DNA of 64,000 nt from Streptomyces sp. NBC_00490. Its GTDB lineage: Bacteria; Actinomycetota; Actinomycetes; Streptomycetales; Streptomycetaceae. The notes under the pieces were generated by a model that saw only the letters and a program-made list of their open reading frames with translations, was not told the origin of the DNA and did no database searches. This document shows positions 1 through 64,000 of this stretch, one piece after another; within the stretch, counting starts at the first letter, position 1; every line of letters begins with the position of its first letter. The stretch is taken from assembly GCF_036013645.1 (NCBI RefSeq), contig NZ_CP107869.1:2418001-2482000 (forward strand). Direction: 5' to 3'. The position numbers were made by a program, and so were the translations under genes.

Positions 1-230
1 ATCTCCTCGATCATGGTGGGGTCCGACATCCGGGCCACGCCGCCGTCCTTGCGGATGTCGGCGGGGACCCGCTCCAGGGCCATGACGGCCACGGCGCCGG
101 CGTCCTCGGCGATCTTCGCCTGCTCGGCGTTGACCACGTCCATGATCACGCCGCCCTTGAGCTGCTCGGCCATGCCGCGCTTCACACGGGCGGTGCCGGT
201 CTCGGGGGCCTGGTTCTCGGTGAGGGACAC
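1..230 (-). CDS. pdxS: PdxS, pyridoxal 5'-phosphate synthase lyase subunit (5' part only)
   Basis: Only the first 76 codons lie in the window; the gene runs off the left edge. The read-out (start [12 protein letters not shown], then [14 protein letters not shown], then [20 protein letters not shown] and [15 protein letters not shown]) is the N-terminal TIM-barrel part of PdxS, which makes PLP from ribose 5-phosphate, glyceraldehyde 3-phosphate and ammonia supplied by the glutaminase PdxT. The GTG at 230 is chosen because GAGG lies seven bases upstream. The pdxT partner would be expected just outside the window. The family call is secure; the rest of the gene cannot be judged. Confidence 0.93.
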
Positions 231-346
231 GGATTGACCTCGCTGATGTGAAAAGAGGATTTCTGCAGTACCGAGGAAACGTGAAGCGAGCAGTCCACAG
301 CAAGGGCCAATGGGGAGGCGGTGGATCGTTTTCCGAGCGGGCGCGG

Positions 347-889
347 CTACGCGGCCCGGTCCACCAGGGCCACAGGAGGCTCGTCGTCCATCTCGAACGC
401 CAGCGGGAACGGGGCGTGACCCGCCAGCCGGAACCAGCGGACCTTGCGGTGGCGGCGCAGGGCACGGGCGGCCCGTACGGAGTCGTTGTGGAAGCGCCGG
501 GCCATCGGCACCCGGCGCACCGCCTCGGTCAGCTCCCGGACGGCCTCCACTCCCCCGGGCGCCTCCCGCACCGTCTCCACCTGCGGCGTCTCCGCGAAGA
601 CGGCTCGCAGGGCCTGGGTCAGCTCGCTCTCGGCGACCTCCCGTTGCTCCTCCTCGGCCTGGCGCGCGGCGTGCGCCGCCTCGTAGAGCACGATCGAGGC
701 GGCCGGGTCGAGGACACCGGAGGTCGCCAGCTCCTGGGCCACCGAGGCGCGCCGCAGCAGCTGCGCGTCCAGCGCGGCCCGGGAGGCGTCGATCCGGGCG
801 TGCAGCCGGTCCAGTCGTCCTGCGGTCCAGCTCAAGTAGAGGCCGATCGCGATCAGGGCGACGAGGGTCCAGATGAGGGTTGGGGTCAC
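347..889 (-). CDS. LemA-like single-pass membrane protein
   Basis: 180 residues. One hydrophobic segment sits at residues 4–20 ([18 protein letters not shown]), followed by a long charged helical region ([20 protein letters not shown]) whose spacing recalls the helical start of LemA proteins. The rest is Ala/Glu/Arg-rich and predicted helical, and it ends in a short proline-containing tail. It lies between pimA and pdxS on the same strand, 45 bases after the pimA start, with a gap of about 115 bases to pdxS. Topology is N-out/C-in or the reverse; no catalytic motif is visible. The LemA link is by pattern only, so a conserved actinobacterial hypothetical is the safe description. Confidence 0.7.
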
Positions 890-933
890 GGGCGCAAAGG
901 TTACCGACGTACGGCCCCGGTCCTACGCGCCCC

Positions 934-2103
934 TCAGTCCCGCGCCAGCCCGAACCGCGACAACAGGCTCGTGGTGCGGTCGTCGTCGGCCGCCGCCACC
1001 GCGGCCGCGCCCGCCGTCACCGTCTCGTACACCGAAAGGATGTCCGCGCCGACCGTCGACCAGTCGAACCGCCGTACGTGGGCGCTCCCGCGCTCCCGCA
1101 GTTCGGCCCGCCGCTGCGGATCGGCCAGCAGCCGCAGCGCCGCGTCGGCCAGTGCGTCGGCGTCCTCGTTGGCGAAGAGTTCACCCGCCGCGCCCTGGTC
1201 GAGCACCTGGGCGAAGGCGTCCAGGTCCGAGGCGAGGACCGGGGCACCGGCCGACATCGCCTCGACCAGGATGATCCCGAAGCTCTCGCCGCCGGTGTTG
1301 GGGGCGACGTACAGGTCGACGCTGCGCAGGAAGCGCGCCTTGTCCTCGTCGCTGACCATGCCGAGGAACTCCACGCGCGAGCGGAGTTCGGCGGGCAGGT
1401 TCTCCACGGCCTCCTTCTCGTCGCCGCGCCCGGCCACCAGGAGCCGGGTCTGCGGGCGCTCGGCGAGGATCTTCGGCAGGGCCTTCATCAGCACCGGCAG
1501 ACCCTTGCGGGGCTCGTCGATGCGGCCGACGAAGCCGAGGGTGTCGCCCTGCCACTCGGGGTTGGGCTCGGCCTTGGCGAAGAAGTCGACGTCGACACCG
1601 TTCGGGATGACGACCGCGTCCCCGCCGAGGTGCTCCACCAGCGTGCGGCGGGCGTACTCGCTCACCGCGATGCGCGCGCTGATCTTCTCCAGGGCGGCCT
1701 GGAGGATGGAGTACGCGGCGATCATCGCCTTGGAACGCGGGTTCGAGGTGTGGAAGGTCGCGACGAGCGGGCCCTGCGCCGCCCAGCAGGCCAGCAGGCC
1801 CAGCGAGGGCGAGGACGGCTCGTGGATGTGGACGACGTCGAACTCGCCGTCGTGCAGCCAGCGGCGTACCCGCGCGGCGCTGAGGAAGCCGAAGTTCAGC
1901 CGGGCCACCGAGCCGTTGTACGGCACCGGCACCGCGCGGCCCGCCGAGACGACGTAGGGCGGCAGCGGGGTGTCGTCGTCGGCCGGGGCCAGGACGGACA
2001 CGTCGTGGCCGAGGCGGATGAAGTACTCGGCGAGATCACGGATGTGGAACTGGACGCCGCCCGGCACGTCCCAGGAGTACGGGCAGACGATGCCGATCCT
2101 CAC
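934..2103 (-). CDS. pimA: Phosphatidylinositol alpha-mannosyltransferase PimA (GT4)
   Basis: 389 residues, GT-B fold glycosyltransferase of family 4. The N-terminal motif [20 protein letters not shown] contains the GGVQ loop typical of PimA. The nucleotide-sugar half carries [13 protein letters not shown] (about 205–217) and the E-x7-E region [16 protein letters not shown] (about 280–295). It transfers mannose from GDP-mannose to phosphatidylinositol on the cytoplasmic face of the membrane, the first step of PIM synthesis. Its GTG start overlaps the TGA of the acyltransferase gene upstream (GTGA at 2100–2103), so the two are translationally coupled. Gene order pgsA–acyltransferase–pimA supports the assignment strongly. 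Confidence 0.93.
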
Positions 2104-3008
2104 GAGGGCCCCTTACTGGGGTCGAGATCCTTGAGCCACAAGCGCTGCAGCATGTGCCAGTCCTCCGGATGGTCGGCGATCCCCGAGGCGAAGGCATCGG
2201 CCAGCGCCTGTGCCATGACAGACGTCTTCTCAGCGCGGGTACCTGTCTCGGGCACCTCGACCGGGGGGTGCACCCTGCCCCGCATGACGGGAGAGTCGTC
2301 GTACCAGAGCGTCACCGGCAGCAGCAGCGCGCCGGTCTGCTGGGCGAGGAGCGCCGGGCCCGCGGGGATCCGGGTCGCCTCGCCGAAGAACTGGACCTCG
2401 ACGCCGGAGGAGGACAGGTCGCGCTCGGCGACCAGACAGACCAGGCCGCCGTCGCGCAGCCGCCGGGCCAGGGTGCCGAAGGCGGTGCCGCCGCTGTGCG
2501 GCAGGACCTCCATGCCGAGGCCCTCGCGATAGGCGACGAACCGGTCGTACAGCGTCTCCGGCTTGAGCCGTTCCGCGACGGTGGTGAACGGCGTCTCCAG
2601 CTGAGTGGTGACCCAGGCGCCGGCGAGGTCCCAGTTGGCCATGTGCGGGAGCGCCAGGACGACACCCCGGCCGGAGGCGAGGCCCTCGGTCAGGTGGTGC
2701 AGGTCCTTGGGGTCGAAGCCGCCCCTGATGCGCTCCTTGCTCCAGGCGGGCAGCCGGAAGGACTCCATCCAGTAGCGCAGGTACGAGCGCATGCCCGCGC
2801 GGGACAGCTCGGCGAGGCGCTCAGGGGTCGCGTCGGGCACCACGCGCGCGTAGTTGCTCTCCAGCCGCCGCACGCCCTTGCCGCGCTGCTTCCAGGCGAG
2901 ATCGGCGATGGTCCGGCCGAGGCGTGCGGCGACCGGCTCGGGGAGTTTCTTCACCGCTCCCCAGCCGAGGCCGTACAGCGCGTCGATGAGCCGGTCCTGG
3001 GCACTCAC
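2100..3008 (-). CDS. Phosphatidylinositol mannoside acyltransferase (PatA-like, LpxL/HtrB family)
   Basis: 302 residues. It belongs to the lauroyl/myristoyl acyltransferase family: the catalytic H-x4-D is visible in LPHMANWDLAGAW (about 125–137), followed by AERLKPETLYDRF and the second block VCLVAERDLSSSGVEVQFFG. It acylates the mannose of PIM on the inner membrane surface. The start is the GTG at 3008, which overlaps the stop of pgsA by four bases; the reading frame stays open far upstream inside pgsA, but that part is not coding. Its own TGA overlaps the pimA start. A compact pgsA–acyltransferase–pimA operon is therefore implied. Confidence 0.9.
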   Translation of the reverse strand: MSAQDRLIDALYGLGWGAVKKLPEPVAARLGRTIADLAWKQRGKGVRRLESNYARVVPDATPERLAELSRAGMRSYLRYWMESFRLPAWSKERIRGGFDPKDLHHLTEGLASGRGVVLALPHMANWDLAGAWVTTQLETPFTTVAERLKPETLYDRFVAYREGLGMEVLPHSGGTAFGTLARRLRDGGLVCLVAERDLSSSGVEVQFFGEATRIPAGPALLAQQTGALLLPVTLWYDDSPVMRGRVHPPVEVPETGTRAEKTSVMAQALADAFASGIADHPEDWHMLQRLWLKDLDPSKGPS

Positions 3009-3676
3009 TTCGCCGCCTCGCTCCCCTGGGTCTCCTGCGGGGTGGCCGCGTCCGCCTCCGCCGCCTCGCGGCGGACCGTGACCACGCGCTGGATCAGCGT
3101 GACGAGGCTGCCGACGGCGACGATCCACAGGGCGACCGGCAGCAGGTACTGGATGCCCGGCACACCGAACGCGTGTAGACCCGCGAGACCGGCCGCGACC
3201 AGCGAGATCACCAGTCGCTCGGCCCGCTCGACGAGACCGTTGACGGCGACCGGCAGCCCGATCGACTCGCCCCGGGCCTTGGTGTACGACACCACCTGGC
3301 CGCTCGCCAGGCAGAAGATCGAGACCGCGCACAGGACGAGGTCGTCACCGCCACCGGCGTACCAGAGGATGAAGCCGCCGAAGATCGCGCCGTCGGCGAC
3401 CCGGTCGAGCGTGGAGTCCAGGAAGGCGCCCCAGCGGCTGGAACGGCCGAGCTGGCGGGCCATGTTGCCGTCGACCAGGTCCGAGAACACGAACAGCGTG
3501 ATCACGACCGTGCCCCAGAAGAACTCGCCCATGGGGTAGAAGACCAGCGCCCCCGCGACCACCCCCGCGGTGCCGAGCAGCGTCACCGTGTCAGGGCTGA
3601 CGCCCCTTCTGATGAGAAATGAGGCGAACGGCGTGAGGACACGCGTGAAGAATGCACGCGCGTACTTGTTCAGCAT
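3005..3676 (-). CDS. pgsA: Phosphatidylinositol phosphate synthase (CDP-alcohol phosphatidyltransferase)
   Basis: 223 residues, integral membrane enzyme. The full CDP-alcohol phosphatidyltransferase signature D-x2-DG-x2-AR-x8-G-x3-D-x3-D is present (DLVDGNMARQLGRSSRW, then G, FLD, TLD) at about residues 65–95. In actinobacteria this enzyme couples CDP-diacylglycerol with inositol 1-phosphate. Several hydrophobic segments follow. The ATG at 3676 is preferred over longer starts because GGGAAGG precedes it by a few bases and the protein then begins MLNKYARAFFTRVLTPFA, the usual beginning. It is the first gene of the PIM block and diverges from the EF-G-like gene across about 295 bases. Confidence 0.93.
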   Translation of the reverse strand: MLNKYARAFFTRVLTPFASFLIRRGVSPDTVTLLGTAGVVAGALVFYPMGEFFWGTVVITLFVFSDLVDGNMARQLGRSSRWGAFLDSTLDRVADGAIFGGFILWYAGGGDDLVLCAVSIFCLASGQVVSYTKARGESIGLPVAVNGLVERAERLVISLVAAGLAGLHAFGVPGIQYLLPVALWIVAVGSLVTLIQRVVTVRREAAEADAATPQETQGSEAAK

Positions 3677-3900
3677 GGCCTTCCCGAGGGTCGGTGTGGC
3701 CGCGCGGCCCCTGCTGGCCACCGGCTGGCCCATCGTAGCCACGCGCGCGCATGTGCGAACGCCGGGCACTGTCGCCCCGTGTCACGGCCGCATGGCATAC
3801 GGGTAACGGCAGGATCGCGTCCGCCGTATGGACGCACCGTGAGCGGAGTGGAAAGCTCGAAGAACCGCGGGCGTCACCGGAGCCGCCATCGCTGGGGGCA

Positions 3901-3922
3901 CCTCCCGGACGAAGTCCGGAGG
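3901..3922. other. Small GC-rich hairpin in the pgsA / EF-G-like intergenic region
   Basis: CCTCC-c-GGAC / GAA / GTCC-GGAGG forms a nine-pair hairpin with one bulged C, about 50 bases before the EF-G-like start. It sits in the roughly 295-base divergent gap (3677–3971), which otherwise holds no gene I can support. Similar hairpins are scattered in streptomycete intergenic DNA; a regulatory role is not shown. Confidence 0.4.
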
Positions 3923-3971
3923 AGGATCCGCAGCGCCCACAGTGACCTCACCGTGCACGGGAGGCAAGGCC

Positions 3972-6167
3972 ATGGGCGACAAGGCGAACGCAAACCCCGG
4001 AGCCGCCGGCAGGGCGACAGCGGCCGACCACCCCGCGTCCGTACGGAATGTGGTGCTGGTCGGCCACTCCGGATCGGGCAAGACCACATTGGTGGAAGCT
4101 CTCGCGCTGACGGCGGGGGCGGTGAACAGGGCGGGTCGCGTGGAGGACGGCGGCACCGTCTCCGACTACGACGAGATCGAACACCGGCAGAACCGTTCGG
4201 TGCAGCTCTCCCTGGTGCCCGTCCCATGGGACGGCATCAAGGTCAATCTCCTCGACACCCCCGGATACGCCGACTTCGTCGGGGAACTGAGGGCCGGTCT
4301 GCGAGCGGCGGACGCGGCCCTTTTCGTCGTCTCGGCCTCCGACGGCGTGGACGGCTCGACCCGCATGGTGTGGGAGGAGTGCGCGGCCGTCGGCATGCCG
4401 CGCGCGCTCGTGATCACCCACCTGGAGTCCGCGCGGGCGGACTTCGAGGCGATGACACGCACCTGTGCGGAGGCGTTCGGCGGGGACGACCCCGACGCCG
4501 TGCTCCCCCTGTACCTGCCGCTGCACGGCCCGCAGGGGCCGGACGGGCACGCGCCCGTGACCGGTCTGATCGGCCTGCTGTCGCAGAAGCTGTTCGACTA
4601 CTCCTCCGGTGAGCGCAAGGAGTCCGAGCCGGGCGAGGACCAGCTGCCGCAGATCGAGGAGGCCCGCAACCGGCTGATCGAGGGGATCATCGCCGAGAGC
4701 GAGGACGAGACCCTCATGGACCGCTACCTCGGCGGTGAAGAGGTCGACGTCAAGACACTGATCGAGGACCTGGAGCGGGCCGTCGCGCGCGGTGTCTTCT
4801 TCCCTGTCCTCGCCGCCGCCCCCGCGGCCGGGGGCGCCAAGCAGGGGCTCGGCACGGTCGAGGTGCTGGAGCTCATCACCAGGGGCTTCCCGACGCCCTT
4901 CGAACACCCCACGCCCGGCGTCACCACCATCGACGGCACACCGCGCGAGGTGAAGGCCTGCGACACGGACGGCCCGCTGGTCGCGGAGGTCGTCAAGACG
5001 TCCTCCGACCCCTACGTCGGCCGGGTCTCCCTCGTCCGCATCTTCTCCGGCACCCTGCGCCCCGACGAGACGGTGCACGTCTCCGGCCACGGTCTGGCCG
5101 ACCGCGGGCACGAGGACCACGACGTCGACGAACGCGTCGGGGCCCTGTCCACCCCGTTCGGCAAACAGCAGCGCCCGGTGACGCACGCCATCGCCGGCGA
5201 CCTGGTGTGCGTGGCCAAGCTGAGCCGCGCGGAGACCGGCGACACCCTCTCGGCCAAGGACGACCCGCTCCTGATGGAGCCCTGGGAGATGCCCGACCCG
5301 CTGCTGCCGCTCGCCATCGAGGCACACAGCAAGGCCGACGAGGACAAGCTCTCGCAGGGCCTGAGCCGGCTGGTCGCCGAGGACCCGACCATGCGGCTCG
5401 AACAGAACCAGGACACCCACCAGGTGGTCCTGTGGTGCCTGGGCGAGGCACACGCCGACGTGGCGCTGGAGCGGCTGCGCAGCCGGTACGGCGTCCAGGT
5501 CGACGTCGTACCGCACAAGGTCTCCCTCCGGGAGACGTTCGCCGACAAGTCGGCGGGCCGCGGCCGGCATGTCAAGCAGTCCGGCGGACACGGGCAGTTC
5601 GCCATCTGCGCGATCGAGGTGGAGCCGCTGCCGGGCGGCTCGGGCATCGAGTTCGTGGACAAGGTCGTCGGCGGCGCGGTGCCCCGGCAGTTCATCCCCT
5701 CCGTCGAGAAGGGCGTGCGGGCCCAGGCAGCCAGGGGCATCGCGGCCGGCCACGCGCTCGTCGACGTACGGATCACGCTGGTCGACGGCAAGGCGCACTC
5801 GGTGGACTCCTCCGACGCCGCGTTCCAGACGGCCGGCGCGCTGGCGCTGCGGGAGGCGGCGGCGGACGCGAGGATCCACCTCCTCGAACCGGTGGCCGAG
5901 GTGAGCGTTCTGGTCGGCGACGACTACGTGGGCGCCGTGATGAGCGACCTGTCCGGGCGGCGCGGCCGGGTTCTCGGCACCGAGCAGACCAGCGGGAACC
6001 GCACCGTCGTCAGGGCCGAGGTGCCGGAGATCGAGATCGGACGCTACGCCGTCGACCTGCGCTCCCTGTCGCACGGCACGGCACGCTTCAACCGCTCCTA
6101 CGCACGGCACGAACCCATGCCGCCGCAGATCGCCGAGAGGATTCGCGAAGAGGCGCGCGCCTCCTAG
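3972..6167 (+). CDS. EF-G-like translational GTPase (EF-G2/FusA2 type)
   Basis: 731 residues. The P-loop is GHSGSGKT (about 30–37) and G3 is DTPGYADF. The usual G4 NKxD is replaced by ITHLESARADF, and domains II–V of the EF-G fold follow (HVSGHGLADRGHEDHD; QSGGHGQFAICAIEVEPL; VLGTEQTSGNRTVV). This layout is that of the second actinobacterial EF-G (mycobacterial FusA2 type), not of the housekeeping factor, which lies with rpsL/rpsG. Start 3972 is chosen for the GGGAGG seven bases upstream. Its role in translation, if any, is unclear; the family also includes ribosome-protection proteins. A hairpin-rich sequence around 6242–6268 follows the stop. Confidence 0.88.
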   Translation: MGDKANANPGAAGRATAADHPASVRNVVLVGHSGSGKTTLVEALALTAGAVNRAGRVEDGGTVSDYDEIEHRQNRSVQLSLVPVPWDGIKVNLLDTPGYADFVGELRAGLRAADAALFVVSASDGVDGSTRMVWEECAAVGMPRALVITHLESARADFEAMTRTCAEAFGGDDPDAVLPLYLPLHGPQGPDGHAPVTGLIGLLSQKLFDYSSGERKESEPGEDQLPQIEEARNRLIEGIIAESEDETLMDRYLGGEEVDVKTLIEDLERAVARGVFFPVLAAAPAAGGAKQGLGTVEVLELITRGFPTPFEHPTPGVTTIDGTPREVKACDTDGPLVAEVVKTSSDPYVGRVSLVRIFSGTLRPDETVHVSGHGLADRGHEDHDVDERVGALSTPFGKQQRPVTHAIAGDLVCVAKLSRAETGDTLSAKDDPLLMEPWEMPDPLLPLAIEAHSKADEDKLSQGLSRLVAEDPTMRLEQNQDTHQVVLWCLGEAHADVALERLRSRYGVQVDVVPHKVSLRETFADKSAGRGRHVKQSGGHGQFAICAIEVEPLPGGSGIEFVDKVVGGAVPRQFIPSVEKGVRAQAARGIAAGHALVDVRITLVDGKAHSVDSSDAAFQTAGALALREAAADARIHLLEPVAEVSVLVGDDYVGAVMSDLSGRRGRVLGTEQTSGNRTVVRAEVPEIEIGRYAVDLRSLSHGTARFNRSYARHEPMPPQIAERIREEARAS

Positions 6168-6386
6168 GAGTTGGCGCGGGACACACGACAAGTGGCTTTC
6201 CTGGAACGCTCCCCTCCGGGTCGGCGGGCGGCTTCGGCCGTCCGCCGACGAATGTCGGTGGCGGCGGATACGCTGAAGGCGGTGATCAAGTCGGGCCCGC
6301 ATACCGGGACGGCCTGATCAACAGGTGTGCGGAGCAAGGAAGTCGGGAAGGCCGCAGGAGCGACCAGGCGGCGATCGGGGGCGGGC

Positions 6387-8054
6387 ATGACGGTGGGAAC
6401 CGGCTACGAGAGCGTCTTCGGACCACAGGTTCCTCGCTCGGGCGACGAGAGCCAGACAGCCACGTTCGCCCTCGCCTCAGCGGCGTACCGGGACAATCCG
6501 GTCGAGGAGATCGTCAAGGCCAACAACGAATGGCACGAGACCACGATCAAGGAGGGGCAGCGGTGGACCGGCGGCCTCTTCAAGCCCAACCTCGGTGAGG
6601 CGTTCTCCCGGGCCGTGATCGAGCGCATGATCGGCCCGGGACGCAAGCCCCTCATCCAGTCCTTCGGCACCGAACCGCAGGTCGTCGTCGACCACTGTCT
6701 CGCGGCCTACCGCCTGCGCCGGGAACGGGACAAAAAGCTGTCCGCCGTCATGGTGCTGTGCGGTGTGCTGTTCCTGCCCGGGCTCCTGGTCTGGCTGCTG
6801 GTCTTCACGATCCGCACCGGCATCGACAAGAACACCAACAAGAAGGCCTCCGCCCTCGCCACCGCCCTGCTCGTCGGCGTCGGCGCGCTCGCCGTCCTCT
6901 TCCTGGTCAAGATGCCGTTCACGGGCTTCTGGGGCTGGTACGCACGCGCGTGCGTGGTCCTTCCCGTCATCGGCTGGTTCTGGGCCAAGCAGATCTGCGA
7001 TCGCTCGACGAGGGACCTGCGGGGCCGCTGGGACGGACTGATCGCGGGCAGCAGTGTCGGCGCCCAGGTCCCCGAAGCGGTGCCGAGCAGCCCCGGTGAG
7101 ACCCAGGCCGAGCAACTGCGCCAGTCGCTGGCCAGGTTGAGCACCGAGCAGCAGTCCAACTCCGTCTTCTACGCCGGCCCCAAGGGCATCCTGGGCATGG
7201 GCACGCGCTGGGCCAGCTGGCAGCTCGCCGAGGACCTGACACCGGCCGACCCGGGCCGCGAGATCCACCCGTTCCGCAGCTGGGACGTCATCCGCGCCAT
7301 CCACAAGCAGCTGGGCATGCTGGAGCGGAACACGATCAACACCGGCGGCTTCCCGAAGGCCTCCATACGCCACTGGATCGTCACGCCGATCGGGGAGAAC
7401 GCCAAGGCGGTGGCCCGGACCGAGCAGTCCACGGACATCGAGGCGTTCCAGCACCGCGCCCACTCCATACAGGACATCTGCAACAAGCAGCAGTTCGGCA
7501 GCGGGGACCGGCACTACCTCGGGGTGCAGTGGACGCTGTGGGACGGCCAGTTGATCATCACGATGATGATCACCGTCACCGTGCTGCACCAGACGCTGCG
7601 CATCGAGGTGACCGGACACGCCCTGGGCCCGGTCAACCCGCTGTTCATGGGCAAGCCCGAGGACCCGACGAGGAACGTCCAGAGGTCGTTCCGGCCGTGG
7701 GAGACCCGCACGGTGAAGCTCCCGCTGGTCCCCACCAACGAGGTGGTACGCCTCGCCGTCCGCGCCCCGCTCTCCTGGTACCCGCCGCTGCTGAACTGGC
7801 TCGGCGGGACGATCGTCCTGCCCGAGCCGTTCGGTCTGCGGCACGTCTGGGCCGACAAGCCGTGGCGCCACCGCTTCATGGCCGACGACGCGATGCGCGC
7901 CGCGACGCCCGTGCTGCGCGTGGTGCACGCGGCGGCGATCAAGGTCCTGGAGGACAACGGCGTGGACACGGAGAAGTTCGGCAACCGGTCGGCGTTCCTC
8001 AGCACCGCGGTGCAGGACCCGTCACCGAGGAAGGCCGACCTGTACGACGCGTAG
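6387..8054 (+). CDS. Conserved polytopic membrane protein of unknown function
   Basis: 555 residues. Residues about 115–200 hold three hydrophobic segments (VMVLCGVLFLPGLLVWLLVF; ALATALLVGVGALAVLFLV; ACVVLPVIGWFW), and a further one lies near 385 (GQLIITMMITVTVLHQTL). The long soluble parts show no motif I recognise. Start 6387 is preferred to the in-frame codon at 6327 because GGGGGCGGGC lies directly before it. The gene stands alone on the plus strand and converges with the HIT gene, with only four bases between the stops. Streptomycete-specific hypothetical; function not inferable. Confidence 0.8.
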   Translation: MTVGTGYESVFGPQVPRSGDESQTATFALASAAYRDNPVEEIVKANNEWHETTIKEGQRWTGGLFKPNLGEAFSRAVIERMIGPGRKPLIQSFGTEPQVVVDHCLAAYRLRRERDKKLSAVMVLCGVLFLPGLLVWLLVFTIRTGIDKNTNKKASALATALLVGVGALAVLFLVKMPFTGFWGWYARACVVLPVIGWFWAKQICDRSTRDLRGRWDGLIAGSSVGAQVPEAVPSSPGETQAEQLRQSLARLSTEQQSNSVFYAGPKGILGMGTRWASWQLAEDLTPADPGREIHPFRSWDVIRAIHKQLGMLERNTINTGGFPKASIRHWIVTPIGENAKAVARTEQSTDIEAFQHRAHSIQDICNKQQFGSGDRHYLGVQWTLWDGQLIITMMITVTVLHQTLRIEVTGHALGPVNPLFMGKPEDPTRNVQRSFRPWETRTVKLPLVPTNEVVRLAVRAPLSWYPPLLNWLGGTIVLPEPFGLRHVWADKPWRHRFMADDAMRAATPVLRVVHAAAIKVLEDNGVDTEKFGNRSAFLSTAVQDPSPRKADLYDA

Positions 8055-8058
8055 CCGC

Positions 8059-8604
8059 TTACGAGGGCCAGGCCTCCGCCAGCATCTTCCGGGTGTCGGC
8101 GAGCAGCTGCGGCAGCACCCGCGTGTGCCCGACGACCGGCATGAAGTTCGTGTCGCCGCCCCAGCGCGGGACGATGTGCTGGTGGAGGTGGGCGGCGATA
8201 CCGGCGCCGGCCACCGTGCCCTGGTTCATCCCGATGTTGAAACCGTGGGCGCCGGACGCGGTGCGCAGCGCGGTCATCGCCTGCTTGGTGAGAGCGGCGA
8301 GCTCGATGGTCTCCGGCTCGGTCAGGTCCGTGTAGTCGGCGACATGCCGGTAGGGCACGACCATCAGATGGCCACCGTTGTACGGATACAGATTCAGCAC
8401 GGCGTACACCTGCTCACCGCGCCGGACGATCAGACCGTCCTCGTCGGACTTGGCCGGAATGGAGCAGAAGGGACATCCGTCGTCGGCGCCTGGGCCGGTC
8501 GGCTTGTTCTCACCCTGGATGTAGGCCATCCGATGGGGCGTCCACAGACGCTGGAACGCGTCCTGGGTCCCCACTCCCCACTGCTGCTCCGGCTCACTCG
8601 TCAT
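8059..8604 (-). CDS. HIT-family nucleotide hydrolase/phosphorylase
   Basis: 181 residues. The histidine triad HLHQHIVPRW is at about residues 137–146, and a zinc-type CPFCSIP motif is near residue 43. The best-known actinobacterial homologue, encoded beside pgsA in mycobacteria, is an Ap4A phosphorylase of the same CxxC-containing class, so hydrolysis or phosphorolysis of dinucleoside polyphosphates is likely. Start 8604 (MTSEPEQQW) is chosen; an ATG four codons upstream is possible and neither has a strong ribosome site. It lies downstream of thrS with channel-gene debris in between. The neighbourhood thrS–HIT–pgsA–acyltransferase–pimA is a shared actinobacterial arrangement. Confidence 0.9.
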   Translation of the reverse strand: MTSEPEQQWGVGTQDAFQRLWTPHRMAYIQGENKPTGPGADDGCPFCSIPAKSDEDGLIVRRGEQVYAVLNLYPYNGGHLMVVPYRHVADYTDLTEPETIELAALTKQAMTALRTASGAHGFNIGMNQGTVAGAGIAAHLHQHIVPRWGGDTNFMPVVGHTRVLPQLLADTRKMLAEAWPS

Positions 8605-8683
8605 GCAGGGAAGCATATGGCTTCGCCCGTTCGCGGCGTGTCGCCGGGGTTGCGGCGAAACCCTCCGGGGCCGAGCTGGGCCG

Positions 8684-9078
8684 GTGGCTGATGGCAGGCC
8701 CAAGACCCGCTGGGAGCGGCGCACCGAGGTCCCTCTCGCCGTGGCATCACTGGTGCTCCTCGCCTCGTACGTGATCCAGGTCCTGGCGCATGATCTGCCG
8801 GACTACCGGCGAACCCTGTGTCTCGCCGCGACGCCGGCCGCGTGAGTGCTGTTCGCCGCCGACACGCCGTGCGCCGGCGGTCCAGCGGACAGCGACTGCG
8901 CTTCGTGCGGACGCACTGGCTGGACACCGTCGTGCCGGCGCTGCCCCTTCTCCGCCCCCTGCGGGTCGTGAAGGTCCACGAGGCCGTTCAGCGACGGCAC
9001 GGCCGGCCCCGGCTCGCCCCGCACGCGCGCGTGATCGTGTTCGCGTGGCAGGACGACGAGAGGCCCCCGGGAAGCTGA
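8684..9078 (+). pseudogene. Decayed potassium/ion-channel gene (5' half only)
   Basis: Reading from a GTG at 8684 gives RWERRTEVPLAVASLVLLAS and further membrane helix residues up to 8842, then an in-frame TGA (8843–8845) where a Trp codon fits, then VLFAAD. One base is then missing after the GAC at about 8858–8860; in the next frame the sequence continues RRRSSGQRLRFVRTHWLD and LPLLRPLRVVKVHEAVQRR, the S3–S4-like part of voltage-gated-type K+ channels. The reading ends at 9078 inside the thrS terminator, with no pore segment (TVGYGD) anywhere. A nonsense change, a frameshift and a lost 3' half mark it as a pseudogene. The parent-family call is by pattern. Confidence 0.72.
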
Positions 9079-9094
9079 GCCTCCCGGGGGCCTC
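9060..9094 (-). terminator. Hairpin terminator of thrS
   Basis: GAGGCCCCCGGGA (9060–9072) pairs perfectly with TCCCGGGGGCCTC (9082–9094) around a 9-base loop, 30 bases after the thrS stop on the minus strand. No clear U-tract follows, which is common in Streptomyces. The channel remnant's reading frame ends inside this stem. Confidence 0.8.
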
Positions 9095-9123
9095 TTGAGG
9101 GTCTTCGTCGACCCTGCGAGGGA

Positions 9124-11100
9124 TCAGACCTGGACCCGCTCCTCGACGACCTTCGCGATCTTCGCGATGGCCTCGTCGAACGGGATGCCGTTCTCCTGGG
9201 AGCCGTCGCGGTAGCGGAAGGAGACCGAGCCGCCCGCCATGTCCTCGTCGCCCGCGATGACCATGAAGGGCACCTTCTGCTTCTGGGCGTTCCTGATCTT
9301 CTTCTGCATCCGGTCGGAGGAGGAGTCCACCTCGACCCGCAGACCCTGCTTCTTCGCCGCGGCGGCGAACTTCTCCAGGTACTCCACGTGCGCGTCCCCG
9401 ATCGGGATGCCGGTCGCCTGGACCGGGGCCAGCCACGCCGGGAAGGCGCCCGCGTAGTGCTCCAGGAGGACAGCGAAGAACCGCTCGATGGAGCCGAACA
9501 GCGCGCGGTGGATCATGACCGGGCGCTGCTTGGAGCCGTCGGGGCCCGTGTACTCCAGGTCGAAGCGCTCCGGCAGGTTGAAGTCGAGCTGGATCGTCGA
9601 CATCTGCCAGGTCCGGCCGATCGCGTCCTTGGTCTGGACGGAGATCTTCGGACCGTAGAACGCGGCGCCGCCCGGGTCCGGGACCAGCGGGAGGCCCTGC
9701 TTCTCGGCGACCTGGCGGAGGGTCTCCGTGGCCTCTTCCCAGACCTCGTCGGTGCCGACGAACTTCTCCGGGTCCTTGGTGGACAGCTCCAGGTAGAAGT
9801 CGGTCAGACCGTAGTCCCGCAGCAGGCCGAGGACGAAGGTGAGCGTCTTGTCGAGCTCCTCCGACATCTGCTCACGGGTGCAGTAGATGTGCGCGTCGTC
9901 CTGCGTGAAGCCACGCGCGCGGGTGAGTCCGTGCACGACCCCGGACTTCTCGTACCGGTACACGGTCCCGAACTCGAAGAGGCGCAGCGGCAGTTCACGG
10001 TACGAGCGGCCGCGCGCGTCGAAGATCAGGTTGTGCATCGGGCAGTTCATGGGCTTCAGGTAGTAGTCCACGCCCTCGTCGAGCTGCATGGGCGGGTACA
10101 TGCCGTCGGCGTACCAGTCCAGGTGCCCGGACTGCTCGAAGAGCTTCCCCTTCGTCGCGTGCGGGGTGTAGACGAACTCGTAGCCCTCCTCCTCGTGGCG
10201 GCGGCGCGAGTAGTCCTCCATGACCCGGCGGATGATGCCGCCCTTGGGGTGGAAGACGGCGAGGCCGGAGCCGATCTGCTCCGGGATGGAGAACAGGTCG
10301 AGTTCGGAACCGAGCTTGCGGTGGTCGCGCTTCTCGGCCTCGGCGAGGAAGTCGAGGTGGGCCTTCAGCTCGTCCTTGGAGGGCCAGGCGGTGCCGTAGA
10401 TGCGCTGGAGCATCGGGTTCTTCTCGCTGCCGCGCCAGTAGGCGGCCGCGTTGCGCATCAGCTTGAACGCCGGGATGTTCCGGGTGGTGGGCAGGTGGGG
10501 ACCGCGGCAGAGGTCCTTCCAGCACAGGTCGCCGGTCTTGGCGTCGAGGTTGTCGTAGATCGTCAGCTCACCGGCGCCGACCTCGACGTCCGCGCCGTCG
10601 TCGGAGGAGGCCGAGCCCTTGAGACCGATCAGCTCCAGCTTGTACGGCTCGGCGGCCAGTTCCTCGCGGGCGTCCTCGTCGGTCACCACACGGCGGGAGA
10701 AGCGCTGCCCCCGCTTCTGGATCTCCTGCATCTTCTTCTCGATGGCCTTGAGATCCTCGGGCGTGAACGGCTTCTCGACGTCGAAGTCGTAGTAGAAGCC
10801 GTCCTTGACCGGCGGGCCGATGCCCAGCTTGGCCTCGGGGAAGAGCTCCTGCACGGCCTGCGCCATGACGTGGGCGGTGGAGTGGCGCAGGATGTCGAGA
10901 CCGTCCTTGGAGGAGATCTCGACGCCCTCGACCTCGTCGCCCTCGGCGACGACGTACGCGAGGTCCTTCAGCTCACCGGCCACGCGCGCGGCGATGATCG
11001 AGCGCTCGCCGGCGAAGAGCTCGGCGGCCGTAGTGCCCGTCGTCACCGTGCGCTCTTCCCGCTCGGAATCGCGTTGGATGATCACACGGACGTCTGACAC
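9124..11100 (-). CDS. thrS: Threonyl-tRNA synthetase
   Basis: 658 residues, full length for bacterial ThrRS. The order is: TGS domain (about 1–65), editing domain with [17 protein letters not shown] (H-x3-H, about 70–85), class II catalytic core with motif 2 ([20 protein letters not shown]) and motif 3 ([18 protein letters not shown]), and the anticodon-binding domain ([19 protein letters not shown]). It charges tRNA-Thr in the cytoplasm and clears Ser-tRNA-Thr. The GTG start at 11100 has GGAGAG just upstream. No T-box is apparent in the short leader (11101–11191). It is followed by a strong hairpin terminator. Confidence 0.97.
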
Positions 11101-11191
11101 CGGTCTCTCCTGACTGAAGGTGGATGCGGGCGCCGTACCGTGAGCGCGCGCAATAGGGGATCGTACCGACCCCGGACCCGCCTCCGCGAAA

Positions 11192-12418
11192 TCAGTCCCC
11201 TGCGGGGGCCTCCCCGCAGGCCTCCTCGAAGAAGTCGAGATTCTCCTGGAGGGACTTCATCAGCCGGTCCCGCTCCGCCTCGTCCACCTGCACGGGCGCG
11301 ACCCCGGAGGCTCCGGTGAGCCGGCGGAACCCGCCCCGGCTCTCCAGCCGGCCGTGCACCCGCACCGGCAGCCCGACGAGGTGCGCGTGCCCCGCGATCC
11401 GGTACGCCTCCTCGTCCAGGGTGAGCCGGATGTGCGGCACCTCGGCGCCCGCGATCACCCTGAGCCGTACGCTGCCGTCCCCGCGCGGCCCCGACCGGCG
11501 CATCCGCACCACCGCGCCGGTGATCCGCACCGGCACGGACGGCTCCTCGCGGAGATAGCGGGCCCCGGCCTCGCGCAGCACCGGCAGGTCGCCGGGCGAG
11601 AACTCGACGGGCTCGACCCCCGCGGCGCAGCCCGCCGGCACCCCGGCGGCCGGTGCCCACTCGACGGCGATGCGCGCGCCCTCGGTCCCGCGCACGAGGG
11701 CGATCAGCGCCTCGGTGAGCTCGCGGCTGACGCCCGCCTCGACGGCGCCGTCGAAGGCGTCCATGCCACCGGTGGCGCGCTGGTAGTCGATGGCCTCGCG
11801 GGCGGCGTACAGGGCCTGGTGGAGGCGTACGGCCAGGGGGCGCCCGTTGCCCACGGGCACGAAGGCGGTGAGGCCGCCGCCGGTCGCCGTACCGACGAGC
11901 ACGCTCTCCATGAGCGTGGCGGCGGCGCGGCGGTGGCGGGCGCCGTAGTACCCGGCACGCGCGCGGGTGGCGAGCGCGCCGGCGAGCAGCATCTGGCGGG
12001 CGGCGGCGCGCAGTTGTTCCTCCACCGTCCAGGGCGCGGTGCCGCCCGGTCCGGTCGGCGCGTCCCGCCACCAGCGGATCTCGTCGCTGGGGACGGCGAG
12101 GCCGACGAGGACTTCGCGGGCGGAGGGCGTGCCGCTGCGGGCGAGGGCGACGAGCGCCTCGCCGAGCAGGTCGTCGCTGTCGGGGAAGGCGCGGCTCTCG
12201 GGCACCAGCAGGCTGGTCCCGCCGGTGCCCTGACCGGGCGGGGTCCAGCGGCCGTAGCGTCCGGGGGCGCCGCCGCGGCGCTGCCAGCCGTGGCGGTGCA
12301 GCAGGGCGGCGAGGACGGCGGGGTCGACCTCGTCGGGCTCGGGGGCGCGGTCCCAGGCGGCGTCGGCCGGGTGCGGCCGCACGGGCCGCAGTGCCTCCTC
12401 CAGGGGGCGGTGGGTCAT
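11192..12418 (-). CDS. Conserved protein of unknown function, coupled to a DUF4365 protein
   Basis: 408 residues, Arg/Ala-rich and soluble, with no signal peptide or membrane helix. The C-terminal third ([20 protein letters not shown] … [19 protein letters not shown]) looks like a β-rich module, and the middle is helical. I recognise no catalytic motif. Its ATG at 12418 overlaps the TGA of the preceding gene (ATGA), so it is translated together with the DUF4365 protein and probably works with it. The in-frame extension further upstream to 13015 lies inside that other gene and is rejected. It ends just ahead of the thrS leader. Confidence 0.75.
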
Positions 12419-12981
12419 GGTCTGCCTCCCGTGCCGACCCGCGTCATGATCTCGCACAGCGCCCGGTCGTCGAAGATGCGTGAGGTCGGTATCCGCACGG
12501 TGGTGCGGGTGCGGCCGGTGATCGGGTGGCCGGCCAGGTTGACCCAGTAGCAGCAGTGCCGGAGGTCGAGCCGGTCGTGGCTGGCGCGCAGCCAGTCGTC
12601 CTGGGATCTCGGCACGAGCATGACGACAAGGATCTTGTGCACCGAGACGGGGGTGCGCGCGAGCTTGCGCAGATGGTCGTTGTCGAGCGTGAAGGAGAAG
12701 AACCGTCCCGGGGGGTTCGGCGCGACCTGGTACGTGCACTTGAGCTGCACCTTGATGGTGACCTCGTCGTCGACGGTGTGCCCGGGCGAGCCATGGCTGA
12801 CGTGCCAGTCGATCCCGTTGTCCGGGAAGGGCTGCGACAACGAGCAGCCGGCCGCCGCGGCGACGGCGTGCAGATAGCCCACCTGCAAGGTTTCCATGCA
12901 GGCGGTGGTGGCGAGTGTGCCGCGAAGGGGGCCCGTGCGCTCGGGCAGCAGCCCGCCCCGCTCGGGCTGCGCTATCGCCAT
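12415..12981 (-). CDS. DUF4365 domain protein (possible PD-(D/E)xK-like fold)
   Basis: 188 residues. The block GIDWHVSHGSPGHTVDD followed by EVTIKVQLKCTYQV matches the DUF4365 pattern G-[IV]-D … D/E … [IV]-Q-[LV]-K, which resembles a restriction-endonuclease-like active site (here D, the E of DDEV and the K of VQLK). The rest includes a β-rich C-terminus ending before a coupled partner gene. Start 12981 (MAIAQPERGG) has GGAAGG about nine bases upstream. DUF4365 occurs in defence-associated and stand-alone settings; the neighbourhood here is housekeeping, so a role in nucleic-acid metabolism or defence is an open inference. Confidence 0.75.
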   Translation of the reverse strand: MAIAQPERGGLLPERTGPLRGTLATTACMETLQVGYLHAVAAAAGCSLSQPFPDNGIDWHVSHGSPGHTVDDEVTIKVQLKCTYQVAPNPPGRFFSFTLDNDHLRKLARTPVSVHKILVVMLVPRSQDDWLRASHDRLDLRHCCYWVNLAGHPITGRTRTTVRIPTSRIFDDRALCEIMTRVGTGGRP

Positions 12982-13148
12982 GACCAACAGCCTTCCACGT
13001 TCGGTGAATCCGCACCGCGGGTCGCTGAACTGCAAGGACCCGTATTCCTGTTGTGTCCTTCCGGCGTACGGCGCAAACAGCCCGGGTATCACCAAACAGG
13101 CAGAAGACGGTGCGTCAGCTGCCGTGGGTGAACGAGGGGTTGAGTGGA

Positions 13149-13877
13149 ATGACGTGCTGGTACGAAGGGCCCCTGGCCGCCTTCGACACGGAGACCACGG
13201 GTGTCGACGTCGAGACCGACCGGATCGTGTCGGCCGCCGTCGTCGTCCAGGACGCCCCGGGGACCCGGCCGCGGGTGACCCGGTGGCTGGTGAACCCGGG
13301 TGTTCCGGTGCCGGAGGCGGCGACGGAGGTGCATGGACTGACGGACGACCATCTGCAGCGCAACGGCCGCTGGCCGGCGCCGGTGATGTACGAGATAGCG
13401 GAACACCTGACCGAACAGGCCGCCGCGGGCCGCCCGCTGGTGGTCATGAACGCGCCGTTCGATCTGACCATCCTGGACCGGGAGTTGCGTCGCCATCGGG
13501 CTTCGTCGCTGGACCGCTGGTTCGAGTCGTCGCGGCTGCTGGTGCTGGACCCGAGGGTCCTCGACAAACATCTGGACCGCTACCGCAAGGGCCGTCGCAC
13601 GCTGACGGACCTGTGCGCGCACTACGAGGTCACGCTGGACGGCGCGCACGACGCGGGCGCGGACGCGCTGGCCGCGCTGGATGTCGTGCGGGCCGTGGGG
13701 CGCCGTTTCGCGGCCCGGCTCGAGCGGCTGAGCGCGGGCGAGCTGCACGCGCTCCAGACCGGGTGGCACGCGGCGCAGGCACGAGGGCTGCAGGCGTGGT
13801 TCGCGCGCAGTGGGACCCCGGAGGTGGTGGACACGGCGTGGCCGCTGCGTCCGGAGCTGCCCGCGGCGGCCGCCTGA
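13149..13877 (+). CDS. DEDDh 3'-5' exonuclease (DnaQ/epsilon-like)
   Basis: 242 residues. Exo I is AAFDTETTGVDVETDRIV (D and E catalytic), Exo II is VVMNAPFDLTILDREL (D), and Exo III is HDAGADALAALDVV (H-x4-D). This is the complete DEDDh set of stand-alone DnaQ-like exonucleases, which trim single-stranded 3' ends in repair or RNA turnover. Start 13149 (MTCWYEGP) follows a GAGGGG sequence; a longer frame exists upstream but overlaps the divergent promoter zone. It diverges from the DUF4365 pair and is followed by a perfect 13-bp bidirectional terminator shared with the tRNA-Val gene. Confidence 0.92.
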   Translation: MTCWYEGPLAAFDTETTGVDVETDRIVSAAVVVQDAPGTRPRVTRWLVNPGVPVPEAATEVHGLTDDHLQRNGRWPAPVMYEIAEHLTEQAAAGRPLVVMNAPFDLTILDRELRRHRASSLDRWFESSRLLVLDPRVLDKHLDRYRKGRRTLTDLCAHYEVTLDGAHDAGADALAALDVVRAVGRRFAARLERLSAGELHALQTGWHAAQARGLQAWFARSGTPEVVDTAWPLRPELPAAAA

Positions 13878-13896
13878 GCAGGGCCTCGACACAAAG

Positions 13897-13925
13897 AAGC
13901 CGGTCCGCGTGACGCGGACCGGCTT
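13897..13925. terminator. Bidirectional hairpin terminator between the exonuclease and tRNA-Val genes
   Basis: AAGCCGGTCCGCG / TGA / CGCGGACCGGCTT is a perfect 13-bp stem with a 3-base loop, flanked by A residues on the left and T residues on the right. It suits both the plus-strand exonuclease and the minus-strand tRNA. Confidence 0.88.
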
Positions 13926-13933
13926 TCTCCCGG

Positions 13934-14005
13934 TGGGCGATACTGGGTTCGAACCAGTGACCTCTTCGGTGTGAACGAAGCGCTCTCCCACTGAGCTAAT
14001 CGCCC
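13934..14005 (-). tRNA. tRNA-Val (CAC)
   Basis: 72 bases. Acceptor GGGCGAT/ATCGCCC with discriminator A, a D-arm TAGCTCAGTGGGAGAG, anticodon stem CTTCG/CGAAG with loop TTCACAC (anticodon CAC, reading GUG), and T-arm GGTTCGAACC. CCA is not encoded. A second, identical gene lies at 23912–23983. Confidence 0.96.
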
Positions 14006-14044
14006 GGGAACGGACTGAACAATACAGGTCCCCGCGCCCTTCCT

Positions 14045-14491
14045 TCAAACCGCTTCCAAGTACGCGGCCAGGCCCCGTTGTCCGGCCCGCATCATCAGCC
14101 AGTGGTTGGCGCGGAACACCGGCCGTCCGGGCACGGCTAGGCGCCTCAAAAGCGGCTTGTTCACGTCGACGACCTGCTCGTAGCGGGCGAGGCTGCGCGC
14201 CTCGTCCCCGTCGATCGTCCAGCGCGCCCATCCCTCCAGGTCCCCGGTCATGGCGATCTCCAGCACTCCGGCCGCCCGGTCGCGCCGCACCTCTCGCGCG
14301 GTGAAGACCAGGTCATAGGGCAGGGTGGCCCGGATCGTGATGACGCCGGTGGTGTCGTCGAGACGGTCGACCCCGCGGACCTGGGGCCACCAGCGGGGGT
14401 AGTCCTCGGCCTGTTCCAGGGCGTCGTAGACGGTGGCGGGCGGCGCGCTCAGGTCCCACTGCGTACGGAAGCGGTAATGGGTCCAGTCCAT
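14045..14491 (-). CDS. SRPBCC (polyketide cyclase/dehydrase-like) lipid-binding-fold protein
   Basis: 148 residues. The start WTHYRFRTQWDLSAPPATVY, the stretch LEQAEDYPRWWPQVRGVDRL and the C-terminal helix (VFRANHWLMMRAGQRGLAAYL) are the hallmarks of the SRPBCC fold, which binds hydrophobic ligands in a β-barrel under a long helix. The specific ligand is unknown. The frame is open to 14539, but residue 17 (ATG at 14491, MDWTHYRF) is the usual beginning. It diverges from the large membrane protein gene; two 11-bp TCTGAGTACG repeats lie between them. Confidence 0.83.
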   Translation of the reverse strand: MDWTHYRFRTQWDLSAPPATVYDALEQAEDYPRWWPQVRGVDRLDDTTGVITIRATLPYDLVFTAREVRRDRAAGVLEIAMTGDLEGWARWTIDGDEARSLARYEQVVDVNKPLLRRLAVPGRPVFRANHWLMMRAGQRGLAAYLEAV

Positions 14492-14513
14492 GCACAGAGT
14501 CTGCCCGCACGGA

Positions 14514-14534
14514 TCTGAGTACGGTCTGAGTACG
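14514..14534. promoter_or_regulatory. Direct repeat TCTGAGTACG x2 (11-bp period) in a divergent promoter region
   Basis: TCTGAGTACG occurs at 14514–14523 and 14525–14534, so the unit returns after 11 bases, one helical turn. It lies between the divergent SRPBCC and SCO7613-like genes, a few bases ahead of the latter. It could be an operator or a promoter element; the binding protein is unknown. Confidence 0.45.
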
Positions 14535-14577
14535 CGCACTCATGTCCTCCGAGGTGATGCGGACCACACTCCAAGGC

Positions 14578-16914
14578 ATGACGCACATTCCGCCCCCGGC
14601 CGAGGAGCTGCGGCTCCTCGATGCCGAACTGTGGCAACTCGACCGCCGCCGGGCCCAGTTGCTGGCCCGCCGGGCGTGGCTCATCGCCGCGCTGCAGCCG
14701 CGGCCGACGACGCGGCCGGCCGCCGTGGCCTCGCCTCGCCCGGAGACCAGCGCGCCCGGCGTGCAGAACCTCCTCCTGCTGCTGGGCGGTGTCCTGCTCA
14801 CGATCGCCGCGATGGTGTTCACGCTGGTCAGCTGGGGCCACCTGGGGATCGCCGGCCGCGGTCTGGTGCTCGGCGCGCTCACGCTGGCCGCGCTCGCCGC
14901 TCCGCTGCCCCTGGTGAAGCGCGGGCTGCGCTCGACGGCCGAGGCGGTGGCGGGCCTGGGTCTGGCGCTGACGGTGCTCGACGCGTACGCCCTGTACGAG
15001 GTCGCCCTGCCCGGGACGGGCGGCGCGGGCTACACCGCGGCCGCGTCGGCGCTGCTGGCGGGGCTCTGGCTGGCGTACGGCCTGCTGCCGCGGGCGGCGG
15101 AGCTGCGTCTGCCCCTCCCTGCCGCGCTGGCCGCGGCCCAACTCCCGCTGTTCTTCTGGGCGGTCTCGTCCTCCGCGGGCGCCCACGGCATCGTGGCCGC
15201 GCTGCTGGTGACGGCCGCGTTCGACACAGGTGTCGCACTCCGGGTGACGACCAGGTCCGTACGGGTCGTCGCCGCCGTCGGCGGGTACGGCCTGGGCTCC
15301 TCGGGCGCACTGACGGCCGGCTGGTTGTCCTGGACGGCCACCGGTCCGAGCGCCGCCGCCCGTGCGGCGGCGCTCATCCTCCTCGCGGCGGCGATCGCCC
15401 TGGGCGCGGCCTGGCGCGGCGGCCTGGGCAAGGGCCACGCCGTCGGCCTCGCCGTGACCTCGGGTCTCCTCGCGGTCGCCGCGCTGGGCGGCGCGGTCCG
15501 CCCCGCGGTGCCGGACGCGTGGACGGTTCCGGTGCAGCTCGCCTGCGGGATCGCCCTGTTGGCGGCCGTGCGGACCGGGCGGCTGCCGGAGGCGGTACGC
15601 GAGGGACTGGCCTGGTCCTCCGCCGTCGTGCAGGGGCTCGCGGTGCTGTGGGCGCTGCCGCTCGTGGCGATCACCCTGCTGGGGCCGGTCGCCTGGACGT
15701 TCCGGGCCTGGTCCGGGGCGCCGGCGACCATGCGTGAGGCGGTGACGGTGGACGTGCCCTGGCCGCCGGACATGGCGGCGGCACCGCTCGTCCTGGTGGC
15801 CGTCGCGGCGGTGCTCGCCCTGGCGTTCAGGAACACCGACCGGCACGCCCGAGCCCTGACCGGCGCGCTGGTGCTCACCTGGGCCGCGGCCCTGACGGTT
15901 CCGGCGGTCCTCGAACTCCCCTACACGACCGGACTGTTGGCGCTCGGCGCCCTGACGGCGGTCGCGCTCGCCGCCCCGTACGGGCAGCCGACGGCGACGA
16001 TCCTCGCCCTCGCCACCTCCGCCGACCTCGCCTTCACCGCGCTGGCCTCACAGACGGCGACCCTCACCGCGCTCGGCGCCCTCACCGCCTTCTTCGCGGC
16101 GGTCTCCTGGCGGCTCACGTCCGTCACGGCCCCGGCCGCCCTCGCGTACGCCACCGCGCTGGCCTGCGCGACGGGAGCGGCCGCGGACTGGCCGCCGCAG
16201 CACACCGCGCTGCTGGTCCTGGTGGTCCCGGTGGCCGCGGCCCTGATCGCGCCGCGCGTGACCGAGCGGATCCCCCTCGAGGTGGCGGGTGCCGTCGCCG
16301 GACTGCTCGCCATCGGACTCGCCGCGACCGACCTGCCGATGCTCGCCCTGGTACTTGCCCTGTGCGCGGTGATCGCAGCGGGCACGGCGATCCGCCCGGA
16401 CCGCCGCCCTGTGGGCTACGCGGCCGCCGTCCTGTTCGTCCTGGCGACCTGGGTACGTCTGGCGGCCTGGGAGGTCGACATGCCCGAGGCGTACACGATC
16501 CCGGTGACCGTCCCGGCGCTGGTCGTCGGCTTCCTGCGGCTGCGCCGCGACCCCCTGACCTCGTCCTGGACGGCCTTCGGCCCCGGCCTCGCCGCCACGC
16601 TCCTGCCGAGCCTCGCAGCGGCCTGGACCGACCCGCACTGGACCCGCCCCCTCCTGCTGGGCCTGGCCGCCCTCTCCCTGACCCTGCTGGGCGCCGGCCA
16701 CAACCTCCGCGCACCCCTCCTGCTGGGCGGCACGGTCCTGGCCCTGGACGCGCTGCACGAACTCGCCCCGTACATCGTCCAGGTGACCGACGCCCTCCCC
16801 CGCTGGGTACTTCCCGCCCTCGCCGGCCTCCTGCTGCTGGCACTGGGAGCGACGTACGAGCAGCGCATCAGGAACGTCCGCAGGGCGCGGGAGATCCTGG
16901 GGCGGATGAACTAG
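14578..16914 (+). CDS. Large polytopic membrane protein (SCO7613 C-terminal-domain type)
   Basis: 778 residues. A short N-terminal cytoplasmic helix (PAEELRLLDAELWQLDRRRA) and a Pro/Arg linker precede what looks like more than 20 hydrophobic segments covering residues about 60–760 (for example LLLLLGGVLLTIAAMVFTLV and LVLGALTLAALAAPLPLV), and the end is ATYEQRIRNVRRAREILGRM. This is the layout of the streptomycete family named after SCO7613; function unknown. The start is uncertain: in-frame ATGs at 14542 and 14557 exist and none has a good ribosome site; 14578 gives the usual N-terminus. It converges with the PcRGLX-like gene across an inverted terminator. Confidence 0.82.
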   Translation: MTHIPPPAEELRLLDAELWQLDRRRAQLLARRAWLIAALQPRPTTRPAAVASPRPETSAPGVQNLLLLLGGVLLTIAAMVFTLVSWGHLGIAGRGLVLGALTLAALAAPLPLVKRGLRSTAEAVAGLGLALTVLDAYALYEVALPGTGGAGYTAAASALLAGLWLAYGLLPRAAELRLPLPAALAAAQLPLFFWAVSSSAGAHGIVAALLVTAAFDTGVALRVTTRSVRVVAAVGGYGLGSSGALTAGWLSWTATGPSAAARAAALILLAAAIALGAAWRGGLGKGHAVGLAVTSGLLAVAALGGAVRPAVPDAWTVPVQLACGIALLAAVRTGRLPEAVREGLAWSSAVVQGLAVLWALPLVAITLLGPVAWTFRAWSGAPATMREAVTVDVPWPPDMAAAPLVLVAVAAVLALAFRNTDRHARALTGALVLTWAAALTVPAVLELPYTTGLLALGALTAVALAAPYGQPTATILALATSADLAFTALASQTATLTALGALTAFFAAVSWRLTSVTAPAALAYATALACATGAAADWPPQHTALLVLVVPVAAALIAPRVTERIPLEVAGAVAGLLAIGLAATDLPMLALVLALCAVIAAGTAIRPDRRPVGYAAAVLFVLATWVRLAAWEVDMPEAYTIPVTVPALVVGFLRLRRDPLTSSWTAFGPGLAATLLPSLAAAWTDPHWTRPLLLGLAALSLTLLGAGHNLRAPLLLGGTVLALDALHELAPYIVQVTDALPRWVLPALAGLLLLALGATYEQRIRNVRRAREILGRMN

Positions 16915-16919
16915 CCCCG

Positions 16920-16972
16920 GGGCGTGGGGAACTGCGCGACCAGCCGCAACGGTCGCGCAGTTCCCCACGCCC
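16920..16972. terminator. 21-bp inverted terminator built from the dispersed GGGGAACTGCGCGAC element
   Basis: GCGTGGGGAACTGCGCGAC (16922–16940) is followed after 11 bases by its exact reverse complement (16952–16970), with two further pairs outside. It separates two convergent genes and should stop transcription from both sides. The same core recurs singly at 53134, 56400 and 63536. Confidence 0.88.
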
Positions 16973-16979
16973 TCAACCC

Positions 16980-19718
16980 CTACGAAGGCATCTTGTCTCC
17001 GAGCAGCGCCAGGTTCTCGATGGCCGCGAGCCCGTACAAGGCGGTGTCGTTCGTGGACACCCAAGCCGCCTCACTGCCCGGCACCAACGCCACCGGCCCG
17101 CTCAGCTTCTCCGTCTTCCAGGGCGCCGACTCCTTGTACCCGTCGGAGTTGTAGAACTTGTCCCACGCCCGCTTGGCGAGCTTCTCGTCCCCGGTCTGCA
17201 CGGCCGCGTACGCGTCGAGCCGCGAGTGCCCCTGGAACAGCAGCAGCGAGCCGAAGTTGGACCCGTACCGCGCCGCCTGCTCGGCCTTGGTGGCGTTGAA
17301 GTAGCGGCAGTAGTCGTAGTACGCCTCGTTGAACTTCGGGATGTCGACGAGGTCGATGAGCTCGGCACACAGCTCGTTGAGCCCGAAGACCGCGGAGAGG
17401 TGCGAGACCCCGACCACGGGTGCCGAGGCGACCGCGAACTTACCGGTGTCGAGGTCGTAGAGCCCGGTCCCCTGGACGAACCCGTTCGGCTGGGCGGCGA
17501 TCGTCTCCATGGTCGACAGCACGCGCGCCTTGGCCTTCTCCCACTTCGGGCCCTTGCGCTCCCACTCGGTCAGCCACGCCGACACGAGCCCGCTCCAGTC
17601 CGTGCCGAAGCCGATCGACAGCGCGTGCCGGTCGGGGGTGTACGGCTCGGTGCGGATCTTGCGGATCGGGTCGAGGACGAGGAAGGTCTCGTCGGAGTCG
17701 ACGTTGGCGTGCATGAGGTCGCCGACGCGCTCGTCCGCGGTGAGGAAGTAGTAGTAGCGGCGGTACGTCGTGTTGGCGATGCGCTGCTGCTTGGCGCTGT
17801 CGGCGTAGTGCTGCACGCCGTGCCGGGTGCCGAGCCCGGCCCACTTGCCCAGGTGGTAGACGTCGACCTCTCCGGTGTGGCGGGTCATCGCCTCGGCGAA
17901 CCGGAAGATGTCCGCGCGGCCCGAGCGGATGTACGCGAACCAGAGCCAGAGGTCCGGCGACAGCTCGGAGTTGTCCCAGGCGTAGCCGCCGACGTCGTAC
18001 CGCCACTGGTGGCGCACCGTGTCGTAGGTGTGCATGATGTCGCCGTAGTCCCAGAAGCCGTACCAACGGCGCTGCTCCACCTGGTCCTTGTAGTAGGTGA
18101 AGAGGAAGTCGAGGTGGTCCTCGATCTTCGCCTTGGCGGGCGTGGAGCGGTCGGGCTCGGAGTACAGGCCCGGGCCGAAGACCTTGGCCTTGATGAGCTG
18201 CTTGGGCGGCGCGGCGAGCTGCGGCAGCACCCGTACGGCCTCGACCTGTTCGGCGAGTTCTGCCGGGGCCGGCGTCGTCTCGTTGGCCCAGAACAACAGC
18301 TCCGACGTACGCGCGATGCCGTACGGCGTGCCGAACTCGGGCTCGTAGTCCTCGTACGTGATGTTGAGGCCTTCGAGCTGCTCGGCGAAGGTGTCCTGGC
18401 CCATGCCGTCGTGGTAGAAGCGCAGGTCCATCGGCTGTGCCTCGGGCGACCAGAGCCAGAGGGTGACCTCGGCCTCGTCGGTCTGGGCGTCGCGGATGTC
18501 GAGCTGGGCGGGGAACTTCTCCCAGAAGTCCCGCAGGCCGAAGGAGAGTCCGCCGCTCGCGCCACCGACGTAGCCGAAGCCTGATGCCCGCTTGCCGCCG
18601 CCGGCCCCGATCCAGCCGTGGCCCTTCTTGGTGCGCTTGCGCAGGGTGAAGCCGTCGGCGGAGAGCTGGGAGAGGGTGTAGTCGCCCCACTCGGGGATGT
18701 ACTGGAGGCGGGTGGTGACCCGCTGGTCCCAGGTGGCCGGGTCGGGCAGCTTCTCGCCCGCGTACTGCGCCGCCTGCACGGCCGCGCCCGGGTCCCGGCG
18801 CAGCCCGGTGATGCCCTTGACGGCCTCGCGCAGCAGACCGGTGCCGTCACCGCCGATGCGGATGTGACGGTCGTAGGACTGGTCGCGCATCGGCACGGTG
18901 AAGCGGACGCCGATGCCGCGGATGAAGTCACCACTGGCCTTGCCCGGCTCCTGGGTGCCGTCGAAGGTGATGGTGTGCACCATGCGGAAGGAGTCGGCGC
19001 CGGCGTAGAAGTACAGACGGATGGAGAACGGCAGCCAGCTCCGGCTGCCCTTGCGGTGCTTGCCGTCGATGCGGACGACCGCGCGGACCGGTCCGTCCTG
19101 CTCGACGGTGACCTCGGAGATGGCGCCGTCGAAGCGCTCGGTCCTGACCGCGCCCTGGTCCTCGTCCTCGATCTCGGGCTGGCGGATCAGCACGAGCTTG
19201 CCGTTCTTGGCGATCTCGGTGGAGCCGCGGGTGACCGACTTGATCAGGGTGGCGCCGGACTTGCCGATCTTCGCGGCGATGACGCCGGTGGAGACGGTGA
19301 TGGTGCCGCCGCTCTTGTCGACGGTGACCTTCTTGTCCGGTACGGCGGCCTCACCGGCGGCGAGGGTGAGCTTGCCGTTGCCCGAACTCACGGCGTGGGC
19401 GGTCCACTTGAGGGATCCGTCCGGCCAGTAGGCGATCGGCCAGGACTGCACGGGTACGGACGTGCCGTCCGCGTCCGTCAGCGCGAAGGTCTGGTCCTCC
19501 TGGTAAGTGCCCTTGGGCCAGGGCACGCCGAGGGTGGAGCCGGGCGCGGCACCCAGCCCGCCGTCCTCCAGCCAGTCCAGGGTCACGGGACTGTCGTCGG
19601 CCTCCGCGGCTCTTGGCGCGGCCTGCGCGTCCTTGGCTCCTAGGGCCCAGCTGAACTGTGCGGCGGCGCCGGCCACGGCGGCCGCCTTGAGGATGGACCT
19701 GCGGGGGATGGGAGACAT
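16980..19718 (-). CDS. Tat-exported PcRGLX/YetA-like polysaccharide-degrading protein
   Basis: 912 residues. The Tat signal is MSPIPRRSILKAAAVAGAAA with an AQA cleavage site near residue 34. A β-rich N-terminal half (PITYWPDGSLKWTAHAV-like region, RIFT-barrel type) is followed by an (α/α)-barrel-like half rich in aromatic motifs (RRWYGFWDYGDIMHTYD; WDNSELSPDLWLWFAYIRSG). This two-part layout fits the PcRGLX/YetA family, which contains rhamnogalacturonan exolyases. It is the last gene of the sugar ABC operon, 113 bases after a YesL-like gene, as in the Bacillus yes–yet locus. Substrate inferred, not proven; a glycoside hydrolase activity is the main alternative. Confidence 0.75.
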   Translation of the reverse strand: MSPIPRRSILKAAAVAGAAAQFSWALGAKDAQAAPRAAEADDSPVTLDWLEDGGLGAAPGSTLGVPWPKGTYQEDQTFALTDADGTSVPVQSWPIAYWPDGSLKWTAHAVSSGNGKLTLAAGEAAVPDKKVTVDKSGGTITVSTGVIAAKIGKSGATLIKSVTRGSTEIAKNGKLVLIRQPEIEDEDQGAVRTERFDGAISEVTVEQDGPVRAVVRIDGKHRKGSRSWLPFSIRLYFYAGADSFRMVHTITFDGTQEPGKASGDFIRGIGVRFTVPMRDQSYDRHIRIGGDGTGLLREAVKGITGLRRDPGAAVQAAQYAGEKLPDPATWDQRVTTRLQYIPEWGDYTLSQLSADGFTLRKRTKKGHGWIGAGGGKRASGFGYVGGASGGLSFGLRDFWEKFPAQLDIRDAQTDEAEVTLWLWSPEAQPMDLRFYHDGMGQDTFAEQLEGLNITYEDYEPEFGTPYGIARTSELLFWANETTPAPAELAEQVEAVRVLPQLAAPPKQLIKAKVFGPGLYSEPDRSTPAKAKIEDHLDFLFTYYKDQVEQRRWYGFWDYGDIMHTYDTVRHQWRYDVGGYAWDNSELSPDLWLWFAYIRSGRADIFRFAEAMTRHTGEVDVYHLGKWAGLGTRHGVQHYADSAKQQRIANTTYRRYYYFLTADERVGDLMHANVDSDETFLVLDPIRKIRTEPYTPDRHALSIGFGTDWSGLVSAWLTEWERKGPKWEKAKARVLSTMETIAAQPNGFVQGTGLYDLDTGKFAVASAPVVGVSHLSAVFGLNELCAELIDLVDIPKFNEAYYDYCRYFNATKAEQAARYGSNFGSLLLFQGHSRLDAYAAVQTGDEKLAKRAWDKFYNSDGYKESAPWKTEKLSGPVALVPGSEAAWVSTNDTALYGLAAIENLALLGDKMPS

Positions 19719-19831
19719 AGGGGTCCTGCCTTTCCTTCCGTGCGGGAAGCTTTATCCGTGCAGCTGGTCAGGGGCATGACAGAGAGAGGTACGACGCCCG
19801 GGGCGTCGGCCTGGTGCGCGGGCGCCGCCCG

Positions 19832-20431
19832 TCAGCGACGCCGGTAGCGCTCCTCGACGGCGACGGCCGCCGCCGCGACGGCCCCGAGGACCGGGACCGC
19901 CAGCGGTGCGATGAACATGGCGGACAGAGCGACGACGCCCAGCCCGCAGACGATCAGGAAGGACCCGGCGGGGTCGAGCACGGTCCGCCGTACGGCGTCC
20001 GCGAGCAGCAGCCGCCAGGCGTCACCGGGCGTCCAGTGCGCCGCCGCCCGCAGCAGGGCCACGGTGAGCCCGATCAGCGCGAAGATGCCGACGGCCCCGA
20101 CGAGCGGCCCGCCGGGCAGACCGGCCCGCGCGGCCAGCACGTCCACCCAGACCGCGGCGGCCACCGCCCACCCGGCGAGCCCGACGGCCCACCCGCCGCG
20201 CAGGGCCGTACGGAAGTCCACGACGAACTCCCGCCAGCCACCGGCCTCGTGCGTCGTACGACGCCGCAGATGCCGTGCGCCGGCGGCGAAGGCCGCGGGA
20301 TAGGTGACGACCCCGAGACAGGCCACGGCGATCCACACCCCGGTGAGCAGCGACTCCGCGAAGACCGCGAACCGCTCGCCGAACATGGACTCCCTGCGCC
20401 GGGAGCGGGCCTTCGCTCGTGCTTCCGCCAT
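19832..20431 (-). CDS. YesL-family (DUF624) membrane protein
   Basis: 199 residues with about five hydrophobic segments (LLTGVWIAVACLGVVTYPAA; AVGLAGWAVAAAVWVDVLAA; GAVGIFALIGLTVALLRAAA; SFLIVCGLGVVALSAMF; VPVLGAVAAAAVAVEERYR). Size and the RRRESMFGERF-like beginning match YesL, a small membrane protein usually encoded beside carbohydrate ABC transporters; its biochemical role is unknown. It starts 24 bases after the MalG-type permease stop and precedes the PcRGLX-like gene, so it belongs to the same operon. Confidence 0.82.
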   Translation of the reverse strand: MAEARAKARSRRRESMFGERFAVFAESLLTGVWIAVACLGVVTYPAAFAAGARHLRRRTTHEAGGWREFVVDFRTALRGGWAVGLAGWAVAAAVWVDVLAARAGLPGGPLVGAVGIFALIGLTVALLRAAAHWTPGDAWRLLLADAVRRTVLDPAGSFLIVCGLGVVALSAMFIAPLAVPVLGAVAAAAVAVEERYRRR

Positions 20432-20455
20432 GGTGACCGCCTCAGCCCTTTCCGC

Positions 20456-21328
20456 TCACTTCAGTCCGGACGTCGCCATACCGTCGATGAGATACCGCTG
20501 GAAGGCCATGAAGAAGGCGATGACCGGCACCAGCGCCACCAGCGACATCGCGATCATGCTGCCGTAGTTGGAGATGCCCTCCTGATCGCGGAACATCATC
20601 AGGCCGAGCGAGACGGTGTACTTGTCCGGGGTGTTGAGGTAGATCAGCGGCCCCATGAAGTCGTTCCAGGCGTTGATGAAGGTGAAGATCGCGCTGGTGA
20701 TGAGGGCGGGGCGGCACAGCGGCAGCACGATGGACCAGTAGGTCCGCAGATGCCCGCAGCCGTCGAGCTTGGCGGCCTCGTCCAGTTCCTTGGGGAGGCC
20801 CCGCATGAACTGCACCATCAGGAAGACGAAGAACGCCTCCGTGGCCAGGAACTTGCCCGCCACGAGCGGCACCAGGGTGTCGGTGAGCTCGAGCTTGCGG
20901 AACATCACGTACTGCGGGATGAGCAGGACGTGATACGGCAGCAGCAGCGTGCCGATCATCATCGTGAACAGCAGGTTCCGCCCGGCGAACCGGATCTTGG
21001 CGAAGGCGTACGCGGTCAGCGAGCTGGACAGCACGACACCGGCCACGGCGAGCCCCGCGTACATCAGCGAGTTCGTGAAGAACGTGCTGATGGAGATGCC
21101 GGAGATACCGTCGGCGAGCCCGGAGAAGTTCTCCCAGACCGGCTTGACGGGCAGCAGGTCGATGCTGGCGATGATGTCCTTGCTCGGCTTGAACGAGGCA
21201 CCGAGCACCCAGATCACCGGGTACAGGACGACTGCGAGGACGGCGAGCGAGCCCACGTGCCAGGCGATCGAACCGGTGCGCTTGCGCTCGTCGGCGGTGC
21301 GCACGACAGGGGTGCTGACACTGGTCAC
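20456..21328 (-). CDS. Carbohydrate ABC transporter permease, MalG type
   Basis: 290 residues, six membrane segments. The EAA loop that contacts the ATPase is LDEAAKLDGCGHLRTYWSIV followed by LP, at about 195–215, the canonical CUT1 form. The protein ends in AFFMAFQRYLIDGMATSGLK, the usual MalG C-terminus. Its GTG start at 21328 overlaps the TGA of the MalF-type gene (GTGA), so the two permeases are coupled. No ATPase gene lies in the operon; many streptomycete CUT1 systems share the multipurpose ATPase MsiK encoded elsewhere. Confidence 0.94.
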   Translation of the reverse strand: MTSVSTPVVRTADERKRTGSIAWHVGSLAVLAVVLYPVIWVLGASFKPSKDIIASIDLLPVKPVWENFSGLADGISGISISTFFTNSLMYAGLAVAGVVLSSSLTAYAFAKIRFAGRNLLFTMMIGTLLLPYHVLLIPQYVMFRKLELTDTLVPLVAGKFLATEAFFVFLMVQFMRGLPKELDEAAKLDGCGHLRTYWSIVLPLCRPALITSAIFTFINAWNDFMGPLIYLNTPDKYTVSLGLMMFRDQEGISNYGSMIAMSLVALVPVIAFFMAFQRYLIDGMATSGLK

Positions 21329-22281
21329 TTGGCGGCCTCCTCGTAGTGCACCCACTTCTTCTGCGACCAGAACAGGACCGCCGTGACCAGCGCCACCGCG
21401 ACCACCAGCGTCCAGGCCATCGCGGAGGCGAAGCCCATCTGGGCCTCCTTGAAGCCCTTCTGGTAGAGGTAACAGGTGTAGACGAGGGTGGCGTCGGCCG
21501 GCCCGCACTGGGTGTTGGAGACCACGTAGGCGGACCCGAACACCTGGAACGCGTGGATGGACTCCAGCAGCACGTTGAAGAACAGCACCGGTGAGATCAT
21601 CGGCAGCGTGATGTTCCAGAACCGCCGCAGGGGTCCGGCCCCGTCCATCTCGGCGGCCTCGTACAGCTCCTGCGGAACCTGCTTGAGACCGGCCAGGAAG
21701 ATGACCATCGGCGCGCCGAACTGCCAGATGCTCAGCGCCACCAGCGCGTAGAGGACGTAGTCCGGGTTGCCGATCCAGCCCCCCACGTCCATGCCGAAGA
21801 CCTTCTGCGTACGGTCCACGATCGCGTCGTCCGAGAACAGCGCCCGCCACACGAAGCCGACGGAGACGCTGGCGCCGATGAGCGAGGGCATGTAGAAGGC
21901 GGCCCGGTACAGCCCCTGCCCGCGCCGCTTCTGCGCGAGCAGCAGCGCGACACCGAGCGCGAGCAGCAGCTTCAGCGGGGTGGCCACGACGACGTACTTC
22001 AGCGTGACCTCGACCGACTTCTGCCAGCGCGGGTCCTGGAACATGGTCGTGAAGTTGTCGAAGCCCACCCACTGCGGTGGAGTGAAGAGGTTGTAGCGGG
22101 TGAACGCGTAGTACAGCGACGCGATCATCGGCCCCGCCGTGAGCACCAGGAATCCCGCGATCCACGGCGACATGAAGAGATAGCCGACGAGGTTCTCGCG
22201 GCGCCGCCCGCGCCGCCCGGCGGCAGGAGCGGCGGACCGCTTCTTCGCCGGGCGCGCGGGCGCTTCCTTGACGAGCGTCAT
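21325..22281 (-). CDS. Carbohydrate ABC transporter permease, MalF type
   Basis: 318 residues: a basic N-terminal tail rich in [16 protein letters not shown], then six membrane segments. The EAA loop is LYEAAEMDGAGPLRRFWNIT followed by LP. It forms the membrane channel together with the MalG-type partner and receives sugar from the lipoprotein encoded 14 bases upstream. ATG start at 22281. The basic tail may help membrane insertion. Confidence 0.94.
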   Translation of the reverse strand: MTLVKEAPARPAKKRSAAPAAGRRGRRRENLVGYLFMSPWIAGFLVLTAGPMIASLYYAFTRYNLFTPPQWVGFDNFTTMFQDPRWQKSVEVTLKYVVVATPLKLLLALGVALLLAQKRRGQGLYRAAFYMPSLIGASVSVGFVWRALFSDDAIVDRTQKVFGMDVGGWIGNPDYVLYALVALSIWQFGAPMVIFLAGLKQVPQELYEAAEMDGAGPLRRFWNITLPMISPVLFFNVLLESIHAFQVFGSAYVVSNTQCGPADATLVYTCYLYQKGFKEAQMGFASAMAWTLVVAVALVTAVLFWSQKKWVHYEEAAK

Positions 22282-22295
22282 GGTGGTACGTCCCC

Positions 22296-23582
22296 TCAGC
22301 CCGCGAACGCGGCCTTGGCCTCGCTGAACAGCGCCTTGGCGGCGTCGGCCGGCTTGGTCTTGCCCTGGGAGACCTCGCCGCCGATGCGCAGGAAGGCCGC
22401 CTCGATGACATCCGCGCCGGACGGGTGCGGGGTGATCTTCCCCAGCACACCGGCCTTGGCGACCTCTTCCTCGTACGCCTTCACGCCCTTGTTCTGGGCG
22501 TCAGTGGGCTGGAACGCGTCGTACTGCTCGGTCGTGGAGAGGATGCCGCGGTCGTAACCCATGATCTTGCCGACCTCGGGGTCGTGGACCATGAAGGAGA
22601 TGAACTGCGCGGCCTCCTTGGGGTGCTTCGTCCCGGAGAAGGCACTGAGCATCAGCGAACCGAGGTACTGGCCGGTCTGCTTGCCGTCCGTGGTGGGGAT
22701 CGGCGCGAGCCCGTAGTCCGACTCGCCCTCACCCTCGTAACGGATGGAGAAGTTGTCCCAGGTGAACTCAGACGCGGCGAGGCCGGCCGACAGACCCGAC
22801 TTCGGGTAGACCTGCTCGATCTTCTTGGGGTCGGCGACGAGTCCGGACTTCACGCGCTTGTAGCCGTCGGTCCACCACTGCGTCAGATCGTCCTCGGTGA
22901 AGCCGAGATCGGAGTCGGTGAAGAACGCCTTGCCGTTCTGGCGCAGATACAGGTCGTAGAGGTACATGATGCCGAAGTAGCCCGTGTCACCGGCGATCTT
23001 CAGCTTGTCCTGGATCGTCTGGAGGGCGTCGAAGTACTCGTCCCAGGTCCAGCCCATCTTCGCCTCGACACCGGCCTTCTTGAAGGCCTTGAGGTCGATG
23101 ACCAGCGCCATGGTGTTGGCGCCGACGGGGACACCGAGCTGCTTGGCGTCGACCTGACCGTTCGCCAGAACGCCGTTGCGGAAGTTCTCCAGGTCCAGAT
23201 TCCCGGCGTCCGCCTGCGCCTTGAGGTCCAGAAGAATGCCGCGCTTGTCGTACTTGCGCAGGAAGCCGACAGCATTCTGGAATACGTCCGGCGGATTCCC
23301 GCCGGAGGCCTGCGTCTGGAACTTCTCCCAGAACGCGGCGTAGTCGGTGAATTCAGGCTTGATCTTGATCTTCGGGTTCTTCTTCTCGAAGACCGCGATC
23401 GCCTTCTTCATCGCGATGGTGCGCGGCTCGCCACCCCACCATGCGTAACGGAGTGTCACCGTCCCGTCTCCGGAACCGCTGTCACCGCCACATGCGGTCG
23501 TTGCTCCCAGCCCGATGGTGGCGGCCGAGGCCCCGGCCACCTTCAGGATCGTACGCCTCTCAACATTCTTGCTGGTTCCCAT
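22296..23582 (-). CDS. Extracellular sugar-binding lipoprotein of an ABC importer
   Basis: 428 residues. The signal peptide holds a twin-arginine motif (VERRTILKVAG) and a lipobox GATTAC with Cys31, so Tat export followed by lipidation is likely. The mature part has the CUT1 binding-protein pattern (VTLRYAWWGGEPRTIAMKKA; AIAVFEKKNPKIKIKPEFTD; WEKFQTQASGGNPPDVFQNA). Start 23582 (MGTSKNVERR) is chosen because GGAGGGGG lies upstream; the frame runs on to 23651 through the operator region. First gene of the operon; the ligand is unknown, and a plant cell-wall oligosaccharide is inferred from the partner genes. Confidence 0.93.
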   Translation of the reverse strand: MGTSKNVERRTILKVAGASAATIGLGATTACGGDSGSGDGTVTLRYAWWGGEPRTIAMKKAIAVFEKKNPKIKIKPEFTDYAAFWEKFQTQASGGNPPDVFQNAVGFLRKYDKRGILLDLKAQADAGNLDLENFRNGVLANGQVDAKQLGVPVGANTMALVIDLKAFKKAGVEAKMGWTWDEYFDALQTIQDKLKIAGDTGYFGIMYLYDLYLRQNGKAFFTDSDLGFTEDDLTQWWTDGYKRVKSGLVADPKKIEQVYPKSGLSAGLAASEFTWDNFSIRYEGEGESDYGLAPIPTTDGKQTGQYLGSLMLSAFSGTKHPKEAAQFISFMVHDPEVGKIMGYDRGILSTTEQYDAFQPTDAQNKGVKAYEEEVAKAGVLGKITPHPSGADVIEAAFLRIGGEVSQGKTKPADAAKALFSEAKAAFAG

Positions 23583-23620
23583 GGTTGGGCCCCCTCCCCG
23601 CAGCGTCATTGCCGCCTGCA

Positions 23621-23643
23621 TGAATCGTTTCAAGTAAGCGCTT
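23621..23643 (-). promoter_or_regulatory. LacI-type operator palindromes upstream of the sugar operon
   Basis: TGAATCGTTTCA (23621–23632) is a near-perfect palindrome with a central CG, and AAGCGCTT (23636–23643) is a perfect one. Both lie 40–60 bases before the start of the binding-protein gene, the position and style of LacI-family operators in streptomycete sugar operons. No LacI gene is in the window. Confidence 0.6.
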
Positions 23644-23869
23644 GCTGGCACAAGCTACGAGGGGCCCAGGAATGCGTCAATGATTCGGACAGGATTTTCT
23701 TGCGGGGCCGCCGGGCGAGTTGACGGCGCATCGGAGCCGAGTGATCCCACCGGGGCGGCGAAGTCGCAGGTAGGACGCGGGCATTCGATGGATCGAACGC
23801 GAACTGGCCTGTCGCACCCGGACGTTGCCCGGCCGAAACTCGTCGGCGACACGGAGGGCCCGGAACGAC

Positions 23870-23903
23870 GTCGGCCCGCCTGCACTGAAGCAGACGGGCC
23901 GAC
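23870..23903 (-). terminator. Hairpin terminator of tRNA-Val copy 2
   Basis: GTCGGCCCG-c-CTGC (23870–23883) pairs with GCAG-a-CGGGCCGAC (23890–23903) around loop ACTGAA, with one C/A mismatch. It lies eight bases after the 3' end of the minus-strand tRNA. The stretch from here to the operator (23650–23869) holds no gene I can support. Confidence 0.8.
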
Positions 23904-23911
23904 GGTCCGGG

Positions 23912-23983
23912 TGGGCGATACTGGGTTCGAACCAGTGACCTCTTCGGTGTGAACGAAGCGCTCTCCCACTGAGCTAATCGCCC
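23912..23983 (-). tRNA. tRNA-Val (CAC), second copy
   Basis: 72 bases, identical to the gene at 13934–14005: GGGCGAT acceptor, loop TTCACAC with anticodon CAC, T-arm GGTTCGAACC, discriminator A, no encoded CCA. Same strand as the first copy. Confidence 0.96.
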
Positions 23984-24046
23984 GGACGCAGGAAGAACAT
24001 TACCCCATGTCAGGGGGTGCCTCCGCACCCCCCGCAGGGCCGCCGA

Positions 24047-24499
24047 TCACTGGTTCTTGATGTTCCACGGCATCTCGAAGCCGAACTTGTAGAGGTAGAC
24101 CGCGCCGATCGCGGCCACGATCACCAGGCCGATCGACGTCAGGATGATGTTGCGCCGGCGCACCTTGGGATCGAGCGCCTTCTGGGCCGCCTCGGTCACC
24201 TTGCGCTTGGTCCAGCGCAGCACGAGCTGGGCCCAGACGAACTCGGTCGCCCAGATCGCCATGCCGCCGAAGATCACGACCCAGCCGGGTCCCGGCAGCG
24301 GAAGCATGATGATGCCCAGGACCACGACGGCCAGGCCGATGATGAAGATCCCGACCTGCCAGCTCAGGTGCAGCAGGCGGCGCGCCTTGACGAATTCCGG
24401 CGCTTTCGAGCCGAGCCCGTCCCCGCTCTGCGCCCCGCTCGTCTTCGACTCGTCCGCCGCCACGGCCACCTCGACCTGCTCGTCACTCCCCGTATTCAT
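24047..24499 (-). CDS. PGPGW-type small membrane protein (TIGR02611-like)
   Basis: 150 residues. The hydrophobic pair VGIFIIGLAVVVLGIIMLPL and VIFGGMAIWATEFVWAQLVL is joined by the diagnostic PGPGW turn, and a third helix (IILTSIGLVIVAAIGAVYLY) lies near the C-terminus. The N-terminal 35 residues are acidic and cytoplasmic. The family's function is unknown. Start 24499 (MNTGSDEQ) is preferred to the longer frame; no strong ribosome site is visible. It diverges from ssgB with 191 bases between the starts. Confidence 0.87.
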   Translation of the reverse strand: MNTGSDEQVEVAVAADESKTSGAQSGDGLGSKAPEFVKARRLLHLSWQVGIFIIGLAVVVLGIIMLPLPGPGWVVIFGGMAIWATEFVWAQLVLRWTKRKVTEAAQKALDPKVRRRNIILTSIGLVIVAAIGAVYLYKFGFEMPWNIKNQ

Positions 24500-24690
24500 A
24501 CGGCCAAACTTTACCCGAGGGAAACCGGTCACCGAAATGGTCGTACCTCGCGAACAGGGTCTCGGCCGGAAGAGTTACGTAAAGGCACGCAAAACACTCA
24601 GAGGGGTTTACAACGGCACCGTAGGTGGCATGTCGATTTCGCCGACGTGCGAATCCCCGAGCGCACACTGAGCGAAAGGCCCTGGCGCTT

Positions 24691-25104
24691 ATGAACACCA
24701 CGGTCAGCTGCGAGCTGCACCTGCGCCTCGTTGTGTCGAGCGAGTCCTCCCTGCCTGTCCCCGCAGGCCTGCGGTACGACACGGCCGACCCCTACGCCGT
24801 GCACGCCACCTTCCACACCGGAGCCGAGGAGACCGTCGAGTGGGTGTTCGCCCGCGACCTTCTCGCGGAGGGCCTCCACCGGCCCACCGGAACCGGCGAC
24901 GTCCGTGTCTGGCCGTCGCGCAGTCACGGTCAGGGCGTCGTGTGCATCGCCCTGAGCTCCCCTGAAGGCGAAGCATTGCTCGAGGCCCCGGCCCGGGCCC
25001 TGGAGTCGTTCCTGAAGCGAACAGACGCCGCCGTGCCCCCTGGCACGGAACACCGGCACTTCGACCTCGATCAGGAGCTCTCGCACATCCTGGCGGAGAG
25101 CTAG
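24691..25104 (+). CDS. ssgB: SsgB, sporulation-specific FtsZ-recruiting protein
   Basis: 137 residues, SsgA-like protein family. The sequence (MNTTVSCELHLRLVVSSESS … ADPYAVHATFHTGAEETVEW … LDQELSHILAES) is that of SsgB, the near-invariant family member. Established work shows SsgB positions FtsZ at future septa in aerial hyphae together with SsgA. Start 24691 is the conserved MNTTVSC; the in-frame codon at 24625 is not used. A hairpin terminator lies about 80 bases downstream. Its presence limits the host to a mycelial, sporulating actinomycete. Confidence 0.96.
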   Translation: MNTTVSCELHLRLVVSSESSLPVPAGLRYDTADPYAVHATFHTGAEETVEWVFARDLLAEGLHRPTGTGDVRVWPSRSHGQGVVCIALSSPEGEALLEAPARALESFLKRTDAAVPPGTEHRHFDLDQELSHILAES

Positions 25105-25185
25105 GACGAGAGGTCCCACCAAGCCGCCCGGCGCCGTCGACTCGGGGTGACGGCTCGGGCCAAGACAACCGCATATGGGTACGCA

Positions 25186-25228
25186 CACCGGCGCCGTCAC
25201 CGCGGATTCTCGCGGGGCGGCGCCGGTG
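25186..25228 (+). terminator. Hairpin terminator after ssgB
   Basis: CACCGGCGCCG (25186–25196) pairs with CGGCGCCGGTG (25218–25228); an inner CCGCG/CGCGG pair closes a 6-base loop. It lies between ssgB and the CGNR gene, without a U-tract. Confidence 0.65.
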
Positions 25229-25346
25229 CGTGTGCGCTTTACCACCGGTTCGCGAGGTCCGGGGCCGGTACGGGCGCTCGTGGAGCCACTACCATCGGCC
25301 AGCATCGGCGGGCGCCCGCCCGACCCCCCAGGCCAGGGAGCGAAAC

Positions 25347-25907
25347 GTGCTGATCACCCACGACACCCGGTGCGCCCTCGATGCCGTGGTGGATCTGGTG
25401 AACACCGCACCGGAGGACACCACGACCCCGGACGCGCTGCCGGACGTCGCGGCTCTCGAGGATTTCGTACAAAAGCACGAGATCAGCGATGTCGGGGTGC
25501 TCTCGGAGTTCGATCTCTCCGCGGTGCGCAAGATCCGCGGCCGGTTCGCCTCGATCTTCTCCGCCTCGGACCCCCGGGCCGCGGCGGGACTGATCAACGA
25601 CCTGGTGGCCGCGGCGGGCACCACTCCCCGGCTCACCGACCACGACGGCTACGACTGGCATGTGCACTACTTCGCGCCCGGTGCGTCCATCGCCGACCAC
25701 CTCGCGGCGGACTGCGGCATGGCACTGGCCTTCTTCGTGGTCGCCGGGGAGCAGGAGCGGCTGCGGCGCTGCGAGGCCCCCGACTGCCGGCACGCCTTCG
25801 TCGACCTCTCCCGCAACCGGTCCCGGCGCTACTGCGACAGCCGTACGTGCGGGAACCGGCTGCATGTCGCCGCGTACCGGGCGCGTCGCAAGGAGGCGGC
25901 GGGCTGA
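25347..25907 (+). CDS. ABATE/CGNR zinc-finger transcriptional regulator
   Basis: 186 residues. The N-terminal ligand-sensing-like domain (DAVVDLVNTAPEDTTTPDAL) is followed by a C-terminal zinc finger with CEAPDCRHAFVDLSRNRSRR, then YCDSRTCGNR and the basic tail YRARRKEAAG. The CGNR tetrad and four cysteines define the family; members are putative stress-linked transcription factors. The GTG at 25347 is chosen because GGGAG precedes it by six bases. It stands alone and is followed by a hairpin shared with the convergent 50-residue gene. Confidence 0.9.
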   Translation: MLITHDTRCALDAVVDLVNTAPEDTTTPDALPDVAALEDFVQKHEISDVGVLSEFDLSAVRKIRGRFASIFSASDPRAAAGLINDLVAAAGTTPRLTDHDGYDWHVHYFAPGASIADHLAADCGMALAFFVVAGEQERLRRCEAPDCRHAFVDLSRNRSRRYCDSRTCGNRLHVAAYRARRKEAAG

Positions 25908-25929
25908 GCTCCGGCCCGGGAGTGTGGAC

Positions 25930-25960
25930 GCGGTACCCGGCGGGTGACGCCGGGCACCGC
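25930..25960. terminator. Bidirectional hairpin between the CGNR gene and a small membrane-protein gene
   Basis: GCGGTaCCCGGCG (25930–25942) pairs with CGCCGGGcACCGC (25948–25960), 12 of 13 positions, loop GGTGA. It lies between convergent genes. Confidence 0.7.
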
Positions 25961-25969
25961 GGGTACGGC

Positions 25970-26122
25970 TCAGAGCAGCAGCAGATCGTGCAGCGCAGCC
26001 ATGAGCAGTAGACACCCGATCACCGCAAGAAAGATCATCAGCGGTGGCTGGGAAAGGGCGAAAAGGCACCCGCGCGGCTCGTCCTGCGGCGGCGCGGCGT
26101 CGCTCTGTGTCGTGTCCAGCAT
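25970..26122 (-). CDS. 50-residue single-pass membrane protein
   Basis: A 51-codon frame from ATG 26122 to TGA 25970. The N-terminal half is polar (MLDTTQSDAAPPQDEPRG); the second half is one hydrophobic helix (PPLMIFLAVIGCLLLMAALH) ending HDLLLL. Polar N-terminus, helix and Leu end look like a genuine small membrane protein rather than chance, and it is bounded by a terminator on its 3' side. Ribosome site weak. Function unknown; Cys at positions 19 and 37 could be lipid- or disulphide-linked, which is speculation. Confidence 0.62.
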   Translation of the reverse strand: MLDTTQSDAAPPQDEPRGCLFALSQPPLMIFLAVIGCLLLMAALHDLLLL

Positions 26123-26277
26123 CTCGCGGGCGATGATGACGCAGTCCGCACCGGTCGGGTGACCAACACGCCAGGACGGAACGGCAGTTCGCCGGATCCC
26201 GTGACGAACGGTTCAAGGCGTGGACGGCTCCGGGACGGATACGGGCCGACTGTGTCGTTTCAGTCCGCCTGCACCTG

Positions 26278-26718
26278 TCATATGCCGTGCTTCTTCAGGA
26301 TGGCCTCGATGTCGCTGAAGTCGTCCCCGGCACCGGCGCGGGGTGCGGCGGCGGGCCGGGGCGCCGGACGGGAGGCCTGGCCCAGCGAGGGTGCCGAGGC
26401 CGCCGGGGCGATCGCCTCGCTCTGCGCGGCCCGGGTCGCCCTGCGCTCCTTGCGGGTACCGCCGCGCCTGCGCTCCACCGCGCGCGTGCTCATGAAGAGC
26501 AGCCAGGAGACACCGAGCACACCGAAGCCGGCCCAGGCCGCCGGGCTGAACGCGGTGTCCGCCACCCACTCGACGACACCGGTCATCACCAGGCCGAGAG
26601 GCACGAGCGAGTAGGCGGCGAGACGGGCGGCGGCGAGGAAGCGCTTGCGGTACGCCGTCACCGCCGCGATGCCCAGGCCGGCCGCGGCGGCGGCGGAACA
26701 GACGGTCTCGGCAATCAT
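26278..26718 (-). CDS. Small membrane protein with acidic C-terminal tail
   Basis: 146 residues. Two hydrophobic parts (MIAETVCSAAAAAGLGIAAV; LVPLGLVMTGVVEWVADTAF and AGFGVLGVSWLLFMSTRAV) precede a basic hinge (ERRRGGTRKERRATRAA), an Ala/Pro linker and a conserved-looking end DDFSDIEAILKKHGI, likely an interaction peptide. The ATG at 26718 has GGAGG six bases upstream, which decides the start against a longer frame. It diverges from the DsbA-like gene across 199 bases. Unknown function; a streptomycete conserved protein. Confidence 0.8.
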   Translation of the reverse strand: MIAETVCSAAAAAGLGIAAVTAYRKRFLAAARLAAYSLVPLGLVMTGVVEWVADTAFSPAAWAGFGVLGVSWLLFMSTRAVERRRGGTRKERRATRAAQSEAIAPAASAPSLGQASRPAPRPAAAPRAGAGDDFSDIEAILKKHGI

Positions 26719-26917
26719 CCGGTCCTCCAGGCAGGGCTCGACAGGGCAGTTCGTCCCTTCCATCCTGCACCGCCCCCACCCCGCGGGGCCATGGTCCGAC
26801 CCGACATCAGGGACATCTCCGGGTCGGATCCTCCGTAGGTGCCGGTCGCGGTGTGGATCCCCCGCGGCGTTCCGGGGCCGATTGGGTCGTCCGGGGTGCG
26901 GCTGGGAGACTGGGGAC

Positions 26918-27442
26918 ATGAGCGACTCCTCCCCCGTGCGTCCCGTCGTCCCCGTGCTCGACGTCTGGTGCGACCTTCAGTGCCCGGACTGCCGCAGCGC
27001 CCTGGAGGACGTCCGGGCCCTGCGTGCGCGCTACGGCGACCGGCTGGAGCTGCGGCTGCGGCACTTCCCGCTGGAGAAGCACAAGCACGCCTTCGCCGCC
27101 GCGCAGGCCGCCGAGGAGGCCGAGGAGCAGGGGAAGGGCTGGGACTACGTCGAGGCCGTGCTCGGCCGGGTCGAGGAACTGGACCGCAGGGGAGAACCCT
27201 TCCTGGTCGAGGCGGCCGGCGAACTGGGGCTGGACGCCGAGGAGTTCGACACCGCGCTGATCGACGGCCGGCACATCCTGATCGTGGACGCCGACCAGGC
27301 CGAGGGCAAGGCGATCGGCGTGACCGGCACCCCGACGTACGTCATCGACGGCGAGCGCCTCGACGGCGGCAAGAGCCAGGAGGGGCTGCGCGAGCGCGTC
27401 GAGGAGATCGCGGACCGGCTGCTCGCCGCGCCGGGTGCCTGA
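26918..27442 (+). CDS. DsbA-family (thioredoxin-fold) protein
   Basis: 174 residues with no signal peptide. The active-site motif CPDC follows an extra Cys (VWCDLQCPDCRSALED) at about residues 20–28, and the cis-Pro loop is GVTGTPTYVIDGERL near 143–155. The spacer is the helical insert of DsbA/FrnE-like proteins. A cytoplasmic thiol oxidoreductase or glutathione-S-transferase-kappa-like role is likely; the partner is unknown. Start 26918 follows GGGAG. It converges on the GNAT gene, leaving only 12 bases between stops. Confidence 0.85.
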   Translation: MSDSSPVRPVVPVLDVWCDLQCPDCRSALEDVRALRARYGDRLELRLRHFPLEKHKHAFAAAQAAEEAEEQGKGWDYVEAVLGRVEELDRRGEPFLVEAAGELGLDAEEFDTALIDGRHILIVDADQAEGKAIGVTGTPTYVIDGERLDGGKSQEGLRERVEEIADRLLAAPGA

Positions 27443-27454
27443 GCCGTCGTACGC

Positions 27455-28279
27455 CTACAACAGCGGCTTGTAGAAGGTGTACTGAGTCGTCTCGTAGCCG
27501 AGTGACTCGTACAGCCGCTCGGCCGGGGTGTTGCCCGCGAAGACGTTCAGACCCAGGGTCCGCTTGCCGAGGGCGTGTGCCTGGGTCTCCGCCAGCAGCA
27601 TGAGGGTGCGGCCGTGTCCGCGGCCGCGGTGGGCCTCGTCCACTTCGACGTCGAAGATGAAGGGCTTGCCGTCGCGCAGGGCGAGCCAGAGGACGCCCAC
27701 GCGGGTGCCCTCGTGCTCCAGGATGCTGAACCGCATGTTCTCGGTGGCGAGACCCTGCGGCAGGAGCGTGTCGTGGTCGCGCTGCGACTTGGCGCGCGCC
27801 TCGGGCTCCGGCACGCCCCGTTCCATCCAGGTGCGCACGTAGTCCTCCGACTCGTGCGCCAGCCAGGCGTCGAAGTCGGCCTCCGTCATGGGGCGGGCCA
27901 GGCTGCCGGCGGGCAGTTCCGGCGGGGTGTCGCCGAGTTGCTTCATCATGCCGCGATTGCGCAGGACGTAGTTCAGCGCCTTGACCAGCCGCAGGGCCGC
28001 CTCGGCGTCCGCCGGTACGCCGGCCTCGATCTGGCGGCAGCCCCAGCCGCGCGCGACCTCCTCGGCGGCGAGCGCGGCCACCGTGCCCCGGCCGCGCCGC
28101 CGGTCGGGCTCCTCGATCCGCAGATCGTGGATGCGAGCCGCCGAGTCGCCGAACGAGGGGGACGTGCCGAGGTGTATCGCCCCGACGGGGCGGCTGTTCA
28201 CGCATACCTGGTAGCGGCGTGAACGCGTGCCGTCGGCATGATGCTGGAGCGGCTCGGTCGGCCGCAGGGTCGTGGTCAT
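27455..28279 (-). CDS. Tandem GNAT acetyltransferase
   Basis: 274 residues with two GNAT domains. The first, about 20–115, has a degenerate acetyl-CoA loop (EEPDRRRGRGTVAALAAEE). The second, about 130–274, has the full motif VDEAHRGRGHGRTLMLLAE and the end LGLNVFAGNTPAERLYESLG. MshD (mycothiol synthase) also has two GNAT domains, but the motifs here are not specific enough to claim that. Acceptor substrate unknown. Start 28279 (MTTTLRPTEP) lacks a strong ribosome site. It is the downstream neighbour of the aminodeoxychorismate lyase gene on the same strand. Confidence 0.82.
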   Translation of the reverse strand: MTTTLRPTEPLQHHADGTRSRRYQVCVNSRPVGAIHLGTSPSFGDSAARIHDLRIEEPDRRRGRGTVAALAAEEVARGWGCRQIEAGVPADAEAALRLVKALNYVLRNRGMMKQLGDTPPELPAGSLARPMTEADFDAWLAHESEDYVRTWMERGVPEPEARAKSQRDHDTLLPQGLATENMRFSILEHEGTRVGVLWLALRDGKPFIFDVEVDEAHRGRGHGRTLMLLAETQAHALGKRTLGLNVFAGNTPAERLYESLGYETTQYTFYKPLL

Positions 28280-28332
28280 CACGGGTGTTCTACCCGCCGC
28301 GCCCCGCCGCGTCAGCCCAATTTCGAGGGGTT

Positions 28333-29154
28333 TTACGGATCGAGGTCGTTCCCGGCCCGCTCGTCGAAGATCCGCATGGCCTTGGCGGTGACCGGACCCG
28401 GGGTGCCCGGCAGCTCCCGGTCGTCGACCAGGTGGACGGCCTGTACGTCCCGCAGTGTGGAGGTGAGGAAGACCTCGTCGGCCCGCTCCAGGACGTCCAG
28501 CGGCAGGTCGGTCTCCTTGGCGCCGGTCCATTCGACCGTCAGCGCGCGTGTGATGCCCGCGAGACAGCCGGAGGAGACCGGCGGGGTGTGGAGCTCACCG
28601 TCGAGGACGACGAAGACGTTCGACCCGGTGCCCTCGCACAGCTGCCCGACCGTGTTGGCGAACAGTGCCTCGGAGGCGCCGTGCTCGCGGGCCCGGGCGA
28701 GGGCCACGACGTTCTCGGCGTACGAGGTGGTCTTGAGTCCGGCGAGGGCGCCGCGTTCGTTGCGGGTCCAGGGGACCGTGATCACGGAGGTGGAGTCGGG
28801 GCGGCGGGTGGTCTCGCCGAGGGCGACGACCAGGGTGGGGCCGTGCTCGCCGCGGTCGGAGCCGAGGGGGCCGTGGCCACCGGTGTAGGTGATGCGGAGC
28901 CGGCCGAGCGGCATCGGGTTGGCCTCGATGACGGCCGCGCAGCCGCGGCGCACCTCGTCGAGGTCGGGGTCGGGCAGGCCGAGGCCGCGTGCGGAGCGGG
29001 TCAGCCGGTCGAGGTGCCGGGTGAGCGCGAACGGCTCGCCGTCCACCGCCTTCACCGTCTCGAAGATGCCGTCGCCCACGGTCAGCCCGTGGTCGAAGAC
29101 GGAGACACGGGCGGACTCGATGTCCTGCAGCCCGCCGTCGAGCCAGATCTTCAC
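28333..29154 (-). CDS. Aminodeoxychorismate lyase-like PLP enzyme (class IV aminotransferase fold)
   Basis: 273 residues. The class IV pattern is intact: the loop SVFDHGLTVGDGIFETVK near residue 18–35, the PLP lysine in AGLKTTSYAENVVALARA near 145, and EALFANTVGQLCEGTGSNVF. Encoded with a PabB-type chorismate enzyme and overlapping it by GTGA at 29151–29154, it most likely eliminates pyruvate from aminodeoxychorismate to give p-aminobenzoate for folate (or a pathway precursor). A branched-chain or D-amino acid aminotransferase is the alternative within the fold. GTG start at 29154. Confidence 0.87.
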   Translation of the reverse strand: MKIWLDGGLQDIESARVSVFDHGLTVGDGIFETVKAVDGEPFALTRHLDRLTRSARGLGLPDPDLDEVRRGCAAVIEANPMPLGRLRITYTGGHGPLGSDRGEHGPTLVVALGETTRRPDSTSVITVPWTRNERGALAGLKTTSYAENVVALARAREHGASEALFANTVGQLCEGTGSNVFVVLDGELHTPPVSSGCLAGITRALTVEWTGAKETDLPLDVLERADEVFLTSTLRDVQAVHLVDDRELPGTPGPVTAKAMRIFDERAGNDLDP

Positions 29155-30194
29155 CTGATGGTCCCTTCGCTCACCTCGTACGTACCCGACGCTACCGCGA
29201 GCAGCCGGGCCGCCTTCAGCTCGGTCTCCCGCCACTCCCCCTCGGGGTCCGACCCCCAGGTGATGCCGGCGCCGGTGCCGAACCGCAGCACGCCTTCCGC
29301 GCGGTCGATCCAGAAGGTGCGGATGCCGACGGCCAGCTCGCCGGTGCCCCGGTCGGCGTCGACCCAGCCGATGCCTCCGCAGTACGGGCCGCGCGGTGCC
29401 GTCTCCAGGGCGTCGATGATCCGCAGGGCACTGGACTTGGGGGCGCCGGTGACGGAGCCGGGCGGGAAGGCGGCGTCGAGCAGTTCGGGCCAGCCGGCGC
29501 CCTCGCGCAGTTCGCCGCGGACCGTGGAGACGAGGTGGACGAGGCCCGGGTGCTTCTCGACCGCGCACAGGTCGGGGACGCTGACACTGCCGGTGGCGCA
29601 GACCCGCCCGATGTCGTTGCGGACCAGGTCCACGATCATGACGTTCTCGGCGTAGTCCTTCTCCAGGAGGTCCGCCTCGGTGCGCCCGGTGCCCTTGATC
29701 GGGCCGGACTCGACGATCCGGCCGTCGCGGCGCAGGAACAGCTCGGGGGAGGCGGTGGCTATCTCCACGCCGTGCTCGGGCAGCCGGATCGTTCCTGCGT
29801 ACGGTGCCGGGTTGCCGCGGGCCAGCAGCGCGGTCAGCGCGTCCACGTCGGCGTCGGGCGCGGCCGGCGCGCTCAGCACCCGGCAGAGGTTGGCCTGGTA
29901 GACCTCGCCGGCCGCGATGTGCTCGCGGATCCGGCGGACGCCCGCCGTGTATCCGGCGCGGTCCAGGGAGGACGTCCAGTCGCCGGCCGCCGGTCCGTGC
30001 CACGCCCCCGGCACCGGGGCGGGCACCTGCTCCTGTCGTACGTCCTGGAAGCGGGCGCAGGTCAGACGGCCCTCGAAGTCGGCGCAGACGGCCCAGAAGC
30101 CGCTGGAGTCCAGGGCCGCGGGGTCACTGGTGACATCGAGGAGTCCGGTGGCCGTGCGGCCGCCGAAGCGGGCGAGAGGGGCGAGGTCGAGCAC
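29151..30194 (-). CDS. Aminodeoxychorismate synthase component I (PabB-like)
   Basis: 347 residues, the chorismate-binding domain without the full N-terminal TrpE-like part. The PIKGTGRTEADLLEKDYAEN block carries the Lys of PIKGT that distinguishes PabB from TrpE (PIAGT); LVRNDIGRV and GSVTGAPKSSALRIID follow. It aminates chorismate using ammonia from a glutaminase (PabA/TrpG) that is not encoded here. The GTG start at 30194 has no clear ribosome site and lies 177 bases from the divergent tRNA operon. It is translationally coupled with the downstream lyase. Confidence 0.88.
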   Translation of the reverse strand: MLDLAPLARFGGRTATGLLDVTSDPAALDSSGFWAVCADFEGRLTCARFQDVRQEQVPAPVPGAWHGPAAGDWTSSLDRAGYTAGVRRIREHIAAGEVYQANLCRVLSAPAAPDADVDALTALLARGNPAPYAGTIRLPEHGVEIATASPELFLRRDGRIVESGPIKGTGRTEADLLEKDYAENVMIVDLVRNDIGRVCATGSVSVPDLCAVEKHPGLVHLVSTVRGELREGAGWPELLDAAFPPGSVTGAPKSSALRIIDALETAPRGPYCGGIGWVDADRGTGELAVGIRTFWIDRAEGVLRFGTGAGITWGSDPEGEWRETELKAARLLAVASGTYEVSEGTIR

Positions 30195-30302
30195 GCGTCG
30201 AGTCTATGGCGGGTGTCCTGCGGGTGACCTGGTCATGTCCCTTCGGAGCCTGTGACCAGGTGCGCGAGCGGGTGCAGCGCAGCACGCTGCACAAACGCGT
30301 TT

Positions 30303-30330
30303 TTGTGCTGGCCCCGGAATCCGCTAGAGT
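30303..30330 (+). promoter_or_regulatory. Promoter of the tRNA operon
   Basis: TTGTGC (30303–30308) and TAGAGT (30325–30330) are spaced by 16 bases and lie about 40 bases before the first tRNA. The pair resembles the vegetative sigma (HrdB) consensus TTGAC(A)/TAGAGT-type seen before streptomycete tRNA genes. Confidence 0.62.
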
Positions 30331-30371
30331 TCAACACGTCGCCGGGACGCGTGAGCGGATCGGAAAGACAG

Positions 30372-30444
30372 GCGAACGTAGCTCAGTTGGTAGAGCGCAA
30401 CCTTGCCAAGGTTGAGGTCGCGAGTTCGAACCTCGTCGTTCGCT
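30372..30444 (+). tRNA. tRNA-Gly (GCC)
   Basis: 73 bases: acceptor GCGAACG/CGTTCGC, anticodon stem CAACC/GGTTG with loop TTGCCAA (anticodon GCC), T-arm GAGTTCGAACCTC, discriminator T. First gene of a five-tRNA operon; CCA not encoded. Confidence 0.95.
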
Positions 30445-30483
30445 CGAAAGAGCAAGGGGATCTTCCCGACCCCCTACACTCCT

Positions 30484-30554
30484 GGTGGAGTGGCCGAGAG
30501 GCGAGGCAACGGCCTGCAAAGCCGTCTACACGGGTTCAAATCCCGTCTCCACCT
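30484..30554 (+). tRNA. tRNA-Cys (GCA)
   Basis: 71 bases: acceptor GGTGGAG/CTCCACC, loop CTGCAAA in stem ACGGC/GCCGT (anticodon GCA), T-arm CGGGTTCAAATCCCG, discriminator T followed by an encoded CCA (30555–30557). Second gene of the operon. Confidence 0.95.
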
Positions 30555-30558
30555 CCAA

Positions 30559-30630
30559 GGACGATTAGCTCAGCGGGAGAGCGCTTCCCTGACACGGAAG
30601 AGGTCACTGGTTCAATCCCAGTATCGTCCA
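30559..30630 (+). tRNA. tRNA-Val (GAC), copy 1
   Basis: 72 bases: acceptor GGACGAT/ATCGTCC, stem CTTCC/GGAAG with loop CTGACAC (anticodon GAC), T-arm GGTTCAATCC, discriminator A. It begins one base after the CCA of tRNA-Cys. Confidence 0.95.
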
Positions 30631-30666
30631 CTGGATCTTCCAGCTCCTACGGCAAGGTCCGAACCC

Positions 30667-30738
30667 GCGCGATTAGCTCAGCGGGAGAGCGCTTCCCTGA
30701 CACGGAAGAGGTCACTGGTTCAATCCCAGTATCGCGCA
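30667..30738 (+). tRNA. tRNA-Val (GAC), copy 2 with altered acceptor stem
   Basis: 72 bases, same body as copy 1, but the acceptor is GCGCGAT/ATCGCGC in place of GGACGAT/ATCGTCC, with compensating changes on both strands so that pairing is kept. Anticodon GAC. Confidence 0.94.
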
Positions 30739-30767
30739 CGCAGCCCCTCTCACGGGGTGGCTGACCT

Positions 30768-30839
30768 GGACGATTAGCTCAGCGGGAGAGCGCTTCCCTG
30801 ACACGGAAGAGGTCACTGGTTCAATCCCAGTATCGTCCA
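30768..30839 (+). tRNA. tRNA-Val (GAC), copy 3
   Basis: 72 bases, identical to copy 1 (acceptor GGACGAT/ATCGTCC, anticodon GAC, discriminator A). Last gene of the operon; a strong terminator follows seven bases later. Confidence 0.95.
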
Positions 30840-30845
30840 CGCACC

Positions 30846-30875
30846 GAAGCCCCCGGCCCTGCGGCCGGGGGCTTC
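30846..30875 (+). terminator. Terminator of the tRNA operon
   Basis: GAAGCCCCCGGCC / CTGC / GGCCGGGGGCTTC is a perfect 13-bp stem with a tetraloop, followed by TTCGTGT. It could also serve the convergent zinc-ribbon gene. Confidence 0.93.
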
Positions 30876-30892
30876 TTCGTGTCTGCCGGCTG

Positions 30893-31195
30893 TCAGCTGG
30901 AGAACAGCATGTGCCCGAAGCTCTTGTGACGCTTGTGGCCGTAGTGGCCACCGTGACCGCCGTGCTGCGGGGCGCCCCAGGCGGGAGCCATGGGGGCCGC
31001 GGGCGCCGCCGGGTAGGCCTGCGGGGCGGCCGGGGGCGGCGGCGGGGCGGGCTGGGTCCACTGGGTCTCCAGACGGGTCAGCGCCTCCAGCTCGCCGTAG
31101 TCGAGAAAGATCCCGCGGCAGCCGCTGCACTGCTCGATCTGAACACCGTTGCGGTTGTACGTGTGCATGGGCGCGTGACACTTCGGACACTGCAT
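30893..31195 (-). CDS. Zinc-ribbon (TFIIB-type) small protein
   Basis: 100 residues. MQCPKCHAPMHTYNRNGVQI, then EQCSGCRGIFLDYGELEALT, gives two CxxC pairs of the zf-TFIIB (PF13453-type) zinc ribbon. A Pro/Ala linker follows, and the tail is rich in His and Gly (QHGGHGGHYGHKRHKSFGHM), which could also bind metal. Start 31195 has GAGGAG upstream. Probably DNA, RNA or protein binding; partner unknown. It is convergent with the tRNA operon and downstream of the phosphotransferase gene. Confidence 0.88.
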   Translation of the reverse strand: MQCPKCHAPMHTYNRNGVQIEQCSGCRGIFLDYGELEALTRLETQWTQPAPPPPPAAPQAYPAAPAAPMAPAWGAPQHGGHGGHYGHKRHKSFGHMLFSS

Positions 31196-31275
31196 CGTCG
31201 GCTCAACTCCTCGCCGGTTGGTCCTGCTTCGCGTTACGCCAGGACAGACACTGTCCGGCTCCGGTCGGTTGCACC

Positions 31276-32220
31276 CTACTTCGCGTCGGTGCGGGTCAAC
31301 TCGGGTGGGGCGGAACCCATTCGTGCGCAGGCGTCGACAACGAGCTGCTCGACCTCGTCCAGGCAGCGGTTCGCCGCGGCGGCCTTCGCCAGGGCGCGGG
31401 CCGCGGTCTGCACGGTGAGGGCGCGGGCCGCGACGTCCAGGGCGGGCCAGGGGTCGCCGTCCGCGGGGACGGCCGGGCCGCCCGCCGCGCGATAGGCGTC
31501 GAGGAAGCGGTTCCACTCGTCGGGGTGGAGGAGGCCGCAGGCGTACCAGGCGGCCGGGCGGGCGAGGTCCCAGGCGGGGACGCCCCGTCCTAGGTCGTCC
31601 ACGTCGATGAGGCGCCAGGGGCCGTCGGAGGCGGGGTGGCGGACGAGCTGGCCGAGGTGGAGGTCGCCGTGGCACAGGGTGTGGGTGTCCGGCATGGGGG
31701 TCTCGGCGCGGGCCCAGGCGGGGAGGGCGGACCAGGCGGCGAGGACGGGGCGTACGAGGGGTTCGGGGGCGGCGGGTGCGGCGCGGAGGCGGGCGATGGA
31801 CTGGGCCGCCTTGGCGGGGCCGCGCATGAGGGGGGTGCCGGGTGGGGCGGGGGTGCGGTGGAGGTGGGCGAGGAGGGTTGCCGCCTCCTCCCAGGGGGCC
31901 TTGTCCGGGGTGTCCGGGTCCACGGGGGTGCCGTAGGGCCAGAACGTGACCAGGCGGCCGTGCAGGGGGACCGGAGTCGGGGTGAGTGGGGGGAGGAGGA
32001 CGTCGGGGAGGGTGGTCGCCGTGGTGAGGCGGGAGGTCAGTTCGGTGGGGGGTGTGTTCGGGGCGTGGGCCTTGGCGACGGTGTCGGCGTGGCGGACGAC
32101 TGTGGCGTCGGGGCGGTCGGCCAGTACGCGGGTTGCTCCGCAGGGGCAGGGGGTGGTGTGGGAGTGGGCCCTGGCCTTGACTCGGGCGGTGAGCTCGGAG
32201 AGCAAGGGGGTGGTGGTCAC
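31276..32220 (-). CDS. Aminoglycoside phosphotransferase-fold kinase (APH family)
   Basis: 314 residues. The Brenner/catalytic loop is LCHGDLHLGQLVRHP (about 188–202) and the metal-binding site is LIDVDDLGRGVPAWDLARPA (about 212–231), both standard for the APH/choline-kinase fold. The N-terminal lobe is short and the protein is unlikely to be an antibiotic-resistance enzyme on this evidence; small-molecule kinases share the motifs. The GTG at 32220 is chosen for the GGGAG upstream; the open frame continues to 33357 through the repeat array, which is not coding. Downstream is the zinc-ribbon gene, 80 bases away. Confidence 0.82.
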   Translation of the reverse strand: MTTTPLLSELTARVKARAHSHTTPCPCGATRVLADRPDATVVRHADTVAKAHAPNTPPTELTSRLTTATTLPDVLLPPLTPTPVPLHGRLVTFWPYGTPVDPDTPDKAPWEEAATLLAHLHRTPAPPGTPLMRGPAKAAQSIARLRAAPAAPEPLVRPVLAAWSALPAWARAETPMPDTHTLCHGDLHLGQLVRHPASDGPWRLIDVDDLGRGVPAWDLARPAAWYACGLLHPDEWNRFLDAYRAAGGPAVPADGDPWPALDVAARALTVQTAARALAKAAAANRCLDEVEQLVVDACARMGSAPPELTRTDAK

Positions 32221-32370
32221 GGGGCTCCCTGCGGTGCGTTGTCTGGTCGTGAGGGTACGGGGAGAGTGGCCGTCAGGTGCTCGGTGTTGTGGCTGGGCTC
32301 GGGCTGTTCTCGCCCCCGCCGCCCCTGCCCGTCCCATCCTCCAGGGGCGCTGCCCCTTCGACCCCGGCCC

Positions 32371-32389
32371 CTGGGGGCTCCGCCCCCAG
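32371..32389. repeat. GC-rich inverted repeat preceding the tandem array
   Basis: CTGGGGGC / TCC / GCCCCCAG is a perfect 8-bp stem (32371–32389) next to a second inverted pair around 32343–32358. Such elements are common in streptomycete intergenic DNA. It opens the non-coding stretch 32221–33038. Confidence 0.6.
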
Positions 32390-32417
32390 ACCCCCATCGG
32401 CCCTGAAGGGGCCTCGT

Positions 32418-32905
32418 CCTCAAACGCCGGACGGGCTGAGATTGCCTGGACCGGCGTCGAGAGACGGAGCCCTCTCCGGGTGGGTGGGGGCTCGGGACGG
32501 CAGACCCTCGGCCTCCAACACCGGACTGCTGAGATTGCCTGCGCCGACCTCGAGAGGCGCAGCCCCTCCGGGTGGGAGGGGGCTCGGGACGGCAGACCCT
32601 CGGCCTCCAACTCCGGACTGCTGACATTGCCTGCACCGACCTCGAGAGGCGCAGCCCCCTCCGGGTGGGAGGGGGCTCGGGACGGCAGACCCTCGGCCTC
32701 CAACTCCGGACTGCTGACATTGCCTGCGCCGGCCTCGAGAGGCGCAGCCCCCTCCGGGTGGGTGGGGGATCGGGACGGCAGGCTCACGTCCTCGAACACC
32801 GGACGGGCTGTAAGACACGCACCGGCGGCTCGGGACGGCAGGTCATCGTCCGCAGATGCCGGACGGGCTGAAAGACGGCAGACCCCGGCCTCGGACGGCC
32901 AAAGG
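32418..32905. repeat. Tandem repeat array, unit about 93 bp, 4 full and 2 degenerate copies
   Basis: Units begin CCTC(C/A)AAC(A/T/G)CCGGAC at 32418, 32512, 32604, 32697 and 32790, with a shortened unit at 32850. Copies 2–4 are nearly identical. Each full unit holds two inverted repeats: CTGCGCC…GGCGCAG around the CTCGAG core, and AGCCCCCTCC…GGGAGGGGGCT. Frames stay open on both strands through the array, but the spacing (94, 92, 93, 93, 60) is not a constant multiple of three, so it is probably not coding. It fills the gap between the APH gene and a small membrane protein. Confidence 0.85.
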
Positions 32906-32917
32906 TGCGGGCACAGC

Positions 32918-32954
32918 AATGCCGGCGCAGCTCCCCAGCTGCGCCGGCATTTTT
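32918..32954 (+). terminator. Strong intrinsic terminator after the repeat array
   Basis: AATGCCGGCGCAGCT / CCCC / AGCTGCGCCGGCATT is a perfect 15-bp stem followed by a T-run (TTTTT from 32950) on the plus strand. No plus-strand protein gene precedes it. On the minus strand it could end the small gene at 33039–33236, but there no U-tract follows. Confidence 0.85.
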
Positions 32955-33038
32955 GCCGTCCGCCGCACCCCCGTCCCCACGGGGTTTCATGGGTGGATGT
33001 CCCCGCCCGGACCGCTCTTCCGGGCCTGGGGTCGCCGC

Positions 33039-33236
33039 TCAGCGCCCCAGCATCACTCCCACGGACGACGCTTGTGTGGCCACTGTCTCCCAGCCGTCGA
33101 AGACGAGGAGGAGCAGGGCCGCCAGGGGAAGGGCCATGAGTGTCGCCACCAAGGGGTGGCGACGGCCCTGTCGGCGGGGGTGGAGCGCGGTGCGCTCCTT
33201 GGTGCGGATCATCGTCCGCGGTGCCGTGTGGGCCAT
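33039..33236 (-). CDS. Small single-pass membrane protein
   Basis: 65 residues: a basic N-terminus (MAHTAPRTMIRTKERTALHP, then RRQGRRHP) and one helix (LVATLMALPLAALLLLVFDG), ending TQASSVGVMLGR. By charge the N-terminus is cytoplasmic. The ATG at 33236 has GGAGAG five bases before it, which supports translation. The frame extends upstream without a ribosome site. It faces the repeat array on its 3' side. No known family. Confidence 0.72.
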   Translation of the reverse strand: MAHTAPRTMIRTKERTALHPRRQGRRHPLVATLMALPLAALLLLVFDGWETVATQASSVGVMLGR

Positions 33237-33403
33237 GGTCCCTCTCCTGACCTGTCTGTGTTGTCTTTGGCAGCGGCGGGTGTCTGACCTCGGGGGACGA
33301 GTGCTGCACCCGCCGCTTGACCTCAAATCTAGGCGGGCGGCGCCCGCCGCACGTCATGCCCTCGTACCGATTGGCGGGCCTCCCGGAGGATGAGCCGTGA
33401 CCT

Positions 33404-33417
33404 GGGGAGTACTCCCC
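33404..33417. other. Perfect 14-bp palindrome GGGGAGTACTCCCC
   Basis: A perfect inverted repeat in the gap between the small genes at 33039–33236 and 33471–33710. It may be part of a terminator for the latter, or a protein-binding site. Confidence 0.4.
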
Positions 33418-33470
33418 TGGGTGGAGACGAGGGCCTAGGTCTCCGGGTCTTCCCGGAGGGGGTGACCGGT

Positions 33471-33710
33471 CTATCCCGCTTTCTCCGAGCCGTCCTCACG
33501 CGGCACCGGCTGCTCGACCAGCGCCAGGACCCGGGTCGCCATGAAGCGGGCCGTGCGGACGACGGAGCCGTTGCGGGTGACTTCGCTCACTTCCACCACA
33601 CCTCGGCGTACCGCTGTCTCCACCCGGCGGCCCGCCCTGCTCGCCACCACCTCGTATGTGCGCGTCGTGTCCCCTGCGTCCACCACTATCTCCACGCGAT
33701 CACCCTTCAC
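33471..33710 (-). CDS. Small conserved basic/β-rich protein, function unknown
   Basis: 79 residues from the GTG at 33710 (VKGDRVEIVVDAGDTTRTYE) with alternating hydrophobic/polar runs suggesting four or five β strands (VVASRAGRRVETAVRRGVVE; VSEVTRNGSVVRTARFMATR). A GGGGG stretch about nine bases upstream favours this start over a longer frame to 33824. It diverges from the protein-kinase gene. I do not recognise the family; the composition looks like a genuine small protein of the streptomycete core. Confidence 0.68.
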   Translation of the reverse strand: MKGDRVEIVVDAGDTTRTYEVVASRAGRRVETAVRRGVVEVSEVTRNGSVVRTARFMATRVLALVEQPVPREDGSEKAG

Positions 33711-33912
33711 GGGTTCAATCCCCCTTCGACGAGAGGTGGTTGGGATCACCGGCAGAGCGAACCCACCCCGCCCTGCCGCTCCCTGACCACCCCTCAATTC
33801 TCCCACCCAGCACTGACAATCCATCGGGACGAGAGGGCGCGGCCTCTGCGCGCGGGCGGCCGTGGAAACGTAAGCTGTGGCTCGTCACACGGACCGGGCA
33901 GCGGGGATGAAC

Positions 33913-35238
33913 ATGGCGATGATGCGCCTGAGGCGCGAGGACCCGCGCGTCGTCGGCTCGTTCAGGCTTCACAGACGGCTCGGCGCGGGCGGGATGGGCG
34001 TCGTCTATCTGGGCTCCGACAAGAAGGGGCAGCGGGTCGCGCTGAAGGTGATCCGGCCCGATCTGGCGGAGGACCAGGAGTTCCGTTCGCGGTTCGCGCG
34101 TGAGGTCTCGGCGGCCCGGCGGATTCGCGGCGGGTGCACGGCACGGCTCGTGGCCGCCGATCTCGACGCGGAACGGCCGTGGTTCGCCACGCAGTACGTG
34201 CCCGGCCCCTCCCTGCACGACAAGGTCGCCGACGAGGGCTCGCTGGGCGCGGCCGAGGTCGCCGCCATCGGGGCCGCCCTGTCGGAGGGGCTCGTCGCGG
34301 TGCATGAGGCGGGGGTCGTGCACCGGGATCTCAAGCCGTCCAACATCCTGCTGTCCCCCAAGGGGCCGCGGATCATCGACTTCGGCATCGCCTGGGCGAC
34401 CGGGGCCTCCACGCTCACTCATGTGGGTACGGCCGTCGGGTCGCCCGGCTTCCTCGCGCCCGAGCAGGTGCGCGGGGCCGCCGTCACCCCGGCCACGGAC
34501 GTGTTCTCGCTGGGGGCGACCCTGGCGTACGCCGCCATGGGTGACTCGCCCTTCGGGCACGGCAGTTCCGAGGTGATGCTGTACCGCGTGGTGCACGAGG
34601 AGGCGCACCTGGGCGGGGTGCCCGACGCGCTGGCCCCGCTCGTGCGGGCCTGTCTCGCCAAGGATCCGGAGGAACGGCCCAGCACGCTCCAACTGTCGCT
34701 GCGGCTCAAGGAGATCGCCTCACGGGAGGCTCAGGGGCTCGCTGACGTCCGGCCGCCCGCGCCGCGGGCCGGCGAGAGCGACCGGCCCACGGGACGGCTC
34801 GCCGAGCCGAGCTATCCGGAGCAGCAGCGCGCCCAGCGCCGTCCGCAGGGGCAGCCGCCGGGTCCCACGCAGCGCACTCCCCCGCCCCGCGGCACGTCCT
34901 CGCGCGGGCCCGCCCCGTCGCGCAACGGGTCTGCGTCCCGGAGCGGTGGGCGGCCCACGCCGGCCTCGCGGAACACGACGCGCTCCGGCAACCGTCCGGC
35001 GCCCCGCAGCGGCGCCGGCCGTCCGGGTCCCAGGACCACGGGGACGGGGCGTCGGCCCGCCAATCCCCGGCTGCTGCGCCAGCGGCTGTTCGTGTTCGTC
35101 GTGGTGACGGTGCTGGCGGCGCTCGGTATCGCCGCGGCCCAGGGATGTCAGGGTCCGGCGCGGGGGCTCGACGGCGACCGTGGTGTCGTACGCCATGAGC
35201 AGCCGCACGTGACGCCGCCCGACCGGTCGACGGACTAG
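33913..35238 (+). CDS. Membrane-anchored Ser/Thr protein kinase (Hanks type)
   Basis: 441 residues. The kinase domain covers about 15–275: glycine loop LGAGGMGVVYLG, catalytic Lys45 in VALKVI, HRDLKPSNILL, DFGIAW and APEQVRGA, with SLGATLAYAAMGDSPFG in subdomain IX. A long Pro/Arg/Ser-rich juxtamembrane region follows (about 290–400), then one membrane helix (LFVFVVVTVLAALGIAAAQG) and a short outer tail; no PASTA repeats. Start 33913 has GGGGA at ideal distance; 33907 is the alternative. Substrates unknown. It stands alone, with the Nudix gene convergent at its end, four bases from the stop. Confidence 0.93.
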   Translation: MAMMRLRREDPRVVGSFRLHRRLGAGGMGVVYLGSDKKGQRVALKVIRPDLAEDQEFRSRFAREVSAARRIRGGCTARLVAADLDAERPWFATQYVPGPSLHDKVADEGSLGAAEVAAIGAALSEGLVAVHEAGVVHRDLKPSNILLSPKGPRIIDFGIAWATGASTLTHVGTAVGSPGFLAPEQVRGAAVTPATDVFSLGATLAYAAMGDSPFGHGSSEVMLYRVVHEEAHLGGVPDALAPLVRACLAKDPEERPSTLQLSLRLKEIASREAQGLADVRPPAPRAGESDRPTGRLAEPSYPEQQRAQRRPQGQPPGPTQRTPPPRGTSSRGPAPSRNGSASRSGGRPTPASRNTTRSGNRPAPRSGAGRPGPRTTGTGRRPANPRLLRQRLFVFVVVTVLAALGIAAAQGCQGPARGLDGDRGVVRHEQPHVTPPDRSTD

Positions 35239-35242
35239 CGGG

Positions 35243-35635
35243 TCACAGGCTCGGCAGGATCCGGTCGAAGAACTCCAGGTCCCCTTCGAAGACCGGGTCC
35301 AGGGCCGGAAACTCCTGCGGGGTGATCCAGCGGGCCTCGGCCACCTCCACGGGGTCGGGAACCACCTCGCCTTCGTCGGCGCGGGCGGTCCACCAGTGGA
35401 GGCGGTAGCGGCCGTCGTCGGTCTCGGACTCCCAGACCTTCGCGAGCGGTACGACGGTGAGGCCGACCTCCTCGCGTACCTCGCGGAGCAGCGCCTCCCG
35501 TTGGGTCTCGCCCGGTTCGACGCGGCCGCTGAGGGGTTGCCAGTAGCCGGGGCGGGAGACGGTGGGGCCGCGGCGGATGACCAGCAGTCGTTCGGCTCGG
35601 AGCAGGACCGCGACGATCGCCTCGCCCTGGGGCAT
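35243..35635 (-). CDS. Nudix hydrolase
   Basis: 130 residues. The Nudix box G-x5-E-x7-REUxEExGU is complete: GRVEPGETQREALLREVREE followed by VGL (about 37–59). It hydrolyses a nucleoside diphosphate linked to another moiety; no substrate-specific insert is visible. It begins seven bases after the stop of the TrmH-type gene and is probably co-transcribed with it. ATG start at 35635. It ends four bases from the convergent kinase gene. Confidence 0.93.
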   Translation of the reverse strand: MPQGEAIVAVLLRAERLLVIRRGPTVSRPGYWQPLSGRVEPGETQREALLREVREEVGLTVVPLAKVWESETDDGRYRLHWWTARADEGEVVPDPVEVAEARWITPQEFPALDPVFEGDLEFFDRILPSL

Positions 35636-35642
35636 CGGGCTC

Positions 35643-36461
35643 CTAGAGCTCGGGGCGGCCGGTGGCCACCGCGTAGAAGGCGACCGCGGCCGCCGCGCCG
35701 ACGTTGAGCGAGTCGACGCCGTGGGCCATGGGGATGCGGACCCATTCGTCGGCGGCGACCAGGGCCTGGGTGGAGAGGCCGTCGCCCTCAGCGCCGAGCA
35801 TCAGGGCGACCCGGTCCATCTTGTGAGGGGCGGCCTCGTCGAGGGTCTTGGCCTTCTCGTCCGGGGTGAGGGCGAGGAGGGAGAAGCCGGCCTCGCGGAC
35901 GGACTCCAGGCTCTTGGGCCAGGTGTCGAGACGGGCGTAGGGGACCGAGAAGACGGCGCCCATGGAGACCTTGACGCTACGGCGGTACAGCGGGTCGGCG
36001 CAGTCCGGGGAGAGCAGGACCGCGTCCATGCCGAGCGCCGCCGCCGAACGGAAGATCGCGCCGATGTTGGTGTGGTCGTTGACCGACTCCATGACCACCA
36101 CGCGGCGGGCGGTCTGGAGGAGGTCGGTCGCCGTCGGGAGCGGCTTGCGCTGCATGGAGGCGAGCGCGCCGCGGTGCACGTGATAGCCCGTGACCTGCTC
36201 GGCAAGCTCCGGGCTGACCGCGTAGACCGGGGCCGGGAGCTCGTCGATGACGTCGCGCATGACGTCGACCCACTTGGCGGACAGCAGCATCGAACGCATC
36301 TCGTACCCGGCGTCCTTGGCCCTTCTGATGACCTTCTCGCCCTCGGCGATGAACAGGCCCTCGGCGGGTTCTCGTTTGCGGCGCAGTTCGACGTCGGTCA
36401 GGCCTGTGTAGTCGCGCAGGCGCGGGTCGTCGGGATCCTCGACGGTGATGAGATCGGCCAC
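35643..36461 (-). CDS. TrmH/SpoU-family RNA 2'-O-methyltransferase
   Basis: 272 residues. The SPOUT motifs are clear: motif 1 NDHTNIGAIFRSAAALG, motif 2 LMLGAEGDGLS, motif 3 IPMAHGVDSLNVGAAAAV, at about 130–260, after an N-terminal RNA-binding-like region (RREPAEGLFIAEGEKVIRRA-type). It methylates a ribose 2'-OH of rRNA or tRNA with S-adenosylmethionine; the site cannot be deduced. GTG start at 36461. 64 bases separate it from the cysG stop upstream, and the Nudix gene follows directly. Confidence 0.93.
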   Translation of the reverse strand: MADLITVEDPDDPRLRDYTGLTDVELRRKREPAEGLFIAEGEKVIRRAKDAGYEMRSMLLSAKWVDVMRDVIDELPAPVYAVSPELAEQVTGYHVHRGALASMQRKPLPTATDLLQTARRVVVMESVNDHTNIGAIFRSAAALGMDAVLLSPDCADPLYRRSVKVSMGAVFSVPYARLDTWPKSLESVREAGFSLLALTPDEKAKTLDEAAPHKMDRVALMLGAEGDGLSTQALVAADEWVRIPMAHGVDSLNVGAAAAVAFYAVATGRPEL

Positions 36462-36525
36462 AGGGTGATACTGCCTTGCTCTGGGTGCGGTGCCAACGGC
36501 TGGGGACGAGTTGGGTTACCCGGGG

Positions 36526-37758
36526 TTACTCGGTTGCCGCGGGGCCGACGTTCACGACCGCGCCGATGACGATGACGGCCGGGGGCCTGACCTCCTGCGT
36601 ACGCACCGTCTCGGCGACCGTCGCGAGGGTGGCGTCCACGCGGCGCTGGGCCGCCGTCGTGCCCTCCTGGACCAGGGCCACCGGAGTGTCCGCCGGCTTG
36701 CCGTGGGCGACGAGGGTCTCGGCGATCTTCCCGATCTTGTCGACGCCCATCAGGATCACCAGCGTGCCCGTGAGCCTGGCGAGCGCGGGCCAGTCGACCA
36801 GGGAGCGCTCGTCGTCAGGGGCGACATGGCCGCTGACCACCGTGAACTCGTGTGCGACACCGCGGTGGGTGACGGGGATGCCGGCCGCGCCCGGGACCGA
36901 GATCGAGCTGGAGATGCCGGGGACGACGGTGCAGGGGATGCCGGCCTCGGCGACGGCGTGCAGCTCCTCCATGCCGCGGCCGAAGACGTAGGGGTCGCCG
37001 CCCTTCAGCCGTACGACGGACTTGCCCTGCTTGGCGTGCTCGATGAGGGCGTTGTTGATGGCCTCCTGGGCCATGAAACGGCCGTACGGGATCTTCGCCG
37101 CGTCGATCACCTCGACGTGCGGCGGGAGTTCGGCGAGGAGGTCGCGCGGGCCGAGGCGGTCGGCGATGACGACGTCGGCCTCGGCCAGGAGGCGGCGGCC
37201 GCGGACCGTGATGAGGTCCGGGTCGCCGGGGCCGCCGCCGACGAGGGCGACGCCGGAGGTGCGGGTGCGGTGGTGGGGCGCCACCAGGGTTCCGTCGCGC
37301 AGGCCCTCCACCACCGCGTCGCGGATGGCGGCGGTGTGGCGGGGGTCGCGGCCCTTGGCGTTCGTGGTGAGGACGGCGACCGTGACGCCCTCGCTGTGGC
37401 CGGTGGCCGGGGTCCAGGCCGTCGCCTGGTCCGCGTCGTCCGAGCGGACGCACCAGACGCGGTGCCGCTCCGCTTCGGCGGAGGCCGCGGTGTTGGCCTC
37501 GGGGTCGCTGGTGGCGATGAGGGCGTACCAGGCGTCGGCGAGGTCGCCTTCGGTGTACGGCCGCTTCGCCCAGGTGATCTCACCCGCGTCCGCCATCGCC
37601 TCGACCGAGGGGGTCGCTCCGGGGGATACGAGGAGAATGTCCGCGCCCGCTGCGATCAGTGCCGGGAGGCGGCGCTGGGCGACCTGGCCGCCGCCGAGGA
37701 CGACGACCTTGCGGCCGGTGAGGCGGAGGCCTACGGGGTAGGCGGGGTTTTCGGCCAT
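36526..37758 (-). CDS. cysG: Siroheme synthase / uroporphyrinogen-III C-methyltransferase (CysG-like)
   Basis: 410 residues in two parts. Residues 1–150 form a Rossmann-type precorrin-2 dehydrogenase domain (GRKVVVLGGGQVAQRRLPAL; SDDADQATAW). Residues about 165–405 are SUMT: LVGGGPGDPDLITVRGRRLL, VRLKGGDPYVFGRGMEEL, VPGISSSISVPGAAGIPVTH. It turns uroporphyrinogen III into precorrin-2 and on towards sirohaem, needed by sulphite and nitrite reductases, and supplies precorrin-2 to cobalamin synthesis. The middle linker domain of full CysG is short, so ferrochelatase activity is not assured. Start 37758 has GAGGAG 12 bases upstream. Confidence 0.93.
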   Translation of the reverse strand: MAENPAYPVGLRLTGRKVVVLGGGQVAQRRLPALIAAGADILLVSPGATPSVEAMADAGEITWAKRPYTEGDLADAWYALIATSDPEANTAASAEAERHRVWCVRSDDADQATAWTPATGHSEGVTVAVLTTNAKGRDPRHTAAIRDAVVEGLRDGTLVAPHHRTRTSGVALVGGGPGDPDLITVRGRRLLAEADVVIADRLGPRDLLAELPPHVEVIDAAKIPYGRFMAQEAINNALIEHAKQGKSVVRLKGGDPYVFGRGMEELHAVAEAGIPCTVVPGISSSISVPGAAGIPVTHRGVAHEFTVVSGHVAPDDERSLVDWPALARLTGTLVILMGVDKIGKIAETLVAHGKPADTPVALVQEGTTAAQRRVDATLATVAETVRTQEVRPPAVIVIGAVVNVGPAATE

Positions 37759-37852
37759 GAGGGTGCGGCTCCTCGTACGGGCGATGCGATGGGCGCTACG
37801 GCTCTGGAGCTGCCCTGACGTGCGGATTTTAAGCTGCGGATTCAGCGTACGG

Positions 37853-37896
37853 CGGGGGTGGGGGGCCCGCAGGAACGCCTGCCCCGACCACCCCCG
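37853..37896 (-). terminator. Hairpin terminator after bluB–cobT
   Basis: CGGGGGTGG (37853–37861) pairs with CCACCCCCG (37888–37896); an inner GCAGG/AACG/CCTGC hairpin (37869–37882) closes it. It lies nine bases after the cobT stop, ahead of cysG. Confidence 0.7.
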
Positions 37897-37904
37897 GATC
37901 CGGC

Positions 37905-40900
37905 CTACTTCTCGGTGACCCCCGCCGAGTCGAAGGTCGCGACCTCGTGCATCGCGCGCGCGGTGCTCTGCACCAGGGGCAGGGCCAGCAGGGCGCCCGT
38001 GCCCTCGCCCAGGCGGAGGTCGAGGTCGACCAGGGGGCGCAGGCCGAGCTTGTTCAGGGCGGCCACGTGCCCCGGCTCCGCGCTGCGGTGGCCCGCGATG
38101 CAGGCCGCGAGGACCTCGGGGGCGATGGCACGCGCGACCAGGGCGGCGGCGCCGGCGCTGACGCCGTCCAGGATCACCGGGGTGCGCAGGGACGCGCCGC
38201 CCAGCAGGAGGCCGACCATCGCCGCGTGCTCGAAGCCGCCGATCGCGGCGAGTACGCCGATGGGGTCGGCCGGGTCCGGCTGGTGGACCTCGAGGGCGCG
38301 GCGGACGACCTCGGTCTTGCGGGCGAGGGTCTCGTCGTTGATGCCGGTGCCGCGGCCGGTCACCTCGGCCGGGTCGGTGTCCGTGAAGACCGAGATCAGC
38401 GCGGCGGACGCGGTGGTGTTCGCGATGCCCATCTCGCCGGTGAGCAGCGCCTTGTTGCCGGCCGCCACCAGGTCGCGGGCGGTCTCGATGCCGACCTCGA
38501 TGGCCTGCTTGGCCTCCTCGCGGGTCATCGCGGGACCGGTGGTCATGTCGGAGGTGCCCGCGCGGACCTTGCGGGGCAGCAGGCCGGGGGTGGCGGGCAG
38601 GTCGGCCGCCACACCGACGTCCACCACGCACACCTCGGCGCCGACCTGGGCGGCGAAGGCGTTGCAGACCGCGCCGCCGCCGAGGAAGTTGGCGACCATC
38701 TGGGCCGTCACCTCCTGCGGCCAGGGGGTGACGCCCTGGGCGTGGACGCCGTGGTCACCGGCGAAGATCGCGACCGCTGCGGGCTCCGGGATCGGCGGCG
38801 GGCACTGCCGGGACAGGCCCGACAGCTGCGCGGAGATGATCTCCAGCATGCCGAGCGAGCCCGGCGGCTTGGTCATGCGCTTCTGTCGCTCCCAGGCCTC
38901 GCCGAGCGCCTTGGCGTCCAGCGGGCGGATCTGGGAGACGGTCTCGGCGAGCAGGTCGTGCGGCTCCTCGCCGGGCAGCGCGCGACGGCCGTACGTCTCC
39001 TCGTGGACGACCCATGACAGCGGGCGCCGCTTGGACCAGCCGGCCTGGAGCAGCTCGGGCTCGTCCGGGAACTCGTCGACATAGCCGACGCAGAGGTAGG
39101 CGACGACCTCCAGGTGCTCGGGCAGGCCGAGCGAACGGACCATCTCGCGCTCGTCGAAGAAGCTGACCCACCCGACGCCGAGGCCCTCGGCGCGGGCGGC
39201 GAGCCAGAGGTTCTCCACGGCGAGAGCGGAGGAGTACGGGGCCATCTGCGGCTGGGTGTGCCGGCCCAGGGTGTGACGCCCGCCGCGCGTGGGGTCCGCG
39301 GTGACGACGATGTTCACCGGGGTGTCGAGGATGGCCTCGATCTTCAGTTCCTTGAACTGCTTGGCCCGGCCCTTGGGGAGGGACTTGGCGTACGCGTCGC
39401 GCTGGCGCATGGCCAGTTCGTGCATGGTGCGGCGCGTCTCGGCCGAGCGGATGACGACGAAGTCCCACGGCTGGGAGTGGCCCACGGACGGTGCGGTGTG
39501 GGCCGCTTCCAGGACGCGGAGCAGGACCTCGTGCGGGATGGGGTCGCTGCGGAAGCCGTTGCGGATGTCACGGCGCTCGCGCATGACCTTGAGGACGGCC
39601 TCGCGCTCGGCGTCGTCGTAGGCGGGCGCGGCCGGGCCGGTGGACTGACGTACTTCTTCCACGGGGGCCGTGCTCTCTTCCTGCTCCGCGCCCCGGGTGT
39701 CCAGGTCGTCGGCGTGCTGTACGAGTTCGGGGTCGCCCTCACGGGGAGCGGGGACGGCGGTGTGGTCCTCCGGCGGGAGGACGAGGGCCTGGGGCGGGGT
39801 CGGGGCGAGGTGCGGGGTCGTCGGCACCGAGCCCTCGACCGGGACGAACTGGCCCACGGGCTGCGAAGCCTCCGCGATCGGCTGGTGCTGGTCCACGAAC
39901 AGGACCTGGGGGCCCGCGGGTTCGGCGACGAGCGACGGGGCGGGGGCGGCCTGGAGGTCTTCGGCGGGTGCCTCTTCCGGGGCGGTCACCGGCTGAGGTG
40001 CCTCCGGGGCCGGCACGGGGCCGGGGGCGTCGGCGAACTGCGTGACGGCGTCGACGGGGGCGGGCTGCTCGGTCTGCTCCTGCGTGACGTCCGCGGGGGT
40101 GGGGGTGTCCTCCGGCTGTGCGAACTGTTCCGCCGCCGCGGCGAGCGGCTCCGGCTGTGCGACGGCCTCCGGGTCCACGGGGCGCGGCAGGTGCTCCCCG
40201 TCGGTGGCCTCGGGGGACGGCACAGGAGCGGGGGTCTGCACGGCAGGGAGTTCGGGGGCCGGCGGGGCCACGGCTTCGGCGGGCTCGGGAGCGGGCGCCG
40301 GAACGATGGCTTCGGGGGCCGGCACGGGCTCGGGGGCCGGTACGGGCTCCGGTTCGGCGGGCTCGGCGACGACAGGGATGGGCACTGCGGTCTGGTCGGC
40401 CTCGGGGCCGGGGGCCTCCGGGACCGGCACGGCCTGCAGTTCGGCGGGCTCGGCGACCTCGGCCACGACCACGGCGGGCTCGGCGACCTGAGCGAACTCC
40501 GGACCGGGTGCTTCCGGTTCCGGTACGGCCTGGGGCTCGGCGGGTTCGGGCGCGAGCGGCGCCTCGGGGGTCTGCGCAAGGTCCGGCAGGGGCACGGAAG
40601 TCGGGGTCTGATCGGCGTCGGGCACCGCGGCGGGAGCCGGGACCTGCGCGAAGTCCGCCACCTGCACGGCGTCCGGCACGGGAGCGGCCTGCGGTGCCTC
40701 GACGGCACCCGGCACCTGTCCGGCACCGGCCGGGTCCTCGGCAACAACGCCCTGAGCAGCGTCCACGGCATCCACGGCATCCGGGACCGGCACGGCCTCC
40801 GGAGCCGGAGCGACACCGGCGTACTGTCCGGCCTCACCGGCGAACTCGGGACCATCGGTCTGCCCGGCCGCGGGAGCTTCCCCGCCCTCCGGAGCGAACA

Positions 40901-41912
40901 CCACGGCGGGGCCCTCGGCGGCCTCCGACGTGATTCCGTCCGGCGTGTGTGCGGCGACCGGGACGCCGTTCGCCTCGGGCGCGTTCGCGGCCGCGGCCTC
41001 CGGGAACGCCACGGGACCCGGCACGTTCACATCGCCGTGAACAGTCTCGGCCCCCGGCGCGTAAGAATCTCCGGTGACATCCTCAGCACCCGGGAACCCG
41101 TCGGCGCCCGGAACCCCGGCCACGGGAAGCCCCTCGGAACCGGGGACGCCCCCGGCTTCCGGCACATGCTCGGCGACGACGGGCTCGCCGTACGCCTCCC
41201 CGGCGGCCGGCACCGCGTCGGCGCCCGCCATGTCCTGCTCGGCGTACGCGTCCTCCTGGGGCTGCGGTACGCCGGTGGCCTCGACCGCCTCCGTCGCGAG
41301 ACGGGACACCGCGGCCTGGGCCGCGCCCGCCGGTTCGGTGTCCTGTTCCGGTACCGGGACAACCGTTTCGGCAGCCGGGCTCATGGTGCCCATGGGAGCG
41401 GGGGCGCCCCAAGGGGCCGCGCCCTGCGGGGACATCTCACGCAGCGGCTGCGGGGCATCGAGGTACTCGGGGCCCGCGGTGGGCGGGCCCGACTGGCGGA
41501 CCGGCGCACCCGCGGGGCCGCGGTCGGCGAGGGAGCGGACCGGGCTGGCGGAGGCGTCGGGGATGGGCGGGCCGAGGTGCAGGGGCCGGCGCGGGGTGAT
41601 CGGCGGGATCGGCAGCGACGGGGCCGCCGGGCCGGGCGCGCGGACCGCACTGAGGTCGTGCGCGCCGCTGTCGCGGCCGGACATCTCGTGCGGGCCCGGA
41701 GCGTGGACCGTCTCGACGACCGGCTCGGGCGCGGGTGGGGCGACCTCGTTGCCCCATGCGCCCTGGGCGCCCGGCAGCAGCAACAGGTCTTCGTCCTCGG
41801 CGGTGGTCTCGGAGAGGTAGGTGTACGCACCGTGCGCGGGAACGCCCGGCTGTTCCACCATGCCTGCGTTCTCCGGCAGTCCCTCGCCCGGGACCTGGCC
41901 GGTGTCGGTCAT
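37905..41912 (-). CDS. cobT: BluB–CobT fusion with long disordered N-terminus (DMB synthase / DMB phosphoribosyltransferase)
   Basis: 1335 residues in three parts. Residues 1–765 are low complexity, rich in Pro, Ala, Glu and Val with repeated PVPEAP/PAPEPVPAPE-type runs. About 767–980 is a nitroreductase-fold BluB domain (MRERRDIRNGF; HTAPSVGHSQPWDFVVIRSA; GLGVGWVSFFDEREMV), which breaks down FMN to 5,6-dimethylbenzimidazole. About 985–1335 is CobT (MTKPPGSLGMLE; FAGDHGVHAQGV; GEMGIANTTASAAL; the catalytic Glu in RLGEGTGALLALPL), which attaches DMB to nicotinate mononucleotide. Both steps of lower-ligand assembly thus sit on one chain. ATG at 41912; the open frame to 42206 is rejected. The acidic tail function is unknown. 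Confidence 0.9.
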   Translation of the reverse strand: MTDTGQVPGEGLPENAGMVEQPGVPAHGAYTYLSETTAEDEDLLLLPGAQGAWGNEVAPPAPEPVVETVHAPGPHEMSGRDSGAHDLSAVRAPGPAAPSLPIPPITPRRPLHLGPPIPDASASPVRSLADRGPAGAPVRQSGPPTAGPEYLDAPQPLREMSPQGAAPWGAPAPMGTMSPAAETVVPVPEQDTEPAGAAQAAVSRLATEAVEATGVPQPQEDAYAEQDMAGADAVPAAGEAYGEPVVAEHVPEAGGVPGSEGLPVAGVPGADGFPGAEDVTGDSYAPGAETVHGDVNVPGPVAFPEAAAANAPEANGVPVAAHTPDGITSEAAEGPAVVFAPEGGEAPAAGQTDGPEFAGEAGQYAGVAPAPEAVPVPDAVDAVDAAQGVVAEDPAGAGQVPGAVEAPQAAPVPDAVQVADFAQVPAPAAVPDADQTPTSVPLPDLAQTPEAPLAPEPAEPQAVPEPEAPGPEFAQVAEPAVVVAEVAEPAELQAVPVPEAPGPEADQTAVPIPVVAEPAEPEPVPAPEPVPAPEAIVPAPAPEPAEAVAPPAPELPAVQTPAPVPSPEATDGEHLPRPVDPEAVAQPEPLAAAAEQFAQPEDTPTPADVTQEQTEQPAPVDAVTQFADAPGPVPAPEAPQPVTAPEEAPAEDLQAAPAPSLVAEPAGPQVLFVDQHQPIAEASQPVGQFVPVEGSVPTTPHLAPTPPQALVLPPEDHTAVPAPREGDPELVQHADDLDTRGAEQEESTAPVEEVRQSTGPAAPAYDDAEREAVLKVMRERRDIRNGFRSDPIPHEVLLRVLEAAHTAPSVGHSQPWDFVVIRSAETRRTMHELAMRQRDAYAKSLPKGRAKQFKELKIEAILDTPVNIVVTADPTRGGRHTLGRHTQPQMAPYSSALAVENLWLAARAEGLGVGWVSFFDEREMVRSLGLPEHLEVVAYLCVGYVDEFPDEPELLQAGWSKRRPLSWVVHEETYGRRALPGEEPHDLLAETVSQIRPLDAKALGEAWERQKRMTKPPGSLGMLEIISAQLSGLSRQCPPPIPEPAAVAIFAGDHGVHAQGVTPWPQEVTAQMVANFLGGGAVCNAFAAQVGAEVCVVDVGVAADLPATPGLLPRKVRAGTSDMTTGPAMTREEAKQAIEVGIETARDLVAAGNKALLTGEMGIANTTASAALISVFTDTDPAEVTGRGTGINDETLARKTEVVRRALEVHQPDPADPIGVLAAIGGFEHAAMVGLLLGGASLRTPVILDGVSAGAAALVARAIAPEVLAACIAGHRSAEPGHVAALNKLGLRPLVDLDLRLGEGTGALLALPLVQSTARAMHEVATFDSAGVTEK

Positions 41913-42035
41913 GCGTACCCCTCGCCCATCGGTTAGTGCTTCTACGACCAGCTCACCGGGGACGGCGCACCGACCGCCCCCGCAGTGAAGAACGAGCGTG
42001 CGTGCCCAGCGGCACGAACGGCCCGTCGAGAAAGA

Positions 42036-42062
42036 CGACAAAGCCATTAACTGGCATTGTCG
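42036..42062. other. Near-perfect 11-bp inverted repeat upstream of bluB–cobT
   Basis: CGACAAAGCCA (42036–42046) pairs with TGGCATTGTCG (42052–42062), 10 of 11 positions, loop TTAAC. It lies about 125 bases before the cobT start, in the 366-base gap 41913–42278. It may be an operator or a transcript hairpin. I see no cobalamin riboswitch and no gene in this gap. Confidence 0.5.
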
Positions 42063-42278
42063 CGGCCGTTCCCCCGTCGCGACAGCTTGATCCGCGACAG
42101 CTCGCTGTGGACTGCGCCACGTTGCGCGTCCTCCGGTTGTGCCGTACCACACCCACCCCAAAACGGGCGCGTTTTCCGGACATTGACGAACGAAAGGCCG
42201 GTCCACCGAAGCGGTACAACAGTCGGCCAGCCTACCGCGCGCAGTACGACAACAGGATCACGGGACCAACAAATGGGG

Positions 42279-43490
42279 TCACATCGCGCGGTCCGGCAGA
42301 ACCCCGCTGAGCAGGAACGCTACGCTCCGCTCCTTCTCCGTCCAGGCCCGTGTGTCGAGTTCGACGGACTGGATCAGGGCGCACTCGACGCGGTAGCCGT
42401 GTTCGGTCAGGTCCCGGCCGACGAGTTCGGCCTCGTCGCGCGTCATGGCGTGGGCGACGATGCCCTGCGGGCGGCGGTCGGCGACCGCGGAGACCACGGC
42501 CGCTCCCCCGCCGCCGACACGGACGACGTCCGGCTCGGGGAGGTTCTCCAGCACGTGCGGGGCCCTGCCCCGGATGATCTGGAGCTGGACGCCGAAGCGG
42601 CGGGCGGCGGCGTCGGTGCGGCCGCAGGCGATGAGGTCCCGGTCGACGGCGATGACGGCGGCGCCGGCCCGGGCGGCCTCGACCGCGAAGGCGCCGCCGC
42701 CGCAGCCGATGTCCCACACCAGGTCGCCGACCCGGGGTCCGAGGCGGGCGAGTTGGGCCGCGCGCAGCAGATCCGTCTCACCCTCGCCGAGCGGACCGTC
42801 GTACGCCTCGGCGGGCAGTGCCCAGCCACGGGGCCCGGCGGCCGGCTCGCGGCCCGAGATCCAGCCGCCGCCCTCCCCGGCGGTCACCGGGCCGCCGATC
42901 ACGATGACGACGTTCGGGTCCCGCCAGCTGTGGTCGGCGGCCTTGTCGGAGGTGAGGATCGTGACCTGTTCCCGCTCGGTGCCGAGTTCCTCGCAGATGA
43001 CGAAGGTGCGGTGGACGCCCTCCATCAGCAGGCCGAGTTCGGCGGGCCCCGCGCCGGGTGAGGTGAGGACGGCGACCTTGGTGTGGGCGCGGCATACGTT
43101 CACCGCGCGTCGCAGGGTGCGCCGGTGTGCGACGACCACCTGTGCGTCGTCCCAGGGCATGCCGGCGCGGGCGAAGGCGGCGGCGACCGAGGAGACGGCG
43201 GGGACGACCTCGACCTCCAGGCCGAACTCGGGTGCGCGCAGGGTTCGTACGACTCCGAAGAACCCGGGATCCCCGTCGGCGAACACGACCGCCGTGCCGC
43301 GATGGCCCGCGATCCGGCGGGCGGCCAGGTCGACGCTGCCGAGTCGGACGCGTTCGGCGGCGGGGGGCACCTCGGGCAGTGCCAGGTGGTGGGGGGCGCC
43401 CGCCACCAGCGTGGCGGCACCGAGGGCGGAGCGTGCCGCGGCGGTCAGCGGCGAGCCGTCCCAGCCGATCACCGTGACCCGGTCGGCCAT
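42279..43490 (-). CDS. cobL: Precorrin-6Y C5,15-methyltransferase (CobL, CbiE–CbiT fusion)
   Basis: 403 residues. N-terminal CbiE-type tetrapyrrole methylase (about 1–205: VTVIGWDGSPLTAAARSALG; VFADGDPGFFGVVRTL; PAVSSVAAAFARAGMPWDDA) fused to a C-terminal CbiT-type SAM methyltransferase (about 235–400: LVWDIGCGGGAFAVEAARAG). Together they methylate C5 and C15 and decarboxylate the acetate side chain in aerobic corrin synthesis. ATG start at 43490. It is the upstream neighbour of bluB–cobT but separated by 366 bases, so independent transcription is possible. Confidence 0.93.
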   Translation of the reverse strand: MADRVTVIGWDGSPLTAAARSALGAATLVAGAPHHLALPEVPPAAERVRLGSVDLAARRIAGHRGTAVVFADGDPGFFGVVRTLRAPEFGLEVEVVPAVSSVAAAFARAGMPWDDAQVVVAHRRTLRRAVNVCRAHTKVAVLTSPGAGPAELGLLMEGVHRTFVICEELGTEREQVTILTSDKAADHSWRDPNVVIVIGGPVTAGEGGGWISGREPAAGPRGWALPAEAYDGPLGEGETDLLRAAQLARLGPRVGDLVWDIGCGGGAFAVEAARAGAAVIAVDRDLIACGRTDAAARRFGVQLQIIRGRAPHVLENLPEPDVVRVGGGGAAVVSAVADRRPQGIVAHAMTRDEAELVGRDLTEHGYRVECALIQSVELDTRAWTEKERSVAFLLSGVLPDRAM

Positions 43491-43595
43491 CGTTGTCAGT
43501 CTCCAGAGGGTTTGCGCAGGTCGTCAGGGGCGGGCACCGTGAGGGTACCTGGTCGACCCGGCGAACGCGGCAGCGGTCCCGTTGCCTCCCCTGGT

Positions 43596-44234
43596 TCAGT
43601 TCCAGTCGCCGTACGAGGTGAAACCGTCGGAATCGGTCAGCTGCTCTCCCGAGCCCTCGATGTCCTCCGGCAGCAGGCTCCAGACGATGAAGTCGGTGCG
43701 GACATCGGTCCAGGTGTCGTCCTCGGTCCGCACTCGCGCGATGCAGGCGTTGCGCAGCACGCCCTCGCTGATGCAGCCGATCTTCTGGGCGACCTGCTGT
43801 GAGGCGGTGTTGTCGGCCGCCGTGCGCAGCTCTATGCGCTCGAACTTCTGGTCCGTGAACAGCCATTGGGCGGTGGCGAGCGCCGCCTCGGAGGCGTAGC
43901 CCTCGCCGCGGGCCCAGGGGGCGATGATGTACGACAGTTCGGTGGCGCGGATGTACCAGTTCGTCTTGGTGAGTTGGACGATGCCGACCAGGCGCTGGGT
44001 GAGGAACTCCGTGACCGCGAGGTCGAGTCCGCGGCCCGCCTCGCGTTCGGTGGGCGCGTGATCGGTGATCCAGGTGCGGGCGCCCTCCTCGGTGAAGGGC
44101 TGGGGGACGTGGGTCCAGGCGGCGACCTGCTCGTCGTTCATCATCTCGGCCAGCGCCGACACATCGTCCTCGTCGAGGGGACGCAGCACCAACCGCTCCG
44201 TGCTGATGGAGATGTTGGGGAAGGTGCTAGTCAT
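43596..44234 (-). CDS. GNAT acetyltransferase, RimJ/RimL type
   Basis: 212 residues. The beginning ISTERLVLRPLDEDDVSALA and the acetyl-CoA region IAPWARGEGYASEAALATAQ followed by IELRTAADNTASQQVAQKIG are typical of RimJ/RimL-like N-acetyltransferases, which acetylate protein N-termini or small amines. The C-terminal 40 residues (DIEGSGEQLTDSDGFTSYGD) are acidic and outside the fold. ATG start at 44234. It lies between cobL and the met transport operon and shows no operon link to either. Confidence 0.86.
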   Translation of the reverse strand: MTSTFPNISISTERLVLRPLDEDDVSALAEMMNDEQVAAWTHVPQPFTEEGARTWITDHAPTEREAGRGLDLAVTEFLTQRLVGIVQLTKTNWYIRATELSYIIAPWARGEGYASEAALATAQWLFTDQKFERIELRTAADNTASQQVAQKIGCISEGVLRNACIARVRTEDDTWTDVRTDFIVWSLLPEDIEGSGEQLTDSDGFTSYGDWN

Positions 44235-44325
44235 CGCCGCTCCGTAACCTTCGGAAAACCTGCAAGTCCTGCTGAGCTCCTGCTGAACTGCCCAGCATGC
44301 AGCATGGAGGCACCGAACCGCACTG

Positions 44326-44358
44326 CAGGGTCCACTCGGGGTGAGCGAGTGGACCCTG
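44326..44358 (-). terminator. Terminator of the metNIQQ operon
   Basis: CAGGGTCCACTCG (44326–44338) pairs perfectly with CGAGTGGACCCTG (44346–44358), loop GGGTGAG, 29 bases after the last metQ stop on the minus strand. Confidence 0.85.
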
Positions 44359-44386
44359 TGCGTGGCGATACGCCGTATACGCGAGG

Positions 44387-45214
44387 TCAGCCGGAAGTGA
44401 CCGGGAGGACCGAACCCTTGTACTTGTCCTCGATGAACTTCTTCACGTCGGACGAGACGAGGAGCTTCGCGAGCTTCTCGACCCGGGGGTCGTCCTCGTC
44501 GCCCTTTTTGACGGCCAGGAGGTTGGCGTAGGGGTTGTCCTTCGCCGACTCCAGGAGGATCGCGTCCTCGGTGGGGCTGAGACCCGCGTCCTGGGCGTAG
44601 TTGTTGTTGATGACCGCCGCGTCCACGTCGTCGAGCGAGCGTGGCAGCTGGGCGGGTTCCAGTTCCTTGAACGTCAGGTGCCTGGGGTTTGCCGTGATGT
44701 CCGCGGGGGATGCGTTCGCCCCCGCACCGTCCTCGAGGGTGATGAGGCCCTCGGCGGCGAGGAGCTTGAGGGCGCGGCCCTCGTTGGTGGTCTCGTTGGG
44801 CACGGCGACCGTGGCTCCGTCAGCGAGCTCGGAGATGTCCCCGATCTTCTTCGCGTACACGCCCATGGGCGGCAGGTACGCCTTGACCACCGGGACCAGG
44901 TTCGTGCCCTTGGACTTGTTGAACTCGTCCAGGAACGGCTGGTTCTGGTACAGGTTCGCGTCGAGGGTGCCCTCCTGGAGTGCGGTGTTCGGCAGGACGT
45001 AGTCCGTGAACTCCTTGATCTCCAGGTTCAGGCCGGCCTTCTCGGCGAGGTTGTCCTTGATGTACGTCAGGACCTCACCGGCCGGGACGGCGGTGGCGCC
45101 GACGACCAGGGCGTCCTCACCACCACCGCTCCCGCCGGAGTCGGAGCCCGAGCCGCAGGCGGTGAGGCCGAGGGCCAGGGCCAGGGCGGCCGCAGGTATG
45201 ACGAGCTTGCGCAT
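44387..45214 (-). CDS. metQ: MetQ/NlpA-family substrate-binding lipoprotein (second copy)
   Basis: 275 residues. Lipoprotein signal MRKLVIPAAALALALGLTAC with lipidated Cys20, then the NlpA pattern (EVLTYIKDNLAEKAGLNLEI; LDANLYQNQPFLDEFNKSKG; DVDAAVINNNYAQDAGLSP). It delivers methionine or a related sulphur amino acid to MetI–MetN. It follows the first metQ by 30 bases. The two copies are clearly related over their length but differ in ligand-proximal stretches, so they may differ in specificity. Last gene of the operon. Confidence 0.93.
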   Translation of the reverse strand: MRKLVIPAAALALALGLTACGSGSDSGGSGGGEDALVVGATAVPAGEVLTYIKDNLAEKAGLNLEIKEFTDYVLPNTALQEGTLDANLYQNQPFLDEFNKSKGTNLVPVVKAYLPPMGVYAKKIGDISELADGATVAVPNETTNEGRALKLLAAEGLITLEDGAGANASPADITANPRHLTFKELEPAQLPRSLDDVDAAVINNNYAQDAGLSPTEDAILLESAKDNPYANLLAVKKGDEDDPRVEKLAKLLVSSDVKKFIEDKYKGSVLPVTSG

Positions 45215-45244
45215 GTGGATCGGCTCCCCTGTGGATCAGTGCGC

Positions 45245-46081
45245 TCAGAACGAGGCGATGACGGAGCCCTCGTACTTGTCCTCGATGAACTTCTTGACCT
45301 CGGCGGAGGTGAGGAGTTCGGCGAGCTTCTTCACGCGCGGGTCGTCCTCGTCGCCCTCCTTGACCGCGAGGAAGTTGCCGTACGGGTTGTCCTTGGCGGA
45401 CTCCAGGACGAGGGCGTCCTTCGCGGGCGAGAGGTCGGCCTCGATGGCGTAGTTGCCGTTGACGACCGCGGCGTCGACGTCGTCCAGGGAGCGCGGGGTC
45501 TGGGCCGCCTCCAGCTCCTTGAACTCGAGCTTCTTGGGGTTCTTGGCGATGTCGGCCGGGGTCGCGTCGTTGCCCACGCCGTCCTTGAGGGTGATGATCC
45601 CGTTGGCGTCGAGCAGCTTGAGGGCACGGGCCTCGTTGACATTGTCGTTCGGGACGGCGATCGTCGCACCGCTCTTGAGGGCGTCGGCGCTCTTCACCTT
45701 GTTCGAGTAGAGGCCGAGCGGCTCCAGGTGAACCGTCACGACGGGCACGATGTGGGTGCCGTTCTTCTTGTTGAAGTCGTCGAGGTACGGCTGGTTCTGG
45801 AAGTAGTTGGCGCCCACCGAACCGTCTTCGGTCGCCGTGTTCGGCGTGACGTAGTCCGTGAACTCCTTGACCTCCAGGTCGAGGCCCGCCTTCTTCGCCA
45901 GGTTGTCCTTCACGTAGTTCAGGATCTCGGCGTGCGGAACGGGGCTCGCGGCGACGACCAGCGGGCCGCTGGTGTCGGAGGAGGCGGCGGACGAGGAGTC
46001 CTCCGAGCCGCAGGCGGTGAGCCCGAAGGTGAGGGCCCCGGCGGCGAGAACGGCGGTGGTGAGCTTTACGGTGTTACGCAC
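45245..46081 (-). CDS. metQ: MetQ/NlpA-family substrate-binding lipoprotein (first copy)
   Basis: 278 residues from the GTG at 46081 (VRNTVKLTTAVLAAGALTFG), lipobox GLTAC with Cys24, preceded by GGAAAGG. The mature part has the family pattern (EILNYVKDNLAKKAGLDLEV; YFQNQPYLDDFNKKNGTHIV; TIAVPNDNVNEARALKLLDA). Attached to the membrane, it presents methionine (or its isomers/oxides, or cystine in some NlpA proteins) to the transporter. It is preceded by metI and followed closely by a paralogue. The longer frame to 46129 lacks a signal-like beginning and is rejected. Confidence 0.93.
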   Translation of the reverse strand: MRNTVKLTTAVLAAGALTFGLTACGSEDSSSAASSDTSGPLVVAASPVPHAEILNYVKDNLAKKAGLDLEVKEFTDYVTPNTATEDGSVGANYFQNQPYLDDFNKKNGTHIVPVVTVHLEPLGLYSNKVKSADALKSGATIAVPNDNVNEARALKLLDANGIITLKDGVGNDATPADIAKNPKKLEFKELEAAQTPRSLDDVDAAVVNGNYAIEADLSPAKDALVLESAKDNPYGNFLAVKEGDEDDPRVKKLAELLTSAEVKKFIEDKYEGSVIASF

Positions 46082-46159
46082 GAAAAGTGCCTTTCCTTTT
46101 GGGCGGAGCTGTCCCGTGAAGGGGTGCACGGGAGATCTGGAGGGTGGTCTGCGGGAGGC

Positions 46160-46885
46160 TCAGGCGGTGTTGGTCTCGGCCGTCGAGGCCTTCAGCAGCC
46201 GTAGCTTCGGCGCCGCACCGCCACGTCCACCGCGGCGGTGCAGCGAGCGGGCGGCGTAGTCGCCGGCGAACTGGATCAGCGAGATGACGACCGCGAGGAT
46301 CGCGACCGTGATCCACATGAGTTCGGTCTCGAAGCGCTGGTAGCCGTAGCGGATGGCGATGTCGCCGAGGCCGCCGGCGCCGACGGTGCCGGCCATCGCG
46401 GAGTAGCCGATGAGGGCGACGATCGTGGTGGTGGTGCTGGCGATCAGCGAGGGCAGCGACTCCGGTACGAGGACCTTGCGGACGATCGTCCAGGTGCTGC
46501 CGCCCATCGACTGCACGGCCTCCACGAGTCCGCCGTCCACTTCGCGGACCGCCGTCTCGACCAGGCGCGCGAAGAACGGGATGGCGCCGATGGCGAGCGG
46601 GACGATCGCGGCCTCGCGGCCGATGGTCGTGCCGGTGATGGAACGGGTGAAGCCCATCAGCGCGACCATCAGGATGATGAACGGCATCGAGCGGGCGACG
46701 TTCACGACCTGCCCGATGACCTTCTGCGCGACGACGTTCTGGAGCAGTCCGCCGCGGTCGGTGAGGACGAGGAGGATGCCGAGCGGGAGGCCGCCGACGA
46801 CGGCGATGACGGTGGACCAGCCGACCATGTAGAGGGTGTCCCAACACGCCTGCTCCAGCAGGGGCTGCATCTCGGACCAGGTCAC
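46160..46885 (-). CDS. metI: Methionine ABC transporter permease MetI
   Basis: 241 residues, five membrane segments, the typical small MetI. The loop contacting MetN is DGGLVEAVQSMGGSTWTIVR followed by KVLVPESLPSL, and FTRSITGTTIGREAAIVPL is a family block. GTG start at 46885 overlaps the metN stop by four bases. The basic C-terminal tail (RSLHRRGGRGGAAPKLRLLK) is cytoplasmic. Confidence 0.94.
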   Translation of the reverse strand: MTWSEMQPLLEQACWDTLYMVGWSTVIAVVGGLPLGILLVLTDRGGLLQNVVAQKVIGQVVNVARSMPFIILMVALMGFTRSITGTTIGREAAIVPLAIGAIPFFARLVETAVREVDGGLVEAVQSMGGSTWTIVRKVLVPESLPSLIASTTTTIVALIGYSAMAGTVGAGGLGDIAIRYGYQRFETELMWITVAILAVVISLIQFAGDYAARSLHRRGGRGGAAPKLRLLKASTAETNTA

Positions 46886-47922
46886 TTCGCACCTTCCTTC
46901 ACCAGCACGGAGACGGGCTCCTGGCCCACGACGTCGATCTGAAGGCCCTGTTCGCGCAGGAAGCCGATCGGCACGACGTTGTCCTCGTAGCGGCCGGGCA
47001 GTTCGATGCGCATCCGGCCGACCTGGAGACCGCCGACGGTGTCAATGGCGGCGCCGAGGATCGAGATGTCGATGTTGTACGTGCGCGAGAGCTGGGAGAT
47101 GACCGGCTGGGTCGCGGCCTCGCCGTGGAAGGTGACGTCGATGACGGTGCGGTCGTCGCCGGTGGCCTCGCCGCCGACCGGGAAGAGCGCGGTGGCGAGT
47201 TCGGAGCCGGGGGTGGCGAGGAGTTCGCTGACGGTGCCGGATTCGACGATGCGGCCGTTCTCCATGAGGGCGGCGGAGTCGCAGATCGACTTCACCACGT
47301 CCATCTCGTGGGTGATGAGCAGGACGGTCAGGCCCAGCTGCCGGTTCAGGTCGCGCAGCAGCTGGAGGATCGAGCGGGTGGTCTCCGGGTCGAGGGCGCT
47401 GGTGGCCTCGTCGGAGAGGAGGACCTTGGGGTCGCCGGCCAGGGCTCGGGCGATGCCGACGCGCTGCTTCTGTCCGCCGGAGAGCTGGGCGGGGTAGGCC
47501 TTGGCCTTGTCGGAGAGTCCGACGAGGTCGAGGAGTTCGAGCGCCTTGCGGGAGCGGTCCTTGCCGGACGTGCCGAGGATCTCCAGCGGCAGCTCGACGT
47601 TGTCCTGGACGGTCCGGGAGGACAGCAGGTTGAAGTGCTGGAAGACCATGCCGATACGGCTGCGGGCGCGGCGCAGTTCGCGGCCGGCCCGCGGACCGCG
47701 GCCCGCGAGGGCGGTGAGGTCCTGGCCGGCGACGGTGACCGTGCCGGCGGTGGGCTTCTCCAGCAGGTTGACGCAGCGGATGAGCGAGGACTTGCCAGCG
47801 CCGGACTGGCCGATGACGCCGTAGACCTCGCCTTCGCGGACGTGGAGATCGACGCCGTCCAAGGCGGTGACCTCACGGCCGCGGGAGCGGTAGACCTTGG
47901 TCAGGCCCGAGGTGGTGATCAC
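46882..47922 (-). CDS. metN: Methionine ABC transporter ATPase MetN
   Basis: 346 residues. Walker A GQSGAGKSSLIR, Q-loop, signature LSGGQKQRVGIARALAGDPK, Walker B VLLSDEATSALDPETT and H-loop LLITHEMDVV occupy residues 1–245. The C-terminal part (about 260–346) is the NIL ACT-like domain (VIDVTFHGEAATQPVISQLS), which binds methionine and inhibits transport when the inside concentration is high. Start 47922 (VITTSGLTKVY) has GGAA six bases upstream; the GTG at 47937 is the alternative. First protein gene of the operon, downstream of a Cys/Met leader ORF. Confidence 0.94.
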   Translation of the reverse strand: MITTSGLTKVYRSRGREVTALDGVDLHVREGEVYGVIGQSGAGKSSLIRCVNLLEKPTAGTVTVAGQDLTALAGRGPRAGRELRRARSRIGMVFQHFNLLSSRTVQDNVELPLEILGTSGKDRSRKALELLDLVGLSDKAKAYPAQLSGGQKQRVGIARALAGDPKVLLSDEATSALDPETTRSILQLLRDLNRQLGLTVLLITHEMDVVKSICDSAALMENGRIVESGTVSELLATPGSELATALFPVGGEATGDDRTVIDVTFHGEAATQPVISQLSRTYNIDISILGAAIDTVGGLQVGRMRIELPGRYEDNVVPIGFLREQGLQIDVVGQEPVSVLVKEGAK

Positions 47923-48129
47923 GTGGGTTTCCGTCACTGTCAGGGGCAGGGCGTGGGTGTGCCCTGGCGGGTGCATTCGGTCGGGAACGCGGCACGGTTC
48001 TCGTGCGGTGGCACAGGAGCCGGGGAGAACATGTGCGCGGGGCGGCGTCGGTCACGTACGGCATTCAGCGCACGGACATGCCACGGCGTCTCGCTTCGGG
48101 GCGCGAGCTCGGGGTGGTGCGGGGGCCCT

Positions 48130-48216
48130 CTAGAAGGCGCACATTCGACACATACAGCGAGCACCGGGCGTCATGGTCGCCTCGGTCGCAAGGGTGCGGC
48201 TGCTCGTCGTGGTCAT
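48130..48216 (-). CDS. Cys/Met-rich leader peptide upstream of metNIQQ (putative attenuator, apparently leaderless)
   Basis: A 28-codon frame from ATG 48216 to TAG 48130. It is Thr/Ser/Ala-rich at first and ends RCMCRMCAF, with three Cys and two Met codons in six positions. A -35-like TTGTCA and a -10-like TACTCA with a 17-base spacer end five bases before the ATG, so the transcript probably starts at or next to the start codon (leaderless). About 205 bases separate the stop from metN. Cys-rich leaderless ORFs acting as cysteine-responsive attenuators of sulphur operons are described in mycobacteria; by analogy ribosome stalling here would report Cys (and Met) supply. Conservation not tested. 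Confidence 0.7.
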   Translation of the reverse strand: MTTTSSRTLATEATMTPGARCMCRMCAF

Positions 48217-48220
48217 GGAA

Positions 48221-48249
48221 TGAGTAAAGCAGATCTACGGTGCTGACAA
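48221..48249 (-). promoter_or_regulatory. Promoter of the leader ORF and metNIQQ
   Basis: On the minus strand TTGTCA (48249–48244), 17-base spacer, TACTCA (48226–48221), then four bases to the ATG at 48216. The -35 box overlaps the T-run of the HAD-gene terminator. No SAM riboswitch core (GGCAAC-type) was seen in 47923–48289. Confidence 0.6.
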
Positions 48250-48280
48250 AACGCCGCTGTCCGCATGCCGGACAGCGGCG
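48248..48280 (-). terminator. Intrinsic terminator of the HAD phosphatase gene
   Basis: CGCCGCTGTCCG (48252–48263) pairs with CGGACAGCGGCG (48269–48280) around CATGC, and TTTT follows on the minus strand. It lies ten bases after the HAD stop and directly before the met leader promoter. Confidence 0.9.
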
Positions 48281-48289
48281 GACAGGGGG

Positions 48290-48940
48290 TCAGGGGCGGA
48301 CGGAGATCTCCACTTCCCCGTCGGTGACCAGGGCCGACAAGGCCGACAGGTCGTCGACGACGAGGTCCGCGTCGAGTTCGTGGGCCTGGTGGGTTGTGGC
48401 CAATGCCACGGTGATCATCCCGGCGGCTCGACCGGCCCTCAAGCCCGCGGGGGCGTCCTCGAAGACCACGCAGCGCTCCGGGTCGACGCCGAGTGCGCGG
48501 GCGGCGAGGAGATAGGGCTCGGGGTCGGGCTTGCCGCGGGTGACGTCCTCGGCGGCGACGAGGGTCTTGGGCAGGATGCCGACGGCGTCCAGCCGGGCCT
48601 CGGCGAGGCGCCGGGTGGCGGAGGTGACGACGGCCCAGCGGTCGGCGGGCAGGGAGGCGAGGAACGCCTTCGTCCCGGGCAGCAACCGCACGCCGCCGTT
48701 CGGCACGTCCTCCACCTCCAGCTTCTCGATCCGCGCGACCGCCTCCGGCACGACCTCGACGGGCAGCAGATCGGCGGCTATCTCGGCAGCCGTACGACCG
48801 TGCAGCTCGACCCGCCCGAACTCCTCGGCCGTGATCCCGTACTCCCCGGCCCACTGCCGCCAGCAGCGGTCGACCGAGGCGAGGGAGGAGACGAGGGTGC
48901 CGTCGTTGTCGAAGAGGAGGGCTTGAGCGTGGATCGTCAT
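48290..48940 (-). CDS. HAD-superfamily sugar/phosphoglycolate-type phosphatase
   Basis: 216 residues. Motif I is LLFDNDGTLV (DxD), motif II AVVTSAT, the motif III Lys region DVTRGKPDPEPYLLAARALG and motif IV CVVFEDAPAGLRAGRAAGM; the cap is the small helical type of the HAD I (β-phosphoglucomutase/DOG-phosphatase) group. It dephosphorylates a small sugar phosphate or similar; substrate unknown. ATG start at 48940. It ends ten bases before a strong intrinsic terminator and is separate from the met operon. Confidence 0.92.
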   Translation of the reverse strand: MTIHAQALLFDNDGTLVSSLASVDRCWRQWAGEYGITAEEFGRVELHGRTAAEIAADLLPVEVVPEAVARIEKLEVEDVPNGGVRLLPGTKAFLASLPADRWAVVTSATRRLAEARLDAVGILPKTLVAAEDVTRGKPDPEPYLLAARALGVDPERCVVFEDAPAGLRAGRAAGMITVALATTHQAHELDADLVVDDLSALSALVTDGEVEISVRP

Positions 48941-49029
48941 GGTCCAGACCCTACGGGGCCGCGGGAGCCTGATCGGGACGGGCCGGGGTCGCCCGCATCA
49001 GGGCTTTCGGGCCGTAATAGGGTCGGCGC

Positions 49030-49389
49030 ATGCTTGATGCCCTGACGCTTGTGACCGGCGTCGCCGCGCTGTTGCTCGCCGCGTGGTGCGGCTGGGCGGC
49101 CTATCGCGATGAGCCGACGAAGGACTGGCACTTCATCGGGATGGGTGTGGTGTCGCTGCTGGCGCTTGTGCAGCTGGTGGTCGGGATCGTGCAGCTGGCG
49201 CGGGGCGAGAAGCCGGAGCAGGGGACGACGATCTTCGTGGCGTATCTGCTGGGCGCGTTCGCCTGCGTTCCGGCCGCGGGGCTCATGTCGCTGTCGGAGC
49301 GCTCGAAGTGGGGCTCGGTGACGGCTGCCGCCGGCGCCGTGGTGCTGGCCGTTCTCGAGGTACGGCTCTATGACATCTGGGGAGGCTGA
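49030..49389 (+). CDS. Integral membrane protein, four helices
   Basis: 119 residues, four membrane segments (LTLVTGVAALLLAAWCGWAA; FIGMGVVSLLALVQLVVGIV; IFVAYLLGAFACVPAAGLMS; VTAAAGAVVLAVLEVRLYDI). The short loops carry DEPTKDW and ERSKWGS. ATG at 49030. The next gene starts two bases after its stop, so the two membrane proteins are probably co-expressed. Conserved in streptomycetes; function unknown. Confidence 0.82.
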   Translation: MLDALTLVTGVAALLLAAWCGWAAYRDEPTKDWHFIGMGVVSLLALVQLVVGIVQLARGEKPEQGTTIFVAYLLGAFACVPAAGLMSLSERSKWGSVTAAAGAVVLAVLEVRLYDIWGG

Positions 49390-49390
49390 G

Positions 49391-49807
49391 GTGACCGTGA
49401 CGGAGGGCGAGTCGGGGAAGAACCGATTGGTCAGCGGTCCTGGCACGCTGCTGGTGTGGCTGTACGGCGTGATGGTCGTCGGCGCCGTGTCGCGTTCGAT
49501 CTACCAGATCGCGACCGAGTTCGACCGGGCGCCGCTCGCCTACTCCCTGTCCGCCCTTGCGGGCCTGGTCTACGGCTTCATCACCTACACGCTGGTGCGG
49601 GGCGGGGAGACCGCCCGCAGGGCGGCGCTGGTGTGCTGCGCCGCCGAGCTGGTGGGCGTGCTGACGGTGGGCACCTGGACCCTGCTGGACCCGTCGGCGT
49701 TCCCCGACGCGACCGTCTGGTCGGACTACGGCATGGGGTATGTCTTCATCCCCGTACTGCTGCCGCTGTCGGCCATCTACTGGCTCCGTAAGGCGCGGAC
49801 CGTCTGA
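49391..49807 (+). CDS. Integral membrane protein, four helices (partner of the preceding gene)
   Basis: 138 residues. The GTG at 49391 (VTVTEGESGKNRL) has GGAGG five bases upstream, which decides it against an ATG at 49370 that would overlap the previous gene. Four helices follow (GTLLVWLYGVMVVGAVSRSI; YSLSALAGLVYGFITYTLVR; AALVCCAAELVGVLTVGTWT; YVFIPVLLPLSAIYWLRKA). Function unknown; topology and pairing suggest a two-component membrane complex, which is inference. It converges with the GNAT gene, ten bases between stops. Confidence 0.82.
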   Translation: MTVTEGESGKNRLVSGPGTLLVWLYGVMVVGAVSRSIYQIATEFDRAPLAYSLSALAGLVYGFITYTLVRGGETARRAALVCCAAELVGVLTVGTWTLLDPSAFPDATVWSDYGMGYVFIPVLLPLSAIYWLRKARTV

Positions 49808-49817
49808 GAAGCCCCTG

Positions 49818-50315
49818 TCAGGCCGTCGCCACGTAGGCGCCGGCCGGCTTCTCCAGGACGATCATCGGTACGCCGTCCGCGCCCTTGGACGTGCCGACCG
49901 CCTCGTAGCCCACCTTGCGGTAGAGGCGGAGGTTGCCCTCGCTGCGGTGGCCCGTGAAGAGGCGGAACCGGGTGGCGCCGCGCTCCTCGGCCAGCGCCGA
50001 TTCCGCCGCGCGGAGAAGCCGCGCGCCGATGCCGTGGCCCTGGAGGCGGGGGTGGACGCAGAGCTTGCCGATGGCGGCCGAGCCGTCCTCGGTGATGCGG
50101 CCTCGCACCGAGCCGACCACCTCCTCGCCGAGCCGGGCCACGAAGACGCAGTCCGCGGCGACCTCCTCCCGGACCGAGTCCAGGCTCTGGACGAGCGGAT
50201 CGATGCGGTAGTTGCCGTACAGCGCCGCCTCGCTCTGGAAGCACAGGTACTGGAGCCTGAAGATCTGCTCCGCGTCCTGTTCGGTCGCCACCGAGATGGT
50301 CACGCTCATGCCCAT
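49818..50315 (-). CDS. GNAT N-acetyltransferase
   Basis: 165 residues from the ATG at 50315 (MGMSVTISVATEQD), which has GGGAGG upstream. The acetyl-CoA signature is IGKLCVHPRLQGHGIGARLL followed by RAAESALAEERGATRFRLFT; the end NLRLYRKVGYEAVGTSKGAD is the β6–α4 part of the fold. Substrate unknown. It is preceded by the sigma-like gene on the same strand with a gap of 46 bases. Confidence 0.88.
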   Translation of the reverse strand: MGMSVTISVATEQDAEQIFRLQYLCFQSEAALYGNYRIDPLVQSLDSVREEVAADCVFVARLGEEVVGSVRGRITEDGSAAIGKLCVHPRLQGHGIGARLLRAAESALAEERGATRFRLFTGHRSEGNLRLYRKVGYEAVGTSKGADGVPMIVLEKPAGAYVATA

Positions 50316-50361
50316 GTGCGCACGCCTCCCGCTCACCTGATCGCCGTTTCGTCCCTCACTC

Positions 50362-50868
50362 CTATCCCCGCGCTCCGCGGGCCGCAACCTCCGGTGTGAG
50401 CAATCGGCGAAGACAACCCAGGCATCTGGAACGTTCCGGACCGAGACTGCCCTGTGAGATACCCAACTCCCCCGCGATTTCCCGATACGTGAGGTCCATC
50501 GGGGAGAGCAGCGCCTCCATCAGACGCGGGCAGCGGCCCGGCAAACGGCGTACGGCATCACGCAGCGCCCGGCCGCGGGCCGCCGCCAGAGCCTGGCGTT
50601 CCGGGGTGCGGTCCACGTCGTCCGCGGGCTCGGTCTCATACGGCCGTTCGAGCCGGGTCGTACGACGGGTACGGCGGGACTCCGAGCGGACCGCTCTGCG
50701 CAGCCAGCCCTGGGGGTCGGTCGGCGGGCCGTCGGTGTCGAGGCGTTCCAGCAGGCGGAGCCAGACCGCCTGTTCCAGGTCACCCGGTTCCGCACCGGTG
50801 GCATGTGCCTCGGCGGAGGCCTCGGCGGTGAGCAGGGGGCGCAGCGTGGCCACGAGGTCGTGCGTCAT
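50362..50868 (-). CDS. RNA polymerase sigma-70-like (ECF-type) factor
   Basis: 168 residues. A region-2-like helical half (GAEPGDLEQAVWLRLLERLD … PQGWLRRAVRSESRRTRRTT) joins through a short linker to region 4 (LRDAVRRLPGRCPRLMEALL; LTYREIAGELGISQGSLGPE, then RSRCLGCLRRLL). The -10-binding helix is short compared with ordinary ECF factors, so it may be a divergent or regulatory variant. No anti-sigma gene is adjacent. The ATG at 50868 lies 74 bases from the glpQ stop. Confidence 0.85.
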   Translation of the reverse strand: MTHDLVATLRPLLTAEASAEAHATGAEPGDLEQAVWLRLLERLDTDGPPTDPQGWLRRAVRSESRRTRRTTRLERPYETEPADDVDRTPERQALAAARGRALRDAVRRLPGRCPRLMEALLSPMDLTYREIAGELGISQGSLGPERSRCLGCLRRLLTPEVAARGARG

Positions 50869-50942
50869 ATGCCTGACGACGCGGCCGCCCGGGCGGCGGG
50901 TTGCCCGGGCGGCCGGTTGTCACCCCAACAGGGGTCGCGCGC

Positions 50943-52106
50943 TCAGCCATTGACGAAATCCTGGCGGGCCAGCAGCCCGGTGTCCGGGTTGTCGGTGAAG
51001 ACCCCGTCGATGCCCGTGGCGAAGTACGTCCGGTAGGCCCCGAAGACATCGCCGTACGCGTCGGCGTCGGTGCCCTTGCGGTACTCGGTGGGCAGGAAGG
51101 GGTTCTCGTTGCGCATGGTGTAGGGGTGCAGGATCAGGCCCGCCTTGTGCGCGTCCGCGACGAGGGTGGTCGGCGTGGTGAGGCTGCCGTTCGCGTCCTT
51201 CGGGATGACCAGGTCGAGGGTCGGGCCGATGCCCTGGGCGTAGCCGGCGATCTCCTTGAGGCCCTTGGGCGTGATCAGGTCGGCGACCGTGCGCGGGTCA
51301 CCCGTCTCGACGAAGTCCCAGGGGCGGCTGGTCGCGGAGGAGAGCAGGACGACCAGCGGGTTGCCGACCAGCTTGTTCAGCCGCTGGATGCTGGTGGGCT
51401 CGAAGGACTGGAGGATGACCGGCGCGTTCTTGCCGTCCTTGCCGTACTTGCGCAGCAGCTTCGCGACCCGCTCCTCCAGGCCCAGGCCCAGCTTGCGGAA
51501 GTACGTGGGGTGCTTGGTCTCGGGGTAGATCCAGACCTGCTTGCCCCGCTTGCGGGTCTGCTCGTCCTGCCACTTCAGGACCTCTTCGAAGGTGGGGATC
51601 TCCCAGCGGCCGTTGTAGAGGGTGTTGTGCGGACGGTTGGCCGGGATGCGCTCGATCGCGCGCAGGGTCTTCAGCTCGGCGAGCGTGAAGTCCTCGGTGA
51701 ACCAGCCGGTGACGGAGACACCGTCGAGGAGCTTGGTGGTCCTGCGGCCGGCGAACTCGGGATGGTCCGCGACGTCCGTCGTGCCGCCGATCTCCGGCTC
51801 GTGGCGGCAGACGAGGTGGCCGTCCTTGGTGGGCACCAGGTCGCCGGCCTCCACGACATGGGCGCCCAGGTCGAGGGCGAGCTGGTACGAGCCGAAGGTG
51901 TGCTCCGGCCGGTAGCCGCTGGCGCCCCGGTGGCCGATGATCGTCGGCACGGGCAGGCTCTTCACCCCACCACCATGCCGTGCCTCGCCCGCTCTCGCGG
52001 TACCCGGCAGTCCGAGGACCGCTCCGCTCGCACCGAGCACCGCGGCGCCGAGAAGCGCCCGCCGGCCGGTCCCGCCCACCTGCTCGTCCGAGTTCTGCGT
52101 TCCCAT
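50943..52106 (-). CDS. glpQ: Tat-secreted glycerophosphodiester phosphodiesterase
   Basis: 387 residues. Tat signal with GRRALLGAAVLGASGAVLGL and cleavage after ARA near residue 38. The GDPD catalytic start is IIGHRGASGYRPEHTFGSYQ and then HEPEIGGTTDV; the α-helical insert and KQVWIYPETKHP are standard for GlpQ, and the C-terminus has GIDGVFTDNPDTG. It cleaves glycerophosphodiesters from lipid or teichoic acid breakdown to glycerol 3-phosphate outside the cell. The orthologue is known to be exported by Tat and to respond to phosphate supply. It diverges from plsC across 332 bases. Confidence 0.94.
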   Translation of the reverse strand: MGTQNSDEQVGGTGRRALLGAAVLGASGAVLGLPGTARAGEARHGGGVKSLPVPTIIGHRGASGYRPEHTFGSYQLALDLGAHVVEAGDLVPTKDGHLVCRHEPEIGGTTDVADHPEFAGRRTTKLLDGVSVTGWFTEDFTLAELKTLRAIERIPANRPHNTLYNGRWEIPTFEEVLKWQDEQTRKRGKQVWIYPETKHPTYFRKLGLGLEERVAKLLRKYGKDGKNAPVILQSFEPTSIQRLNKLVGNPLVVLLSSATSRPWDFVETGDPRTVADLITPKGLKEIAGYAQGIGPTLDLVIPKDANGSLTTPTTLVADAHKAGLILHPYTMRNENPFLPTEYRKGTDADAYGDVFGAYRTYFATGIDGVFTDNPDTGLLARQDFVNG

Positions 52107-52339
52107 GAGGGCCCTCCCTGCGTCGGCTCTTCAGTGCGGGCCGATCGTAGGTGTGTGTACATGTCGGACGGGAGACCTCCGGCAGAACACGCGGGTGACG
52201 CCGGATGTCGTACCGAAGGTTTGAGTTGACGACTCATCAGAAGGGGTACGCGATGTCCGTCACATCATGGCCAACGGGTTACGGGCGGTACTCCGGGCGC
52301 CACCGCAGGTAAACCAGCGTCAACAGTACGTAAGACCTC

Positions 52340-52357
52340 GGTGAACCCGGTGAACCC
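52340..52357. promoter_or_regulatory. Tandem GGTGAACCC x2 (GGGTTCACC on the minus strand) between glpQ and plsC
   Basis: GGTGAACCC occurs twice without a gap (52340–52348, 52349–52357). The GTTCACC core equals the PHO-box core, but the period here is 9, whereas PhoP sites repeat every 11 bases, so PhoP binding is uncertain. The rest of 52107–52438 shows no gene. Confidence 0.4.
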
Positions 52358-52438
52358 GATGTGCACGACCCCGGGAACCGCGAGTATCGTCCTCACCTGC
52401 ACAGACATATACCGATTCACTTGACACCGGAGGATCCG

Positions 52439-53110
52439 TTGTCCCGCTTCGCGCTCATCAAGGCAATGCTCGGACCGATCATGCGCCTGATGTTCCGCCC
52501 CCGGGTGGAGGGCGCTGAGCACATCCCCGGAGACGGCCCGGTGATCCTCGCCGGCAACCACCTCACGTTCATCGACTCGATGATCATGCCGCTCTTCTGC
52601 GACCGCCAGGTCTTCTTCATCGGCAAGGACGAGTACGTCACCGGCAAGGGCCTCAAGGGGCGGCTGATGGCCTGGTTCTTCACGGGCTGCGGCATGATCC
52701 CGGTCGACCGGGACGGCGGGCGCGGTGGTGTCGCGGCGCTGATGACCGGGCGCCGGGTGCTGGAGGAGGGCAAGGTCTTCAGCATCTACCCGGAGGGCAC
52801 CCGCTCCCCCGACGGCCGGCTCTACCGCGGTCGCACCGGGATCGCGCGGCTGGCCATGATGACCGGTGCGCCGGTTGTCCCGTTCGCCATCATCGGTACG
52901 GACAAGGTGCAGCCGGGCGGTTCGGGGATTCCGCGGCCCGGCCGCGTGACCGTGCGGTTCGGTGAGGCGATGGAGTTCTCCCGGTACGAGGGGATGGACC
53001 GGGACCGGTATGTGCTGCGGGCGGTCACGGACTCCGTGATGACGGAGGTCATGCGGCTGTCCGGGCAGGAGTACGTGGACATGTACGCCACGAAGGCGAA
53101 GGCCGCGTAG
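52439..53110 (+). CDS. plsC: 1-acyl-glycerol-3-phosphate acyltransferase (PlsC)
   Basis: 223 residues. H-x4-D is NHLTFIDSM (about residues 40–48), the phosphate-binding block is FSIYPEGTRSPDGRLYRGR, and the later motif VVPFAIIGTD completes the family set. It converts lysophosphatidic to phosphatidic acid at the inner membrane. The start is TTG 52439: GGAGG lies six bases before it, whereas upstream in-frame codons lack a ribosome site and would add a His/Pro-rich tail. A dispersed element ends the gene and separates it from the convergent transporter gene. Confidence 0.88.
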   Translation: MSRFALIKAMLGPIMRLMFRPRVEGAEHIPGDGPVILAGNHLTFIDSMIMPLFCDRQVFFIGKDEYVTGKGLKGRLMAWFFTGCGMIPVDRDGGRGGVAALMTGRRVLEEGKVFSIYPEGTRSPDGRLYRGRTGIARLAMMTGAPVVPFAIIGTDKVQPGGSGIPRPGRVTVRFGEAMEFSRYEGMDRDRYVLRAVTDSVMTEVMRLSGQEYVDMYATKAKAA

Positions 53111-53133
53111 GACGTCGTCCGCGGGACCGTGGG

Positions 53134-53160
53134 GGCTTGTCGCGCAGTTCCCCGCGCCCC
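53134..53160. repeat. Dispersed element, single copy (GTCGCGCAGTTCCCCGCGCCCC)
   Basis: GGCTTGTCGCGCAGTTCCCC followed by GCGCCCC, the same core as at 16920, 56400 and 63536. It lies between the convergent plsC and MFS genes and probably ends both transcripts. Confidence 0.8.
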
Positions 53161-54680
53161 TAATTGCCCAGCCGCTGGTCGCGGAGCATGAACCAGGCCG
53201 CCACCGCCGCTGCCAGCAGGACCGCTGCTCCCAGGCCCGCCGCGAGTGACAGGCCGTCCACGAAGGCCTGTCGCGCCGAGTCCAGGAGTGCCGCCGACTG
53301 CTGCGCCGGCATCCCCGCCGCCGCCTCCACCGCGCCGCCCAGCGACTCGTGTGCCCCGTCCGGTGTGCCCGCCGGGCCCGTGAAGTCGCGGTACACGCCC
53401 GTCACGATGGAGCCCAGTACGGCGATGCCGAGGGCCGCGCCCAGTTCGTAGGCCGTCTCCGAGACCGCCGACGCCGAGCCCGCCTGTTCCTTCGGGACGC
53501 TCGACAGGATCACGTCCGCCGTCACCGTGAACGAGAAGCCCGCGCCGATGCCGACGACCAGCAGGGCCGCGCCCAGCAGCGGGTAGCCCGTCGACTGGTC
53601 GATCACCGTCAGGGAGGCCAGGGCGAGGCCGACCGCCGCCAGGCCCCCCGCGACCACCGAGCGGACCGAGAAGCGGCGGGCCGCCCGGCCGGCGAGCAGG
53701 CCCGCCGCCACCGCGCCGATCGCCGCGGGAAGTTCGGCCAGGCCCGCCTCCAACGGGCGCCTGCCCTGCACGAGTTGCAGGTACTGCGACAGGAAGAACA
53801 CCAGCCCCGACAGGCCGAGGATGGTCAGCAGGTCGGCGAGGACGGCCGCGCTGAAGCCTCGGTTGCGGAACAGCCGCATGTCCAGCAGCGGGGTCGGCAG
53901 GGTCAGCTGGCGGCGGACGAACCAGATCAGCGCGCCCGCGCCCAGCAGGGCGACGGCGGCGGCCTCGCCGCCGAAGCCGTGGGTGGCGGCCTCCTTGACG
54001 GCGTAGACCAGGGCGATCATGCCGACCAGGGACAGGGTCACGCTGAGCATGTCCCACGGGCCCGGGTCCGGGTTCTTCGACTCCGGCAGCAGTTTGACGC
54101 CGACGACGACCAGGACGGCCATCACGGGCAGGTTGATCAGGAAGACCGAGCCCCACCAGAAGTGTTCGAGCAGGAAGCCGCCGGCGATCGGGCCGATCGC
54201 CGTACCGGCGGAGGCGGTCGCGCCCCAGATGCCGACGGCGAGGCTGCGTTCACGCGGGTCGTGGAAGAGGTTGCGGATCAGGGCGAGGGTCGCCGGCATC
54301 AGCGTCGCGCCCGCCACGCCCAGCAGGGCGCGGGCGAGGATCATCAACTCCGGTGTCGTGGCGTAGGCGTTGAGGACCGAGATCGCACCGAACGCCGTGG
54401 CGCCGACGAGGAGTATCTTCTTGCGGCCTATTCGGTCGCCGAGGCTGCCCATCGAGACGAGCAGACCGGCGATGACGAAGGAGTAGACGTCGCCGATCCA
54501 CAGGAGCTGGGTGCCGGACGGCTTCAGGTCCTCACTGATGTAGGGGGTCGCGAGACCGAGGACGGTCGCGTCGACGGCCACCAGCAGCACGGCGAGCACG
54601 AGGACGGACAGCGCGAGCCAACGTCCCGGGCGCTTGGTCACCGCCTCGGTCGTCGACGCCGGCTGCAGGGTGCTGGTCAT
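53160..54680 (-). CDS. MFS drug-efflux transporter, 14-helix DHA2 type
   Basis: 506 residues, about 14 membrane helices. Motif A is GSLGDRIGRKKILLVG, motif C ASAGTAIGPIAGGFL, and LALSVLVLAVLLVAVDATVL is helix 1. It exports hydrophobic compounds with protons. Its ATG overlaps the TGA of the TetR gene (ATGA at 54677–54680), so regulator and pump form one unit. GGAGAGAGG precedes the start. Substrate unknown. Confidence 0.93.
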   Translation of the reverse strand: MTSTLQPASTTEAVTKRPGRWLALSVLVLAVLLVAVDATVLGLATPYISEDLKPSGTQLLWIGDVYSFVIAGLLVSMGSLGDRIGRKKILLVGATAFGAISVLNAYATTPELMILARALLGVAGATLMPATLALIRNLFHDPRERSLAVGIWGATASAGTAIGPIAGGFLLEHFWWGSVFLINLPVMAVLVVVGVKLLPESKNPDPGPWDMLSVTLSLVGMIALVYAVKEAATHGFGGEAAAVALLGAGALIWFVRRQLTLPTPLLDMRLFRNRGFSAAVLADLLTILGLSGLVFFLSQYLQLVQGRRPLEAGLAELPAAIGAVAAGLLAGRAARRFSVRSVVAGGLAAVGLALASLTVIDQSTGYPLLGAALLVVGIGAGFSFTVTADVILSSVPKEQAGSASAVSETAYELGAALGIAVLGSIVTGVYRDFTGPAGTPDGAHESLGGAVEAAAGMPAQQSAALLDSARQAFVDGLSLAAGLGAAVLLAAAVAAWFMLRDQRLGN

Positions 54681-55225
54681 GATTCCTCTCTCCGTAGTGC
54701 TCCGCCGAGCAACAGCTCGACGATCATGTAATGGAAGTCGTTGGCGGCCACCCGGCCCTCCGACACCGCCCAGGCGCCGGAGGCCAGCAGGCCGTACAGC
54801 GCTTCGGTGAGCCAGGTCGGTGTGAGGTCGATGCGGAACTCGCCGCTCGCCTGGCCGCGCTTGAACAGGGCCGCGATGCGTTCGTCGATGCGGGTCCAAC
54901 CCGCGTTCTGCTCTCCCTCGAACAGCTGGTTCTCGCTGTAGAGGAAGGCGAGGAGGGCGGCGACCGGTTCGATCTCGCGCACCAGTCGCCGTACGGCGTC
55001 GCCGGCGGGGCCCTCGTCCGGGCGGGCCGCGTCCAGGGCGGCCTCGCATTCGGCGATGCCGAGCGCCTCCAGGGCCCGTACGAGCGCGTCGCGCCCGGCG
55101 AACTGGCGGTGCAGGGTGGCGCGGCTGATCCCGGCGGCCTTCGCGACCTCGTCCATGGTCGCGGTGGATTTGTGGGTCAGCAGGGCCGCGGCGCTGCGCA
55201 GCACGTGGTCACGATCGACAGCCAT
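54677..55225 (-). CDS. TetR-family repressor of the adjacent MFS pump
   Basis: 182 residues. The HTH is TMDEVAKAAGISRATLHRQF with FAGRDALVRALEALG (about 25–60); the C-terminal α-helical ligand domain follows. The ATG at 55225 (MAVDRDHVLR) lies inside the left outer half of a 64-bp symmetric operator. It very likely represses itself and the pump and responds to the pump's substrate. A longer frame to 55252 is open but crosses the operator. Confidence 0.92.
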   Translation of the reverse strand: MAVDRDHVLRSAAALLTHKSTATMDEVAKAAGISRATLHRQFAGRDALVRALEALGIAECEAALDAARPDEGPAGDAVRRLVREIEPVAALLAFLYSENQLFEGEQNAGWTRIDERIAALFKRGQASGEFRIDLTPTWLTEALYGLLASGAWAVSEGRVAANDFHYMIVELLLGGALRREES

Positions 55226-55285
55226 GAGACAACCATAGCCCATGTGAGACATTTACGTCTCACCATGGGCATGGGTGTCTCATGG
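55222..55285. promoter_or_regulatory. 64-bp nested symmetric operator of the TetR/MFS pair
   Basis: Inner arms GTGAGAC (55244–55250) and GTCTCAC (55257–55263) flank ATTTAC. Outer arms CCATGAGAC (55222–55230) and GTCTCATGG (55277–55285) have exactly the same centre (55253.5). Four TGAGAC half-sites in one symmetric arrangement fit a TetR-type repressor binding as two dimers, here between the repressor start and the convergent aldo/keto reductase end. Confidence 0.7.
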
Positions 55286-55308
55286 GTGGCCGTCGAGCCG
55301 TGTCTGTG

Positions 55309-56280
55309 TCAGTGCCAGGGCAACTGCCCGCGCAGCGCCCAGTACGCCTGCGGCTCCTCCGCGAGCCCCGCGAGGCGGGCCAGCTGGTCCTCGTCCAGGT
55401 CCACGACCGCGGCGTGCAGGTTGGAGGCGAGCTGGCCGGCGGTGGCGGCGCCGGAGAGGACGACGCCGGCCCAGGGCTGCCGCAGGATCAGGGCGAGGGC
55501 GACCGCGTCGCAGCCGAGGTCCGTCTCCGCGGCCACCGCCTTCAGGGCGTCCGGCGCGTACGGGTCCGCGAGCCTGCCGTTGGCCATGCCCTCCTTGACG
55601 ATCACGGTCAACCCGGCGTCGTGGGCCTCGGCGAGGGCGGGGGCGGCCGAGGTCTCCAGGGCGTTGTAGGTCGACTGGACCGTGCGGAAGAGGGGCTCGC
55701 CGTCGACCGTCACGGCGAGCGCGGCGCGGATGGCGTCGGCCTGGGCGGGGCCGCTGGTGGAGAAGCCGATGCTCACGCCCGCGGCGGCCGCTTCGGCCAG
55801 CTTCGCGTGGAGTTCCTTGTCGGTCAGGGCCGGGCTGTCCGGGGTGACCGAGTGGATCTGGTAGAGGTCCAGACGGTCGCCGAGGAGCTCGGCGGTCTCG
55901 CCGCGCTGGCGGACGTACGTCTGGACGCTGTGGTCCTTGACCTCGTGCTTCTCGGCGTCGGTGGTCCAGGCGGCGGTGTAGGTGTAGCCCCATTTGCTGC
56001 CTACGACGATGTCGTCGATGTCGGGGCGCGCGTTCAGCCAGTCGGCGAGGAACTCCTCGGAGCGGCCGTAGGAGCGGGCGGCGTCGAAGTAGCGGACGCC
56101 CTGGAAGTAGGCGGCGTCCAGGAGTTCATGGGTGCGGGCGCGCAGGGCGTCGACGCTGCGGCTCTCCGGGAGGTCCTGGTCGCGGCCGAGGTTGATGTAG
56201 CCGGGGCGGCCGACCGCGGCGAGGCCGAAGCCGATGTGGCAGGTGGGGGTTGTCGCTGTGGCCAGGCGGGCGAAGGGCAT
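55309..56280 (-). CDS. Aldo/keto reductase
   Basis: 323 residues, (β/α)8 barrel. Catalytic Asp/Tyr lie in YFDAARSYGRSEEFLADWL, Lys in VVGSKWGYTYTA and His in LDLYQIHSVTPDSPAL; the C-terminal cofactor part is SGAATAGQLASN. It reduces an aldehyde or ketone with NADPH; the substrate is unknown. The ATG at 56280 (MPFARLATAT) has GGAG seven bases upstream; the longer frame is rejected. It is placed between argH and the TetR gene and reads towards the latter. Confidence 0.91.
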   Translation of the reverse strand: MPFARLATATTPTCHIGFGLAAVGRPGYINLGRDQDLPESRSVDALRARTHELLDAAYFQGVRYFDAARSYGRSEEFLADWLNARPDIDDIVVGSKWGYTYTAAWTTDAEKHEVKDHSVQTYVRQRGETAELLGDRLDLYQIHSVTPDSPALTDKELHAKLAEAAAAGVSIGFSTSGPAQADAIRAALAVTVDGEPLFRTVQSTYNALETSAAPALAEAHDAGLTVIVKEGMANGRLADPYAPDALKAVAAETDLGCDAVALALILRQPWAGVVLSGAATAGQLASNLHAAVVDLDEDQLARLAGLAEEPQAYWALRGQLPWH

Positions 56281-56389
56281 CGCGGGCTCCGTTGGGTCGG
56301 CTCCAGGCTCGATGACCAACTTAACCCGCGATGACCTTCGGTGAGGCAGGGCGCCTACGAGTTCGGGGCGTGCGGCTCGATCGCGGGTA

Positions 56390-56440
56390 CGGGTGCTTCG
56401 TGGCTTGTCGCGCAGTTCCCCCGCGCCCCGTTCGGGGCGC
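56390..56440 (-). repeat. Dispersed element with argH terminator hairpin
   Basis: GGGTGCTTCGTGGCTTGTCG continuing into GCAGTTCCCCCGCGCCCC is the long form of the dispersed element (compare 63536–63580, inverted). GCGCCCC/GTTC/GGGGCGC (56423–56440) is a perfect 7-bp tetraloop hairpin five bases after the argH stop, serving as its terminator. Confidence 0.8.
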
Positions 56441-56445
56441 TTCAC

Positions 56446-58083
<1,638 letters not shown>

Positions 58084-58088
58084 TCAGC

Positions 58089-58976
58089 ATGTCCAGGGCT
58101 CTTCCGAAGTACAACAAGCGCCGTGTCGCGTTCATCGGCGGTGCCACCGCCCTCGTGCTGACCGGTGCGGTGATCGCCGGTTCCGCCCTCGCCGGAGAGA
58201 GCTCCAAGAGCAACGGCACGGCCAACGCCCAGACCCTCGCCGCCCCCGGCACCATCAGCTGCCCCGACGTCGCCTCCCAGCTCCCCGCGATCCCCGCGAC
58301 CGCGCAGGCCGAGGTCGACCGCAACCTCACGCTCCTGCAGACCCAGATCGACGAGGCCAACCAGCGCCTGATCGACACCGTGGGCCAGGGCGGAGCCAAC
58401 TTCGTCCAGAACGCCATCCTCGGCCCGCTGGAGGACAAGCGGATCGCCGTGGTCAACCGCATCGCCACCGCCATCGGCCGCACCGCCGACCGCCCGGCGG
58501 GCCTGGAGGCGCTCGCGCCCTGCGCGCTCAACGCGGGCGGCGTCGCCGAGGAAGAGGCGGGAGCGGGAGCGGGCGAGGAGGCCGGCGCGGGCGAGGAGGC
58601 CGAGGCCGCCCCGAGCGCCGCGGCGTCGGACGCCGCCGAGGAGGCGGGCAACGAGGCGGGCGAGGAAGCGGGCAACGCCGGCGTCGGGACCATCACCTGC
58701 CCGGACGTCGCCTCCCAGCTCCCCGCGATCCCCGCGACCGCGCAGGCCGAGGTCGACCGCAACCTCGCCCTTCTGCAGACGCAGATCGACGAGGCCAACG
58801 AACGTCTGGTCAAGACGGTCGGCCAGGGCGGACCGAACTTCGTCCAGAACGCCATCGTCGGCCCGCTGGCCAGCAAGCGCACCGCCGCCATCGAGCGCAT
58901 CGCCATCTCCATCGGCCGTACCGCCGAGAAGCCGCAGGGCCTGGACTCCCTCGCCGCCTGCACGCTCACGAAGTGA
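58089..58976 (+). CDS. Secreted protein with two tandem copies of a ~95-residue domain
   Basis: 295 residues. Signal peptide: RRVAFIGGATALVLTGAVIA then GSALAG. Residues about 53–148 and about 199–295 are near-identical copies (CPDVASQLPAIPATAQAEVD; RNLxLLQTQIDEAN; VGQGGxNFVQNAI; IGRTAxxPxGL), each with one Cys near each end, joined by an Ala/Glu-rich acidic linker (about 150–195). The domain is probably helical; each pair of Cys could form a disulphide. I do not know the family's function. It diverges from argH, about 210 bases between starts, and a 12-bp hairpin ends it. Confidence 0.82.
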   Translation: MSRALPKYNKRRVAFIGGATALVLTGAVIAGSALAGESSKSNGTANAQTLAAPGTISCPDVASQLPAIPATAQAEVDRNLTLLQTQIDEANQRLIDTVGQGGANFVQNAILGPLEDKRIAVVNRIATAIGRTADRPAGLEALAPCALNAGGVAEEEAGAGAGEEAGAGEEAEAAPSAAASDAAEEAGNEAGEEAGNAGVGTITCPDVASQLPAIPATAQAEVDRNLALLQTQIDEANERLVKTVGQGGPNFVQNAIVGPLASKRTAAIERIAISIGRTAEKPQGLDSLAACTLTK

Positions 58977-58989
58977 CGTGACAGGCGCT

Positions 58990-59027
58990 GTGGCCGCCCC
59001 GTCTTCAGCGCCGGCCGGGGCGGCCAC
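58990..59027 (+). terminator. Hairpin terminator after the duplicated secreted protein
   Basis: GTGGCCGCCCCG (58990–59001) pairs perfectly with CGGGGCGGCCAC (59016–59027), 14 bases after the stop. Confidence 0.78.
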
Positions 59028-59071
59028 GGCGATGCGTGCGCGGACGCCTGCCGGACGGATACCGCAATTCA

Positions 59072-59110
59072 TTAGACAGGCGAAAGAGTTGCACCCATAA
59101 TCGTTAGACA
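59072..59110 (+). promoter_or_regulatory. Promoter with repeated TTAGACA before the PPOX gene
   Basis: TTAGAC (59072–59077) and CATAAT (59096–59101) are spaced by 18 bases and end eight bases before the ATG at 59110, so the transcript would be leaderless or nearly so. TTAGACA recurs at 59104–59110 over the start codon. Confidence 0.5.
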
Positions 59111-59694
59111 TGGGAAAGACCTATGAACGCATAGACGGCAGGCTGCGCACCTTCATCGAGGCGCAGCCCATTTTCTTCACCGCGACCGCCCCCCTCTCCG
59201 GCGACGGCACGGTCAACCTCTCCCCCAAGGGCCTCAAGGGCTCTTTCGCGGTTCTGGACGAACTCACCTTCGCCTACCTGGACTTCGCGGGATCCAACGC
59301 CGAGACGGTCGCGCATCTTCGGGAGAACGGCCGGATCACCCTGATGTGGTGCGCGTTCGAGGGCCCGCCCAACATCGTCCGCGTGCACGGCCGCGGCGAG
59401 GCGGTCCTGCGGGACGACCCGCGTTTCAAGGAACTCCTCGGCCACTTCCCGGACATCGACCCGGGCCTGCACGGACTGCGGGCGATCATCGTCGTGACGG
59501 CCGAGACGATCCGCGACTCCTGCGGCTACGCGGTGCCCTTCATGACGTACGACGAGGACCGCGATCTGCACGCCAGGCGCTTCGCGCGCGAGGACGACGC
59601 ATCGCTGAGCGCCTACTTCGCCAAGCGGCAGATCGCCACGAGCCTGGATGGCCTACCCGGGCTGCCGCTGCCGTTGCCGCCCTCTACGGTCTGA
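59110..59694 (+). CDS. Pyridoxamine 5'-phosphate oxidase-fold (split β-barrel) flavin protein
   Basis: 194 residues. The split-barrel pattern is seen in EAQPIFFTATAPLSGDGTVN, LSPKGLKGSFAVLDELTFAY and GRITLMWCAFEGPPNIVRVH; the C-terminal part (HARRFAREDDASLSAYFAKR) is helical. Members bind FMN or F420 and act on small molecules; specific PLP synthesis is not implied. ATG at 59110. The next gene begins three bases after the stop. Confidence 0.88.
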   Translation: MGKTYERIDGRLRTFIEAQPIFFTATAPLSGDGTVNLSPKGLKGSFAVLDELTFAYLDFAGSNAETVAHLRENGRITLMWCAFEGPPNIVRVHGRGEAVLRDDPRFKELLGHFPDIDPGLHGLRAIIVVTAETIRDSCGYAVPFMTYDEDRDLHARRFAREDDASLSAYFAKRQIATSLDGLPGLPLPLPPSTV

Positions 59695-59697
59695 GCC

Positions 59698-60399
59698 ATG
59701 CGCTCCCCCGCCGTCGCCACGGCCCTCGTGTCCGCGTCCTTTCTCGTACTCGGTGCCGTGCCCGGCGGCGGGCGGCCCCTGCCCGCCCGGATGGCCGACA
59801 CCGGGGGCGGCACGCAGCTGATCACCGCGGTCGCCGCGCGGACCGGCTCGACCACCGGCACGCTCACCTGGTGGGATCTGCGCGACGGGCAGTGGGTGCG
59901 GGCCGGTTCGGCCAAGGCCCGGTTCGGGGCGAACGGACTCGTCGAGGGAGCCTCGCGCCGGCAGGGCACCAGCACCACACCGACGGGGCTCTACGACCTG
60001 CCGTACGCCTTCGGCATCAAAGCGGCGCCGGACGGGACGACGTACAAGTACCGTCCCGTGCGCGAGAGCTCCTGGTGGTGCCAGGACAACGACTCCCGCT
60101 CCTACAACCGTTGGAGCGAGCCCCGCGCCAAGGACTGCCGGGCCGCCGAGTCCGAGCACCTGATCTCGTACGAGAAGCAGTACGCCCACGCCATGGTCAT
60201 CGGCTTCAACTACACCGAGCCCGTGCGCGGCCGGGGCGCCGGGATCTTCCTCCATGTCAACGGCAGCGGGGCGACGGCGGGGTGTGTGTCGGTGTCCGCG
60301 GACGCCATGCGGCGGATCCTCCGGTGGGCCGGCCCGGGCGACGATCCGCACATCGCGATCGGCACGACGGGCGGACCTACGGCGATCACCCGGTACTGA
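59698..60399 (+). CDS. Secreted L,D-transpeptidase-like protein
   Basis: 233 residues with a signal peptide (VATALVSASFLVLGAVPGGG). The catalytic region is GIFLHVNGSGATAGCVSVSA (H … S/T-x-G-C) near residues 183–202, a form common in actinobacterial ErfK/YbiS-type proteins; the usual Arg two after Cys is replaced by Ser. Before it, TPTGLYDLPYAFG and WWCQDNDSRSYNRW are family blocks. It would cross-link or modify cell-wall peptides outside the membrane. The gene follows the PPOX gene by three bases. Confidence 0.84.
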   Translation: MRSPAVATALVSASFLVLGAVPGGGRPLPARMADTGGGTQLITAVAARTGSTTGTLTWWDLRDGQWVRAGSAKARFGANGLVEGASRRQGTSTTPTGLYDLPYAFGIKAAPDGTTYKYRPVRESSWWCQDNDSRSYNRWSEPRAKDCRAAESEHLISYEKQYAHAMVIGFNYTEPVRGRGAGIFLHVNGSGATAGCVSVSADAMRRILRWAGPGDDPHIAIGTTGGPTAITRY

Positions 60400-60524
60400 G
60401 GGGTTACCACGAGTCACTCGAGTCCGCCTCGAACTCGGCCGGGCTCTGAACACACGGGCGTCGCGGCACGTACCTCTGGGCCAAGGGACCACGCCAACCC
60501 CCTTGCCCCGCTCCCGGAGGAACC

Positions 60525-61907
60525 GTGACCACCACGCTCGCAGGCGGCCGCGCCGCCCGCCGCCAGACGATGCGCCGCATCCGCCCGCGCCGCTCCCCGG
60601 CCGTCCCGCTGGTGATCGCCCTATGGGCGGGCGCGGCCGCGGTGCTGTGGCTGTGGTGGGACAACACACCGTCCCTCGCGGACAACACCGCCAAGATCCT
60701 CGCCGCGGGCCGGATCACCGGTCTGCTCGCCGGCTATCTCATGGCGCTCGTGGTGCTCCAGATGGCCCGGGTGCCCGCTCTGGAACGGCGGGTGGGCTCG
60801 GACCGGGTCGCCCGCTGGCACGCGATGAGCGGCCGCTACACGGTCAGCCTCGTCATCGCGCACGTCTTCCTCATCACCTGGGCCTACGCGCTCCAGGCCG
60901 GCAAGACGCTCGGCGACGTCGTGCAGCAGTTCATCGACCTGACCACCACCCTGCCGGACATGGGCAAGGCGGCCATCGGCACCGGGCTGCTGCTGGTCAT
61001 CGCGCTGCTGTCGATCGGCGGGGTCCGGCGCCGGCTGCCGTACGACACCTGGTACCACGTGCACCTGCTCACGTACGCCGTGGTGTACCTGACGTTCTGG
61101 CACCAGATCACCACCGGCAACGAGTTCGCCGTCGAGCCGACCGCGAAGACCTTCTGGTACGGCCTGTACGGCGCGGTCACCGCGCTGGTCGTCTGGTACC
61201 GGATCATCACGCCGCTCCGTCTCAACCTGCGCCACCGGATGTACGTCGAGGCGGTCATCGAGGAGACACCGGGCATCGTGTCGGTGCTCATCGGCGGGAA
61301 GAAGCTGCACCGGATGGGCGCGGAGGCGGGGCAGTTCTTCCGCTGGCGGTTCATGGCGCCGGGCATGCGCTTCAGCTCGCACCCGTACTCGCTGTCGGCG
61401 GCACCGCGTCCGGACATGCTGCGGATCACGGTCAAGGCGATCGGCGACCACACCGCCCGGCTGCGTGAACTGACGCCCGGCACCAAGGTGTGGGCCGAGG
61501 GCCCGTACGGCGCCCTCACCGCCCAGCGCCGCAGCCGCGGCAAGGTGCTGCTGGTCGCGGGCGGGGTCGGCATCACTCCGATGCGGGCGCTGTTCGAGAC
61601 GCTGCCCGGGGCGTCCGGCGACATCACGCTGCTCTACCGGGCCAACAGCACTCAGGACCTGGCGCTCTGGGACGAACTGGCCGCCATCGCCGACGAGCGG
61701 GGCGCCCGGCTGATGTACGCGGTCAACAGTCCGGACGGCGAGCGGCCCGACATCTCGGCGGAGCGGCTGCAGCAGAAGCTCCCGGACATCGAGGAGCACG
61801 ACGTCTTCATGTGCGGGCCCCCCGGCTTCGCACAGGGCGTGTACGAGGCACTGCGCGGTGCGGGTGTGCCCGCCCGCCGCATCCATCACGAGTCGTTCGA
61901 GATGTGA
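60525..61907 (+). CDS. Ferric-reductase-like transmembrane flavo-haem oxidoreductase
   Basis: 460 residues. Six membrane helices (about 25–225) hold paired His that could ligate haem b (RWHAMSGRYTVSLVIAHVFL; WYHVHLLTYAVVYLTFWHQ). The cytoplasmic part has an FAD-binding block (SSHPYSLSAAP), the NAD(P)H block VAGGVGITPMRALFE and the end CGPPGFAQGVYEAL. It would pass electrons from NAD(P)H through haem to an acceptor outside the membrane, here most likely the flavinylated protein encoded 38 bases downstream. The GTG at 60525 has GGAGGAA before it. Confidence 0.92.
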   Translation: MTTTLAGGRAARRQTMRRIRPRRSPAVPLVIALWAGAAAVLWLWWDNTPSLADNTAKILAAGRITGLLAGYLMALVVLQMARVPALERRVGSDRVARWHAMSGRYTVSLVIAHVFLITWAYALQAGKTLGDVVQQFIDLTTTLPDMGKAAIGTGLLLVIALLSIGGVRRRLPYDTWYHVHLLTYAVVYLTFWHQITTGNEFAVEPTAKTFWYGLYGAVTALVVWYRIITPLRLNLRHRMYVEAVIEETPGIVSVLIGGKKLHRMGAEAGQFFRWRFMAPGMRFSSHPYSLSAAPRPDMLRITVKAIGDHTARLRELTPGTKVWAEGPYGALTAQRRSRGKVLLVAGGVGITPMRALFETLPGASGDITLLYRANSTQDLALWDELAAIADERGARLMYAVNSPDGERPDISAERLQQKLPDIEEHDVFMCGPPGFAQGVYEALRGAGVPARRIHHESFEM

Positions 61908-61945
61908 GCGACGGGACCTTCAAAGACTTCAGGAGCTTGGAAGCC

Positions 61946-62728
61946 ATGAGGAAGAGTCACCCGATCCGGCGTGTCGTCCTGGCCGGCGCCGCCACCGTCT
62001 CAGGGATCGTGCTGCTGCTGTCGCTCAAACCGGGGTCGGACCCGGCCTCGGCGTCCGCGGCAGGCGGTGCGGCCCCGCAGCAGACCGCGGCGGCACAGGA
62101 GTCCGCGCAGGGCGGCGCCCAGGCGGCCACCGGCACGGCGACCGGCGACGCCACGCAGACCCAGTACGGCCCGGTCCAGGTCCGTATCACGTTCGTCAAC
62201 AACAAGATCACCAAAGCCGAGGCGGTCCAGGCACCGCAGGGCGGAACCAGCACCCAGAAGACCGAACTGGCCGTGCCCAAGCTCAACGCGGCGGTCGTCG
62301 CCAAGCAGAGCGCGGACATCGACGCGGTCTCCGGGGCGACCTACACGAGCGCCGGGTACAAGAAGTCGCTCCAGTCGGCGATCGACAAGGCCAACGCGGC
62401 CGCACCCGCGCCCGCGGCACCCTCCGAGAGCGCGGGTGGCGCCCAGGCCGCCGCCCCCAAGGTCGTCACCGGCACCGTCTCCCAGACCCAGTACGGCCCC
62501 GTCCAGGTCCGTGTCACCGTCACCAACGGCAAGATCACCAAGGCCGAGGCGGTCCAGCAGCCCAAGGGCGGCCAGAGCGACCAGGTCAACGGCAACGCCA
62601 TCCCGAAGCTCAACCAGGCGGCGGTCGCCGCGGGCAACGCCGACATCGACGCGGTCTCGGGCGCGACCTACACGAGCGCCGGCTACAAGCAGTCCCTGCA
62701 GTCGGCGCTGGACCAGGCCGGTGGCTGA
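61946..62728 (+). CDS. Exported protein with two FMN-binding domains (flavinylation targets)
   Basis: 260 residues: N-terminal signal/anchor (RRVVLAGAATVSGIVLLLSL), Ala/Gln linker, FMN_bind domain 1 (about 65–145) and 2 (about 175–258), joined by another linker. Each domain carries DAVSGATYTSAGYK, with the acceptor Thr at about 132 and 241, the motif to which ApbE joins FMN covalently. The domains are almost identical in their cores (TQTQYGPVQVR, KITKAEAVQ). It is placed between a membrane reductase and ApbE; together they look like an extracytoplasmic electron relay. Confidence 0.93.
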   Translation: MRKSHPIRRVVLAGAATVSGIVLLLSLKPGSDPASASAAGGAAPQQTAAAQESAQGGAQAATGTATGDATQTQYGPVQVRITFVNNKITKAEAVQAPQGGTSTQKTELAVPKLNAAVVAKQSADIDAVSGATYTSAGYKKSLQSAIDKANAAAPAPAAPSESAGGAQAAAPKVVTGTVSQTQYGPVQVRVTVTNGKITKAEAVQQPKGGQSDQVNGNAIPKLNQAAVAAGNADIDAVSGATYTSAGYKQSLQSALDQAGG

Positions 62729-63521
62729 CACGGTGGCCGAACCGGCAGAAGCTCCCGCCGCGGTACGTCATACGGAGGAGGTCATGGGGACCGTCTTCTC
62801 CTTCGACGTCCGCGGCGGGGAACCGGCCGCCGTCGAGGCGGCCCTGGCGAAGGCGGTAGCGGGTCTGCACCGCGCCGACGCCGTCTTCAGCACCTACCGC
62901 GACGACAGCCAGATCTCCCGGCTGGCCCGCGGTGAGCTGACGGTCGACGACTGCGACCCCGAGGTCGCCGCGGTCCTGGCCCTGGGCGCCGAGGCGGAGG
63001 AAGCGAGCGACGGCTGGTTCAGCCTGCGCTACGAGGGCCGCCTGGACCCGACGGGCATCGTCAAGGGCTGGGCCGTCGAACGCGCGGCACGCGCCCTCGC
63101 CGAGGCCGGGGCGACCGGGGTGAGCCTCAACGGCGGCGGCGACGTACAGCTGTTGGGGACACCGGGTCCGCAGCGGCCGTGGCGGGTGGGGGTGGCGGAT
63201 CCGCTGCGGCCGGGGGGCCTGGCGGCGGTGGTGTCGGCGGCGGGGACGACCGAGCTGGCCGTGGCGACTTCCGGTACGGCCGAGCGCGGCGCCCACATCG
63301 TCGACCCCCGCACCGGCCGCTCGGCGGTCACGGACCTGGTCGCGGTGACCGTGGTGACCCCCAGCGTGACCTGGGCGGACTGCTGGGCGACGGCGGCGTT
63401 CGCGATGGGGTCGCGGGAGGGCTTGCGGTGGCTGGAGTCGCTGCCGGACGTGGAGGCACTGCTGATCACGGCGGGCGACGAGGTGAGGTGCACAGGGGGC
63501 CTGGCGTCTCGACTCGGATGA
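62721..63521 (+). CDS. apbE: FAD:protein FMN transferase ApbE
   Basis: 266 residues. Blocks: VMGTVFSFDV, ADAVFSTYRDDSQISRLARG, RLDPTGIVKGWAVERAA, VSLNGGGDVQLLG, ATSGTAERGAHIVDPRTGR and VTPSVTWADCWATAAFAMG, the full ApbE set including the Mg/FAD site. It moves FMN from FAD to the Thr of target SGAT motifs. No signal peptide is seen, unlike many ApbE proteins. The GTG at 62721 overlaps the stop of the target gene by eight bases, so the two are coupled. The dispersed element follows at 63536. Confidence 0.93.
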   Translation: MADTVAEPAEAPAAVRHTEEVMGTVFSFDVRGGEPAAVEAALAKAVAGLHRADAVFSTYRDDSQISRLARGELTVDDCDPEVAAVLALGAEAEEASDGWFSLRYEGRLDPTGIVKGWAVERAARALAEAGATGVSLNGGGDVQLLGTPGPQRPWRVGVADPLRPGGLAAVVSAAGTTELAVATSGTAERGAHIVDPRTGRSAVTDLVAVTVVTPSVTWADCWATAAFAMGSREGLRWLESLPDVEALLITAGDEVRCTGGLASRLG

Positions 63522-63535
63522 CTGTCTGCACCTCA

Positions 63536-63580
63536 GGGGCGCGGGGAACTGCGCGACAAGCCACGAAGCACCCGCACCCG
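63536..63580. repeat. Dispersed element, long form
   Basis: GGGGCGCGGGGAACTGCGCG followed by ACAAGCCACGAAGCACCCGCACCCG; an inverted near-copy of 56390–56429. It lies between the convergent apbE and argR genes. Confidence 0.82.
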
Positions 63581-63603
63581 GCACACCTCGGACGCCACCC
63601 CAC

Positions 63604-64000
63604 TCAGTGGCCGTTCTGTGCCAACCGCAACAGATGCTCGGCCAGTGCCTGACCCCCCACCGGATCCCGGCTGATCAACATCAACGTGTCGTCACCCGCG
63701 ATCGTCCCGAGAATGTCCTGCAGCTCGGCCTGATCGATCGCCGACGCCAGGAACTGCGCGGCACCCGGCGGCGTCCGCAGAACGACAAGGTTCGCGGACG
63801 CCTCCGCGGAGATCAGCAGCTCCTGGGAGAGCCGCCGCATCCGCTCCTCCTTGGCTGACTCCCCCAGCGGCGCACGAGGAGTACGGAACCCGCCCTCACT
63901 CGGCACCGCGTAGATCAGGTCACCGTCGTTGTTGCGGATCTTCACCGCGTTCAGCTCGTCCAGATCCCGGGAGAGCGTCGCCTGTGTGACGCTCAGCCCG
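63604..64000 (-). CDS. argR: Arginine repressor ArgR (5' end beyond the window)
   Basis: The visible 132 codons cover the end of the DNA-binding domain ([20 protein letters not shown], the recognition helix) and the complete C-terminal arginine-binding/oligomerisation domain ([37 protein letters not shown]). The hexamer binds ARG boxes with arginine as co-repressor; a matching box pair precedes argH in this window. The start codon lies beyond position 64000. Confidence 0.95.

Follow-up and report, generated by a model that had tools for sequence, protein, structure and literature searches.

The window, by which we mean the whole stretch of 64,000 nucleotides of Streptomyces sp. NBC_00490 that was analysed, carries on its minus strand an operon with the gene order MetN, MetI, MetQ/NlpA, MetQ/NlpA, preceded by a short leader ORF (Table 1). 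Read along that strand, the locus consists of TTTACT, CATTCC, the ATG, 28 codons, a spacer of 207 nt, and then metN, metI, metQ, and metQ. The ORF described in the initial annotation is present at its place, and the hexapeptide Cys-Met-Cys-Arg-Met-Cys, which had been said to end it, is found there, though Ala and Phe codons still precede the stop. We took GTG 47922 as the likely start of metN, GTGATCACC being kept in the orthologs shown in the alignment; with this start the gap counted from the leader stop is 207 nt, where about 205 had been given. The longest metN ORF opens at the in-frame ATG 47976, and automatic annotation may choose this longer form.

Table 1. Positions of the leader, its predicted RNA elements, and the metNIQQ genes in the window
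Feature	Positions	Strand	Basis
Palindrome GTCCGGCATGCGGAC, candidate regulator site, centred 50 nt upstream of the leader ATG	48273-48259	-	
-10 element TTTACT, 6 nt before the leader ATG; predicted transcript start 48216	48228-48223	-	
Leader ORF (metL ortholog), 28 codons, ATG start, MTTTSSRTLATEATMTPGARCMCRMCAF	48216-48130	-	window ORF; published S. lividans ortholog
Predicted three-way junction inside the ORF (ORF bases 8-62)	48209-48155	-	conservation, pairing, RNAalifold
P1, nt 8-15 with 55-62	48209-48202 with 48162-48155	-	
P2, nt 19-22 with 27-30	48198-48195 with 48190-48187	-	
P3, nt 31-39 with 47-54, one bulged A	48186-48178 with 48170-48163	-	
Cys-Met-Cys-Arg-Met-Cys, putative sensing tail (leader codons 21-26)	48156-48139	-	
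C-rich spacer, 207 nt, C 44.4%, G 27.1%	48129-47923	-	
Hairpin P5, CTCGC-GCCCCGAA-GCGAG, downstream of the leader stop	48107-48090	-	
metN, likely start GTG 47922	47922-46882	-	ORF, profile match, ortholog comparison
metI	46885-46160	-	
metQ/nlpA-type lipoprotein, copy 1	46129-45245	-	
metQ/nlpA-type lipoprotein, copy 2	45214-44387	-	

The leader was compared in 169 distinct sequences, most of them taken from among the top matches to the peptide of the window; a filter kept those with an Arg-Met motif and with a hexamer resembling a -10 element 5-9 nt upstream of the ATG. Five of 178 loci fell out of this filter: two of them have the leader (L004 and L168), one is cut (L167), and two are distant MetN homologs without it (L177 and L178). 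The -10 hexamer was TTTACT in 162 leaders, TATAGT in 4, TTTAAT in 2, and TTCACT in 1, so that the element initially placed at TACTCA, 4 nt before the ATG, had been misplaced by two bases. It lies 6 nt before the ATG in 66 leaders and 7 nt in 103, which makes the AUG the predicted transcript start; for the present strain, a leaderless start at the leader AUG is predicted from this promoter spacing.

At an E value of at most 0.1, 282 of the 295 genomes searched in the genus had a match to the leader peptide. Among the 13 misses, six genomes (G022, G068, G103, G134, G169, G257) have no MetN at E ≤ 1e-90, two (G008, G074) have metN at a contig end, and five (G137, G144, G145, G159, and G226, the last being locus L171) carry a diverged leader, for example MTGASSHHQAPETGTLSGARCPRRMCAR. 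A chance ORF is rejected by this conservation and by the accounting for the misses. A base-shuffle control yielded three leaderless-type ORFs of 15-45 codons, none with three Cys in the last eight codons, but its size does not allow a rate to be estimated. Across the order, 283 of the 293 genomes drawn matched at E ≤ 1, weak and possibly chance matches included. Twelve of 80 loci were checked individually: the leader was present at ten Streptomyces loci and in Kitasatospora phosalacinea, and the Brevibacterium ravenspurgense locus was without it. In another family of the same order (f3), the four metN loci that were fetched were preceded by peptides such as MIDTQSSRTSAATKAPRMMCGCMPSCRMCSC.

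We also searched with an RNA model for which only sequences of the window's family were used. Within the genus, 18 of 19 genomes had a strong match to it (E below 1e-16), lying by coordinates before metN in 17; the exceptions were G001, where the match sits on a contig end without metN, and the missed G008, where metN is at a contig end. One genome (G002) has two copies, each beside a metN copy of equal score. In a further family of the class (f19), the model matched in three of nine genomes, each time just before metN (E values of 5.5e-9, 1.3e-7, and 1.1e-5), with no convincing match in the six others searched. None of 11 f3 genomes gave a match below E 0.05, and the structure of the f3 leaders therefore rests on single-sequence folds. 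A candidate ORF with at least two Cys was listed at 16 of 18 f19 loci and not at the other two. By eye, a second short ORF of the MNCPADTLVLRRLSHLPFHPGTR or MTLSPLPDLILRRITHLPFPPGTR type recurs at many of the f19 loci L209 to L226 between the Cys ORF and metN, and is also seen in L223 and L225, which list no Cys ORF; the one that was tested had no NCBIfam match. A second ORF in Streptomyces, ending about 11 nt before metN, was dropped after inspection by eye because lineages with CAGCGACGG lack its stop.

The length of the ORF is 28 codons in 147 of the 169 leaders and 26, 27, 29, 30, 31, 32, or 38 codons in the others, with the tail in frame throughout, it being understood that out-of-frame tails would fail the filter and that the five loci filtered out are accounted for above. 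All leaders contain at least two Cys (two, three, four, and five in 25, 112, 18, and 14 leaders, respectively), and all contain at least one Met besides the initiator, which the filter had demanded as part of Arg-Met. Among the 28-codon leaders, Cys21 is kept in 144 of 147 and Cys23 in 145, codon 26 is Arg instead of Cys in 21, Met25 is fixed, and codon 22 is Met in 137. Candidate f19 leaders include L226, which has Cys but no tail Met, and a group with repeated Arg-Met-Cys, such as L212. The initial annotation had made its proposal depend on the tail being found in orthologous leaders; it is kept there, and the ORF that precedes metNIQQ, of leaderless type and with Cys and Met in its tail, is indeed conserved and looks translated. 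Judged by these comparisons, the ORF is a real, widely conserved leader.

Several synonymous sites in it are frozen: CGA24 and GGT18 in 147 of 147 28-codon leaders, and TGT21 and TGT23 in 141 of 147 each, while the amino acids themselves vary at codons 6, 8, 9, 14, and 15. This is explained in large part by a predicted fold of the ORF into a three-way junction made of helices P1, P2, and P3 (Table 1). In an alignment of 89 distinct 28-codon ORFs, the mean column entropy was 0.085 bits at the 40 paired positions versus 0.72 at the 15 unpaired ones, a contrast matched by none of 54 shifted and none of 20,000 random masks; the variable bases lie mainly in the junction loops and in one joint. Codon 24 (48147-48145, minus strand) is surprising in a high-GC genome, since Arg is encoded there by CGA in every 28-codon leader and neither P1-P3 nor P5 explains it.

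Covariation was assessed in 18 leaders hand-picked mostly for divergence. Pairing was kept in 94.6% of the pair cells, and nine cells were changed on both sides, versus 2.3 in shuffles. These fall in five pairs, of which P2 has two and P1, P3, and P5 have one each, although a control slid by -1 also gave five double-change pairs, with 7 cells, while just 31% of its cells pair. There was no excess of further pair types over shuffles in the same set (462 of 500). RNAalifold returned P1-P3 unprompted from the 18 leaders, less two pairs, and preferred a helix formed by the tail over P5; applied to 158 leaders it gave a poor consensus from which P1-P3 was absent. In single-sequence folds of L172 and of f3 and f19 leaders, the ORF start pairs with the tail region using other letters and with mixed stability. 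Stability was modest overall: the mean z over 34 leaders was -1.49, with 18 at -1.5 or lower and two positive (L239 and L165). In the window the fold of the ORF is weak (z -0.68, its stability being reached by 50 of 200 shuffles), and P1 has one A:C mismatch. Synonymous recodings were as stable over nt 1-66 in 68 of 500 cases for the window and in 7 of 500 for the genus consensus.

Downstream of the stop, GGGCCCC is followed by hairpin P5, whose core CGCCCCGAAGCG is present in 157 of the 169 leaders. In place of P5, RNAalifold proposed a helix that the tail forms with one arm of P5. A switch between the two was not adopted, despite 94.3% of the pair cells of this helix holding: its double changes were near those of shuffles (37 and 54 of 500 reach them), and in a partition function over 160 leaders the best tail pair had a mean probability of 0.11, versus 0.82 for P5. 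The mean pairing of P5 was 0.74 when a ribosome was modelled on the first Cys of the tail and 0.94 when it stood at the stop.

A terminator scan found no intrinsic terminator in the spacer between leader and metN in the window. More generally, the hairpin with U-tract of a classical attenuator was not found between the leader ORF and metN, a T5 run occurring in only one of 163 spacers of at least 150 nt, and a classical terminator attenuator was rejected on this ground. These 163 spacers are rich in C (C 44.6%, G 28.1%; C above G in all 163). The excess of C over G in the window's spacer is at the 98th percentile of equal-length stretches of the window, but the metN gene itself contains a more C-skewed 60-nt stretch than the spacer does (20 versus 16), so C-richness is not unique to the spacer. 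Such spacers would suit Rho, without this being proof of its action.

Taken together, the conservation, the cysteine core, and the RNA fold suggest that the leader itself serves to sense sulfur amino acids. The reading that we prefer, to which we give a probability of about 65%, is a ribosome-mediated attenuator that senses cysteine and probably methionine too, ribosome stalling and the amino-acid response being inferred. It agrees with the leaderless start seen by RNA-seq for the S. lividans ortholog (PMC8079986) and with the joint rise of metN, metI, and metQ with genes of cysteine biosynthesis in S. coelicolor under oxidative stress (PMC4991794), although the latter report ascribes this induction to SenR. 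Transcription would start at the AUG and the leader ORF would be translated. When Cys-tRNA, and probably Met-tRNA, is scarce, the ribosome would pause at codons 21-26 and cover the 3' strand of P1, the outer helix, which ends at the Cys/Met tail; the junction would then stay open and expression of metNIQQ would rise. With plentiful cysteine, the ribosome would reach the stop and P1-P3 would refold behind it. The refolded junction may impede the loading of further ribosomes at the 5' AUG, and the C-rich spacer, then uncovered, would be exposed to Rho-type termination or adopt a repressive fold near metN. The output step would be either Rho-dependent transcription or metN translation. Reverse transsulfuration leads from methionine to cysteine. 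Imported methionine could thus feed cysteine, which would make a cysteine sensor on a methionine importer sensible. A further-reaching proposal, which we put forward only tentatively, is that some 130 nt combine a codon sensor with a conserved RNA machine: the junction would reclose behind the ribosome only if the Cys/Met codons are cleared, block reloading of the AUG, and expose the spacer to Rho, so defining a terminator-free class of attenuators before metN in several actinobacterial families.

The alternative that survives best, a possible one though we would not bet on it, differs from the attenuator just described only in the output step. It is translation attenuation of the kind reported for the polycysteine ORFs of mycobacteria, and supposes that the free tail (UGUCGAAUGUGCG) pairs with a stretch just before the metN ribosome-binding site (CGCGCACUCGACA) and represses metN translation, and that a stalled ribosome masks the tail and frees metN. 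Both segments are much conserved, in 112 of 169 leaders nothing pairs with the pre-RBS block better than the tail does, and the duplex averages -20.2 kcal/mol versus -15.3 with a shuffled partner, but this mean is reached by 7.3% of shuffles. The pairing is moreover absent by eye from f19 leaders, and where the tail changes to UGCCGA (L006, L011, L100, L126) the change is uncompensated, only L163 looking compensated. In the window the duplex is broken (-13.8, with 31 of 238 other positions pairing better), since the pre-RBS block (47950-47923, minus strand), GCGCACTCGACAGTGACGGAA in most leaders, is altered there to CTGCCCCTGACAGTGACGGAA. Because the window breaks the pairing, we keep sequestration of the RBS as a rival and not as the main story.

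We find it rather doubtful that a DNA-binding regulator, acting at the -50 palindrome or as SenR, dominates through the promoter and leaves the leader ORF a secondary role. The GTCC-N7-GGAC palindrome, with a LysR-like T-N11-A spacing, looks like a regulator site. It is present in 160 of the 169 leaders, in 153 of these centred 49-52 nt before the ATG; according to the terminator scan, the copy in the window also forms the centre of a terminator-like stem (48280-48252) that follows the upstream HAD gene. In S. coelicolor under oxidative stress, metN, metI, and metQ rose 5.24-, 3.51-, and 2.26-fold together with cysteine-biosynthesis genes, which the report of this work (PMC4991794) ascribes to SenR; there, induction of metNIQ depends on HbpS-SenS-SenR, and a SenR site is predicted 31 nt before SCO1559. 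That site is close to where metN begins, within DNA that would be transcribed as spacer, and a promoter site explains neither the frame nor the tail nor the RNA conservation. Control at the promoter and control by the leader can also coexist.

It is unlikely that Arg-Met-Cys acts as an arrest peptide, halting the ribosome from within the exit tunnel in response to a small molecule such as Met or SAM and not through codon starvation. Arg-Met is present in 147 of 147 28-codon leaders, although the filter favoured it, and f19 candidates such as L212 have Arg-Met-Cys repeats in which a different Arg codon is used. Against this, the motif stands at the very end of the peptide, and the CGA codon is as fixed as the arginine that it encodes, which indicates a role of the RNA or the codon as well. 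Known riboswitches were rejected, as Rfam families (SAM, Streptomyces-metH, Streptomyces-metK, and others) gave no match at E ≤ 1 in positions 47000-49500 of the window and none at the gathering cut-off in six orthologous loci. Least probable of all is a riboswitch whose junction would bind a metabolite, the ORF being translated only incidentally: its junction bases are more conserved than several amino acids, but it would have to accommodate the in-frame length changes, the Cys tail, the missing Rfam match, loops that vary freely, and a translating ribosome that would unfold the junction.

If the attenuator reading is true, the leader, which nearly every checkable metN-bearing genome of the genus contains, would tie the import of methionine to the supply of cysteine, and the locus would allow attenuation that needs no intrinsic terminator to be studied in high-GC bacteria. 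The metN leader has no match in NCBIfam or Rfam. As far as searches of the open-licence literature show, the Cys core, the RNA fold, and the reach across genomes are new beyond what is in print.

The initial annotation knew of no description of such control for this operon. The existence of the leader is in print, and the surprise is limited accordingly, since the S. lividans TK24 ortholog has been published as metL (SLIV_29928; Droste et al. 2021, PMC8079986), leaderless by RNA-seq and proposed as an attenuator of metNIQ. The two share the operon, a clearly homologous peptide (MSTTSDRTPATEATTTPGARCMCRRMCAF), and a position directly before metN; the available part of that report likewise gives no clear terminator, mentioning hairpins with termination left unclear, along with the attenuator label and the leaderless start. 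It stresses methionines and threonines, whereas our analysis moves attention to cysteine, and as available it concerns one strain and gives neither a fold of the RNA nor its spread nor any covariation. PMC4895711 has leaderless transcripts of S. coelicolor, but mentions neither metN nor attenuation in its main text as available, and no other description of the metN leader was found in the open-licence literature searched. Seliverstov et al. 2005 (PMC1262725) predicted leader peptides with runs of Cys near the stop, in Mycobacterium and P. acnes ahead of cys operons and in B. longum ahead of cbs. These resemble the metN leader in being actinobacterial, in having their Cys near the stop, and in lacking a clear terminator, Rho being suggested there too (PMC1262725); in the first of its three parts, that paper does not name Streptomyces metN.

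As in trpL-type attenuators, the metN leader contains codons for an amino acid that the operon supplies, but unlike them it has no hairpin and U-tract before the gene. It gives no match to the NCBIfam profile NF042934 (cis_reg_atten) and is not among the 19 places found with it in its own genome. Ten of these places (L314 to L321) are over the cut-off, and L315, L318, L320, and L321 stand before genes that by eye look sulfur-related, so that the strain appears to possess another class of leader peptides for sulfur genes. The NF042934 peptides are short like the metN leader, with Cys at or near the end in seven of the eight that were read, but differ from it by an HVDL-type motif.

The parallel offered by the initial annotation was with mycobacteria, whose leaderless polycysteine ORFs, described by Canestrari et al. 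in 2020, are reportedly cysteine-responsive. They are taken up in papers that cite this work (PMC9031893, PMC13236596). Like them, the metN leader is a short leaderless ORF, as predicted, with Cys codons near its end and a sulfur operon behind it. It differs in that its Cys codons are interleaved with Met and Arg (CMCRMC) instead of forming a contiguous run, that the gene which follows encodes a methionine importer, that the body of the ORF is predicted to be a structured RNA, and that the spacer measures about 200 nt.
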